A program made the position numbers and the translations under genes. The notes under the pieces are model-generated. The model did not search any database and had not been told where the DNA came from. It was given only the letters and a program-made list of their open reading frames with translations. Of a stretch of DNA of 64,000 nt, positions 1-64,000 are shown one piece after another; position 1 is the stretch's first letter; each line of letters begins with the position of its first letter. This stretch comes from Phytoseiulus persimilis (lineage: Eukaryota; Arthropoda; Arachnida; Mesostigmata; Phytoseiidae). The stretch spans positions 53,692,001-53,756,000 of the forward strand of contig CM075101.1 in assembly GCA_037576195.1 (NCBI GenBank), read 5' to 3'.

Positions 1-511
1 TCAGTCTCTTGACAGGACTCTTCCTGCTCGGAAGGGCGCATCGCATCGCAGATCTCAGCACAATATCACTAGTGAAGTGCGACTCGAACTGATCAGCGGG
101 CGTTCTGTCGGTTCTTCCACCGGGAAGAATTTTCTCGAGACCCCGGTGCCATCGAGAGCTTAGCGCGTTAGAACGTGGACGGGATTCCCCAGCCAATCTT
201 CCGCTGGGCAACCTCAACGGGGTATCTGATAATTCGCCCCTGACCGAATCCTCTATACGGCGCCTCGATTCGGCGAACGATCCATGCAATGAGAAGCTTG
301 AGAGCCTTCCCCAGAGCGAAATTCAGCGACTGTTATCAATCACTTTTGAAAATAGGGCTCGAATCAGGACGCGGAGGAATGTCGAGAGAGCTGCCATGGT
401 CCCTGTGGCCGAAGCGGTCTTTGGAGCCCGGTTCGGGGGAATAGAGAGGAGATCGACCATCTTCCACCGAGGTTTTCAAGATGGAGTCGTCGGGGAATAT
501 GGAGTTCTATT
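1..511 (+). other. Open coding-like stretch, unassigned
   Basis: One plus-strand frame is open from about position 115 to a TAG at 509-511, and another is open from the window edge to about 162. The longer one is Ser/Arg-rich and reads like an unstructured protein segment. I found no clear splice pair joining the two frames and no family match, so this may be the 3' part of a gene that begins before the window, or chance. The following 500 bases hold no exon I can support. Confidence 0.2.
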
Positions 512-1000
512 CCAAGAGCACCACCAGTAGGTTCTGGAGGAATGGTCGGATAACTCAACCTATGGAATTCTGCGGGTGTTATCCATCTGCCCCGACGAAA
601 GACGTCAAGAGTGAGAGCAGATTTGAAGCATATTCATTCATATTCATGTATATATTCGATGGGAAGCATATGTTCCCCTGTCTTCGGAGATCGCATATAT
701 CAAATAGTCACCGCCTTCGGTACCTGACCGATTCTTCACAATTCACGGGTTTGCGTTAGCAGACGACAGAGGGAGCTACTTCTCGAGTGTAAACAAACGG
801 ACATTTTGTCTGTGGTGGCATTGTCGTGAGGACGCGATTCACTTTGGCGAATTTAGTACCAGAGCAGTTTTGGCGGTTTTACTCTTGGTATCACCGAATC
901 ATTGAGTAGTTATCCCATCTCTATCTGTTCACGCAGAACAGAGAAGTAGTTTTGGTAAGGTTGGTCCAAGTGCCGTAACTCTAAGGCGGCGTAGCTGATC

Positions 1001-2821
1001 ATGGCACTGGTGAAGCAAGAGCTTTCGAAGGAGCTTGTCGTCAACGTTCTGCAACAGGAGGACGGGAAGGTTCGTTCGAAAAACTTCAGCTGTAGTATCC
1101 AACTCCCGAACGCAGTTCTGCGAAAATGTGATGATATAAGAATTCGAATCTCAGTCATCTGGCATGGAGACGCTCCTCTTACCCCACTATCAGGAACACG
1201 TTACCGAGCACATGAGCGATCAGACCCTCCGTCTTCGCTTCCAGTGTGAATGACGCGCATGAGTGAAATCATCCCCTGGAAACTTCTCCTTGACTTTTAA
1301 TATCGAATTCATCCAGGAAGGAGAAACGGTGCAGATACGAATCGAGTCCAACGCAATGGGAAGCGAAGTTGACATGGAAGAGGAGAGTCAGCCCGTGGAT
1401 GAAGTTGAAGAAGTTCATGAGAATGTAGTGATGGGAGGTAAGGCTCTGATAGAACGAGAGTTTGTCACTTTCCACCGATGAGCTTCGCCCGGCGGCTCGG
1501 TCGTGACCGTTAAAGGTAACGGTATGCCTGAGGATCAGTGGAACTATTCGCGGAGCTCCGCAGTCTGAGCGAGTCTGTCAGCTCCCAGAGCGATCGGGGG
1601 CCGGGAACGGCAGAAATCCAATTTCTCCCTCCGGAAGCGACTCCGCGATGCCGATGCGAGCTGGTGTGGAAATTAGATTGAGCAGCTTTCGCCACACTTA
1701 CTCCGCCAGCAGAAATCAGAACACCCTTTCCTGTAGAACTTCATCAGAGAGGGAGGGGAACGGTATGTTGCTAGCGACCTCCACCCTTGAGATGGGGCCT
1801 CTGTATCAGCTTCTTCCCGGTATATGGGAGGATCGGAGGTCGTTCCATCCAAGACGTAGTTGCTGAAAGTGTTCCTCCGACTTCATTATTTCCTTGAATT
1901 CTGCCAACGAGGGATATTGGGAAGACGAAGTGAGGAAATGAAGTTAAGAAATCAAATCTCAACAGATATGACCTACGACGAACGCTTCTCGGAAATTGAA
2001 GAGGTGAAACCAGCGCCTACGCAATCGCGCTATCACAAATACAGACAGCGTTGGAGAAACAGTTGGTTGGAGATCCAGGAGTTCCAAGGGTAGGTGCGAT
2101 TCCATTCAAAAGTGACATTTGCGAGCTGCGTGATCCGTTCTCCCAACTGAAACTTCGACGCGTCGTCTTCGCCCTCTTTACATCCTGAATTCTCACCCGT
2201 TTCTCTCCCAGCTGGCTCACGAGGAACGAGCAAACGAGGAATGCTCATTGCCTCATGTGCAAAAGAGATATACGGGGATCGTTAACAATGATTCGACGAC
2301 ATGCTTTGACGGGGAAACACATGGATAACTGCACAAATTACGGGCCAGTTGTTGTGAGGCAGCCGGCCAAAATAGCGGCTCAGAACTACAGGTGAGTGGA
2401 GTCAGCGGCTGCAGAGGAGGACATCGGCGGGGGCTGCGCTCGACAGAGCATTGACAGTCGTATCGTTGCTTGCGTGGACTCGAATCGGATTGGTTGCTGA
2501 TGCACCGTTCTCTCCAACTCAGATACGTGTCAGACGGCAACGTAGCGAGCGGCCATAGCGAACAGGTTATCTTGGTCGCTCCGGTGGAAGGAGCCCAAAC
2601 CGGGAGTGTCTTCGTGAACCAGGACGACACGAATGTGGATGGGGAAACATTCAACGGAGTCATCGGCGAAGAAGAGTACACTCCTGTTGACTCTGGAGAG
2701 GTGAACTCAATCGGTCGCGAGCTAGTGCTTTCTGTTTGAACGTGGCTCCGTGCAGATTGAAATGTCTGGATCAGTGTTCCCCGAATACTCTTCGCCCAGA
2801 ATTTTCCACATTTCACGATAG
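1001..2821 (+). CDS. Unidentified multi-exon gene (part)
   Basis: I do not recognise this protein. Several exons join with correct GT-AG sites and matching phases: 1317-1437 (acidic, many Glu/Asp) to 1539-1663 (a Ser-rich piece, then Pro and three Cys), and further down an exon ending at 2391 to 2523-2700 and 2756-2821, which ends in TAG. The last part is Gly/Asp/Glu-rich with hydrophobic-acidic alternation, as in transcription-factor activation regions. A putative first exon begins with ATG at 1001. The middle (1664-2300) contains pieces of coding-like sequence, for example around 1940-2100 and 2215-2300, but I could not link them without a phase conflict. One gene or two is therefore open. 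An AATAAA overlaps the start of the next gene at 2853-2858. Confidence 0.4.
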
Positions 2822-2852
2822 CCATTTCTCGGAATAGGGAAACCCCGGTCCG

Positions 2853-2858
2853 AATAAA
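2853..2858 (+). promoter_or_regulatory. AATAAA polyadenylation signal of the upstream gene
   Basis: A canonical AATAAA lies 32 bases after the stop codon at 2819-2821. Its last base is the A of a possible PTPS start codon, so the two genes would be packed with almost no spacer. Confidence 0.4.
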
Positions 2859-3693
2859 TGACGACCTCGCTGCCTGTTGAGACATCCTGAGAAATACAAT
2901 CATTCCAGGTATACGCGACCATCCAGAGGACGGAGCGTTTTTCGTCGAGCCATCGCCTGCATTCGGCAGATTTGAGTGCGTTCAAGAACCAGGAAATATT
3001 CGGGAAATGCAACCACATCAATGGCCACGGTCATAATTATAAGAGTGAGTTGGCTATCTCGGTTCCCGATCTGGATCCCGGGTGGCATTGACTCTGAGTT
3101 GTATGCGGATCACTAATACGTCAGGAATATATCTCTCGCGGACACTATCCTGGAGCACAGGTTGCTGGACCTTGTTTCCAACAACAACTTCATACAGAGC
3201 TCGACATCTGGTCTACTTCGCCGGCTTCTGGAGGATTGCCGTTGGGACGTAAGCAGTCCGTTCTGACAGGACTGTCTGAGCTGACAGAGACGCACGAATA
3301 CCGAGCTCTCAACTTATCATTGGTTTTCAGTGATCGTTGCTCTGACTGGTCCCATCGACAAAACCACTGGTATGGTAATGAATCTGGCGGAACTGAAGCG
3401 AGTAATTAAATCCAATGTTCTCGACCTCGTGGATCATAAAAACCTTGATCAAGACGTCCCATATTTCCGGAACGTAGTGAGGTAGGTCTCGAAGGATGTG
3501 GGCTCGCTGAGTGCTATTCCAAAACACTCACAGTTTCCCTTTACTAAAACTTGTCCGGAATTTCAGCACAGTGGAAAACATCGCTGTGTTTGTTTGGCGT
3601 CAGTTGAGGCCTGTCATCGACCAGAAGCTCCACATTCGTGTCACCGTACATGAGACAGATAAAAACTCGGCAACTTTCCCAGCAACTATATAA
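2858..3693 (+). CDS. PTS: 6-pyruvoyl-tetrahydropterin synthase (PTPS)
   Basis: PTPS converts 7,8-dihydroneopterin triphosphate to 6-pyruvoyl-tetrahydropterin, the second step of tetrahydrobiopterin synthesis in the cytosol. Exons 2909-3044, 3331-3481 and 3567-3693 (TAA at 3691-3693) join with phase 1 and phase 2 introns and no frame break. Visible family features are the zinc-binding histidines in SSSHRLHS and NGHGHNY, the catalytic Cys in GKCNH, the DHKNLD motif and the SxENxA segment followed by VFVW. Length is about 140 residues, as in animals. The first exon is unsure: ATG at 2858 followed by GTTGAG at 2876 keeps the frame and gives six residues, but the intron would be only 33 bases. A distal first exon is possible. 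The intron at 3045-3330 contains an open stretch I regard as chance. Confidence 0.9.
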
Positions 3694-4995
3694 AACATTG
3701 TAGGTCACCGGAATCCTGAGCTGCGCATTGTACATAAAACTCTGGAAGAAAAGCGGAGTTGAATTTGTGCTTTACTGAGTCTTGACTAAACATCTATTAT
3801 TGTTCTGTACCGTGAAACGTATTCGTAATTTCTTATCGAACCTGACACTCCAGAGACACCATCCCCAAGATACAATGATGAACTCAAGTTCATCGGTAGG
3901 TTGAGATGTTGAGTGGGTTGAATTTCCTCCTGTAGGAAATTTTCTCGCTGAACGCGAATTAGCGGATCGCCCAGCCTCGAGAGTACTATGCGAGCCGATG
4001 CGAGCAGGGGTGGAGTCCGGAACATGATTTGCGGGCTTGAATAGGGAGTTGCCGCAGAAAACTTTGACCGACTTTGTGGGAAAGCAGCCCTCAGGCCGCT
4101 GACCTCCTAGCGGAACACTTTCCAAATGGAGAAATCGATCGCGTCGGAGTATGGGGCAAGCGAACCGTCAGTAACCATCCGAGCTCTACCGTCATGAGGT
4201 CTGATACAGAAAGCTGATGAGCCCATGGCGTTCTCGAGTGAGCAAAATCGAACTCTGCACAGTGACAGCTGCTCCGCTCCCCTCTCTCGCAGCTCTCAGC
4301 ACTCTCGGATATGATGGTTTGCGTTCAACCGCTTTCATTTCAGCCGAACTAGATCGGCGGAATATTCCTCGACCCAGTTAGACACCGTCGTGGACTTCCC
4401 TCTTCCCAGCTAAGCTCAAGCGATTTTCTCCCTGACGATGATTCCCCACCGAGGTTAACGTCGAGATCTCCTCGAGAGAACAACGCAATGAACGAGGAGC
4501 GCAAGTTCGCGCCATCGATCCCCTTTGTCCCCGAACGAGCCTCCCGTACTCGTCTCTGAGCGAGCACAGGGAGGAGCTCAAAAGCGCTCGTGGGATCGCA
4601 GGTCTCTTTTGGTAAACCTTTCGCTGTGATGTACTTACCGTGATGGAAATGACAGCTCCAGTTATTCAGAATTCGCCATGGATATGGGAACTTGTCATGA
4701 TTCCCGGCAAGAGGGGGACCAACAGATAATGGCGATGCATGATCGTCGGTGTACGGATCTCCACCGTCTTGAAGGAGATTTCGGGCACACAAAGGTGTCT
4801 AACCTGGTTTACCGCCACACGTACGGTCAGCTGAAGCTGTCGTCCGAGCCAACAGCGTTCGAAATCATTCCGCGTCGCCTCTCCTCAACATCTCGCGACT
4901 CGCGGGAGAGCCAAACAGCCCAATGTAAACAGAATCTACCGGGTGCGCGAGGCTAATTTCACAGGAAAATCGGGAAGTGATCAGAGGGACTCATC
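3694..4995. other. Interval between PTPS and MRPL37, no assigned gene
   Basis: No recognisable gene. The minus strand is open for 147 codons at 4349-4792, and the plus strand has a Ser/Arg/Pro-rich open piece at about 4410-4555. Neither has a splice context or family signature that decides between them. Confidence 0.4.
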
Positions 4996-6980
4996 ATGCG
5001 CATCACCGTTGTGTTATACAAACAACGCCCGCACCTACTGTATAGGTAAGTTGCCGTGGATCGTCCAATCGGAGCTCAACCGCTGCCCCTCCCCGGATTG
5101 GTGACTTATTGTCTACCCTTCGATTGCTCTGCTCTATCCATACGATCTCTACCCTATGCCAGCTCTCAAATCTCGAAGAATCAATGCCCTCCCTTCATAT
5201 TCTGGCGAAGTAAAACGTGTATTTTGCGACCGTCTACAGGTTATTGATGAAGCAGCGACGCTCATTAAAGCCTCACGATTGCGGTATCCCCAAGGATCTG
5301 CTTGCCAAGAATGTCCCGGTGTATGATGGATACAAGTTTTCGCGCGGAAGGGAGCCGGTGGATTTTTCGGTAGGCGCAATTCCTTGAAAATTATTCTTCT
5401 GAGGAAGGAACGGGGGATGGCGATGCCGGTGGACACCAGGGAGTCGCTGAGTTGGTTTCGCTTTCCAGAAATACCTGCCGTCGGAGGCGGAAACTCTTCA
5501 AGCTGAGTTCGCCTATGAAGTTCCTGACAGCGTGCAACTCACGGAAGGCGACGCACAAGTTCAGCTTCTTACCAACTCGTTGTACCACGAGGAGATGCCC
5601 TCCGTACGTTGTGAAATATTGCGGAATGGTTCTTTCGCTAATCTATGTCGCTCGATGGAAGAGCTTTCGTTATGAAGTTCACTCGTCATTCTCACGTGAT
5701 GAATCCACTTGAAGGCGTACCTTGATCGATTCGAGCGGACAACGATATCAGACTCGGAATACGCCTGGATGACCAATCGGCTCGAAACCGTGAAACACGA
5801 TTCTTTCCAAATCAGGCTCCCGAAGGAATACCATGAGAAATAGTAAGTTTCCGAGGATTTTTTTCCACTTCTCATCCTTCTCTCGATCACAAGACTTCCT
5901 GCAAGTTTCATCACGCTCGGTACATTGGAGCTCAGATGAGGGCCTGCTTCCAGCCATTGGATCGCGAAAGAGAGACCATATGGTGCACCCGTCGAGAGGA
6001 AGTGCAGACAGATAAGTCTGATTCTCAACGACTTCGTCAGATTGACATCAAGCGAAGGCCGGCCGAAACCGACTCTGAATGATGTGAGTAGGGCTTCCTT
6101 GCGCCAACATATTTGTCGGACGAAAAATCCTCTCCGCTTCGCGAGCATCTCAACGACCAATTTGACTGCGGATTCCAGTTGACCTGTCAATACATAAGAC
6201 CGAGTGAGAAACCTTACCTGTTCCACGGAACAGCTTGTTGCGCAACCTTGTCTTCTACACCGCTTCCTCTCGTTGGTGATCCTTCAGTAACGGGAGCACT
6301 TCCGTCCATGTATCCTGCCGCGCCGGAGATGGACCTCAAAAAAACTTTCGACTACGACCCGAGGACGATCTTTCCCATCTTTCCAGCAGCGACAGGTAAC
6401 CTTGCATCCCCGAAACTGGGCAGCACACCAAATCGAGATCACCTCGTGGTTTACGGTGGCTCCTCACGGAATACAGTACGAGCTTCAGTATTTTCGTATC
6501 CCCAGTGAGCGACATTTGCGAGTGAACTGAAACTCCGATACTTCGATTACAGACTACAGCTTGCACACCATATACGTCAATCATCCATACGAAGTGCAGA
6601 GGACGCGGAAGGAGAAATCGGGAATCGCTCTCCTCCAAACGTTCGCGTTCGCAGCGGCTAGAGCAGCGACTGCGAAGAAACCTCTCGTCCTGCAAACGTG
6701 TTACCATGATGAAAACCACGCAGACTTCGTAGTGATGCAGCTAAACACTTTGCAAAGCTCGAGTGAAAACGAGGATGATATCAGGAACGAGGTGAGTGAT
6801 GAGATGGGACCGGTAATCCGAGAGACCCGACATGCTATGCGACCGGAAAATCGGACAAGTCTTTCAAATCAAACATTTCAGATCTGGCACGTGTCGGCTC
6901 CCTTGAGAGAAGGTGACGGAATCCAGCAAACTCTCAATTCTACCGTACTGAAATGGCTCAAAGTGTTCTACGCAACATAG
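4996..6980 (+). CDS. MRPL37: Mitochondrial ribosomal protein mL37 (MRPL37)
   Basis: This is a component of the large subunit of the mitochondrial ribosome. Seven exons keep one frame: 4996-5045, 5240-5369, 5469-5668, 5954-6083, 6179-6395, 6553-6791 and 6882-6980, giving about 354 residues ending at TAG 6978-6980. The basic, hydrophobic first exon suits a mitochondrial presequence. Family landmarks are an EGDAQVQLLTNS-like block in exon 3, the MYPAAPEMDL segment in exon 5, a long Ala-rich helix in exon 6, the PLVLQ and FVVMQLNTLQ strand pair, and the terminal LKWLKVFY. Two points are weak. The exon 3 donor is TTTC/GTTATG. The 95-base intron 6084-6178 has perfect GTGAGT...TTCCAG ends, yet its start also resembles the family's SLxxxICxxN stretch. 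The last exon is followed by AATAAA at 7023-7028. The gene is convergent with PTPN23. Confidence 0.88.
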
Positions 6981-7022
6981 TCGCTGAACGCAAAACGGAA
7001 TGTCACTTAGAATCCAAGTGGT

Positions 7023-7028
7023 AATAAA
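7023..7028 (+). promoter_or_regulatory. AATAAA polyadenylation signal of MRPL37
   Basis: The canonical hexamer lies 42 bases after the MRPL37 stop codon, in the expected window for 3' end formation. Confidence 0.5.
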
Positions 7029-7806
7029 GTTTCTGTGAATATCTATGAAATCACTCCTACCGACAATACCCGAAATCGAGCCTATCTAGCTCCGGGGAAG
7101 ACTCAGACAACGTTCGACGGGCGAGCAGTGGCAAGGTACAAGAGTGATCAGCGCATGGGCAGATGTTCAGCAGCCGAATTCTCTGTTAAAACTTCAAGAA
7201 CGCGCAAACCGAAGGGGGTTTTACGTTCGTCTATATTCGCAGAAGCTTCTCGGAACCGCTCGACCCCTTCACCTACTCGAGTCGTGTTAGTAGACTGGGG
7301 AGGCATGCGTTCCGCGGGCAGCTGACACTCGTTCGCCGCTCAGTTGCATCTCGGTGAATTTTCGAGCAGATATTTTTCGCGGTGGAGGAGGAACCCACCG
7401 GAAAATGTGTTCACTAGAAGATGAAGTTGTCCTTGATGGAGGAACAAGGTGACAGGGAGCCCCTGGAGCAAGAGTAGCGTTTTGGCCGCTACTGATACTA
7501 CTACTAGAATTCGGAAAGGATCCCGTGTCAACTCGTTCCCGTTCATCACAAACGAGTGGGTTCAAGTTTCGTTTATTGAAGCTTATAAAAGTTGTCGACC
7601 AAACTCGTTATGTTCATTCCATCGCTCTCTGAGAAGTACAGCCTGCGGGAAGTGAATGAAATCCTCACGGAACTCTTCGTTCAGACCGCAGCAGTCTCGA
7701 ATTTGAGTAGGCTATGATCCGGGAGAGGCAGGCCGCTCGAGTTTTTCATCGATTCCTCGGCCAGATGCCCTCGAATGTCCTCCTACGTCAAACCATCGAA
7801 TCTGAC
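7029..7806. other. Interval between the convergent genes MRPL37 and PTPN23
   Basis: This should hold both 3' UTRs. Open plus-strand pieces occur at 7165-7290 and 7610-7715, with no clear exon borders or family match. The open frame at 7714-7950 is an antisense shadow of the last PTPN23 exon. Confidence 0.4.
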
Positions 7807-10800
7807 TCATTTCTTCAGGCTCCAGAGTGGGTCCAATTGGCTCAGCGGGTCACTGGGATTTCCTATAGAGGGCTGCAATCCTCTGGGCTTCTCAAAGCTC
7901 TCCTTTGTGATCTTGCTCTTCACCTGGAAAGACGCATTACTGTTCGTTGAGCTTTTGAAATTCTTCCACCATTCAAAATGAGCACATTTCAGCTCGGGCG
8001 AGAGCTCACCTGGAAGCCTGCCATCAAGTCCTGGATGAGTCTTTCTTCAACGGTCAATGCTTCTCCTTTCTTCTCTTTATTGTGAATTTCTTCCACATCG
8101 GTCGCTTTCTCGCCAATCTGTTCAATGCAGCCTCTCTCCACCAACAATGAGCGTGCCGTGTGGTGAGCGAAGTCGACGCAAGTCTTCAGCTGATCCTTCT
8201 CCAGAAGAGCCAATTTTCTCCCGCGAACGAGGTCCCCAAGAAGGGATGCGATTGGGCACAGCCGAGCTTCTCTCAGATTGGACAGCCACTTGATGCAGAA
8301 GGCGATAACGCCCGAACGGCCGCAACCTCCAAGACATTGGATGATCAATGGACTCTCTCTCCGCTTCTGGCTAGTATAGTAATAAAGAACTTGATCTCCG
8401 AATGATGCCAATTTGGAAACATCTCTCGTCCATTCGTTGAGGTGAAGGAGAATCAAGTTCTTGGCCGGTCCCTGCAAGCAAGCGCCGTTCGTTTATACTT
8501 CGGACAACGTTCGAGGAGACTCATGCTCAAGTTTGGCCTGTGGTTAACGTGTCTCACCATGAGTTCACCATTCCGGCGATTTGGTTATATTTACCTGAGG
8601 ACCAGACACGCTCAAGAGTCGTTCGGAAAATAAGCCAGCCTCCTTCTCGGTGAAGGACTGTACAGAAACCTGGTACTGACCGTAGCTTTGAACGGTTCCC
8701 TTCTCGGAAGGGAAGAATAGTTGCGACGACAGCTATTAACGAAAAGATTCATTATATGAGATGCCGTAGAACAAGATCGAGAGAGATCCGTCGCGAGGAC
8801 CCGGCGGTAGGGGCAAGAAATTAATCGAGCTCGACGAAAATCACCTCTTGGAATGACGAGAGGGACAGCAAAGTCTCCGCACTCTGCTCCCAGACCATCG
8901 CCCAAAAATCTTCCAAAGTCGACGGGATTGGTGCCTGTGTCAGGATGCAGTTCGGCTCACTGGCAGCTACGGATTTCATATAGGAAGCGTTGATATAGTC
9001 GTCCTTCGTTGTGTTCAGAACGACGCGGTTGTAGTCGTCTGTAAATAGAACGCCGTTGGAGCAAATCATCGAACAGTCGTCATTTCGAGCGGATCAGATG
9101 GTCTCTGAGCTCACATGGCATGATGTCAGGGAAACGGTTCTTCATGGAGCATATACGTCCGACAGATATTTTGAGCGCCCGCGCCTCCGCCTCCTGGAGG
9201 TCCAGAAATTCTTTCCAGCGGTTTTCCAAGTGGAAGGTTCTGTGGAGAGGAGCTGTGTTCTTGGAAATCTCTCTAATATTCGTAACGTGAGACATAACAG
9301 AGTTTTGCTGACCTTGTGTAGTCGTCGAGCTGATCGAAAGCATTTCGGAGATTCTGCAGTGTTCGAGGATCATCCAGAGAGTTCTCCGGTTTGGGACTGA
9401 GAGATATTATCGACGTCGCGTCCGCAGGATCCGGAACTCGATCGAGAGCCGAAGCGGACTGCAAATGGCGCAAAGTATCATAATCTGATGTGGTTCGCGA
9501 GCACCGAACGATCCTCGTTTTCCGTGAAGTATGTTCATGATTCAGCCCTTACCGCGTTTGACTCCGAACCATTGTATTGACCTCTGGGTGGATTTTTCGA
9601 CGGCTTTTCGGGTTCAACCACAGCGGACAGTACAACAGGCTGGAGAATGTTCTGGGGTGTTTGACCTTCGGAAGGCATTTGGAGTGCCGGACTCTCATCC
9701 AAAAGGCTTTTCAGCTGTTGAGAGGCCAGACTGTTTGAGTTCATCGCTGATTGTTGAGACGGTCTGGGCTGCTCGGGAACGGTCGTTTGAGCGAAATGCT
9801 GCGTATTGCCTTGTTGGCCAGACAGGTATTGAGGGGTTGTGTAGGTCACCTCGCTGTGCCCACTCGGTTCTTGCAGAGCGTCAGTATTAGAGCGAGGCGG
9901 CAGAGATGCAGCTGGACCGACGAACCTCGGTTCCTGCCCTCGAGCAACCACGTTCGGCAAGTACGCATTGCCCGGAGCGGCGGGGGGAACATTCTGCATC
10001 GGGGCAGGTACTTGTGCTGGAGAGGGTGCTGCTGAGACGATAGCTGATGCTGTGTGGGCCGCGGAAGTAACCGTTGAAGTTGATAGCGGTGTCGGCAATG
10101 ATACAGAGGGATAGGAATAGCCGGGCGCCATTTGATTCGCACTGTTCGGCATGGTGTTCGCTTGTGAAGGGGATGCGTACCCTTGGTACATCTGGTAGTA
10201 CTGCGCGTAAGCATTAGGATTGCTATAAAGACTGTTGGAACTCGTCAAAATGCTGTTGTAGACTCCACTCGTCATCACGGTGCTTGCGCTCGCCGTGGGA
10301 GCTGCTGTCGGTAGATTGTAGCCGTTCCATCGATAAACGTTCTTGTAGGTACCCGCACCCGCTTCGTTCTCATTCCCGCCAGCAAAATACTGCGCTTGGC
10401 TCATCGGAGTACCCGGAGGATTCGGATGCACCTGCTTGAACGGAGAAGACAAACTCGTGGAGTTCGTTCCCGGAATCACTTGTGTGACCGGAGCACCGCT
10501 GCTCTCCCCGGTTTTGGGAGCCGCTGAGATTCGTGCTTGACCGTATTGAGACACATCGTATTGATGCTGTTGTTGAGATGGTGTCGAGTACGCGGAGTTG
10601 TCGGCTGTTGTTTGAGCTGAGGAGATATGTCCTGGAGTCATGTTCTTAGGGTCGCTCCTCGCCGCTGGTGCGATGTTGGAGCCCTGTGTGTTGGACGAAT
10701 ACAAATGAGCGTATGGCGCGTAGCCTTGGTACAGCGCCTGGTTGTAGCTTGCATGATCATTCACTTGGTACGCATTGTAGATTGGATTCGCTGGCCCAGC

Positions 10801-13800
10801 AGAGTACATCGATGGCGCAATTTGAGACCCGCCCCCTCCTCCGCCCATGTTCTGAGCTGTCGTCGGAGGAGGTGTGTTTTGAGACGCGGTTGAGTGCACC
10901 TGCGGAACGTTCGATGTCAAGGGGGTTTCAGCTGGGGGTGACACAATTTGAGCCCCCGGAGGTAGGACGGCAGATCCCGGCTGGTTTCGCATGGGGGTCC
11001 GATTCAGCGAAGTCGGCAAGCTCATCTGGGGAGGTTGCGCGTTGCCCGTCAACGATGTCGAAGAACCCATCGAGCTCATCGCCACCGATGGCGGCAAATT
11101 GACATTAGCCATACCAGGAGATCCGGGCATAGCCTGCGGAACATACTCATTCTTCTTGGCGTTGTTCATCATGGTCAGGTAGTCCTTCAGCTTCGGAGGT
11201 TGAGCAGCTTGAGACGTTGGAATGGCGGGGGTAAGATGACTGAAAGCGGGAGGAACTCCAGGTTTTTGAGCTGAGAGCTGGGCCAGTTCAGCTTGACGAG
11301 CTCGCAATCTCTCCTCCTGCTCTTTTTCAACTTGCACGACACTTCGTAGACGGGTGACGAGTCGCCTCACATCGTTGACGAAAATTCCGTAGAAGTCAGT
11401 TCCTTTCGCGGCGTGTAATCCAACTTCCTCGAACGATTTGTACGCTGCCCGTAGCCCTTCGATCGAGGTCGTCCATGGCTTCCTCGCTTGTTCTAAATTC
11501 AGGCGGATTTCCGCTGTGTTGGCATTTGCTTGGGAGACAGCTTTTAGGATGTTGTCTTGGGCCAGAAGATTCTTCTCCAGGATCGCTATTGATTGCTTGT
11601 GTTTCGACAAAGCCTTCTCGAAAACTTCATTCAAGTCTTCTTGGGCATTTGCGACGATGAGCTTCGTGATGTCATCATTTATCAGAGAGTCTCTCAGTTC
11701 GGAGAATAACTTCTGCCGCTGCTGTTTCATCTCGTCCAATTTGTCCAAAAGTTTAATGAAATCCAGAATAACTATTTCGTCTTCTCTGGTCACGGCGATG
11801 ACATGAGGAAGTTTTTGTTCGAGAACCTCGGGCGACAGTTGGAGGAGAGCCAAATAATCGTCGTGGTCCTTCAAGGCTTTTCTCAGGGTGCCGTTGTTGT
11901 TGGCCGATTGGCTTCGTATTTCCTTGTACTTGTTCAGTTCGGCTTTGAGATCAGCCACAACGTTCGAAGTCACGCTGGCAGGATTTGACATTGCGATCAG
12001 CTGCTCTGCCTCGTTCAAATGTTTGCCGACTTCGTCCGACATCGTGTCGATTTGCCCTAGTTGCGCGTTGATGCTCGAAATAGAGAGCCTATCGGTACTG
12101 AATTGTGCGCAGACCTCGATCACGTCCGGTGGAAGAACCGGTTTTTTCTGAAATTCACCCAATAGGATTACTCCATGGATCCCCCTGTCACCTGAGTTTG
12201 GCCCAAACGCTGAGACGGGGTCATGGAATCCCAGCGGAACTCACCATTAATGCGAACAAATCTTTCTTTGAAATTTTCAGACTGCTCTCGTACGAGGCGA
12301 GTTCGGCATCTTTATCCTCCACGATCTTAGAAATCCGACGAAGTATCTGTGCTTTCTGTTCTGAGTAAACTGACGATGCTTCATGGGCCGCCATGGGTAT
12401 CAATGTTGCGAACAAATCTGGTCCGCACACCTGGGAACCGACAGGGTACGGTTGTCGAAATAGGAAACGTACAGCGTTCAACTTGAGAAGGAACAAGATG
12501 CCCTCTACCTCTCACCTCAGGGTCGTTCGGGTCAAAAGGGGTTCCCTTGACGAGGACGGCTCCCTTGACCTCCGGCAAGCTCTCCGCATTCAACACTTTG
12601 TCATGATAGACGAAATCGTTCTCGCGGACAGCGACATTCAATTTCCCGCCTGAAAGGGAACGGCCGTTCATGGGATGTTTCACATGTCTGTGTGTCGGAA
12701 TGCGGATCGGAACCGGGACTCTCATTACCGATAACATCTCGCGTGAACGCCAACGTATCCTCGATACCGAGGTCTTCCGCGGCGCGGACACTCTCATCGA
12801 AGCGTTCCATGGCCAGTTTATACCATGACACTCTGAGGCCGTATTGGTTGTCCTCTTCAGACATCATCCCCATATGGAGCGCAGTCAAGGCGCCGTAATA
12901 CGCGGCCTAGAACGGGTAACAACAGATGATACCTGGCGGAAATGGTCGAACGGGAAAAGGCAGCAGACAGTGCTCGAAGTTCATCTCGGCAAGCCCGTAG
13001 CGCATACCTTCATTTCGCAGATGCGTTTCCATTGCTGAAAAATCTTTGACCCGACAATCGATTTCACGTCAGAACTCAGATTGTTGATTGACTTCGTGTA
13101 AAAATCCACGATTTGAGACGCAATCTTCGCGGAAATCCCACTTTTGCGGTTGTCAAGCATAGATTTTTCGAGGATGCACTCCTGGGATTGAGCCAGCATC
13201 ACCAAGGAGTAGAACGTCAACAAGTCGTGCGACAGGTCACAGCCCTGGAAGTCGTTATCCGATGTTTATATGAATTTCACTTCATCCAAAACTGACGTTC
13301 CCGTACGGGTAGGGTTCATGCTTGGCACGGCTTCCCGCCTTCATCATTCACCTTTGGTTGAGGATAGGTGTCTCGATTATGCTGGAACGTCCAAGCGGCA
13401 GCTTGGAAGTGAGTACAAGCGTTTTTCATCCCTTCGGCCGTCGTTCTGTCTTCGATGGCGCCAAGTTGCGAGTGTAGAGCTCCAATATTGTACAGAATCG
13501 ACGATAACTCATACTTCACATCCGCGATATTGAACATCACGCCTGGGGGGAGAGATCGAATCAAGACTCGGGGGCTCCGGCGATTGCTAATCATGCAGGA
13601 GCGTTACTCTTGATACTCACCCGAGTAGAGGTCTGACCACATGAATGCGACGCACGCGGCACCATCGTCGGTCATCGGGAAACGGTTTTGTTGCAGCCGG
13701 AGTTGGGAATAATACCTTCTTAGGGTTTGTATACCTTGAAAGTCTTTGGAAGCTTTGCAAGCGGCCTGCAGAGATTATGTCTGTTAGGGTCGGAGATTTC

Positions 13801-14443
13801 GATCGATCCCCCTCGTCGTGGTATATACATGTCTCCGAAAATATCGGCGCCGTCCCGAAGATTTTCCGCTCCAGTTTAAAACCTGTGAATCGACAGATGC
13901 TCATGAGGTTTAAAAGGTCCACGTACCGTTCTGAGTTGTTCCAGATCGAAGATCGCCCTCGAATACTTGTTTGGATCCTCATTATAGAACGTGGCAATGA
14001 ACTGAAATGAATCCCCATCAATGAGCACGGACTCTTCTCGCACCTGTGTGGAAGTGAGCGAAAGTTTGCACGAAGTCTCATGGAATATTTGAAGACTATG
14101 GTGCGCTCCTGCTATCATTCGTCCCGACCCCCCCCCTCCCCTTCCCCGTGGCATCGTGTAGATTGAGCTCGAATCGTGTGCCTTCATCCGACACTATCGA
14201 TGACGCGGCGATACCGAGAGTAGTTCATCGTCTGAGAGATACAGTGAGTAAGCTATTGGGTAATCAAAATTGTGTGTGCGTCGCACTGACACTGATTGCA
14301 GCCATGCCTCCTTTGCAATAATAAGACAGGGTCGATACGGGACCCCGCGGGCGAACCTTTTTGAACGGGTGACTGAAATCTGAAACTTTGGGGCTGAGCT
14401 TCTGTTCGAAACACATCATCTGAAGTCGCGGGGCCGCCTCCAT
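7807..14443 (-). CDS. PTPN23: HD-PTP: Bro1-domain, tyrosine-phosphatase-like ESCRT protein
   Basis: Orthologue of PTPN23 (Drosophila myopic), which works on endosomes with ESCRT proteins to sort ubiquitinated receptors. Fifteen exons keep one frame: 14443-14357, 14001-13927, 13765-13621, 13542-13352, 13244-13008, 12906-12729, 12649-12516, 12430-12245, 12147-9553, 9458-9313, 9272-9115, 9038-8845, 8732-8595, 8471-8010 and 7923-7807; about 1,680 residues. Order: Bro1 domain (residues 1 to about 410, with LYNIGALHSQLGA, EKSMLDNRKS and PMAAHEASS), a coiled-coil V domain (to about 730), a long Pro/Gln/Ser/Ala-rich tail (to 1276), the phosphatase-like domain (from about 1325), and the conserved C-terminus DPLSQLDPLW. 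Start is the ATG at 14443, reading MEAAPRLQMM like the family. The 865-codon exon 9 carries the V domain and the disordered tail. The phosphatase motifs are abnormal (see findings). Confidence 0.96.
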
Positions 14444-14586
14444 TATTTTCCGTTGGTCCGGCGAGACAGCTGACACAAACGATATGGAGAATGCACTGGT
14501 TTTCTGGGAAGCTCAGAGAGGCGATGCAAACCTAATTAACTGGCAAGAGTCATATCCTCACAAAACGTGAGCTTCGTATTCACTGA

Positions 14587-15105
14587 TCATAGAAGCGCCG
14601 CTGCGACATCCAGAGTACTCACAGCAACAGGGAACATATGACAGCCGCGGTAAATATCAACGCTCAGGTCGGTAATCCCTGCTGTCTCTCTCACCGTTGG
14701 TTTCCCGTCTGCATTCACCGATACCGGTATCATCACCGCAGCAGCAAACCCACGGAATGTTACCGGGCGATTGGCTAGGCACGTAGGTTGTCCAGAGGCT
14801 GTCGAAAGAGGCATCGCCAGATGACTGCTCCAGTCTTGGGAGCGGGAATCGGAGAAACAGATTCATGCGAGCTGCGTCGCGGTCGAGGGATGCCTCGATT
14901 TCCTCGCGGACGCGCTCCGTGAACCGAGAGGAGCCCACAGATAACTTACTGCAGCTCCCCAAACTGTCATGTCAGTCTCCATCGGCAACATCCAGTTTGG
15001 CACGAAATTCATCACAATATACCCAGGGCTGGTCCTTACAGAAGTGCCGCTCGGAGCAGCCTCCAGTATCGTTCCCAGGTCTTCCCCTGAGGGGAGGCGT
15101 TTAGG
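14587..15105 (-). CDS. Unidentified gene, C-terminal exons
   Basis: I do not recognise the protein. A well-bounded exon runs 15105-14950 (acceptor after a T-tract, donor GCA/GTAAGT) and is open for 52 codons, ending MNFVPNWMLPMETDM then TVWGAA. Below it, 14814-14587 is open in a frame with PVTFRGFAAAVMIPV and a Cys-containing end, stopping at 14587. A different frame of the same stretch splices to the first exon with matching phase, so which frame is used is open. The stop lies about 140 bases upstream of the PTPN23 start on the same strand, so the two are in tandem. An ATG exon candidate lies near 15349-15301. Confidence 0.4.
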
Positions 15106-15560
15106 CTGAAAAAAAATTCCGACCATCCACATCCCACGCCTTCTCCAACACTCTGATCTCACCTTGCTTCAATCTTCTCCCGAACCGCTCATGAAGACAT
15201 CATGGAATGTATCCCTATAGGAGACCAATGGAAACGGTGGAAAATAGTGGCATCAAGTGGAGCTAACCATTGCATGGCCCAACAACAACAAGAAGAGAGC
15301 TCACGTTCGAGTTCAGAGCCCAGGAGCCAGGCGTAAAGGTTCCCGTTCCTCATTTGATTCGAGTCCATGATCTTGATTGATCAACGTCACCAAACTATAT
15401 TATAAATTCTTCGATGTCGCAAGGCTAAAAAGTTGAAGTTCGTTCCGCTTGACTCAGATATGTGAAAATTATGAGCTCGAGGAACAACCCCTCCCAACTG
15501 CTGGATTACCTCGAGGACTCATCGAGCATTACAGACATACAGGAAAATTCTCGCGAGTAA
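15106..15560. other. Upstream interval, no assigned gene
   Basis: No exon beyond the possible ATG exon mentioned for the neighbouring minus-strand gene. The right part leads into the repeat element that starts at about 15561. Confidence 0.3.
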
Positions 15561-16446
15561 GTAGACATCATTTTCTGGAGTCCGGAATCCCGAAAATCAT
15601 CCGCCCCAGACAGAGCCCCATGGATAAATCACTTGTCCTGGTCATATGGTCCGGGAAGTGATTTTCCGTCAGTAGTAGACATCATTTTCCGTAGTACGGT
15701 GTACGTGGAACGAATTTCCGTACCACCCTGGTACGCGGAATAACGGACGTGAGACCCATCTCTTGTATCCGAAGGGATTTCCCCTCCCGCCTGACAAAAG
15801 AAAAAGAAAAGGTTTGGAAAAGCATGGTCAGATTGGTCCCAGGATCAACCCTCGAGTTTTCGAGAAGTATGGTCAGATTGGTCCTGGAATCACCCCTCCA
15901 GATTCGGAAAGGTATGGTCAGAATCACCGGAGCGTATTACGGGAGGAGTGCGGACAAACTGACAAACGGAGCCGATCATATATAGTCAGGATCCTCGGGT
16001 CGGGAATCCGAGAAATGAATTTCCGTACCACCCCGGTACGGCAATTCATTTCACGTACTCCTACTACGGAAAATGATGCCTACTTCCAAAGGAAAATCAC
16101 TTTCAAGACCAGGGAAAATGATTTAACGGACTGGCTAGTCCGATACATGATCGGTCTGGGACGGATGATTTTCCGGACTTGGCAGTCCGACCCGATACCA
16201 TCGGCAGTGCGATGCTGAATGTTTCAGTAGAGCATGTTCGGATCAACAGAATCAGGGCTGAATCGCTCTGACATCCCTCAGCAGGGTCTCTCCTTACGGA
16301 AAATCACTTTCTGGACCATCGGACCAGGGAAAATGATTCATCGGACTGGCTAGTCCGATAAATGATTTATTGGACCGGCCAGTCGGATTCGAGCAAATTT
16401 CGAATTCTGGACCGGCTGATTCTGGACTCCGGAAAATGATGTCTTC
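15561..16446. mobile_element. Composite element with inverted ends and internal repeats (foldback-like)
   Basis: The left end reads AGACATCATTTTCTGGAGTC from 15563. The right end (16424-16446) read on the other strand gives AGACATCATTTTCCGGAGTC. Inside, motifs of the type CATTTTCCGTAGTA and AAATCACTT occur on the left and their reverse complements on the right, so the arms are repetitive and can fold back. The hairpin CGGACTGGCTAGTCCG occurs twice (about 16126 and 16340). The middle carries 45-base units with GGTCAGATTGGTCC at 15825-15935, followed by ACAAACTGACAAAC and GCCGATCATATATAGT (15953-15990). There is no transposase ORF. I found no clear target-site duplication. Confidence 0.6.
15825..15935 (+). 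repeat. 45-base tandem repeat, copy A
   Basis: Two full units and a partial third, each 45 bases long, share ATGGTCAGATTGGTCC and a downstream ATCACCCCTCCAGA core (partly diverged in unit 1). The period is a multiple of three, so all units stay open in the same frame. Confidence 0.75.
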
Positions 16447-17884
16447 AAATAAGGTCGTCAGGAGATCACCGAGACTTCAGACTGCGCGGAAACAGTCGCG
16501 GGCGCAGTGTTTCGGCTCTCCATTGACACAGATGCCGTCTCTGGCGCTCTCGTGAACCTACTCCCACACAAACGCCCTCGATGTTTCACCCTCGAAGCGA
16601 GCCACTTCTGACCGCAGTACTCTTCATTCATGAAGGCTCTCTTGATTCCGGGAACGTGTCTCGGAAAAGACTGCACTGCGATGGGCGCCCGACTCGTGTA
16701 GGAGCTCAAGAAAACCGCTGCCGACCCGGAGCGAGTGTACCGATCTGAACTCTAGAGTTGCGGTACCATGGATCGAGGCCACCTGTCGCCAGTCTTCACG
16801 GTTTGTGTTGACTCCCGTAGTTGGACCAAAGACTTGTTCTGGTCGGATATTCAGTTGCTGGATATTCGCGAATCCTAAAGCTCAGAGAGCTAGGTTCCTC
16901 ATGAAATCTCGCTCATTGCTTCCGCCTGATGTATTCTCCTGATTCTTGGAACTCACCAGTCGAACAGCCAGCAATGGCCCACTCGCTGTAGGCCTAATCG
17001 TCGGTCATGAATTCAACATACAGGAGGCAGTGGATAGCGAACAATGGATTAGAATTCCGAGCATCGCCCCACTGAAGCGGTTCGCGCTCACGAGTTCACG
17101 AGTCTACAGCTCCAGGGAAGTACAGAGTTCCATGTTTCGATTTGAGCGGACTTTTGCTGAAGAGAATGTATTTCCAAACTAACAACATGTATTCATGATT
17201 GCAAATGAATACGACAGAGCTTGGTATCCCAGAACGATGGAGAGAAACGACTGAGCCAGGGTGAGATAGGTTCATCCGGGGAAAACGTTGAGCTCTTTCT
17301 TCGACGCTGTCTTGGGTTTATTAAAGCTGTGTTTGAGCACACTGTTGAATCGAAAAAAAAGAGTTCAACAATTGAATCGCTCTTTCCCCGAAATGATTCA
17401 CGGGAAGATTTCGAAGCATGAGCTCGAGCTGGTGTTGCAGCGAAGCAAGACCATCGAATCACAACTTTTGTCTGAATCTCCGGGGCAAGTTAAAGGCGAT
17501 CACAATAGAATGCTGAGGCTGAGCGATTGCTCTGAGCCTGCTGCGATGCACGACGAGACGATCTTTTTCCCAGGCTCCCTGTACGAACGGCGCGGGTTGC
17601 ACCGAATCGCAACTTCAGGTCCCAGAAACCACTGCAGAACGCCTGCACTCCTGGCGGAAAACCAAAAACAGCCAAGCCGAAATCGGCCAGGCAGACGTAT
17701 GATTACGCATTCTCACTTTCGGTCAGGTGTGAGCTCCCCGCCAGCGCTGCCAGAACCCAACCCAGCCCCATGACGAGTTCGCTGAACAACATGAGGGTGA
17801 ATTCCAGGATCTTTTCGAGCTCCGGGAGATCTGTTGCGGGGTCATGCTTTTCGTGGGAGCCGAGCATCGCCCCGTTGGTAGCAC
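16447..17884. other. Gene-poor interval downstream of PAQR3
   Basis: No exon I can support. Short open pieces on both strands (for example 16458-16709 minus and 17288-17773 plus) lack splice context. Part should be the 3' UTR of the PAQR3-like gene. Confidence 0.35.
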
Positions 17885-19966
17885 TCAGATGAGTCCGTTG
17901 AAAGCTTTTATGTACAGGAAGTACAGATGCCGAGCGAGGAATACTGCAGTCGCTGTTCCAACGTGCCATATTTGGTGACTGTTCCCAATGTAGTTGACTC
18001 GTCCTGGCAGGTACCTGAGAGTTATCGGAAATCAGCTGCGTTAATCCGTGTTTGGGATGCCAGAGAAAAACCCGAGTCTGGATCACACGAACCTCTCCGG
18101 GAACTGACAAGCGTAGATGATGTAGCTCCCTACCAGGAGGATCATCACCAAAATATGAGTCGGCAAGGTTGCTTGAACAACGGGATCCTCCAACCCGCCT
18201 CTCAACTTGATGGAGTGAAGAATGGGGAGTATATTGAACACAACAAAGCCTCCAATCCACACCGATCGAGAGTCGTCGTATCTGCCGGAGCAATGAGTGC
18301 AGGGCGTAGTTTATACCAACGCCGGAATCACAGGAGCGATCAGATCAGGATATTAACAAATTACTCCAGAAACACTTACTTCTGCTCAAAATATTTACTC
18401 GAAAACACCATGCCGATCGGAATGCCGGCTATGATCGTTTTGATTGAGCCATAGAAAACTATCCATTCGGCGTGATCTCTGAACTGCAGAAACAGAAACC
18501 CCGTTCCGTACGCGAAGATGAAGCACAGACTCCGACGAAATCCCAGCCATACCTGAGCCCGATGACGTAGCGATCGATTGTATGTGAAGAAAGATGTCAT
18601 AGCTTAGAGAAACATATCTCGAAGCAGCTGCTTCCGGCTTGGACGGAAACGAGATCGGTGAACGCTCAACGATCACAGCCGTCTCTCTACATCTCATGCA
18701 TTTGAGTTGAAATCGTCGACTCAGGAGAAGATCTGGACACCGCCGAGAGGTGGCCGCCGAGGTTCAAGACGAAGATGGGAGCAAACTGGCATTTCGGTTT
18801 CACATCGCAATCACAACCATTTTCTGATCGCTGTTCTGTATCAGTTATCGACCTCGTCATCATCAGGGGAATTTTCCCTTCCCCGCAGAAAAAAAATATC
18901 CGCGTGCGCCCCCGGTTCTGGGTGGTTCTCGCATTGGGAAATCAATGCAGATTGAGAAAAATCGCATTGGGTAACCGCTGGAGAAATCAATGTGAGAGTT
19001 ATGTGAGTGAGATTGATCTCTCTGAAGGTCCTCGAGATATATATACTCCATATTTCGAGGAAACTGCCAAATTGATGAGGACCTTGACATAACTCTGTTC
19101 CTTCCGAGCACTGAAGCCGATCAGATTTCGTCAGCTCAGCGAGATTCGGCGAATGCAATCCGCCGAAAGCGGAGTTGACTACGAGAATAGTCGGATTCCA
19201 TCTGACCAGAAACTCACCAGTATCGATAGCAATTGCAACAGCAACAGTTGAACACATGATACACAGAAGATAATCCCAACATCATCGTATACGCCAGTAG
19301 CATGATACTGCTGAGATTTCTGTCGAAAGGTTCGAACTTGGCGGCATCGTAGTTATGGATAACGTCTTGTGCATACAAGAATATCAGAGCGATGAAAGGC
19401 CCCAAGTGCGTCCAGATGTTTATGGTTTCATTGGTCCACTGCAGCATGCCTTTGATACACTTTTCTCTTGATCTTGACGTACGGTAACCATGGGTTATGT
19501 ATCTGAAAAATAGGCGATGAAGGAAATGCCAGGCCGCTATTCGGCTGCGTTCTCCGGTAGCTTGGAAGAAGCGCGACCTGACCTCTTCGGCGTTTCGATT
19601 CGAATGCATCTCGATCACCCACTTGTTACTCGTCTGGAATTCCGGTGCCTCATCGATAGTGCAGGTGTGAGGTTTCGTCCGATCGTCGATGCCGCAGATT
19701 TCGGATGAAGACGGAGATCGCAGGAGTCTGTTCTTGAAATAGGCCAGATCGTTTTTAATCATATCGCGGATGACACGGAGCTCCGTATCATCGATTTTGC
19801 AGACGCATTCTGCGATGAGGTTGCTGCATGCTCCGCAGGTTTCCTGGGGGATCGAAATCTCAGAAATGACGTCCCGTCAAGCCGGCAGCTGGTGCTCGAA
19901 CATGTGAACGGAGCGAACTCGGCTTACCCTGAGCTGAGATTCCGCTGTCACTGTTAAACTCCTCAT
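17885..19966 (-). CDS. PAQR3: PAQR-family seven-pass membrane protein, closest to PAQR3
   Basis: PAQR3 is a Golgi-anchored member of the progestin/adipoQ receptor family that tethers Raf kinase in vertebrates. Exons: 19966-19928, 19843-19218, 18552-18380, 18281-18093 and 18014-17885. Family landmarks in order are YITHGYRTS, NETINIWTHL, the metal-site segment SSVYHVFNC, a WDFVGV Asp motif, ILPILH...RGGLEDPVVQ, FPERYLPGRVNYIG and NSHQIWH, whose HxxxH completes the metal site. The protein ends KAFNGLI. Two oddities: exon 3 is one base short for its splice phases, with a break between the Asp motif and the next membrane helix; and the N-terminal part encodes a Cys-rich stretch (TCGACS...CVC) not typical of PAQR3. 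An intron-like segment (GAG/GTCAGG to TTTTTCAG, about 80 bases) just before YITHGYR stays open; splicing it would shift the frame. Confidence 0.85.
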
Positions 19967-22900
19967 TCTCTGAATTGTTTGAGTATTCGATTCCATTTTG
20001 CGACTGGAAAAACAAGACTCCACGAATGAGTTTCCACGGGGCCGGAAAAATCCAGAGTGAGTTTCAAGTAGTTGTCAGGAAGTTTTCCTCATTCAGTTCG
20101 ACCAGGGATGTCGATTTGTCGGAGAGACGCTACGCTGTTATTGTGGATGTCTCGTGTGCCTGACGGTCTACCATTCACTTTCACGGACTACAATATGTGA
20201 CGGCGATAAACAGATCACTCATTCGGAACCGTTCCCTGGGCGATGTATGGCCCTAACGAGTGACGGCTCTGAGACTGACACCAAATAACGATAATTGGTG
20301 GAATCATTGTGGCCATTCAAAGTATGGAACCTTATTTTTCATTCCAAAACTCAATGATTTTGCACATCTAACGAATTTTGCTGTCCAACTTCATTATTGG
20401 AGATGATCGTTGTTTTGACAAGAATACATCGAGGTAGCCAGGGGCGGTGTCCATCAGAGTTTTCTTGAAACACGATAGTGGAGTCGAGTTGGAGATCATC
20501 TGAGAAAGCGGATTTCCCAGGGCAGGCATTTTAATTAGACTTGCGAAAGGAGCTCATTCCATACGCTCGCCCGATAATTCTCAGCAACGGTCACATTCGC
20601 CATTTGAGAAGAACTGATTGACGGTCGTGATGGCGTTCTCATGCGCGATGACGTGAGTAAAAACAGACGTTCACGGAAATCGGGTATTGAGAAACTACCA
20701 ATTTCGGAGCAGTCAGAAGCCGCTCCTTCGCTCCTGAACTAGATTTTGATATCGAATGGACTGATTCGGCGCACTCCATCTATGTCTTCCATGGAACTAG
20801 AGGGCTATCAGATGCTCCTTCTCGAAGAAATATGGCAAATGCCGAAATAAAAAAATACTCCTCTCCGGAAACGAACGACCTTACCTGCGGACAATAAGCA
20901 GTACAACGTCGAGATATTATTATCTCGTGATTTTGGGATTTCCCGTGTGGATCTGTAATCCAAGGAGATCGGACACCAAGAGTTCGCAAGGAACGACAAC
21001 AATAAATCGCCCCGAAAGACCATCGGTTTCTCTCGTCAGTCAGTGTGTCATCTTTTCGAAGAAAGGAAGATTAGTTGTTGTACTCTTTCCTATGAGCTTT
21101 TTCTCGGAGATCCAGCCACAGGGTCGAAAAAATGTACAGGAATAGCTGCCGAAACAATCACGTGTTCAACATGCGATTCGCGAATTGTCCTCAAGCTGTG
21201 TATCATATCTTTGATGAGACGCGGATGTGTCTTTCTGGCGGTGTAGACTTTGTCCGAAGGTCAATTTTGTCCGCTGCGTGTTCTAAGAGGGGAGCCAACC
21301 CTCCGCGACCGCATGAAGAGGAGAAACTTAAGAGAGACAGAGCGAGGACAAAGGACACAGAATCCAAGAGCTTTGAGCGCCAGAAAAACTGCTTGGGTCG
21401 AATCGAGAATATTTCCGAGTCCCCGAGAATTCTAGACTCGCTGGTTGCGTTTTTTGATTTGGGATGTTATTCGGCTCAATCAGAGTTCTGAGGACAGGAT
21501 ATGCCCACGTCGAAATTCAGCCAGTCGAGAAATCGAGGGGAGGGGTCTCAGGTGACAACCTCGGAGTGGATCCTTCTCGTCCTGTCCATCGAACCACTAC
21601 ACGTTTCACGACCGAACAGTGAGTCTCCGCTGGCTGGCACAGAACACTAGATGGAATAAGGAAACCCACTTGCTGCGGGCTGGGAAGCCAGTTCAGTTTC
21701 TCCCTGGCTGCATCACAGTCGTGGTTCTCACTCCAGCGCTGTTGGCCCTCTCCCTTTTGGCAAGAGGTCTTCGCTACTTCAAGTCACATAGCAGTGAGCT
21801 TGCGTTATCGGTACATTTGTTGTTTGCTTCTGTTATCGCGCTGGAAATGAGCGGCACTGCATCTTGCGTCGTGTCGCCCAGAAGAAGATATGCCCACCGA
21901 TCGACAGAGCCTGTCACATTCCGATTCTGACGCAGAAACGGAGAACAACAGAAGATCTCCCCCGAGATCGGTTGCGCAAGCCACGGAAGTTCCTGTATGA
22001 TAACGACAACCAGCCGTGAGGGTCAGACGTTCCACATGCGTATGCAAAGCAGCTTCTCACGGAAAGTAGACTACTCGTTGTGGGTTTGCCAGAGGATCAA
22101 GCGCCAGTCAGCGTCAGCGACCGGCCGAGATCAGTCCACCGAGGAGAACGTCGAAGCCTCAAGCGATGGACGTTGATCACGGGCATTCCAGCTGAAATTT
22201 GCGAGTGCGCGAGAGAGATTGCAGATTATTCTTCGGTAGGACGAGACTAACTTTGGAGAGTCCTATCTACTTCCACTGGAAAGTAGTCCGAGGACAGCGG
22301 CTTCAGGAAACTAAGATTGTCATCCGGGCAACGGTTGGGGGCAAAGAGGAATCGCCAATCCGGCCTTCATTCCCAAGGTGAGAAGCGAATCTCCAGCATT
22401 GGTGCTCCATAGTTCCACGCCAAGCGTCGCGGAAACCGTGTCGACAACCTTCAATATTTCAATGAAATACGCTCCGTATCTGAGTCGAATGCGATTCAAG
22501 CCTCAATCAGGAGCGCGTGGAGTAAGCCTCATCGAAAGTTTTGTCTCACTGTCAGTGAAGACGCGACGTCTGCAATCCGACATCTTGTCGAGTTGATTGA
22601 TAAGAAACAACTATTCCGATCGCACCGAGAAGGGAGAAGGTCCCCTGTCGACCTGTCAGCGGGTGCGATTCGCGCTGAGCTCGCCACCATTCACCAACTG
22701 GCCGATCGGAGGCCGCCCCGTACGACAGTTGGAAGCGGGCGAATACATCCCGAGCTTGGGGACTCCATTTCTGATCAGCCCTCCTCCGAACGGATCCTTC
22801 TTCATCTAGCCAATGTAGCTAATCCGTAAAATCCAAATCTTCTGCCGCCTTGAGAGAGATCTATCCCTTGATTGCTAATCAGCCCCGGCCAACGCTACGG

Positions 22901-24567
22901 GTGCCCTGCGCGGAACTTGATCCGGCTCGAAGGCATCAGAATATTTCAGCAAGCAGGTCGAAACTCCTGGAACCCCAAGGGAATTTTGTTCAACGAATAA
23001 ATTCTCCTCATGGTTTCCGAGATATTCTACTCGAAATCTTGATCGCTCCATCGAGTGCCGGAACCTGGAGGAATCGATCAACGTTAATCGAGGAAAGACA
23101 CGGATCACGATGGGCGAGATGATTCACACGCGTTCGGTGAGTACGGAAGCCTCACATCGCTCTTCACTGTGGATCTAGAACCTCTTCGAGGCTCATCGCA
23201 AGGGTGGGACCTCATTTCCTGACATGGTCTTGACTTCCACAGATCCTGAATTCCATTTCATTCTCTTCAAGGGCCTCGCTAATATTCTCCCGGTTTCCGA
23301 ATGAGTGCTCCCATACGGCGTGTTTCCAAACTCCTCAAGCGTTCTCGCAAGCATCTCTGTTTCGCGGTGTAGTCAACTGATAACTTGTCTAGATATCGAT
23401 GGAATCTCCTCACTCAAAAGCAAGCTCTCACAAGATCACCAAGACAGGATTGATTCAGATGGTGATGACCCACAAGCTTTCATGGAGTATTCATCACTCT
23501 AGAACGGATCAAGTCTTTGGGGCGGCTTATTAACCGCCGAGTCCGTAGTCTAGAGGTATGCCCGCCGTACCCGCGGAGATAAGTGTCGATTCCCATGCTC
23601 GCAGAGTCTCATCCTATGCTACTATCTACGTTACCTCCGTGAACTGAAGACAGCATAAACCGACGCATCTACCTGTCATCTATTTGGAGCAACTTCTCCC
23701 TCCGAGTTGAAACCTTCTCACCAGAATGAGTTCGGAGCTGGCCTCTTTAGTTGTGCCTGGCTCCCGTCAAGGTCGGACGAGGCTTTGCGACTCATGGAAC
23801 TTGTTTTTCGTTGCACCTAATTTCCTCCGATGATCGAATGAACAACTTCGGCCTGGCATAGCTATTCGGTAGGGAACTCGGGAAGCCGCGAGAGAAATTT
23901 CGCTTGGACGACGCTCTGTAGCTCAGCAGCTCGAAGTCGCTCGGGCCCGCCCCACGACATTGAGAGCCCTCATGCCTACACAGGCGAGGGTTTGTTCCCG
24001 CCGCGGAGGCTCATATCCAAGCTGATAATGAGAACTGATAGGTGAGCATTCAGGTAAATATTGGCGTACCCAACATAATTCCCGACCTGGACGGGATACT
24101 CCATGATACTTTTGTAAGAACGCCTTTATGTTGACCATGAGGGCATCCAGGAGGTCATGCGCCGTCAATACCTGCCCAAGAATTCAACGACCGACAACCA
24201 TAATATTTCAGCGGGCGATTTCAAGGACTCCCAGAGAAGGACGGTCTCTACCGTTTGCAGTTGACGTACTTGGTCCCGAAGCAGATACGCACTTATCGGT
24301 GGATCCAAGATGGAACTTCGTTGTTTCCTCTCATCCATTTCCGGGAGGGTAGAGCGAATGCTTTTCGACTTCCCAAACGAAGTCCCTTCCGAAAGCAGTC
24401 ATAAGGTGCGGAGGAGGAGAGTCCATCATGTATTTCAATGGCGAGCAGATATCTTCGTCTCATTCAGGAAGGGGCCCTTGATTAGCAGCCGCATTTTAGG
24501 AGTTCATGGTTCGATCTAGAACTTCATAATCGACAACGGTTTCATAGAGAATCAGGGAATAGCTTAC
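19967..24567. other. Gene-poor interval
   Basis: No recognisable gene. The best coding-like pieces are on the plus strand: 22200-22380 (open, ending at an AAG/GTGAGA donor), 22597-22806 and 22850-23122. Codon pattern and one donor suggest a degraded or unrecognised gene, but no family signature is visible. The stretch 20000-21000 is AT-richer and shows nothing. A tRNA-like segment at 23541-23605 is listed separately. Confidence 0.35.
23541..23605 (+). ncRNA. tRNA-like segment (decayed tRNA or tRNA-derived SINE head)
   Basis: It contains a good box A (TAGTCTAGAGG at 23546) and a box B-like GTCGATTCC 39 bases further. The segment CCGCCGTACCCGCGG can form an anticodon-arm-like hairpin. The acceptor stem does not pair and the loop lacks the usual U33, so it is not a normal tRNA gene. 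Confidence 0.25.
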
Positions 24568-24575
24568 AATTAGAT

Positions 24576-24817
24576 CAGTGGTTCTCAAAGTGGTCGATAT
24601 CGAGCCCTCCTGGGGGTCGACCGTCGACCCCCAGGAGGTCGATGGCCGATCTCCGGTTCACAGAGGTGATGCCGGGGTGGATTTGACCATACTTCTTGGC
24701 GTCCAAAAGGGTGGATCAAGGGGCCGACGGTCGATCCCCGGGGGACGGCCAGTCCATAAACTTCAACGAAGGTCGCCCAGGGGGTCGATGGGTCAGTGGG
24801 AAGTTTGAGAACCACTG
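24576..24817. mobile_element. Non-autonomous hAT transposon (MITE), 242 bp
   Basis: Terminal inverted repeats CAGTGGTTCTCAAA (24576) and TTTGAGAACCACTG (ending 24817) match perfectly over 14 bases and have the standard sequence of hAT-element ends. Flanking octamers aattagat (24568-24575) and gcttagat (24818-24825) agree at 6 of 8 positions, as expected for an 8-bp hAT target-site duplication with some decay. There is no transposase. An internal hairpin with perfect 15-base arms lies at 24605-24637 (CCTCCTGGGGGTCGA, loop CCG). Confidence 0.88.
24605..24637. repeat. Perfect 15-base-arm hairpin inside the hAT MITE
   Basis: Arms 24605-24619 and 24623-24637 are exact reverse complements around the three-base loop CCG. 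The centre contains two GTCGAC sites. Confidence 0.85.
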
Positions 24818-25204
24818 GCTTAGATGGAGTTGATCACCGAATGCTGTTGTGGTCGGTAAGGGGAGCCGAGATTTTTCGATTTGAATTCGAATGCAGCACG
24901 CAAGGAAACTATTGCTATTGCAACTCCGGCGATCTTCAGAGCTTTATTTGGTAGCTGTAGAATCTGCAATCCAGTCGTTTCATTGAAGCCTGTAAATCTT
25001 TAGGGATGGTGCAACCACGTGTGGAGAATATTGTGATCTCTGCAATGATCAATTTCACACAGCTTCTTGGTCTCGTCAACGAGAAACACTCGATGTTGTA
25101 TCATGGCATGCAGCCGTGCAGCTGCGATCCCGTCAGCTGAAGGGTCCATTCTTTGAAAGATTCCTTTATTCGGGCCAATTGTACTCTCGAGCGCTTCCGT
25201 GGAC

Positions 25205-25345
25205 TCCAAGATTCCCCTTCACGGACCCCCAGAAATGTGGGACAAGTCGGCTCGGAATCACCTCCATGGACTTTGAAGAGCATGGTCCACTCGACCTCGG
25301 AGTCACCTCCATGTACCCTGAAGTTATGGTCATATCGACCTCGCG
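25205..25345 (+). repeat. Diverged tandem repeat, TCACCTCCATG units
   Basis: At least two units of about 47 bases contain GGAATCACCTCCATGGAC or GGAGTCACCTCCATGTAC followed by CTTTGAAG or CCTGAAGT and ATGGTC. The core resembles the 45-base units at 15.8 and 32.8 kb. Confidence 0.5.
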
Positions 25346-27610
25346 GATGTTCGCGGCTCCACTGTTCTCCCAACGATACTCACTTTGATCTTCCATCCAC
25401 ATCATACAGCTTGGGACTGAAGGTTCCGTTATCTTGTGGATTTTGGGTAATTGAGAATCGTGAGCGCATCGGTGGTATCGGAAAACTTCACGGAGATTTT
25501 GGCACCGAGGATGAGGTTTTTGTGTTTGATATACCATGAATCTGGGAGAGAATCCGCAGGAGCTTTGTAACAGGCCGATAGGACCTATACCTGGATTCAC
25601 TCAGGGAAGAGGGACAGTGCACTTATGGTTCAACTTCTCTTTATTTTCCTTCTTCTCGCCCGGCTCCTCCATAGGCAGCCACGGTCCTTCACACAGTTCA
25701 CGGCACTCTCTACTCTCTTCTTCTAGCTACTGGCGGCTTCTCTCGTCAACGCCGCTTCCTTTCCCATGTCGATCCGCCGGCATTGCCGCCCTCCGACATG
25801 CATCTCCAGAGGACATCCTAGCTAGCTCTCCTCAAGAATCCAACTGGCTGTTACACATTGATGAAGGATGTTGAGAACAACCAAGGACCGAAGTCTTTCT
25901 TCCCAATGGAATAGCCCCTGACTGGAGCTGCGACGTCCAGGTACTAAAGAATCGAGAAAAAAAACAGGCAAACAGGCGCTATGTAAAGCCGAATGAGCCT
26001 TTCGAGACGGGCCAAATCGGCCCATTCTGGATTCATCCTGAAACCACGCAGATTGGAAGAGGTGATTATGTGGGAGCTCGCATCGTTCTTCCTCTTTTAC
26101 GACAGAGCGTCTTGGTATCTAAAAAAGAGCGCTCCACATCGATCTTAGCCATAGGAATTTTAACAGAACGTCGGTAATGGATAGGTTTCTCGGGTCGAAA
26201 GTTACTCCTCCGGATTCCAGGATTCTGTTACAACCACCCCCCCCCCCACCCCCAATCGAGTTTCTCTTTGATTGGAGCTGCTTTTGGTCCAAGTGACTTT
26301 GTATACGCACTTTTTGATATCGCGCAGAAGTGCTGATGGGCATGTAGGGCGGGCGGGGGTAACATCGAGGCGTATGGGACTTCCCCCCGTATGGCCCAGG
26401 GCCGTGGAAATTAGGATGAAATTCGTTCCATCAATCATCACATGCCTTGACCCCAATTTGAAGTTGCATCCCCATGCTCCGTCGGTCCTCAAATGGTTGA
26501 AAATCGAAAGTTAGATGATCGATACATACATGACGTGCATGTCATCCCCGGGGACGGGGACTTTGGTCATTTAATTTCACCAAGTCAGGCGAGGACAGAG
26601 CGGACGATAGTAGTCGAGCAAACGTGCCTTCATGGATGGATTCAGTGAAAGGTCGGGATCGAGAGGAATCTGAGTCGCAATGATAATATAAGCGAAAACG
26701 TCCAATGTGAATACTGAATCGATTCCAAATTTTCGCGTTAGTTGAAGTCTCCCGACGTAGCGTACGCGGCGAAGATCGGCGTACATCCATCAGGTCATTT
26801 TCGATTAAACAGTTTTGAGACTGAAAAAGCATGGAATGTAACTCCAGGGTTGGGGCCAAAGTATCGAATGTTGATGATGGCACGAATTCTATCGAAATTT
26901 TTCATTATTGAGCTGCGGCACCAAAATCGGGTCAAGCAAATCCCGTAACAGTTCGCGATCGACAGAGCGTTTTCTCTCCCAAAGTTTCTCTCAATGTATT
27001 CGACATTCTCGTAGTTTCCCCGCATATAAGCCTGCCGTGGGGCCGATTCCCCCATCTTGTAATTACGGGTTGCGCTGGAAGCGGGAGGTCGGGGGCCAGG
27101 CTCTCTGAATATTTGAAACGCGCGGAGTAGCCTTCACAGAAACCTTCTCCACGTTCGCCACCAAACAGGTCGACCTTCGGGAATAACTCATGAACTTTTT
27201 CCACAGACGCTCTGAAATCCATGAAAAACACATCTTATGTGCACCTTCTTTGGGAACAGAGTTTTATGTAGCGGGCGGCATCCGTGACCAGTAGCGCCAG
27301 TCGGTTCATGTTGAATACCTTCTGACCACAACAGGTTCAACGCGTTTGGAAGAGCTCGAGCTGTTTCAAATGGTTCACTGGCTCAATTATTTCAAATCCT
27401 CACAGATAACATCGGCGTTGTCATCGATAGTTATCCAAAAGTTCGACTCACCGATGGAGTTCCGAATTTTCGGAAACGCGCAGTCGTGAAGGCTCGCGAG
27501 GTATGTCTTCAGAGTGGAACGGTGCGGGAGGTCTCAAGAACAGTTAGCACACTGTTAGACAGTCAGGGCGTCATCTCGTCATCCATATTTGCACCAGGGC
27601 TATCCAAGCT

Positions 27611-27660
27611 CAGGGGTCGGCCATCCGGTGCGGCCCCGCGGGCTGCAAGATCTAGACCGC
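27611..27660 (+). mobile_element. Solo hAT-like terminus
   Basis: CAGGGGTCGGCCATCCGGTG followed by CGGCCCCGCGGGCTGCA has the look of a hAT-type terminal repeat. I found no partner end nearby, so this is probably a fragment. Confidence 0.35.
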
Positions 27661-28522
27661 GGTTACAGTGGCCCTCCGAAAGCCGTACTTGGCCCACGCC
27701 TATTCAATCCGAATCGATGGATGAAAACCCAAGTTCCCGAATGTATCAGCACGGGAAGTAATTTTCATGCCCCCTAGCCATGTGATGCCCTAACGACACT
27801 ACTGCCTCGCTGCATGCTATGGAAAGCTTGACTAGGAAGGGCTTGTGAACGAACGAGAGAACTCTCCACGGATCAGGGAGGATCTAAGCGAATTTAAGGA
27901 TCTTCTTCGTTTGTCCGTTCGCATTTCCAACTGAAAATCGTGTTCCCGATGACGGCGACCATTTCTGCCGGAACACCCTCTCCCGTTCCTCTTCTGCATT
28001 CGTGTAGTTAGCCGCCTGCGGCGTAGTTTTCGCAAAGAAGACCCCGAGAGATCGTGACTCTGCATCCATACAGGCTTGTTAACTTCACGAACCGGAGGGC
28101 CGAGGAGCTTGACGAAGCGGAGGTTGATCCCGAGCGGCCCCGGTCATGCTCTCCTTCCTTGTTGGTGTGATTCAGTGACTGCGTGCAAGGCCGATCAACA
28201 GTGGTATTCTTGGGAGAGGAGTATGACAGACCGTTACTTTCAAATGTGCTTCGATTTTCGCTTTATTGATTTGTAAAGATTCACTCTTTTACTATCTGAC
28301 CGGACTCGAATCTCGGTCAGGGCTCGTGAAGATCTGGTATGAAGCTACCGCAGGAAAACGGAGCTAATCTAAATTTAGTGCTTGAACTCAGAACACGAAA
28401 ATACTCCAAGAGAAAGAAACACCTCATGTCTTACAAGGATCGAAATCATTGGACTTTAGAGCCGATCAGATCGAGCTGAACCAATCACAACGCTAATTAA
28501 CAACTTCTCGCGCTCAATCTCT

Positions 28523-31500
28523 TCATCTTCTGTGACGATGTCGGTCTCTTGAACGATCCCTCTTGTTCCTGTTGCGATTCCGGTCACGCTCCCTCGAGCG
28601 AGATCTGCTCCGAGACCTGGAACAGAGGACGTGTGAAGCTTAAACGCGTACAGAGCTCTCTCGGATCCTTCGCAGACGCAGATTCCGATGATCGAGTTGA
28701 TGAGAGAGAACTCACCTCTTGCGACGATGTCGGTCACGATCACGATGGTTGTCTCTGGGGCGGTCACGGTCACGATTATCTCTGCGGGAGTCTTCGTCTT
28801 TGCGCTCCTGTCGTTCACGATGGCTTTTCCCAACTTCCGGCTGTCATCGACGGCTTTACGGAGTTCGTCGAGCTTCTCACGGATTTCTATGAAACCCAGA
28901 TGGAGTTTCCCACCAAAATGATCCGCTAACCGACGGTCGTTGTCGTAAATGCCGAGATATGCAGCACACACCTGGAAAGTCTCTACGATGAGCCGACACC
29001 CGGGTCTGTTCGTCGATGATCTTCTTGATTGAAAAATTGACAAGATAGATTGCATGTCACCAACCTCACAAACTCTGAGCTTCTGCTGCTGGTAGCTGCT
29101 GGCTGGCATTGAATTCCTGTAGTGCCAACTCTGCCTCAAGTTTCCGTTTTTTCGCTTTCTCCACCTCCTCCATGATGGCCATGCTTTCATCTATCAAACC
29201 CTCGGCGCCCTACGAGGAAGAACGCCGTTTTATAGGTCGGCATTCAATTTGCAGAGGAGCGGACGGTTGGAATGCGTTAGGGATTGAAAGAATACAGGGA
29301 TTGTGTGGCAAGACGGCAAAACTCACTTTGGCTTCGGCATCGGCGAGTTTTTTGCCGATTTCTTCAGCCAGTTCGTTGATTTTGTTGAGCTTCATCGTTG
29401 CTCGGCGCTCAATTCTTCTTGCGTCTCGGCCAATTTCTTCTTCGAGTGCTCCGTCCTCCTGTCACACTCTCTGACGAACTGTTCCAACTGCTCGAGAGCC
29501 TGTTGAAAATAAACGGATGTGTTAGTGTATTTGAGGATTACTGAGTGACGGCTCGCTGGATTTCTAAACTGCGTATCGATCCTTGTCGTCTGCCAATGAG
29601 ACATTGCGCTGGTCCTCAACAACCGATAATTGCTTCAGGAAATACTGGGGAAGCCTCTCGGGCTGTGGGCGATTTATGTGGCTTCAGGATCGCCCTTTTT
29701 GCGGCGGATGCCTAGGTCAGTGCCACACCACCTGCAGCCGAAAGAGTCCCGACGGCTGGCTGTAGCTTTCCCGTGCAACTCGCACGCTCCATCGAGATGG
29801 ATGTGCTTCCTCGGTGACGCGAGGACTACTCGCTCAGCACCGCAACAGCTTATCTAGAACGACATTCGGATCCCGATCGAATCAGACGAAGCTCGACTCA
29901 CAACCCATAGAGTCATCGAGATTAGCTATATCCCTAAGTTGCCTTTCCTTATGAAACATCCACGAGAAGTTTGGTCGGCTGACACGCGGAATCGTCCGTC
30001 CCGGCGGACGACGGACCAGCCAACCGTAATCAGACGGAAGACGAACGGACGGACGGAAGAACGGACGAACATACAGGGGTACGAACAGACAGATACTGCT
30101 GCGTATCTATTTTCGCTCGTATTCACGGGTGAGCTACTCCGGAAAGGAACTAGACTCTCCAAACTAGACTTCCTCTTCGGAAGTGTTTCTTGTTCGCTCG
30201 TTTTGTTTTTCTGGATTCTTGTCGGTTCAACGTATTAACTTACATTCCGCCGCAGGTTGATAGGGAGAGGACAGTCCCTACTAGAGTATGTTCTTAGAAC
30301 ATTTTCTTAGAACGTCGGATAGGAAGAAATCCCGATGAGGAAACCGCTTCGACTTACCGGCGGTTTTTTCGTCGGCGGCTGATAACAAGCAATCGGTGAG
30401 TTGAACTCCACCGTCAAGATGTGTCGATGGTTCTGCTGCTCTTGATTTCAGCCCCACCGTCAACATGCATTTTTCTGTTTTTTTTTTGTTATGAGAATGA
30501 AGCCCTGAGATCGGAGCAAGCGATCTCCGAAGCGATCGATTCTTCTCCAGAATTTGAGTTGGTTTCTTTCGAACTACATCTTGTTGGTTTTGCTTGTTCA
30601 GTTCAACCAATGTTCAAGTCAAAGAAAGGGACTTACGACCGCCGCACTCTGTGTCTCCTACATTGTGTATCCGTTCATCCTACGGCCTCTGCCACGACTT
30701 GCGGGAGGCACTCCGAGACCTAAAGTCGACAGAGGTATGGAAAGGCTAGAATCCTCCTCTCCTTGAGGACCAAGGACTCACAAGGTCGCTTAGTATGAGG
30801 CTCTCGGCCCGAGCGCACACTTACATCAACATCGTAGAAGTAATCCCTCTCTTTGGACGCCAGTTCGTAGTCTGCACGAAGAGCCAGATCATGAATTCCG
30901 GAGCATTGTCCTATATCCATACGCTGGAAGTTGTGGAAGAAACCCTGTCTCAACTCATGTGATATACTTAGTTGAATATTGTCTAAAATTCGATTCTTGA
31001 ATACGTGATCGATTCGACAGAGCCGCGAGGCATGAACAACCAGCACTCTCACCGTCGCAGCCAGTATGTCGTGAGGGCAGCATTTGAGCAGGAAACTTTT
31101 GCAAACTTTCGATCTGAGAAATGGGTCTGCGCTTTGTCCGGGTCTCCTGTATACAAAGGAAGAAGATGGGTTAGACACACGGAGCCACCGCGACCAGTTC
31201 CTAACAGTTTCGAACGTTAGGGACCAAAGTTGCGCCCTCACAATGAATCGCTTCTCAAAACACTCTCCCCAACTACCGAAGCTCTAGATTAGGAATCGGC
31301 ACCTCTCTGGGGTGCTTGAAATCGTCTGTCCGGATCCCTCCCATACGTTATACACTCCGTTCCGTGACTTCTACCCAGGAGAATCTCACAACCCTTAAGT
31401 TTGCTGTACTCTCACACGATCAGACATCGAGCAGATGAGAGTGTCGCAGCAGGTCAATACTTCAATTTCGGATCGGGCCAATACGATTCGCTCCAGTTCG

Positions 31501-31807
31501 CCAAGTCATCAACAGATGGACTTTTCGCTTGTTTTTTTTCTCGTAAACTATCATCTTTGATAAAGATCCCCGCGTCTGCTTCGCTAGGGTCGGATATGCT
31601 TCAGTTACCTCCTGTAGATATACAGACGTTCTGAGAGTCAGGACGGACTGGGAGCAAAACTCGCGCCCCCGAGCCCCAGGAGAGCTCTAACCACTGCTCA
31701 AACTAGTAATCATCACATGTTTTCATGAAATGAGGGGATCTATTACCGTCTCGAGCGGTACCCATGAGCTCATCGAGCATTGCTCGCATCTGCTCTTGGG
31801 CCGACAT
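28523..31807 (-). CDS. LUC7L: Luc7-like U1 snRNP splicing factor
   Basis: LUC7L proteins bind U1 snRNP and help select 5' splice sites in the nucleus. Exons: 31807-31747 (MSAQEQMRAMLDELMG), 31146-31053, 30923-30825, 29499-29327, 29209-29065, 28971-28716 and 28616-28523. Landmarks in order: the first zinc finger (VCKSFLLKCCPHDIL), GIHDLALRADYE, the coiled-coil helix (ECDRRTEHSKKKLAETQEE), YRNSMPASS, the second zinc finger (LRVCE/VCAAYLG...LADHFGGKLHLGF), and a C-terminal Arg/Asp/Ser-rich tail ending RDRHRHRR before TGA at 28523-28525. All splice sites are canonical, but exons 2, 4, 5 and 6 have lengths that do not fit their phases, and conserved residues continue in another frame part-way through each (see findings). 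A simple translation from this sequence is therefore broken. Confidence 0.93.
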
Positions 31808-32002
31808 GGTCAAACCGGATAGATCTCACACACGTCGACGAAACTCCGAGGCTCGTAACTTCTGCTCTGTGATTTCGTAGGTTGCTTGGCTTCTTATTGA
31901 GGAGGAGCTAATACACCGTCGCTCACTGCGAATTGTTCACCACCACCAACCGAACGAGAGAGTCCTACATACGGTGGTGGCGGAAAGCCAGCTCGAGTGA
32001 CG

Positions 32003-32197
32003 TCATGCCGAAGATGGCATCGCGACTGAGGAAAAAACGGAGGATACCGTAATTCCTTTTAAGGATTTATTGGTCGTCAATTCATTACCTCCCAAAAATA
32101 GTTCTTCCATGCTTTGATGGATGATTTTAACCAGGTTCGGCCTAATATCTGAGCTCGATATCAAACGCCGGTCGTATTCAAACAATCTGCGGGCAAA
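32003..32197 (-). CDS. Unidentified gene, last two exons
   Basis: Exon 32197-32089 (acceptor TTCTCTCTAG, donor GGAG/GTAATG) and exon 32025-32003 (acceptor TTTTTTCCTCAG) join in phase 1 and end at TGA 32003-32005. The 36-codon exon reads like a helical segment (FEYDRRLISSSDIRPNLVKI) and the end is VAMPSSA. The minus strand stays open upstream to about 32560, which probably holds the preceding exon. The stop is only about 195 bases upstream of the LUC7L start, so the genes are in tandem. Family not recognised. Confidence 0.5.
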   Translation of the reverse strand, partial: FARRLFEYDRRLISSSDIRPNLVKIIHQSMEELFLGGNELTTNKSLKGITVSSVFSSVAMPSSA

Positions 32198-32569
32198 CTA
32201 GAGAGAAGGTGGCGGAAACTCGATTCTTGCCCGTATGAATGGATGAATTTCCTCACAGATCGCGAGATGCGGCCAGACGGCGCAGAGGCAGCACACGGCG
32301 CACGGCTGGTTAACAAGTTGGCTCGCGCCGTGGCTCGTCGGATGAGACCCATGGGAGAATGATTCGCGGATCGAAGAAATTCGAGTTCAGGAGCTCCGAG
32401 GCGAGAATCGGCACTCAGAACAGGCTCGTTCATTCGCACGAAATTCTCCCATAGTCGGAAACCTGCTGAGGGATCGAGCGGACGCATCATATCATTCCTT
32501 GCCTGGGGAGAGTGTGCGATCGTACGGAAGCGTTCGATAACGCGAGATATATTCAACCGTCACAACGAA

Positions 32570-32739
32570 GGCCTACCTGAATGAGGGTTCCTCCTATGCA
32601 GTGAGGTCTGATATAACCGACTGCTTACGAGGCTGCTTCCGTTATTCAAGTGATCCAGTTATCTGATCCTTACTATATATAATCGGCTCAGGTCTGTCAG
32701 TTTGTAAGTTTGTCGGTTTGTCCGCACTTTTTCTGGAAG
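32570..32739 (-). repeat. Sister sequence of the 15.9-kb element flank
   Basis: On the minus strand GTGCGGACAAAC, GACAAAC and GAGCCGATTATATATAGT follow the 45-base units in the same order and orientation as at 15950-15990. This shows that the two loci carry copies of one composite element. Confidence 0.7.
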
Positions 32740-32962
32740 ACATGAGGGTGATTCCTTGACTAATCTGAACATTACTTCCTAACTCTGGAGGGGTGATTCC
32801 GAGACAAATCTGAGCATTACTTCCTAACTCTGGAGGGGTGATTCCGAGACCAATCTGAGCATTACTTTCCAACTCTGGAGGGGTGATTCCGAGACCAATC
32901 TGAGCATTACTTTCCAACTCTGGAGGGGTGGTTCCGAGACCAATCTGAGCATACTTTTCAAA
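32740..32962 (-). repeat. 45-base tandem repeat, copy B (about five units)
   Basis: About five head-to-tail 45-base units, each containing TGGAGGGGTGATTCCGAGAC and TCTGAGCATTAC on the plus strand. Differences between units are few, so the array is young or homogenised. The minus strand is open through it, each unit reading as 15 residues (SNAQIGLGITPPEL), but this follows from the period and is not evidence of a gene. Confidence 0.85.
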
Positions 32963-33359
32963 ATCAGAATGCTGACCCAGTGAAGGGAGAGAAAAGTGCC
33001 TCGATGGCAGGGAGCGCCGTCCAACCGCGCGCAGCGCGGCCGGCTGGTATCTTCATAATATGTACAAACTAGCCGGACTTCGACCGATTACGCTGGCCGG
33101 CCCGTCCCTCGCTCCGCAAGTCCATGCTGATAGACAGACATTGCGTTCTATGTAGTCTCATGAGACCTTGGGGAGTGGCCACGGATTCTCGCTAGCATCA
33201 TGTCGGGGTGCTGCGCCTCATCGTTGAGATTCGTATCCCGGTCGTACATGTGAGCAAGCACGATCTAGCAGTTTCTAGCACGGAGGCACTTCTCTGCCTC
33301 TTGATTGTATCAGCGTCATTCCAAAACTACCGCCTCATTCGGCTGACTCCACACTGTCT

Positions 33360-33620
33360 CTCAACAGAATGGTCAGGTCGATCCCGGAAGCACCCACCTC
33401 GACTCCGACAAGTGTGGTGAGATAGATCTCGGAACCACTTTCTTAGACGCCCGAAATTATGGACAGACCGCCCCCGGAATAACTCAGCTAACTCATCCAA
33501 GAAGTATGGTCAGATCGAAGTTGGAATCACCTCCCCAGACTACAAAAAGTGTGCTGAGATCAATTGCAGTGCCTTCCCTCTAAACTCCCGAAAGTATGGT
33601 CGTATCGCCCTCGGAATCAT
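33360..33620 (+). repeat. Degenerate tandem array of the same family
   Basis: Five to six decayed units of about 45-50 bases contain AAGTATGGTCAGATCG, GGAATCACCTCCCCAGACTA and variants (ATGGTCAGGTCGATC, TATGGTCGTATCGCC). Confidence 0.6.
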
Positions 33621-35032
33621 GTCCTTCCTTGCAAGCCCCCGTGCAACATGCCTTTGGTTTCACGTCGATCCAGTCAATCCCAGAGAAGTTGATTAATGCC
33701 TCACATAGCATAATGAACTACAATTTCAGTCAAGACGAGAATTCAACAGCTGATGTTCCGAGGCTCCCTGTTACCTCCCATTCTATCTATCTATAGTGCA
33801 CAGTTTACAAGTCCGAAATTTTTCGCTCAAGAGAGCTCGCGGCTCAGATTCCATACTGCCCTTCTGGAAACCCTGCTGAAGAACAACTGTGTCGCCCGTT
33901 TGAAGCGCACGGAGCCCAGAGAGCGCCCGGTAGTTCCGCACGCGCAAAAACCTGTTCTCAACCAGCGGTCCACCCCGCAATTTCCTAATCTCAACTGATT
34001 CGGGAAGTAAATTAGGAACGAGAAGGGGTGGATTACCCGCGTCAGAAATAAGAGGGAGAGAACGAGAGCGCCTGTATTCGTAACGAGGTATTCGTGACGA
34101 GAGACGAATCGAGGATGTCGGCGCCCGCAGAGTAATATTGCAACCTCTACCCCCCCCCCCTCTTCTACGAGGATGCGGAGTGCAATACCCTGCGCCGTGA
34201 ACGCGTGATCTAGATATCCTGGTAAATTGCTTCCAGACTGGGCCACTTCGAATGCGCAGTTGCACAATGTTCACCGCGGCAATAGCAGACGGCCGAGTTG
34301 GCGCGTCGACTCGAATTCATTGTTTACCCTCCTTGTGCTTCACTCACTGCGCTGCAATCGACTGAAATTCCGGATCGCGTTCAATCAAAGGTGAAATCCT
34401 CAATGATGGTAAACGACACTGCATAGGTCCGCCTCCGAAAATCCGGGAAGACGTCGTGTTCCGCTCGTTCTGCCAAACAAAACAGCCGCTTTATCGTCCC
34501 GGGGCTGTGGGGTTGGGTAGTCTAATATGGCACAATCATGTGAGTATTTCTAATTTGGATAGTATCCGAAAGAGAGAACGACTCCTACCGTAGGTTTGAG
34601 ATATGCTGCTACTCCAAGTGAGATTTTCTCCCGTTATCTGATGCCTGATATCATTCTGTTGGGCATCAACTTGACCTGCTCTGGCGTAGGAACCTGATTC
34701 TCTTGAGCTAGCACGGTGTGTAGTTCAAGTTAAGACAATTCGGCGGCTTCCTTGTTTTGAGCGGTGTTTCGGTCGAACTTGCTCCGGAAAGGATTTTTTT
34801 TCTTCATCAAAAGCTCATTTAAAGGCGTATATTCTCGAAAATTATACCAAACAGAACAGAACAGCGATTCCGATAGCTCATCAAAGTTTCCCTGGATTTC
34901 ATCTGTGGTCCCTAGAAAAGCTGGCCAAGAAATCATCAACCAAGCTTTGATGATGGGATCAAGAGGAATCTTTCCCATTTTTATCCGTCAAAATCGGTTG
35001 ATAGTTGACGATTTCCTGGCCACTTCTTCTAG
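33621..35032. other. Interval without an assigned gene
   Basis: The minus strand has two long overlapping open frames at 33783-34274 and 33827-34267, but no splice or family signal; two overlapping frames of this size are likely chance. A C run lies at about 34148. The plus strand is open from 34764 into the exon described next. Confidence 0.3.
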
Positions 35033-35195
35033 GCACCCAGAAAAAAAAATCAAGAAACTCCAGCAAGCCCTGGAAAGCAGCATCTCCGATCTAATTGCTG
35101 GAATTGAAAACGTGAGAGATGTCCTCTCTTCAGAGAATACAGATCGAAACAAGGAGGCCACCGAAATGATGCAGCTCGAAGTACAAACCCTATAG
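35033..35195 (+). CDS. Terminal exon of an unidentified coiled-coil protein
   Basis: The acceptor CACTTCTTCTAG/G starts an exon reading HPEKKIKKLQQALESSISDL and a further Glu/Asn-rich helix to TAG at 35193-35195. The charged heptad-like pattern suggests a coiled coil. The same frame stays open upstream to 34764, so the exon could be longer. No family is recognised. Confidence 0.4.
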
Positions 35196-35831
35196 GCCTA
35201 CTGTAATCCCTCGCGGCTCGACATGCTGACCGGGAAGGATACAGACCCGCGTTCCTGTCACGTAGACCGTGGAAGCGAGCCATGGATTCCGCGCGCGCAG
35301 CGGAGACTTATCGTGACCTCACGAGCTTCCACAGGGTTCGTAGGTCTCGACCGATTCGTAGCATTGGGTAGGGCTTTTGAGTCGAATCCCGAATCATTGT
35401 TGAGCCGACGATCGGTATTGGGCTGGGCTGAGCTTGGTGATGACCACGAGAGACTCTCTAATCAACCGCTGATCAAACTTGAAGTTGATTTGTCCATCTC
35501 CGAGGGAAGACGTATCATCTCCCCGATTTCGCTCGGCTCGAACTTCTGGAAGCGAGGCTCTTCAGCTCGCTCATTGGGATCAGCTCGAGAAGTTGACCTC
35601 GCACTGGGTTGGGCAGCGCGAGCGGCACGTGTGAAATCTGAATTGAGCGCTCCCGCGATAAATTTTCGGAGAGAACTAAGTCGTGTGGCCGACTCGCCCA
35701 AGTCTCGCTCAGCCATCCCTCGAGGTTGAATTCGAACGTGACCACTTAGTGAGTCTTCCTTAACAGTAACCTCCGATTTCTGGATCAGAACAATTATGAG
35801 AAGAGATTGAATGACCACGTTCCCCTTTCAG

Positions 35832-37872
35832 GCTCGAAGAAATCGAAGAAAACCCGCGTCGGATCGAACATTAACGCGAGATTCAATAACGTAGAGGCCG
35901 AGTTCCACTGTCGATGGGGGGATTGTGGAGAAGTCATCGGAGACCTGGCGAAATATTACACGCATCTCAGGTATAAGTCAATTCGAATGATTCGGTGAAC
36001 TGAATTTCCGGCAAATCCCATTCCCGGTATGACATCAACTCGCTCATATTTTTCATTGACTCGAAGGCGACACTTATGGACAGGGAAAGACACGATCAAC
36101 GTGACTCAAAAAGTTTGTCAATGGCGCGATTGCTTGACCAACTCTCCATGGACGGTCACACATGTTCTGTATCATGGCTACCACGAGAAACTGAAGCTGG
36201 CTGGTAACGCTAAGCTCGAGACGCGCTCGAAGGAAGGCTACGTGTGTCTGTATTCACCCGAGCGGCAACATACCGTCGATGTCTTCGATCCGTTCGAATG
36301 CGAATGGACGGATTGCGATTATGTGCTGGAGGGCCCGGACGACTTCGATTTCCATCTACTCATACACGTTCATGACGCTGTTGGCGAGAGAGACCCAAAC
36401 AGCAATGCATTCAAGTGAGCGATGCTGATGATATCTCCAGCTGAGTTTCTTGTCCTCTTCTCGTGGACGGAGCCCATTCCTTAGTTAACGCTCACTCTGG
36501 ATCGGTATGCTCTATTACAGATGCGGGTGGCAAGGATGTACGAAAGAATCCTCGTATTCAGTTCTGAAGCACCACGTGAAGTCGCATAGCTCACACAAAG
36601 ATGCTGCATGCAATCACTGTGGATCGATTTTCCGGTCATCGAACAAGTTTTTTGACCACTATCGCAGGCAGCGAGAGTTGAGTACCATGTCGAGCTAATG
36701 ATATACTTCGAGAGGAGTAATCAGCCGCGAGCATACCGACCGAGCATTGGTTCTGCAATTCGAATCTAATCTAGGACGTTTCGCAACAGGTGTCTGAAGA
36801 AAGCAAAGAATGCCGCTATTGCGCGAAGAAGTTTGCCAATGATCGGTTGCTGAGAGACCACGAAAGTAGGCCACATCTCCCACTTCAAATGTCCGCTCTG
36901 CGACATGACCATGCCGAGTCCCAACGACGTCAAAAATCATATTGCGACTAGGCACACTAACGAGAGGACCATATGCCTGCAAACAATGCTCAAGTCGATT
37001 CAAGCTGCCGCGGAATCTCAGCACCCATGTCGAACGAGTGCATGCAAATGTAGACATGCAGTGTCCTGACTGCACCCTCGTCACCAAGAGCCACTACCAG
37101 ATGAGGAAACATCGACTCACGGATCATGATGGCGGTCAAAGGGTTTATGCTTGTCATCTATGTCCCGCCAAATTTGACATCGAAGGACATCTATTGAGCA
37201 GGTGAATGCACGCTTTCCTCCGGAGGGCTTTGATGAGCTCCCTGGTGATTTGCACTCTTCTGGTGTATCATAATCGGGAAACAACCGAGCTGGCTCTGCA
37301 TCGGACATCAGTCCCCGGAACTTCGAGCGGAGTTCGACTGTCGCTCGCGAATCAGCTCCAAGCTCAAAATGAGGATCACTCTGTTGAGAACGAAACCGCT
37401 CCGAAACCAGGGTCCAATGAAGCTCCACCGGTGGTCTCGGTCATTTTTCATATTCAGCCTTGTTGATTGTGGTGACAACCATCGCTGGTGATCCGCTGTT
37501 GATGTATGCTTGCAGATGATCGGGTGCGGATAGCGCAGCTCCGGGCCGTCCTGCGGGCGACTAACTCGATCTGCTTCTTCCAGACATTTGGTATCGGAAC
37601 ACGAATTGCAGTGGCCGTCGGGACATCGCCGTTTCTATTACGTCAGGGACCGGGATGGTTTGTTCCGATTGCAAACATTTCGCTACGAGAGTGCTGACAT
37701 TGTCGAGTTGGTTCCTAGTGGGGTACAATTGACCAATAGGAGAACAAGTGGGAAGGATGACGAATCTTCTGAGATAGAAGAAGGAATGGACGAGAGTGAA
37801 ATGACATCGGCCGACGAAGACCATAGTGCCAACTGCGCTTCCCCGCTCCAGGACCGGGAAGCCGCTCCGTGA
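35832..37872 (+). CDS. HINFP: Histone H4 transcription factor (zinc finger)
   Basis: HINFP binds the histone H4 promoter and links histone expression to S phase. Exons: 35832-35970, 36067-36414, 36521-36681, about 36800-37201 and 37584-37872 (TGA). The initiator exon lies upstream and was not found. C2H2 fingers follow the HINFP order: [54 protein letters not shown]...[86 protein letters not shown] and [11 protein letters not shown]. The post-finger signature [14 protein letters not shown] and [11 protein letters not shown] is diagnostic, and the tail is acidic. Exon 36800-37201 contains two single-base breaks (about 36880 and 36966) that split adjacent fingers into different frames. Confidence 0.9.
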
Positions 37873-37899
37873 AGGTCTAACTTTCCGACGATTTTACGC

Positions 37900-38126
37900 A
37901 CACAAACATAACGGACTCTTCACCACTCCTTGGGAAAATTCTGGACATGGTTGACATAAGCCCAAGTGATTCGATTCCTGTTTCTGAGATGAGATCTACC
38001 TTTTCGAATAAAGCAGGGAAAACGGAACGTACAATATACACAGTGCTGAACTTTTATTATCGGTTCGATAGGGTTATTTCGGTAAACAAACTATGGCGAA
38101 CGGATCATAATGTCCTCGAGGACGAA
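37900..38126. other. Spacer between convergent HINFP and TMA7
   Basis: About 250 bases that must hold both 3' UTRs. Nothing else is seen. Confidence 0.4.
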
Positions 38127-39233
<1,107 letters not shown>

Positions 39234-39713
39234 TCAGAGCACGGATAATCCTGTGTGAAACAAGCTCTTGCTACACGGAACGCTTTTAGCTGGTGGCATG
39301 TGCTGCTTGCCGGTAGAAGCTGTTCGCTGATGTCCAGGAGGCGCCATGATTTGAATTCGAGCTGAAGGCGGGCAATTGGACGAAGTCAAACGAGGGTCGG
39401 GCGGGTGCACGCACTGTTGTTGTCGTTCTCTCTATCGGCGCCTCTGAAAATTAGGTGTGGCAAAGTATAGAGCTCATTGCCGATTTGCGTGCCGCCTACG
39501 TCGGCATCCGATCCAAATGCGCTTCTCCATTTCCATATCGGCTTCACGGGAAGCGTGCGAGGAACGAAGGTTCACGCTCGATTCTCCCACGAAAAAGTTC
39601 ATCGGGCCAACAAGAAGAATTGCGAAGGTGTTATCATTCCGTCAATGCCTCGTATCCGACACTCCCCTGATCGGGTAGTGGCTTCCTGTGGATGCAAAAG
39701 TCCTGGTCACGAC

Positions 39714-40025
39714 TGGGGTTTGCAGAAAGCCCGCATTTCCAGGGTCGCAAGCCCGCAGTCCATAATTTTTGCGGGTACCGGCAATAGAAAGCACGCAGCT
39801 GAAGACCGCGGGCTTGCGGGCCTTGTTGCGGGCCAGGTGAAGTTCGCCTCCGGAATCCCGACCATAACTGATGGTCAGCCGAATTCGATAACAGCTATAG
39901 TGATAATGATCAATACACGAGCTTTTGCGGTCGCAGCCCACGGATTTAAGCCCGTGGTCCTGACGCAGCACTCGCGGGCACCCACAGGCTCGCGGTCCCG
40001 ATAATGCGGGCTTTTGCAAACCCTG
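39714..40025. mobile_element. TIR element (MITE), about 312 bp
   Basis: The left end TGGGGTTTGCAGAAAGCCCG and the reverse complement of the right end (CAGGGTTTGCAAAAGCCCGC) match over about 20 bases with few changes, and the similarity extends inward (GGGNCGC, AGCC). The interior is rich in GCGGGC words. Flanks gtcacgac and atcacaac agree at 6 of 8 positions, consistent with a decayed 8-bp duplication and a hAT-type element. No transposase ORF. Confidence 0.7.
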
Positions 40026-40605
40026 ATCACAACATGACTCGTGTTACATGAATCGCTTGTATTTCTTCCGAAAAATTCCGGGAAACAGATGGGAACTCTC
40101 TTAATCGCTCCGATTCGTTGCCATCAGCAACATTTACAACCGCTCTAGATTGGATAATTGGTTGAAGATTCGTCGGCCGGAGGAGATCGCGTCGTTATTC
40201 AGGAAGTCCATGAACTTTCTATCATTGTTATAAATCTACCCACTCCAAGGCCGTATATGCGGCAGCCAGTGAACAAGATAGGGGAGTCCTGGGATGCCAA
40301 GAAGAAGGTTTTCCGAAATCTCCGGATTCGATTTCGCACATGATCTGATTCTCATGGGGCGGATCTCAAACAAGAAAATACGCGGATAGCGATTTCTGGC
40401 GGAGCACAAACTCACACACGGATGCATCGGGTGATTTCTGTCCAAGGGAGAACAGTTTCAAAGTAACATGAGAAAAATTATGAGCCCTCTCCCCACGGCC
40501 CGTGTCACGGCCCCGAGACACTGATGGGTGGTCCAAATAAAGGCTCCAGCCCGCAGTGGTTCGAAGAGCACGAAGTTTCGGAGTGCTCCAAACTATTGCA
40601 ATCGC
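40026..40605. other. Interval without an assigned gene
   Basis: A plus-strand open piece at 40158-40340 lacks splice context. Nothing recognisable. Confidence 0.3.
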
Positions 40606-40780
40606 TTAATCGCCGCTGTCCTCTTCGGGCCCGTTCTCAAGCGCTTTCAGCAGTATATTGCGCTGCGAGGTCATAGATATCGAGATGGATCGGAGAACTT
40701 CGTCGAGCTTGCGGAGCTCTTGGAGTGAACGAAACCCGACTCCGCGACCAGAGATTCTGGGATGGCGAACAACGCCACTT
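40606..40780 (-). CDS. C-terminal exon of an unidentified helical protein
   Basis: The minus strand is open for about 58 codons to TAA at 40606-40608. The last 40 residues form a strongly amphipathic segment (LQELRKLDEVLRSISISM) and an acidic end (NGPEEDSGD), typical of a short helical subunit of a complex. Upstream exons (40808-41128 minus is open) could not be joined with confidence. Confidence 0.35.
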
Positions 40781-41128
40781 ATATCTCATGGAAGATTCAG
40801 AGTGGAATCATCGATGTCTTCCTAGAATCGGATACCATATTCTCTTCAGTTTGTACGATTCCAGCCCGGACAAAGTTTTTCGATCTGCATAGTTCAGACG
40901 TACAGGCTCTGACAGCGGTGGGTTTTGTCGAAGATTCTCCGTTGGAAACCAGGAAATTTGTTTTGAAAATCTTTTTGTGAGGTTTGCATCCTGGTTGCGA
41001 AGCGCCTTGCTCGTTCGACGCTTCTTCGTGACATGATGGAGAGAGGGCCCGTATGAACCTGCATTCTTCATCAATCCGATGGAATCGGTGGAGGAATCAT
41101 TGGATGGTGCCTTCGAGCCTCGAATCAT

Positions 41129-42845
41129 GAGCCAATAGCCGCCATGTTCCGGGAAGCAGCTTCCCGGAGATGGAAAGACTACCGGAAATAACGTAGCAGT
41201 TCAGAGATGAGAGACCATTGGGTTGGTCGGGCTGAAACCGAATTTCAACCCAACGAAAGGGGCGACATTGATGCTCTCGGAGCGGGAGATGGAGTGGGGG
41301 GGGGGGGACACTATAAGTTCAAGGCAAGATGATATCCAGGGACACAACAAGAATCTCGGCATCGCGGTCTCGGGTTCTGGGAACTACATAGAGGTGATCA
41401 CGGAAAACTCTAGATCAACTGCAACCGAGAGCGCTCTTGAGGTCCGACAGGTCCGAAACCTCACAGACCTCATGGGATTCAGTAGCCGTGCCGCCGCTTC
41501 AATCCGCCAATGCAGTGACTGTGATATCTAGAGCAGGGCTTCCCAACCTGTTCAACGGCAGGAAAGGTTCTTCGGCATTTCGAGCAGAAAGTCCACGACT
41601 GCAAGAAAGAAAGTTCACCAGCATTCCGAGCTCGAAATTCTCTCGCTTGACCGATAGTAGTGATGTTCGACCTTCTCTTCGGGTGACGAATGGCGGGTCT
41701 GATCATAGTAGAACCTTCGAACGTTTGATCTATCGTCAGATCGGTCTCATCCTCTCGCCGGTATCGTTCTCTGATCGGAACGTCACATATTCAGGTTATC
41801 AGTTGATGTTTCGAGGCGACCATTGGCTCAGAACGCTGAAAACCTCCTCTATTCTGAGACATTCCGCGAACAAGAAGGCGGACCCGTTCGACACGGCCCA
41901 CTGCAGGCCTGAACATCAGTCATCGAAAGCTACGAATCAGGCACCATCCCATCTGAGCCCCGGTGTTACACATCGTGTACTTCCCTCGTTAGTGCTTTTG
42001 AAACTGCATCAGATCAATCAAATGCTTCGTTCGCAGTTGTAATGAAGACAGGATCTTCCGAGCTACGGATCCAATGCAATGTCGACCCATGAGCTCACAG
42101 TTCCAGTATTGGGTATCAGGGGAAGAAGAGAGAGGAAACTCTGAAAATGCTCAATGCTGCACTTGGGGGAGCGAGAATGAAGATTCCCGACCGGTATCGA
42201 GGAGGATTCGAACTCCCCCCCCTACGGACCCCCGCGAAATAGAGTCATGCCACTGACAGAGGTGTGAGAGTGAACTCATAAGACAACGGTCGAGGATCAT
42301 CCCTACTGGCGTTGAGTCGAGCAGGCATGCCCCGGACACAGAGCGAGAAGAAAATTCCGAGCCGGAACTAGATATCACATTTGTGGTGTGCGAGTGCAAT
42401 GAAGCGTACTGAGAGGGAGAGGAATACAGAGGTCACTGAAACTTGGCGAAGAACCCTCCTCCGAGATGATCCGGAGAGAGTCCTACAGCAACTGGAGAAA
42501 GAAACACACTTTTTCCGCTGAGACTACTCGCCACTGGAGTGGAAGTGTCATGAGCATTCTTGAGGATCATAGATACTAATACATCGAACAAAGAGCGAAT
42601 AAGTGCGACTAAACATTGCAGAGTGATACGAGCCCTGCCAACGTGTCCGTGGAACAGCTGTCAGGCCTGGAAGTGACACTCTTAGGACAGATGAGCAGCA
42701 GGAGCATCAACATTTAGGGTCTATTCCATCTAACAAGAGAAAATAGAACTGATTCGCCGACGTGGACTCATACCTGGCCCTGATTCGAAACGGCGGAAGT
42801 TCGCTCCTATTCGTCACCTACAGCTCCCGACCGAAGTCAGTCGCG
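41129..42845. other. Interval without an assigned gene; hAT-like fragment
   Basis: A plus-strand frame of 201 codons (41437-42042) is the longest here. It starts across a hAT-like terminal sequence and its composition is not protein-like, so I treat it as spurious. Pure G and C runs lie at 41297 and 42217. Nothing else is seen. Confidence 0.3.
41534..41560 (+). mobile_element. Solo hAT-like terminus
   Basis: CAGGGCTTCCCAACCTG is a common hAT terminal sequence. No matching inverted end was found within a few kilobases. Confidence 0.3.
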
Positions 42846-43819
42846 ATGAAGACCGCCATCTCCGGAGCGTTCATAGTTATCCTCATCCTTGCAAGTAAGT
42901 TCCAGAGCACCCTGCTTTCTCGGCGAACGTGCGTCATTCGTCCGAATTCCGGAGGGGTTTCTCTCGTTCCTGCTGATTCAGCTCAAGAAGCTCAGATCAA
43001 AATCTTTGAGTGTGTGGCAACGTTGTCGTTTGGACGAAACTGTTTTTTTCACCTAGCCGCTCTCATTGAAGATTCCGTCACGGCGAAGGATGATTTTTGT
43101 CCGCGACAATTCCGTGCGAACGCTGCTTCGATCGTGAAAGACATGCACGATTATCTCACGCTGTTTCGCACCTTGGCGATGTTCAAACTCGAGGAGTACT
43201 CCCTCGGGAAACACGCCATGCCCCTGATCAATACTTTCTTTGGTGAGTAAATCGCCCGGGTTGTCTTCCGCTTCGAGGCCAGAGTAGATCATGCTCACAT
43301 CGATTGGGAGGGAATTTTTCCCGAAATATTTTTTCCAGATACTCTGCCACACTACACGAGGGACTGCCACGCGGTCAGCAAGGGTGCTAAAATGGTTACA
43401 CCACTCAATTATTCTTATCGGATTTGTCCTCCAATTTCGAGACTGTCGTGAAGTACTACAGGGAGCTCAGGGCTCAGAAAACAGCGAGTGGAAAGGAGGA
43501 CAAGTGTTTATCTGAACACGTCATTCAGTGAGTGAAACCGTTCCTCGTCATGTTAAGAACTCTGATGGACGGGGCTCCGACCAAAATGGCGCTCAGCTCT
43601 TCTCAGCTTATTCTGAAGGGTCGCGAGGGCCCGACTTTGCGATCGAGCTGCGAGAAAATACTCCATGAAAGTTTGCAGCCTGAATCGCTGCAGTTTTGAA
43701 TCGATTTGTCCTGAAACTCACCATTCAATTCCAGCTTTCTGGCCGACAATAAAGACATCGCAGACACATTACTGTCAGTCTTGAAGATGATGGATCACGC
43801 GTCTCGTGACGAGTTATAA
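42846..43819 (+). CDS. Putative secreted protein, family unknown
   Basis: Five exons join without conflict: 42846-42894, 42982-43242, 43339-43373, 43442-43527 and 43735-43819 (TAA), giving about 171 residues. The first exon is a complete signal-peptide core (MKTAISGAFIVILILA). The mature part has five cysteines spread over the chain (ECVA, NCFF, FCPRQ, DCHA, KCLS) and is otherwise helical and charged, ending MMDHASRDEL. This resembles small extracellular haemolymph or salivary proteins of arthropods in architecture, but I cannot name the family. The donor at 43374 (GTCAGC) and the acceptor TTTCGAG at 43441 are the weakest sites. ATG at 42846 was chosen because it starts directly at the signal peptide. 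Confidence 0.65.
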
Positions 43820-46400
43820 ACGGAGTGTGTGAGACATTCGAATAAGTTCCTGACGATTGGGGCTCAGGGAGAATAATCCAATGGCATTGTTCCGATCTGT
43901 CAGAGGAATGAGTGTTATGGGGGAACTGATACAGCGAGTGATAATCTATGGTGGGATGTGAGCGCCCAGGCCCTGACGGGTGGGACAATACACGACATCA
44001 ACCGTTTCCCATCCAATCAGAACAGCCGCTACGAAAAATGTCGATTTGGAATAAAATCTTGTTCTTTATGAAGATCTGTTGGGCAGTCTATTTGAAAGCC
44101 CGCCACACCATGGACGGTCGAATGCATTCATTCACACCTTCTTCGGCAATCTTCTCTGGTACGTTCTCATTTCACACCTCATTTTGCCGGTTCTTCTGTC
44201 GTTTTCTTCATGCCAACTCCACAGATCTCACAGAAGTCTTCCATGCGCGAATCAATGTTTTTTTCATCACTAAAAATGTCTCAATCGGTCTGTTAGATGA
44301 TCGCCTCCGCGGTGCTCGTCGGGACATTCCACGATCATTTGATTGATATTCGTGAGTTCCTGAATCCTGAGTGCAGGCGTTTTGCCGACTTAGAAGCGGA
44401 AATCATCTCTCTGTTCGGAATCATTTGCATTGACAATGACATCTCGATTCGAATTTCTTGTGCAATAACTGAATTCAGAACTTTGCGTACGCCCTCCTCG
44501 CTGTCAGAACTCTCAATTATCGGGTTCCTCGAGAGATAGTGGGACTTTCGGTTGCCTCCGCCAGAGCCGTACCGAATCATGGACAGGAACTAGTGCTGAG
44601 GTAAAACACAAGGCAGCCAAACCTTTCATCAGTTCGAGCTTTATTCTCAGGGTTCTTCGAGAGCTGGTGGTCTGTCACGAGCAATTCAGCTCAAGGCTTT
44701 ATCACAGAGGCTTCACAAGGTTCTTGACAGCGGGGTGGAATCATACCCGAATCGGGAAAAACAGTTGTTTCTGCGCCGGTGAAATGATAATGGGGGCGGC
44801 GCTAGCACACTGCACTTGCGCCCGCTTGGAAGTCGGCGGCAATTGCTCGTGATCATGCCGCTCAGGTCAGTGTGAGGGTTTTTCGTTCGACGTTCCCGTA
44901 TATGACGGCCCCAATATTCATTTCCGCGGCGTTGAGCTCCAACGCATCAAGGTTGACAGCTGTGAGCTTGTGTCAGTCATCCTCCAGAATTTCGCACACG
45001 CAACGAGCTTCCTAGTTCTGGAAATCGGCTCGTTTGCGTTTGGCACGCTCTCCATTCGGGACGACTTTCAGAGTTGGAGTTTGGAAACTTGAGCATTGTT
45101 TATTGATCGATAAATGAGGTGGTAGAATCAGGTCGGCAATTTTCCACCGTTTCTTGCTCTGTCCATCACTTTGAGGAGAATGGTCAGATTCGGGATTCGC
45201 GGTGCATAATACCCGGAAGGATGGCGCGTGTGGATCGTTTCACTCAATCAGCCGAAAAGCGTCAACCGATTGAGCTCGTACCAGTATGACTCGATGCGGC
45301 GTAGGACGCCCTTCATTCGACATTCAAGAGAGCGAGAATCGCTTCAGAGCTCGAAAAAAGCAAGCAAGCGTTCCAGCTGTAGAATCGCTGATTTCTTGAC
45401 AACATTCCGTCCCCGACGCGTTGCCCCGAGTCTCGGGTTCCGTTCCTGAGGGTCGAAAATTATACGAGGTGGACGGGCTGTGACAGAAAAAGTGATTCCC
45501 TGGATGATCACTCGAATTTACCGGAAATGACCTTGTCCGGTGCTTTTGTCCGGTTTTCGCCTCTCTCGGGTAGGATGTCCGGTTCCGCAATCTTCTGAGG
45601 AACCCGGTTCTATCTCGGATGCTCCTTGGATCTGGCTGCTGACCGAAGCGACTTTTGGCACGGATTGAGCAAGGACTCTCTGTGAAACCCGACGTAGCGA
45701 AATTTTCGTTGGAGATTTCCAATGTCACTCAAAATGAAGACTCTCGGGATCCATGAAGAACTTTGTACAAGTACTCTCATCCTGTAGAGACTTTGCTCTC
45801 ACATGCTTTCAGTGGTGAGGGTCCTCGGAGCTTCACACTGACGCTCACAATATGGGCTTGTCACTCTGACAGGGCTAGAGGAAGCACATTTATTGAACAT
45901 ACATTGAACATACATTTGCCTGAATCATTGTTCCCTCGCCGGTAATGCGATATCTCTTCTTGAAAGAGTAGTCTTATTCCAGCTCAGGTTGTCTGTTCGA
46001 TACTCTCAGCGGCGGAATTCCTCTGCTCGCTGCACCGAGGTTCCAGCTCGCGAGAGATAATCGCGTGCACATTCTCCGAATTTTGACTCGTGTGCTTTTC
46101 TTTCCAAAGCCGACGTCGAACGGACCTTTTCGATGTATGAAAATTTGTTGTCGTTTCGGCGCCATGGGTTGAGCGAAATCAGTCTCAAACGTTGTGTCTC
46201 GATCGAGTTCAACTCAAACCCACTTGACGACGAATGGAGGGAACGTATATACAGCGGAATCGCGACTCTGGAAACTGTTGTTCCTCAATTTTTGATTTTG
46301 TCCGGCATGGCCTGAGATGTCCGTCCGATTGTTGTCCGGTTTCCGGCGAAAAAAATGGCCGGAAAATTCGAAGCTCTAATGATCACCGATACTTGTAGGT
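43820..46400. other. Gene-poor interval
   Basis: Short open pieces occur on both strands (44297-44539 plus, 45324-45728 minus, 46006-46212 minus) with no splice network or known family. A fragment of the 45-base repeat core (AATGGTCAGATTCGGGATTC) lies at about 45180. Confidence 0.3.
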
Positions 46401-48400
46401 TTTCTCTCATGCAGTGAGAGAACTTGTCGAAATCGTCCCAAGCTTCCTTGATGGTCGGCTTGAAAGCTTTCCCACTTCCAAAGCGTTACTATTTCCGAGC
46501 CCCTACCGCATTGCTCCAGGTGTCTGAAAGTTTCACCCATGAGTGAATCAGATAGTGTGTGAGGTGAGCCGGATGTTACAGGGAGCGGGGGGGACAAGGC
46601 CTCCGCTCTACAGTGGGGGTCTCAACGTTCTCTGCGGATTAGATCCTGCGTGTGGGGGGCGACCGATGGCGAACGCCCACACTTCCGGGTGGAATCGGCA
46701 TCTCAGGTCGGGTTCGGGTGTAACCCAGGTGCTCCCGGGAAGGAACGCTGTAGTGGATCGCGCGAGCCGTTCCGGCTCCTTCCTCGGGTGAGTTCCATAA
46801 ATCCTTCTAAATCTCCCCGGTCAACTCCCTCAGAGCCCTCGCCTTGCCCCCTCTCATCCGGGTCCTATCTGCCTAACATACCTCGTCCTTCCCTACCTGG
46901 CCCTCCGTTCAGCCAGCTCGCTGCCCTACTGGCAGTCCTTTGTGGGCTGATGCACTGCTGGCAATTCTTTTCACGTTCCATGGATGGGTCGGCCGATTCA
47001 TCAGCATGTACTTCTGTTTCGGCTTTCTCTGCTGCATGTACGGATAAGAAAATTTGCTAGCATCTCGAAGCTCAGGTGAACCTCAATGAGGTTTTTTGCT
47101 ACGCTCGTATATCCAGTCCCTCACCCTCGAAAGATCCAGTTTCCTGAACTCCAAGTCCCCGTGTGGCCTCGACTGTCATGAGTCGCCCCCCTAAACAACC
47201 GTGAAGATGATGGATAGGTGGTCGCTGAGGCACTGAGGGTACTCTTAGTCGCCTCGGCATCTGTTAACTTCCTCTTCGTCCCGGAACCAGTCCTTGGCCC
47301 CCTGTTTCAATCTCTCTTCCGCAGTCGGATCGTTGGAAGCTCTGGCGAGAACGTCCTGCGCTTGTCCGGGATGCCGACTCCCTGCAACCGGCTTCCGGCT
47401 GTGGGAGAAAGAGCAACGCCTCCGATCCCTACGTGCCCAATGTGACATACGCGACCGGAGAGTCGCGAATTCTCTCCCTCAGTGAGGCTCCCCTGGATTT
47501 CATCGGCCCCACTTCAAGCCAAACTCGTTTCGGTCCCCGAAATTGATTCCATCTGGAAACTCCTTCATACATATCATATCGGGTGGCCTCGCTCGGATTT
47601 GAGCACACCAAAATCGCTCCCGAAATCGCTCCTATCACCAGAGCTCCCATCTGCGAAAAACTGACATTTGTCTGACGGACATCTTGCCTGAAATCAGACA
47701 AGGAGGCAGACAAGCGAATTTCGGACTTCCCCCGCATAAACCAAGCATGTGAGAGTCTCGAATGAGGACCTCTTTGATCGGTCAGGCTAGGTACCGTCAC
47801 AGGCTCCTTGCTCGTCTAAAAGTAGGTACGCATGAACTGTATCGATAGAGCCTCTTCATGTTCGATCGTGACAAACTACGTCTCATGTCCGAAAACAGGT
47901 CCTTGTGAAAGGAGAAGGAGGGCTCCACTCCTACATCAGAGAAGATGGCGCACCTGGACACTTCGGAGTCTCTCTCTGACATTATCTGCAAGATCGGAAC
48001 CGGGATTCTTGCGCACAATTTCTTTGAGCCCTATTGCGCAAGGACGTCTCAGAGTTCTCCCAACCGAGCTCAGGATGCCGATTTGGCAGTTCTGGAAATT
48101 GCGAAATAGAATCCAGCTGGACTGGCCAAGGATTTCAGCGACGCGCTGTCAGCGAGTTGCTTGAATCTTCGAGACGAACGATTCGATTCCCTCAAAACTT
48201 TCATGGGGATGGAGAGTCGTGCTCAGAAATGTGATCACAACAACAAAAAATTGCTCCAGCATTTCGAATCCAGAACCTTCCCGGATATCTCTCAGAGAAT
48301 GCTCATGTCTGAGACTTATTTCGTGCGTTCTAGCAATGTCTTTGGCATCAAGATTGGACAACTTGGGAGACGAAGCGGCTTGAGTTGATCGAGTGTCATT
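46400..48400 (-). CDS. Possible unidentified multi-exon gene
   Basis: Several minus-strand stretches look coding: 48361-48152 (helical, one hydrophobic run), 48112-47962 (LKEIVRKNPGSDLADNVRER, followed by a GTGCGC donor), 47700-47470 (a hydrophobic stretch, MGALVIGAISGAILVC), 47435-47245 (acidic end, ERLKQGAKDWFRDEEEVNRC, TAA) and 47060-46800. Candidate acceptors exist (CAATTTCCAG at 48113, CTCCCACAG at 47408), but I could not build one consistent frame, and plus-strand frames overlap two of the pieces. It may be one gene, two genes or partly chance. Confidence 0.25.
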
Positions 48401-50905
48401 AATTGAGCTCTGTGTGAGATAATGGTACTGCGCTGAGATTCACTGGTTACGCAGGGTTTCGCGCTACCAGGCTTCTGCGTCTTGAGCCCGAGGTTGCCAA
48501 GCCCCTGATCGAGAGAGTATGAGCCTGCCTCGGGAAACATTCATCTCCGGACCAGCATCAAATCGCGAGCTGAGCAACTCCTGGAACTTGAAGGATAAGC
48601 CAGAGAACACTCGCTTATCATTTGCACTGTGCGGCGTTCCTCACGAATGAAAATCGCTTCCGGCGATACCCTCCGCATATCGCTGAATCATGACTCGTGT
48701 GATGCTAAGGAACAATGTTTGACAACATGATAGAGCACTTCGCGGGTAGCGGCTCCGTTTTATCGGGAGCGGCTGTTCCTACTCCGGCCCCACTCAGCGG
48801 CCGTGTGGCACCAACTGCGTTCTATTGGAGGGTGCGCTCCGAACAGAGGTTACTCATCTATTATTCAACCCTCTAGAAAGTCGCATCAATAAATGATAAA
48901 TTCACTCTTCATCGTATCTTTCTCATTGTATTTTATTGGACATGATCTCCTGAATGAATTATTGTTCCGTCTATGGAGAGTTCTGCTTCCTTATTCATTC
49001 CGCTATGTTAAATACTCACTAAACTCAGCCTACGGCACCGTTTACAGGGAATAAGACTATGGGGAAGCTCATATCAAAATGATGATTTGCACTCGAACGT
49101 TCGAGGACCGAACGAAATTCCCACGGGATGATACGGGCCGCTCCAAACACACAACCCAGAAACTGGATGCCCTAGAACTTCACAGAGATAAAGAGTGCTC
49201 TTCAGCGGCCACGGTGAAATGGTCCGCAGCCGTCTAACAGCGAATACATCCAACTCTCACGTGAGCGCCACTCTTCTCGATCAGAAAGTCAAGCGATGGC
49301 ACTACTCAGTCGCCTGCTCTGGAAGAATTCAGAACCGGTTGTTGACGGTCCCGCACGAACTCGAATTGGCAGCACAAAGCTCACCAGGGTCATGTGCTCA
49401 GGATTTCTCTAATCGACACGACATTGGAAACATTTATTTCCAACTTGATCACACCTTGACTCCCAATCGCCCCATTCGTCTTGATGGATCGCCAGCCGTG
49501 TGGGGTGCCTCCGTGTCTCAGCAGCTTGCCGGCAATGGAGCGATCCATCGATAAAGTATTTTCAAGTTCGCTAATTTTCGGAAACACTGCATCTGTCTCT
49601 GAGAGCGGTTCCACTTGTACACTCAGGTGTTTTTGATCTCCCCCTGACTTCATCTTGATGTATCCAGTTCTTAAGGATTCCGGGAATCGCGGGAACACAA
49701 TGTTAGGAGTCTTCCGAATTCCACATCAATTCGATCAGGCTCCATCAATGGGCTCAGGGTTTATTCGACTGCAAACGCTTTGGCGGCCGCAAAACTCCGT
49801 TCATAACACATGACTCGCATTCCTGCCGAAGATGGTCAAAATCAGATTTCCCCGGTCTATGACTACGCGCCGCATCCTCACCGGAGTTGGCTCCGGGCGG
49901 AGCCAACTCGCCAAAAAAGATCACACTTCATAGAAATGAAAGTTACCTTGGATAAATCTAAGAAAAACATAACGAACAAAATACGAACTGAAACGTGTTG
50001 TCACGTCCCAAATACTTGAACGGAGACTGAACTCGTATCAGTGTGCTAGCCTGGACTCAAGCAGTGTGCGGTCTGCTGTGGAAACCTGTTCAGAACCTGC
50101 AGTTCCTTAGGGGCTTGATTTCATCGAGACCAAAAGTCCATGTATCTCACCCAATGAAGCGCTTCACCTGCAATGCATGCCCGATCCAGCAATCGAAATA
50201 TCGAATAGTGTTATTACATTGCGCCTGGAGAATGTTCTGGACTGATCGTCAGCGGATCGATGAACCGAAGAGGGAGGCGAAAGCATGTTACCAAAAACCA
50301 GCCGAACTTCTCTATCGTCGGAAAGAACTTCTGCTTCGTTCGTCTGCAGCTGTATCACTCGAACCTGAATCCCTGGTTCCAAAGGATCGATTGCTGGTTG
50401 TCATGGAAACGCCCGGATCGTGACGATTGCGGTTTCCTGAACTACCACAACCTCGTGTTTCTGATCCTGTTTCCGGACGAATAAATGAATTCCAGCAGGA
50501 CTCAGGTCGACCGTCTTTCGTACCATGAGCGCATTCCGGAGGGAGCGAGAAATCTATGAAGTGGATGATGCTCTCCAGCGCGCTACTCTATGATGATGGT
50601 GCTGATGATGATGAGGACGACGACGAGAAGGAAGAGCTCAACAGGTTGACCCCACTCGAGCTTGAGTGAAGTTCGCTCCGGTCACACAAACTACGTCAAA
50701 ATAGAGAATCCATCCTTCCTCCCTCACTCCCCTGACTGCTGGCAAAGTTTTGAACCCCAAAGACTTTGGCAAAGTTTCGGTCGTCGGCTGTTTTGTAGAT
50801 ATAGCGCCTGTGTATCGCCTGTTGATCAATGAATCCCCCATTCGATTTCCCGGAATCTATCCAAATAGTAGTTTCGTCCATCGGAAGATGACGGTCACTG
50901 TTGTA
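48401..50905. other. Gene-poor interval
   Basis: A minus-strand frame of 102 codons at 49390-49698 has protein-like composition but no recognised domain. The hairpin GTTGGCTCCGGGCGGAGCCAAC sits at 49888-49909. 50594-50637 is a GATGATGGTGCTGATGATGA-type low-complexity run. The rest shows nothing. Confidence 0.3.
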
Positions 50906-52216
50906 TCACAGAAGTTGAGCGGACTTGGCGAACTGTCTCTGCTTCTCACGCAGCCTTTCGGTGTACGGAAGCTCTGCGCGCGCCATGTCGTAACACATAC
51001 GATTCTGTTCAGCTCCCTGAACGTCGGGCTTGAGGACAATGCTCAGAACGTCTTTCGAGTAAGCCCTCGTCTCTTTGAAGTCTGACTCCCCCATATGCTC
51101 CACACAGTGTTGATAGATGAGTTGTGTCCAGAGTTGCAGATTTTTCACCTCTTCTTCCATCCTCTGTTTACCGAAAGCTTCGATCAGTGTTTCGATCTTC
51201 GTCTTGAAATGTTGATACAGCTTCATGTCAGCCTCGTTGTAGCGTCGGAGGCTTTCCCGCACCTCCGGTGAGATCTTTCCTTCCTGCTTTCGTTTGTTAT
51301 GTTTGAAGTACATGATGTCCTGGGTGTCCCAACAAAACAGGCTCTTGAGCAGGATCAGCGACTCGTTGAAGTACTCCGTGATAAGAACGAGATCGAACTC
51401 GCGTTCGATCTTCTCGAAGGCCTCTTGCATCGAACTATCGTTAAGTTTCTCTGCCGAGTCGTAGCCCAAGTCGAACATCATTTGGTTCGGTCCAAACCGC
51501 TCGCTATACCGATTCATTCGCAGGAAGTTCTGACGGTCGACGTCGCCCGCGAATTGAGCTAGGCTAGCCCCCGTGTAGTTGTAAAGACTGAAATACGCAT
51601 ACATCGAGTCGAATAGATCGGCAGGGTCTCTCAATATTGTTACAAATGCAGTGTCGGGGGGCAAAACTTCTTTGATCGCTGCGGAGTCGTACCGCGTATG
51701 ATGCGCCAGGATGTTGAAGCCGTATGAAGGCACCTGATCCAGGGGGAGCATGAATTTTGAGAAGGGTTTCGGATGGCCTAGATAATTGCCTTCCTTGGGC
51801 AGAGCGAAAGATAGATTCCGTCTGTCGCCGTATCGCATTATGATGTTCTGAATCGTTGAACTGGCGCATTTGTGGGTCTTCAAGAGGAAAATATTGTTCA
51901 CCGGTCGACAGCATTGTTCACAACTGCGTCCTGTCCTGTTGCTGACATTATCCATCCTGCAAAGAGGGGAGATCGAGTTAATTAGGCAGCGTCTCTGGCC
52001 AGATTGTAATTCATTACCGAAGCGAACCAATTCATTCTCTGATCCGATCCTGTCATCAATGACAGCGGTTCGGGGGTATAGCGCTTCCTTGACCACCTAC
52101 ATTCGAGGATACCATATTGGCTTGGCTAGGTAGTTGGCGTACGGTTGCAGATGCAGGACGGAGAACAGGACGAAACACGCCAAGACCACGAGGGTTACGT
52201 TCCATCGGCGGATGGA
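50906..52216 (-). CDS. Galactose-3-O-sulfotransferase family enzyme
   Basis: This Golgi type II membrane enzyme family (galactosylceramide sulfotransferase GAL3ST1 and relatives) transfers sulfate from PAPS to the 3-OH of galactose on glycolipids or glycans. Exon 52216-52101 encodes a short basic segment and a signal anchor (VTLVVLACFVLFSVL); exon 51956-50906 (phase 2 junction, stop at 50906-50908) encodes the catalytic domain of about 350 residues without interruption. The 5'-phosphosulfate loop is FLLKTHKCASST and the 3'-phosphate site is VTILRDPADLFDS. Other family marks are FDLGYDS, the EREFDLVLITEYFNESLILL block and LFCWDTQDIMYFK. The initiator exon lies above 52216 and was not identified; ATG-bearing sequence at 52351-52548 is a candidate. 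Which GAL3ST subtype this is cannot be told by eye. Confidence 0.9.
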
Positions 52217-52729
52217 CTAGAAAGAGAAGAGAACATTAGTCTGACTGGTCTAGGATCTAGCTGGATCAGGGAAGACCAACTTCATAAGAGCTTTGCAAAT
52301 CAAATTTCTGCGCCCATCCCTCCCGGGAGTGGCCCTGTTCGACAACGGCCTCAAACGACCGAGCACAAGCAGCGGTAGCACACGGAAGCATTGAGTCTAT
52401 GTTTCTCCCTCGACATATCGTGAAATAATAAGTGTTCGTTGACCATCATTGCTCGAGAGCAGGATCCCGAGGTGATGGGGAAGATGGCGTTCGAGCTTCC
52501 AGAGCGCTGGCGAAAAAGAGGCATATGTTCGAAACTCCACGAGTTCAAGCTGATATCGCTATATATACGCAGGAGAGCTGGGATTCATTGTGAAGAAGAC
52601 TCCGGTTGGAGCTCTCTCAAGGCCATTCCCCCAGAGTCTAGAAGATACCTCCGATGTCATAACGGAGGAATCTAGTCTGGTGACGAGGCATTTTCGGAGC
52701 CATTGAAAGCCACGCGCAGATGGTGTTGT

Positions 52730-52865
52730 CGGCCAGGTCCTTGAAGTGAATGTTCGAGCTGCAAACTCAGAGGAAACAATTCGAATGGTCTTTGAGACAT
52801 GCATACAGGCTTCCGGTATTTCGGAGAATTTTTGGGAAGCTTTCATGCTCGCTTTCTCCCCAGGC
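52730..52865 (+). CDS. Possible exon of an unidentified gene
   Basis: After the acceptor-like GTCGGCCAG at 52738, the plus strand reads VNVRAANSEETIRMVFETCI and then a Phe/Trp-rich segment to about 52860. The pattern resembles a ubiquitin-fold domain but is too short to assign. A neighbouring plus-strand open stretch at 52439-52600 may belong to it. It runs head to head with the sulfotransferase gene. Confidence 0.25.
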
Positions 52866-55814
52866 TGCGGTCGTAACAAGGCCTTGAGACATCAGATCAA
52901 AACGAACTGCTCCCACTCAGATACGATCCGTCAGAACAACGATCGAGTCGAAGTTGTCCGGTCTTCCTCGGATGGATGCGCACCTGGATGATGGTTGTGC
53001 TCGATCTGTTGTGAATCTGTTCTCGGAAATTGGCTCTCGTGAGATTCCAAGCAGAACGCTCCCCAGTTGTCCTAGAATCTCTCACCATGTCCGAGCCAAG
53101 AAACATTCTCAGGGCCTCTTGCGCTGTCAGGTACAGTGAGCTCGATTGTGATCTCCGTGGAAGACTCTAAAACATGAGGCACTCTCATGAAACGACTGAG
53201 TGGGCTTCAATCGAGATACTGGCTCACAGAGTGCCAGGGAGTTTCCACTCTTCGTTTAACAGGTGAACGATACTCAAATATGTGATGAGAACTTTGGAAT
53301 AACCTTTTCATCATAAGAGCCTCCCACTTCAAGCGGGTCAGCTGTCCATCATCACCTGACATGGATTGACGAGCGGAGCTTTTTTGTGCCCAGACTTCAA
53401 GTCGAGATTATGGAGTTTTTGCGTGCTCCCGAGGAGCATATCTGAGCTGACAAGGTTGCAAACATGGGAAGAATCCTGAGTCTCTGAGCCGAGTTTGCTC
53501 GGAATACCCTCCCTAATCTGGGTGGCTCATTGCACGACCTGCGCGGTAACCATTCGACTCGCAGGGTACAAAGAATGATACGCCGTGTAGCGTGTACCGA
53601 ACCAGATCTTCGGAGCCGACTCACGCAAACTCCCGGTTCTCGCATTCGCGCTTATTATGATGGACATATCTTTTTCGCGTGAGAACGTTATGCGTTCACC
53701 GTCACGGCAATAGCTCGGATTCACGTACCAGTCAAGAATGGCGGAATGTAACGATCGCTGCGGCATCACTGACCGGCGGAATTCTCAGTAGAAGATCAGC
53801 CGATGTTCTGAGTTGAAATGTGTGTAAAATACGGATGCTCAGAGGAGTGACCAGGGCCGACGGGTAGGTTGGGGACAGCGCGCTCCTTTCCCTTGACGCC
53901 TTCCGAATGTCTCTCTCCTCGCGGGAGCCGTCGCACTTTAACCGGTTTCTGAATCCCAGTTTTCTGAAGATATCTCAACTTCACAATCACTGCCTCCCAA
54001 GTGTAGCGCGAGTCGACTGCTTCCCGGGTCCGGAGGAATCAGCTCATCAAAATGGATTGATCGTTCGGGGCCCGGAGGAGAGAGCACGAGCGCGAGTAGA
54101 GCACATGCGTTCGAATGGTGTCGTGCGGAATTAAAGCGTTCGAAACTAAGAAGTGGCCCCACTCGAGGATCCGAGGCGTCCAACGTGCGAGGTGCGCGAG
54201 AAATGTTCGGATCGTTGACAAAAAATTCTGTCTGCGTTAATTTCCGTAAGGTCCGTCCTCAGCGGGGACTCGTCGGATACGAATTGCAATACCGGCTGAA
54301 TTTCAGTCGCCTCGCCAGTGACTCCCCGGGTAGCGTCTTCCGGATTGGAGAGCCGCGGCTTTAGTTTTCGACGGGGTCGGCGAGAAAATTTGGCATCGAG
54401 CCTGCGACTAACTGGGGAAGAAACGATCCCAAAACGTTCCGCGGTGCAAAGAAGAAATCCTCGTGATGAGCGGTCCCACGCGGGATCAGAGCTCGAATCA
54501 GGCGCATGGCTCAGGAAAATCAGCCAAATATTCCGATACTGCCGACCACGAGGAGATCTCAGACTTTTCATGAGTACGGCGCGAGCTGTGGAGCCCGGGG
54601 AGAGAAAAGCGTCGCCGGAATACGTTCTACGCGAAAGAGATCATGAGAACATCGAGATCGATCAGCTGATTTGAGTGATCTATTGGTGAAATGCTACATA
54701 TACGACATCATTTTCGAAGATATCCGCTCTGCCGCTCTGGTTCCACGGTACGACACAAAGCCCATGGGCCCGTTGTCAGAAGGATCGCCAGCAGCTAGTC
54801 ACTGTTTAAAGGAGATCAGGAATGGTCGAAGGATGCACCCCCGTCCGGAGCTCCTATCATCCTACGCTGTCGTCCGATTCTCAGCAGCGTGGAACCTGCC
54901 AATCGACCACCGCGAGCGTCGGATGCAGCAAACTGAACCCGACGAATGGTCACGACAGATGGGGGTCTATCGACAATCGATGACACTTGGACGACGAATG
55001 ACCCCGGGAATCGAGAGAATTCGTTGAGTGAAGCCTTCATGAATCCGAATACGAGGTTATGATCTCGGTACTATGACACGTCATACACGGCTTAGCCCGA
55101 ACGTAGACCTTTTCTTCGAAGTTAATTCTTGAGAAAGCATGCGTAGGAACCGAGCTCACCAACACTCGGGGGGCAAAAAAAACTCCGCGACAACTCCGAG
55201 GAGAAGTCGGGGCCAATACAGGAAGAAGCTCCGCGAAACCGATTCATGCCCTTGACTTAAAATTCTCGCAGGGTCAGTGGGAGGATTCCACTATTGAAGA
55301 ACTCTTCAGTTGGACGCCATGAGGTAGATGCTCTCAGACATAGGGTCTATGGAAGACGAAATGTCCATCCACCACCGAAACTCTGAGAGGTGTCTCTTGA
55401 ACTTATGCTCGCGCTTCTGAGGCCGGGAAATGATTCAACGCCTCCAATAACCACAATCAAGAACCGGAATGCAGTTGACTGTTCCCAACCCGGGATACAA
55501 CCTTTCTGGGCGAACCTGCGGAGAGAGAATGTGTGAGATGCTCGAGCCTGATCAAACTTGCCCAAATCTACTCAGTGAGGTTCGAACTCAGAGTCTCGCG
55601 GGTACTTTCGTCGAGAGGATCCATCTCTTTCACTGATGAGTCGCAGACAGTACATACCGCGGATCCCGCGAAATGCGTCGAGAGGTTGGTCGCCTACGCG
55701 ACGGCTCTTGAATTATAGATCGTACACGAGGTAATCCTACGATCTGGACGATCCGCAAAGTTTGCGGTAGTGGTGATAGCGGCTCATTAACAACTCGCAC
55801 GGGAGTTTGAAATG
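52866..55814. other. Gene-poor interval
   Basis: Frames of about 118-141 codons overlap on opposite strands at 54146-54674, which suggests GC-rich chance openness. A plus-strand frame of 118 codons at 54671-55027 has no signature. No splice network was found. Confidence 0.3.
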
Positions 55815-56320
55815 TCATGGAGTTCTTTCGACCATCTTGGCGCTCGCGGGCAGTACGATCCGACTGCGAGAGTTTCGATCAGCGAGCTGAACGAGGGTTC
55901 CGGCCTCATCCTCCTCATTCAGCTTCTGGCGGAAAGACTGAGGCTTGAATCGAACCTGCGGTTCCCTTTTCTTTCCGCGATTCCCGGAAGGTACCAGGCG
56001 GCCTTCATAGAGAATCACTGCTTTTGAGTTTGCCTCATCCTCTCTCAAGCCGTACTCCCCCTTGTCGCCTGCGCCAGCGGCTCGTCATCGACTGCTCCAT
56101 ATTCAAAACGGTTGATCACCTCAAATCGACTCTGCTGCGAACGTTCTGGGGCTGGCTCGCTGGAAGCTCATCTGGTTCTTCAATTGGCAGCGGCGACAGG
56201 TGCGACCAACGCGAACCGTTCTGCCCCGATTCTCAAGCTATCACATATCTTCATCATAGCGACACGAATCACTTGAGTTCGGACGCGCGCAGTACACGAA
56301 CTCATCTCTCGACTCTCAGC
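55815..56320 (-). CDS. Unidentified gene, C-terminal exons
   Basis: The minus strand from about 56072 (acceptor CGCTGGCGCAG) to TGA at 55815 reads as a charged soluble protein (ILYEGRLVPSGNRGKK, VRFKPQSFRQKLNEEDEA) ending SAKMVERTP. Upstream, about 56235-56125 reads LPIEEPDELPASQPQNVRSR and ends at a TTGAG/GTGATC donor, but the phase does not fit this acceptor by one base, so either the join or the assembly is wrong. Family not recognised. Confidence 0.4.
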
Positions 56321-56344
56321 CTTGCCCGGTTCCTGTACAGCTGA

Positions 56345-58460
56345 GCGTCTCCCGCATTCAGCCTTCAGGTGGACTCCAGCTGCACCAAGACTCGAGGCTC
56401 GTGTTGTTTGAGGGCGAACATTTGGGACCGCGGGGCCAACCGCAGACCTGACACAAGGGAAAGTGGACCAGCATTGTGTGTCGCCTATGCTAGGCCTGAA
56501 CCCGCCATTGCCAGGGCCTCAGAAAGTTTCAGTTTTGGCTCAGCTTTTGGTCGTGAAACCATGTTCGACCCTTTCGTTGTGGCGGAGTAAATGCGTGGAG
56601 TTGCTATGCAGCGTTGTCTCGAACTGTCATCAACCGATAGCGAGCATGATCCAACGGGGATTAACCAAATCTCCTCGTTCAGAACTGATTAGCCGATTTC
56701 CGGCCGATTCTGGCGCAGTTCTCCGGAGGCTCCTTGGTTTGACATATGCGACACTGACGCTGAGTCTCCGTCGGAGCTATTTTTCCAAGGGAGCTGGCCA
56801 CGCAACCCGGTCTGAGGGGAGGCTGGAATTTTTCACTCAAGGGGGGTTCCTTTGAGCGTGGGCGAGCTCGTCTCACGAGAAGATATCGCCGACCGGGTGT
56901 CCGAATGAATATCATGATCGGACTTGCATGGAATCAGTTGGTGCTCGAGGATAGCGGGGAAGCGTGCCTTTTTCTTCAGAAAACTTACTCAAAGCCCACT
57001 GGAGGAAATGAATTTTCGCGATGCTGTCAGTGAGATGAACGATTCCGCTCAACTCGTGATCAGTCGTCTGAAGGTAGACAGGCTCCAGGGGAAAAGCCAC
57101 ATCTCGGAAAAGCGGATGTTGCAATTGCACAGTGGCGTAGCCCTCGGTGATGCCCGGGGCGGACCCTCAATCTGAAGTCCCTCATGGCGAAAATTCTCTC
57201 AATCTGATGCCCCTCATGGCGAAGTCACCAATATCAAGTCCGCTGGAGGAAGATCCCCCCACGCGAAGTAAGATTTGAGGAATGCCATCGCCGGATTCCA
57301 GAAGGACGTCGCGATGCCCGGGCTGGGCGATACGCTGCCCCGGGCCCGAGACCTTGATGTCCGGGGCGGAGCCCCCCCCACCCCTCGCTAGGCTGGTGTG
57401 GTTGCATATGAAAGAGTGGGCATCCGGGGGGCCTCGATCAGATCTGGCCTCTAGAATGGATGCTTGAACTTCATTGATCTTTCGGATCGAGAATCTCTTG
57501 TACATCCATGGACATGTAGAAGCACGCGCTCCCCTGTCCCACATGTTTCCAAGGAATCCGGACTCCAGAGTGGGTCCTTTTCCCCCGTCATGGCGCCAGA
57601 TATGAGAAGACGATGAGGATCGCTTTTGCCAAGCTCACTATGATGAACAGTTTCGGTCTTGACACCTTTTCCGTTATAACTAACCGTTGCTCGAGAAACT
57701 CCCTCTGGAGGGGTGATTCCGAGATCAATCTGAACATTACTTTCCAACTTTGACGATTCAGCCTTGCTCCAGAAACTCCAAGTACATTTGAGCTATGAAT
57801 TCCGAGTGCGAAAATTAGACCAGAACGTTTCCAGGAGGTTCCCAAGTTTGAGCCATAACGGTGGGACATAAACGAAAAAGTATCATGACCAAAGTTGAGC
57901 AGCACCGTGAGCTGGACGGAAGTTGTCTCCATCATTTCCTCCTATCCAACATCGTAAGGGATGAGAAGTGAAAACTACCAAGCGATCATTCGAAGCTCGA
58001 GGCGACGGACAAATTTGCTCCGGGATTTCATCGTGTATCTCTGGTGCTTCAAGGAACATGAATTCCCATTATCCGTTCCATCAGACAGACTAGCTGCCGA
58101 GCCGCAACATTTCATGTGCGGCTGTTTCAAACGAGCCGATAGTTTCCCATCAAGTTGATGATCGGCCATCAAGCGGACTACAAGTTCAAACTCACAGTCG
58201 AGGAAGCTGGAACTCCTATTCCAAGAAAGGCATCACAAGGTTCTCATCAAATCACTCACTCTCAGTACCAGATGGCTCATCCTTGAGAAACGGTATCCGA
58301 TTCCGATGCTGACGGCTGCTCATTCATGTTGCGCATGAAGCCTCGCAGATACCTTCGTGACGCTCGCTCGCCGTATCGGTGAACCATTGCTGATTGTATA
58401 GATGTCGCCAACTCATATTCCTGAAAATGATTTCCGTTTTTGATTCACTGTGCTGAGAAG
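56345..58460. other. Gene-poor interval with repeat fragments
   Basis: 57179-57245 holds a short duplication of CCTCATGGCGAA, and 57150-57375 has two related GGCGGA/GGGGCGGA segments. One 45-base repeat unit lies at 57705-57750 (minus). Open frames on both strands at 56463-56915 have no support. Confidence 0.3.
57703..57751 (-). repeat. Single unit of the 45-base repeat family
   Basis: CTGGAGGGGTGATTCCGAGA followed by TCAATCTGAACATTACTTTCC is nearly identical to the units at 32.8 kb, but stands alone. Confidence 0.8.
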
Positions 58461-58578
58461 TTTCCTTAGGTCAGATGAGACATGAGTCCCCAAAAAATTA
58501 CTACTCTTCTCGATGAGATCAATGCTTCTGGCGATGTCGGCGAACAGACTTTGTCAGCGAATGGTTCCGAATAATTCA

Positions 58579-59080
58579 GATGTCTGAGAATGATGTTGAT
58601 GCTGGAACTCCGAGGCCGAACTTCCCGGTACAGCGAGCATCTGGACGCTAATTCGTCGAACCTGATGCGAGCTAGACGTGCACTGATGGGGAACAGATCC
58701 CGTTCTTCCAATTGGACATTTCTGAACCGCACGGATTGGGCGAATCAAACACCCCCCTGTTTCCCCTGTCCGCGGGACCGGAACCACCACGAAGCGGTTC
58801 TGGAAGCTTCGGGAAGACGCGAGCGGGAACAACTCGACAAAAGCTGCCTTGGCTTCGGGTGTTGAGTTCAGTATTCACGGGTTCGGACACGCCAGTGCGA
58901 ACGGATCAGTGGGTTATTCGAGGGCCACGGAGTCTCGGAATCAGAGCGTTACAGCATTCGAAACATTCCGCTCCCGCTCCATGGTCATTCGCGGCCACTG
59001 AAGAGACGGGGAGCTCGGCTACTGTGAGCGATTCCGCCCGACTTCAGCGGAAGCCAACAGCGGCTGTGGTACTGTGATTC
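58579..59080 (+). other. Coding-like Ser/Pro-rich stretch, unassigned
   Basis: Plus-strand frames are open at 58579-58650 (MSENDVDAGTPRPNFPVQRA) and 58690-59077 (Pro/Ser/Gly-rich). Composition suggests a disordered protein region, but no join or family is visible. A run of 19 G residues follows at 59119-59137. Confidence 0.25.
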
Positions 59081-59118
59081 ACGCTGGGTCCGCCACCTTT
59101 TTGGGTAACGATCATGAC

Positions 59119-59137
59119 GGGGGGGGGGGGGGGGGGG
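59119..59137 (+). repeat. G homopolymer (19 bases)
   Basis: An uninterrupted run of G on the plus strand. Such runs are mutable and hard to sequence, and can form G-quadruplex structures. Confidence 0.7.
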
Positions 59138-61040
59138 ACGGTCAAGGGGAGGACTCGGATTGAGACGTTTTCATTACCATAGCCCTGGTTTCTTGAGGCG
59201 CTCGTGGACGGAATGAATGATCGCGATGAGGCACACTCGCGCCGATCCGCTCTGCGTTCGCATAAAACACTGCTTCCAGCATCGACGTGAACCCACGATC
59301 TCTGAGTACGACTGTTTGAGGGCCCTTCCAGAATCATCACTTCTTCCTCACTAATATTTTCACACCTCTACCGGTTTCTGATCATAACCAGATGAATGAC
59401 TTCATCGGTCGACGAGCGGAGTTGCCAGTCCGCTGCTGCGGAGTCCGGTGGAGAGCGTTGGGTTTGGGCACTGGAAAGGATCACAAGCATTTCCGTTCTC
59501 TGTTTTGTCGCAGCCCACCGTTTCCGGGATGGCGGCCGCAGTTCGTCGACGCGTTCCAAACAGAATCTCGCCCACAGTAAGAGTGGGAAAGCCCCGTTCC
59601 ATCTTTCTCGACCCCTCGAGGAGTTTCCCGGAAAATTCATCGAGAATCCGAAGCCCCCGCTGTGCCCTATCCCTAATCCTTCTCGGATTATTCATCGCAT
59701 GATCGAGCAGATCTCCGAACGCTCTGAAGGGCGGACTTTCGCCTCAGCTCCACTAGGTTACTCCATCGCCTCCATTGTGGCAGGGAATCAGCTTCACCGG
59801 ATAGTTATGTCCACGGATAGGTGTGGTCTTGGTGAGGAACTTCCCAGAAAAGTGCGAAATCAAATGAAGACTACTTCAGGGAAGCGCAGGAGAATCCCTG
59901 GAATATTCTGCCCGTGGAGTACGTGTCAATCACGAGGAACGGAGGAGCCGTGATCCCGTTCTGAGAATCTTTGGCAACAATCCGTCTGCGGACTCATAAG
60001 CGGAGAGAACGACCTCTCAACGTCGGCGTTGGTGGAAGCGCTTCCCATATTGGGCCCTCTGTCGAAGCGACTCGGGATGATCGAACGAAATTGACAACTG
60101 AAATTCTCTCGTTCCATCAGCCCCTCCCGCTGTCGCTCACGATCCAGACACGCTCCTCCTTTGCGTACACAGTTATTGGATGCATTAAATTCGCCACGTC
60201 GGATATTCATCGTGCTTCTCTACGGAAATGCATCGCTCATGTTCTCTCTCACTGCCCTTAACTTCGGTCGATGTTTACGATGCTTTCGCTGACGAGTTTA
60301 GACAGTCTGTCTGGATTGTTCGTTTCCTTATCGAGAGTTTCTCTAACAATCCCGAATTGTTCTGCTGAAGTCTTGTGCGTGTGTCCCATCGCGATAACCC
60401 CGCTTGACCCCCTCACGGATGGTCCGTTTTCTGAACCTTTCTCACGCGGTTGGTCATAGTCTCCAGCTCTGGCTAGAAGCGCACTACCGCTGCTTCGGCG
60501 ACGTCAGTGATCCAAGCTGTGAAGCATATTAGCCGTTCGCGGTGGCGTGTTCAGGGCGGTTCGACCGTATTTCGTTGTCGACACTGCGGGCATCACCTTC
60601 GGCAAGCTCGCTACCGGCGAGTTCGAGTACGAACGCGTTCGGTGTAAACAACCTGACCGGCCCAGCTTCGAGGGAGCGCGCGGGAGAGGGGCTGATTGGA
60701 ACTTGGGCCTGATGTTTCATGAATCCCGGTAAATACACACCTGTTGACAAACCTCTTCTTTGGACGGTGCTCGCTAAACGTTCGAACTGTGGATTGAATT
60801 CGGGTTTCGAAGACCTTGTTATGAAAATTGAGGTCCTGCACGCCGTAGGATCCGAGTCGGAGTTTGCTTCTCTCGATGTTCCTTCCGCGGAGATTCTTGT
60901 CTGCTCCTTTAATCCGAAATGTGAGGTCATGGACCCGTGCTACACTGGCTCCAGCGTATGGAGTCGAGGAAAGCTTCACTCAATCAATCGCGTAGGTGTA
61001 CGGTGGCTTATCGAGGATGCAGATCAGAGCCAGATCGTTT
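59138..61040. other. Interval without an assigned gene
   Basis: Several overlapping open frames (185 codons plus at 59396-59953; 133 codons minus at 60529-60930; 107 codons plus at 60719-61042) compete on both strands, so none is reported as a gene. The GC-rich character makes chance openness likely. Confidence 0.3.
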
Positions 61041-61044
61041 GAGA

Positions 61045-61637
61045 TCAAGGCCCGCTCAGTCCATTTGTGGAATCGGTTGACCGCGTTTTGAAGTCTTCCA
61101 TGTTCCAGTTCGTCAGGAATCCGCCAGACTGCCAATGATTGCTCCCCGGGGCAGCCAGATGTGATTTCGGCAGCGGAGGAGGAATGCCCGGTAAAGGGGA
61201 CTCTGAAGCATGACGCGTCTCTTTCAAGCGATGCTTAATGCTTCAGAAACGGCTAAACGCTGGAAAGTCTCGCAGCAAGAACCAAGCACTCGTGTGCATA
61301 TTATCCGGGGCTCGAGAGGAGAAGTACTATTTGAGGAGAATTTCCATCGACAAAATAGCAATTCAGAAGTGGCCGGAGTTTGAGTGTCCAAATCATTCGT
61401 GTGTTTCAGCTTCATGAGCTGCTCGAGAAGCTCCCCTTCTAGAAGCATGACGGGATTATCAGATTCAGCTGCCCAGTCGTTGTTCTGAGATCCACGATAA
61501 CCGTCGTGGAGGAGTCGCTGAGTTCTAGTGACCTTGGACATGAATACTTCAGCTTCAGCAGTGGGATCGGACTCAAATGTCGAGAATGTACGACTCCTCG
61601 AAGACAGCGAGGAGCGCTCCCTCAGAACTTGGGATTC
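61045..61637 (-). CDS. Unidentified gene, C-terminal exons
   Basis: From a likely acceptor (GTGGAACAG, about 61638) the minus strand reads ESQVLRERSSLSSRSRTFST, then FESDPTAEAEVFMSKVTR and, further on, LLEGELLEQLMKLKHTNDL before a less convincing part. After the acceptor-like TTTCTGAAG at about 61236 it continues as a Pro-rich segment (SPLPGIPPPLPKSHLA) and ends STDSTNGLSGP at TGA 61045-61047. This looks like a regulatory protein with Ser-rich and polyproline tails. The donor between the two parts was not found. Family not recognised. Confidence 0.4.
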
Positions 61638-61639
61638 CC

Positions 61640-64000
61640 TGTTCCACGGGAACCGGGTTCACCCGCCACGGGGAACTCTTTTCCGTATGGGTTGGGCATT
61701 ATTTGCTCGCGTGCTTTTTGTTCGAGTTAGGAATCGGGTATACTCTGGGAATACATATACCCTTCAGTTAATCGTGTCGGGAGAAAACTATTTGTCAGTC
61801 CCTGAACCATCTCACGGTTTGCGGTTCTCGAGAACAGAGCCGTTCCTGACTCGCTCACTTGCGGCACAGCACTTGGAAGGGTCGCTAGAGCTCCAGGCCG
61901 CCCCGATCATTGAGCAATCCTCGTCACTGGCCCGCGCTCCGGCCGTAATCTTTCTCCATTCCAGGTTTCATCGGATATTAAGGAATCATATACCTTCCAG
62001 ATTCCTGGGAATATCTCCACGCAGCTCAACTCGGAAGCATACACATGACAACCAAGCAACATGCGCTGCAGCGGAATGCCCGGTCAGAAGCGAAGAACTC
62101 AGAAGTAATGCCCCGGTCGACCAACAGCGCCCGATATCGAACAAATCCAGCCCGGTGGAACACTGCTAAGCGCCGAATATATCGTGGACATTCCAAGTCG
62201 AATTTACTTCAGAAGAAACTTCATGTCAGAATGATAAGCCCGATTCCGGGTTTCTGACAGCCGCTCGGAGCAAACAGTGTGGTTCCCTGCATCACCGAGG
62301 CAATCCGAGGTTTCCGGATTTCCAAGAGGCAGTCGGGGAAAGCACTGTCGTGCCAATCAGTGCCGGATTGGTCACGTCACGTCGAGCACGAGAAACGCAG
62401 GTCACGATACGGGCCGGTGCTTCCCCTGGTTGACGCCTCGGTCGTAGAACACACCCCTAAAATTGGCAGAAATACTCAAACTGGAATCGCACATCGAGCC
62501 TCTCCCAGTTCCCCGTTGGATCCGATGGTCGCAGACCGCCAAGATCAATGTTAAGCTATATACGAGCGGGCACAAGCGCAGGATCTCATCAGCTCATCCA
62601 TTTGAGACGCCTATATTGGACATGAGCGCAGATTGTAGTTGGGTGCGGCCAACCGTGCGGCCCGCGTTGTGCCGAGCGGAACTCCGTGCGCTCATGGATC
62701 GTCTGCACGAAACAAGCGATGTGGGAATCACATATGCCTGAACACTGTAGCGCGATTCATTCTACCGGAGCTCCGTGAACCTGTGCACAAAACATACGCA
62801 GAGTACAATTCAGAGCTTGATATTTCGTTGTTCGGAGACTATATCGTTATTTTGTGAGGGTCGTTGCGGCGCAGCTCGTCTGGATCTAAGACGGAGGCGG
62901 TTAGGAAGGAATCGTTCGAGTGACTTTCTCTCAAGAAAATCCTGCCAACGTTACCCGGCTGGAGAGGATCTGTCAGCGAGCCAGCACAACGTCGTTGCGC
63001 AGCACAGCCTCATAAAGATAATATTATCAAGAGTCGGATTTCTACCGTCCTTGATAAGCTGACCACTAACGGGTGGTTACCAGTGGTCGAAAATATCGGT
63101 TTTCGAACAGCTTCCAGTGAATAACTAGGTTTTTCCGTGTACGGCTGACACAAGCGACTCCTCCGAAGAGCTGTCCCGACTGCTGAAGTTATTCCGTATT
63201 TTTTAAAATCTCATGTTTGGCGCTGTTCTTTCTCACCGAACTTTGCCACACCGAGGTCTCGGACTCGCGCCACGGTGGTTCAGCAGGCGCTGATCGGGTG
63301 TTCCGCAGTCGAATCCATCTCGGAAGATTTCATCGAGATCAATTGCTCACATTCCCTATCCCCGTGATGTCAGCGCTCACTTTCCCACGGCTCTTCGAGT
63401 CTGATGTTCGCAAGCTTCGTTAGCGAGATGAGAACATTGAGCTAAACTGATTGAGAAACTTGAAAAATGTGAATCGAGAGCTCATCATCTTGGCTGAAGT
63501 TGATTTTAGGCGCTCAGCGGTCATTTACCTTTTGGAAATGACGTTCCACTTTTTCACCCTGCGCACCGCTCACTCACAAACACTCGAACTCGGGGGATTT
63601 CAGAGACCGTTTGATGTCTCGACGAGCCCCCCCGAGAACCTTGTCATCGCCGCTCGATTTTCGCACCCAGAAATCACCAGAAACTGTATCGTTGGCTTCA
63701 CCGGCCCTGGTTAGACGCCGGCGGAGCGCAGGTATCTTCGGCACCGGTTTCTTCCTTGTGATCGCCCACAGCGCATGCGTGAGTGAAAATCTGTGCGTAG
63801 GGGAGGGCAATAACGACGTCGTCACTGGAACCTTGGAAGCGGGAGACAACGACGCGCGCCGCGTTTCCCGAATCCTATCTTCGGGTCCGAGCTGACCTCT
63901 TTCGGGCCGAATCTTTCGCAGAACTCGAGTGACTCCCCCGAGATTCTCCGTCTCACATGTCCAGAGTCAAGCGGGCTCTGGTTGGAAGTTGCTGACCGAT
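61640..64000. other. Right end of the window, no assigned gene
   Basis: Plus-strand frames at 61528-62169, 62463-62741 and 63217-63423 and a minus-strand frame at 63574-63849 are present. None shows a domain, a clear splice structure or consistent strand preference. A minus-strand Ser/Arg-rich piece near 62700-62590 may be an upstream exon of the 61-kb gene. Confidence 0.3.

Follow-up and report, generated by a model that had tools for sequence, protein, structure and literature searches.

Frame breaks in a LUC7L gene of Phytoseiulus persimilis probably reflect small indel errors in a poorly corrected stretch of the assembly

Residual indel errors of long-read assemblies are reported to fragment genes (PMC12007338, PMC8812927), and a third report describes apparent frameshifts of a eukaryotic genome that were removed by re-assembly (PMC8445201). 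LUC7-type proteins and splice sites are treated in, for example, PMC11732430. The stretch of DNA analysed in this study, referred to as the window, comprises 64,000 nucleotides of the mite Phytoseiulus persimilis (GenBank assembly GCA_037576195.1, contig CM075101.1, forward-strand positions 53,692,001 to 53,756,000). Its minus strand from 31807 to 28523 (window coordinates) reads as a LUC7L gene of seven exons, which carry four frame breaks and, when spliced, do not have a single open reading frame in the printed sequence.

The breaks were located by three-frame translation, exon by exon. Exon 1 (31747-31807; minus strand, as are all exons of this gene) starts with MSAQEQMRAMLDELMG in frame and is unbroken, as are exon 3 (30825-30923, 33 codons) and exon 7 (28523-28616), the last of which carries the RS-type tail and the stop. 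Within each of exons 2, 4, 5 and 6 the LUC7 family residues switch frame once: from frame 2 to frame 1 near 31109-31107, at an A run, in exon 2 (31053-31146, 94 nt), from frame 0 to frame 2 near 29403-29393 in exon 4 (29327-29499, 173 nt), from frame 0 to frame 1 near 29129-29120 in exon 5 (29065-29209, 145 nt) and from frame 0 to frame 2 near 28853-28819 in exon 6 (28716-28971, 256 nt), where the second zinc finger is followed by an Arg/Asp tail in another frame. The exons sum to 922 bases; the breaks are of mixed sign, three exons being one base short and one being one base long, and their contexts differ as judged by eye. All six introns start with GT and end with AG. An earlier note on this DNA had claimed four frame breaks in LUC7L with intact splice sites, which the translation and the intron ends confirm; the same frame changes were recovered at the listed coordinates of exons 2, 4, 5 and 6, and the exon 2 break lies at an A run, as stated there. 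Its remark that the gene, having lost no splice site, is unlike a decaying pseudogene agrees with the GT/AG ends of the six introns.

The LUC7 profile of Pfam (PF03194) matched five of the six LUC7L ORF pieces at E values up to 1, one of the six being above the curated cut-off and one, of 24 aa, being without a LUC7 match. When the whole genome was searched with this profile, four matches were obtained, two of which represent the LUC7L locus (both above the cut-off), while the other two are open, namely a LUC7L3-like gene (L001, 321 codons) and a divergent one (L002, 303 codons). The latter, at C4:17597544-17601257, is a divergent LUC7-family ORF that scores 100.7 bits versus 273.8 for the LUC7L3-like gene. 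A DNA search of the assembly with the locus identified no second LUC7L copy, returning the locus itself only, and a replacement copy was not found in the assembly by the profile and DNA searches. The conservation of the gene was assessed by aligning its pieces with LUC7L3 of the same genome, a stretch of yeast Luc7 and a provisional human LUC7L2 sequence. LUC7L keeps 36 of the 42 columns that are identical in these three proteins, and four of the six changed columns are conservative; with the provisional human sequence left aside, it keeps 37 of the 70 columns common to LUC7L3 and yeast, a level that would fit membership of a different subfamily. Additionally, the Cys and His residues of both zinc-finger stretches, which we take to be metal-binding, are in place in the alignment as viewed by eye. 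Such column conservation speaks against long neglect of LUC7L, while a young pseudogene stays compatible with it.

A second gene with broken frames is located at window 35.8-37.9 kb, 5 kb from LUC7L and on the opposite strand. It was found because zinc-finger families dominated a Pfam scan of 107 of the 434 ORFs of 45 aa or more at 19.8-51 kb, which yielded 14 families at E values up to 0.01, mostly zinc fingers. We take this gene to be HINFP-like (histone H4 transcription factor) on the basis of a provisional human sequence, for which the best tblastn pieces had E values of about 2.5e-10 and 6e-10; Pfam assigned it to general C2H2 and other zinc-finger families only, and a DNA search of the assembly for a second copy returned that locus only. 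Stretches that are each open in one frame extend over 36047-36412, 36519-36692, 36966-37202 and 37582-37872. The C2H2 zinc-finger stretch at 36784-37202 (plus strand) contains consecutive fingers in three frames (36811-36876, 36890-36955 and 36978-37043), with two breaks near 36868-36872 and 36963-36969. These finger stretches are separated by 13 and 22 nt and are thus too close together for introns between them.

Four dispersed repeats (F1 to F4) served as a non-coding test, in which private substitutions and private indels of the window copy were compared with those of sister copies. The window copy of F2 (25566-25855) displays three private 1-base indels and eight private substitutions, versus no private indels and eight private substitutions in its five sisters, and that of F3 (24571-24817) displays three private insertions, each 1 to 3 bases long, along with 11 private substitutions, versus a single private indel (of 8 bases) and 14 private substitutions in its five sisters. 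Both F1 (32746-33045) and F4 (16106-16384), the latter being a control outside the affected patch, have window copies free of private indels, with nine and 28 private substitutions, respectively; their sisters have none either, with 36 private substitutions in the 11 sisters of F1 and 15 in the five of F4. Taken together, the 26 sisters of the four families carry one private indel to 73 private substitutions, against which the window copies of F2 and F3 (6:19) differ at p 9e-4, while the comparison with their own ten sisters (1:22) gives p 0.06 and is not significant. With F1 included, the window copies (6:28) differ from the 26 sisters at p 0.004, from their own 21 sisters at p 0.009 and from the window copy of F4 (0:28) at p 0.02. 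The window copies of F2 and F3 also differ from those of F1 and F4 at p 0.003, which is not a contrast of inside versus outside since F1 lies within the patch. Because F2 and F3 in the window exceed every one of their sisters in private substitutions, part of their divergence is real. Furthermore, F1 is without an indel in 288 columns despite its position inside the patch, an outcome with a chance of about 0.32 at 4 indels per kb, and this counts against an even error density across the inferred patch.

The sisters were drawn from high-scoring matches, and indels shared between sisters fall outside the private count. Those of F1 are the 11 loci returned, those of F2 five of the 24 copies listed, those of F3 the first five of 13, and those of F4 five of many, chosen among matches equal in length to the window copy. 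Nine of the first ten F4 matches listed (query start 2817-2842, end 3094-3095) equal the window copy in net length, and six F4-type matches high in the list, which start at 2757 and so extend about 60 bases further, differ from the window by a net 3 to 23 bases. F1 is built of 45-base tandem units, and a search that took in its surroundings yielded 236 matches, those listed being almost all within the 32746-33045 stretch of the window. A repeat at 33.07-33.62 kb was discarded for the indel test as too divergent (71-82% identity in the main matches).

Readable coding sequence in the window beyond about 24-37 kb is unbroken. On the minus strand, an HD-PTP (PTPN23)-like exon (9538-12162) is open over 875 codons, with residues 10-277 matching the ALIX V domain, and a galactose-3-O-sulfotransferase (Gal3ST) ORF (50909-52096) is open over 396 codons; two HD-PTP exon joins inspected at 12.43-12.74 kb read as introns, and the exons of a PAQR-like gene are unbroken by eye. 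A scan test on the nine segments that could be tested (together 8066 bases with 12 events; LUC7L entered as 927 bases) gave p about 5e-5, which is the floor of 20,000 simulations, and the same test on genes only (7020 bases, six events) gave p about 2e-3, the segments as well as the patch edges having been picked post hoc, after the data had been seen. The testable sequence of the patch holds about 4 indels per kb (12 in 2989). They are present in coding and non-coding sequence alike within a bounded stretch, with none in F1 and with loose edges: to the left, the patch ends somewhere between the PAQR-like gene and 24.57 kb, a range due to no repeats having been found at 19.9-24.56 kb, and to the right somewhere between 36.97 and 50.9 kb. 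Homopolymer runs counted in 4-kb bins gave no clear signal at 24-32 kb, and the 24-28 kb bin is the richest in runs of 4 or more, a pattern that a shortening of runs would not produce. Codon-bias scanning was abandoned as too weak on short exons, and a BRO1-like match at 26773-26850 (minus strand; provisional HD-PTP query, E 0.014) was set aside as unconvincing.

Control families elsewhere in the assembly were examined by rows, which test the frame within a match, gaps between rows being viewed by eye only. For HSP70, 26 of 27 rows are without a stop, and the match of one copy (L014) ends at profile position 523 of 599; for CCT, 17 of 19 rows are without a stop, and the two with stops (L036 and L046) were read as introns by eye. 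Within these families the assembly is thus mostly sound, and the LUC7L stretch is atypical. Kinases provided a weak control, with 124 of 576 candidates scored and stops in 16 of 147 rows by eye count. A search for myosin produced 77 rows, of which a cluster on C3 was read for breaks. There, coordinates and scores define C3:35498584-35500047 and C3:35534764-35536227 as mirror images, and an exon open in one frame at C3:35510774-35512207 has its mirror position at about 35522604-35524037, at which it is divided among several rows with changing frames. When the fetched part of the two arms (251 bases per arm) was compared, the 243 aligned columns were free of substitutions and differed by two single-base deletions, which lie in short runs; a difference in indels only is expected of read error and is hard to obtain by evolution. 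By coordinates and scores, C3:35498584-35536227 (L090, L091) is a palindromic duplication in which each arm holds two myosin heavy-chain-like copies, one of the inner copies being frame-broken, and it is possibly an inverted-duplicate assembly artefact. A separate contig, C52, is exactly 50,000 bases long, a length suggestive of cuts made at fixed intervals when the assembly was scaffolded.

Judged from the assembled sequence, the LUC7L frame breaks are most likely small insertion/deletion errors in a poorly corrected stretch of the assembly, a reading to which we assign a probability of roughly 0.93. Errors are favoured because the breaks lie within exons whose splice sites are intact, because indel events cluster in the window (p about 5e-5), because the C3 myosin duplicate differs by indels only in the part compared, and because the HSP70 and CCT control rows are mostly without stops. 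That the errors would extend over a whole patch is argued by the indels that also hit the HINFP-like gene and two non-coding repeats (F2 and F3). The indels seem to characterize a region of at least 12 kb rather than LUC7L itself; in the animal this gene is most likely ordinary and intact, with seven exons. This stretch of C1, covering at least window 24.6-37.0 kb, may have kept the quality of long reads, the presumed technology behind it, that were poorly corrected; low coverage, a failure of polishing or a filled gap would account for its condition. Conversely, the indels could be real, with a segment of raised small-indel rate having disabled LUC7L and the HINFP-like gene, or with the mRNAs being corrected post-transcription; we regard this as very improbable.

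Loss of LUC7L itself, i.e. a recent pseudogene that has lost its function and gained four frameshifts, is unlikely: the four breaks and the presence of other, open LUC7-family genes (L001 and L002) would suit it, but all splice sites are intact, no replacing copy was found in the assembly, and the loss of one gene leaves the indels of an unrelated gene and of nearby repeats unexplained. The retention of 36 of 42 deeply shared columns and of the zinc-finger Cys and His residues points the same way, although taken alone it is compatible with a young pseudogene, and splice sites or conserved residues lost by substitution, as signs of a pseudogene, were not found in LUC7L. The exons might alternatively have been misdrawn, with small introns or alternative splice sites restoring the frame; no support for this was found, and since conserved residues run across each break with no space for an intron, it has hardly any likelihood. 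Recoding of the transcript, by programmed frameshifting or by insertion/deletion editing, would yield a full protein from the broken frame and would be consistent with family residues resuming directly past each break, but it needs four mixed-sign events in a single mRNA plus two more in the neighbouring gene, for which no common shift site or sign was seen at the breaks, and it leaves the indels of non-coding repeats unexplained, so that we consider its probability negligible. The preference of the earlier note for assembly indels over recoding is thus supported and can be extended: beyond LUC7L, indels affect the HINFP-like gene as well as two non-coding repeats, and at least one other place of the assembly shows differences in indels only.

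With errors of the assembly as the preferred explanation, loss or pseudogene calls made from sequence only for LUC7L, the HINFP-like gene and the C3 myosin copy would probably be false, which serves as a warning to users of the assembly. A cheap test that requires no reads would be to ask whether local copies of dispersed repeats exceed their sister copies in indels.

Compared with the LUC7L/LUC7L2 family (PF03194), the window gene possesses both zinc-finger stretches, the middle part and the Arg/Asp-rich tail, and differs only in its broken printed reading frame. The breaks resemble the residual errors of long-read assemblies in being small indels, often in homopolymers, that break otherwise intact genes, as reported in PMC12007338 and PMC8812927; those reports concern small or bacterial genomes, whereas in the present case the errors seem restricted to one patch within a large assembly of an animal genome. 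The likeness to the case in PMC8445201 is that frame breaks of a reference were artefacts of assembly, with the difference that re-assembly from reads was performed there, while the present analysis used the assembled sequence.
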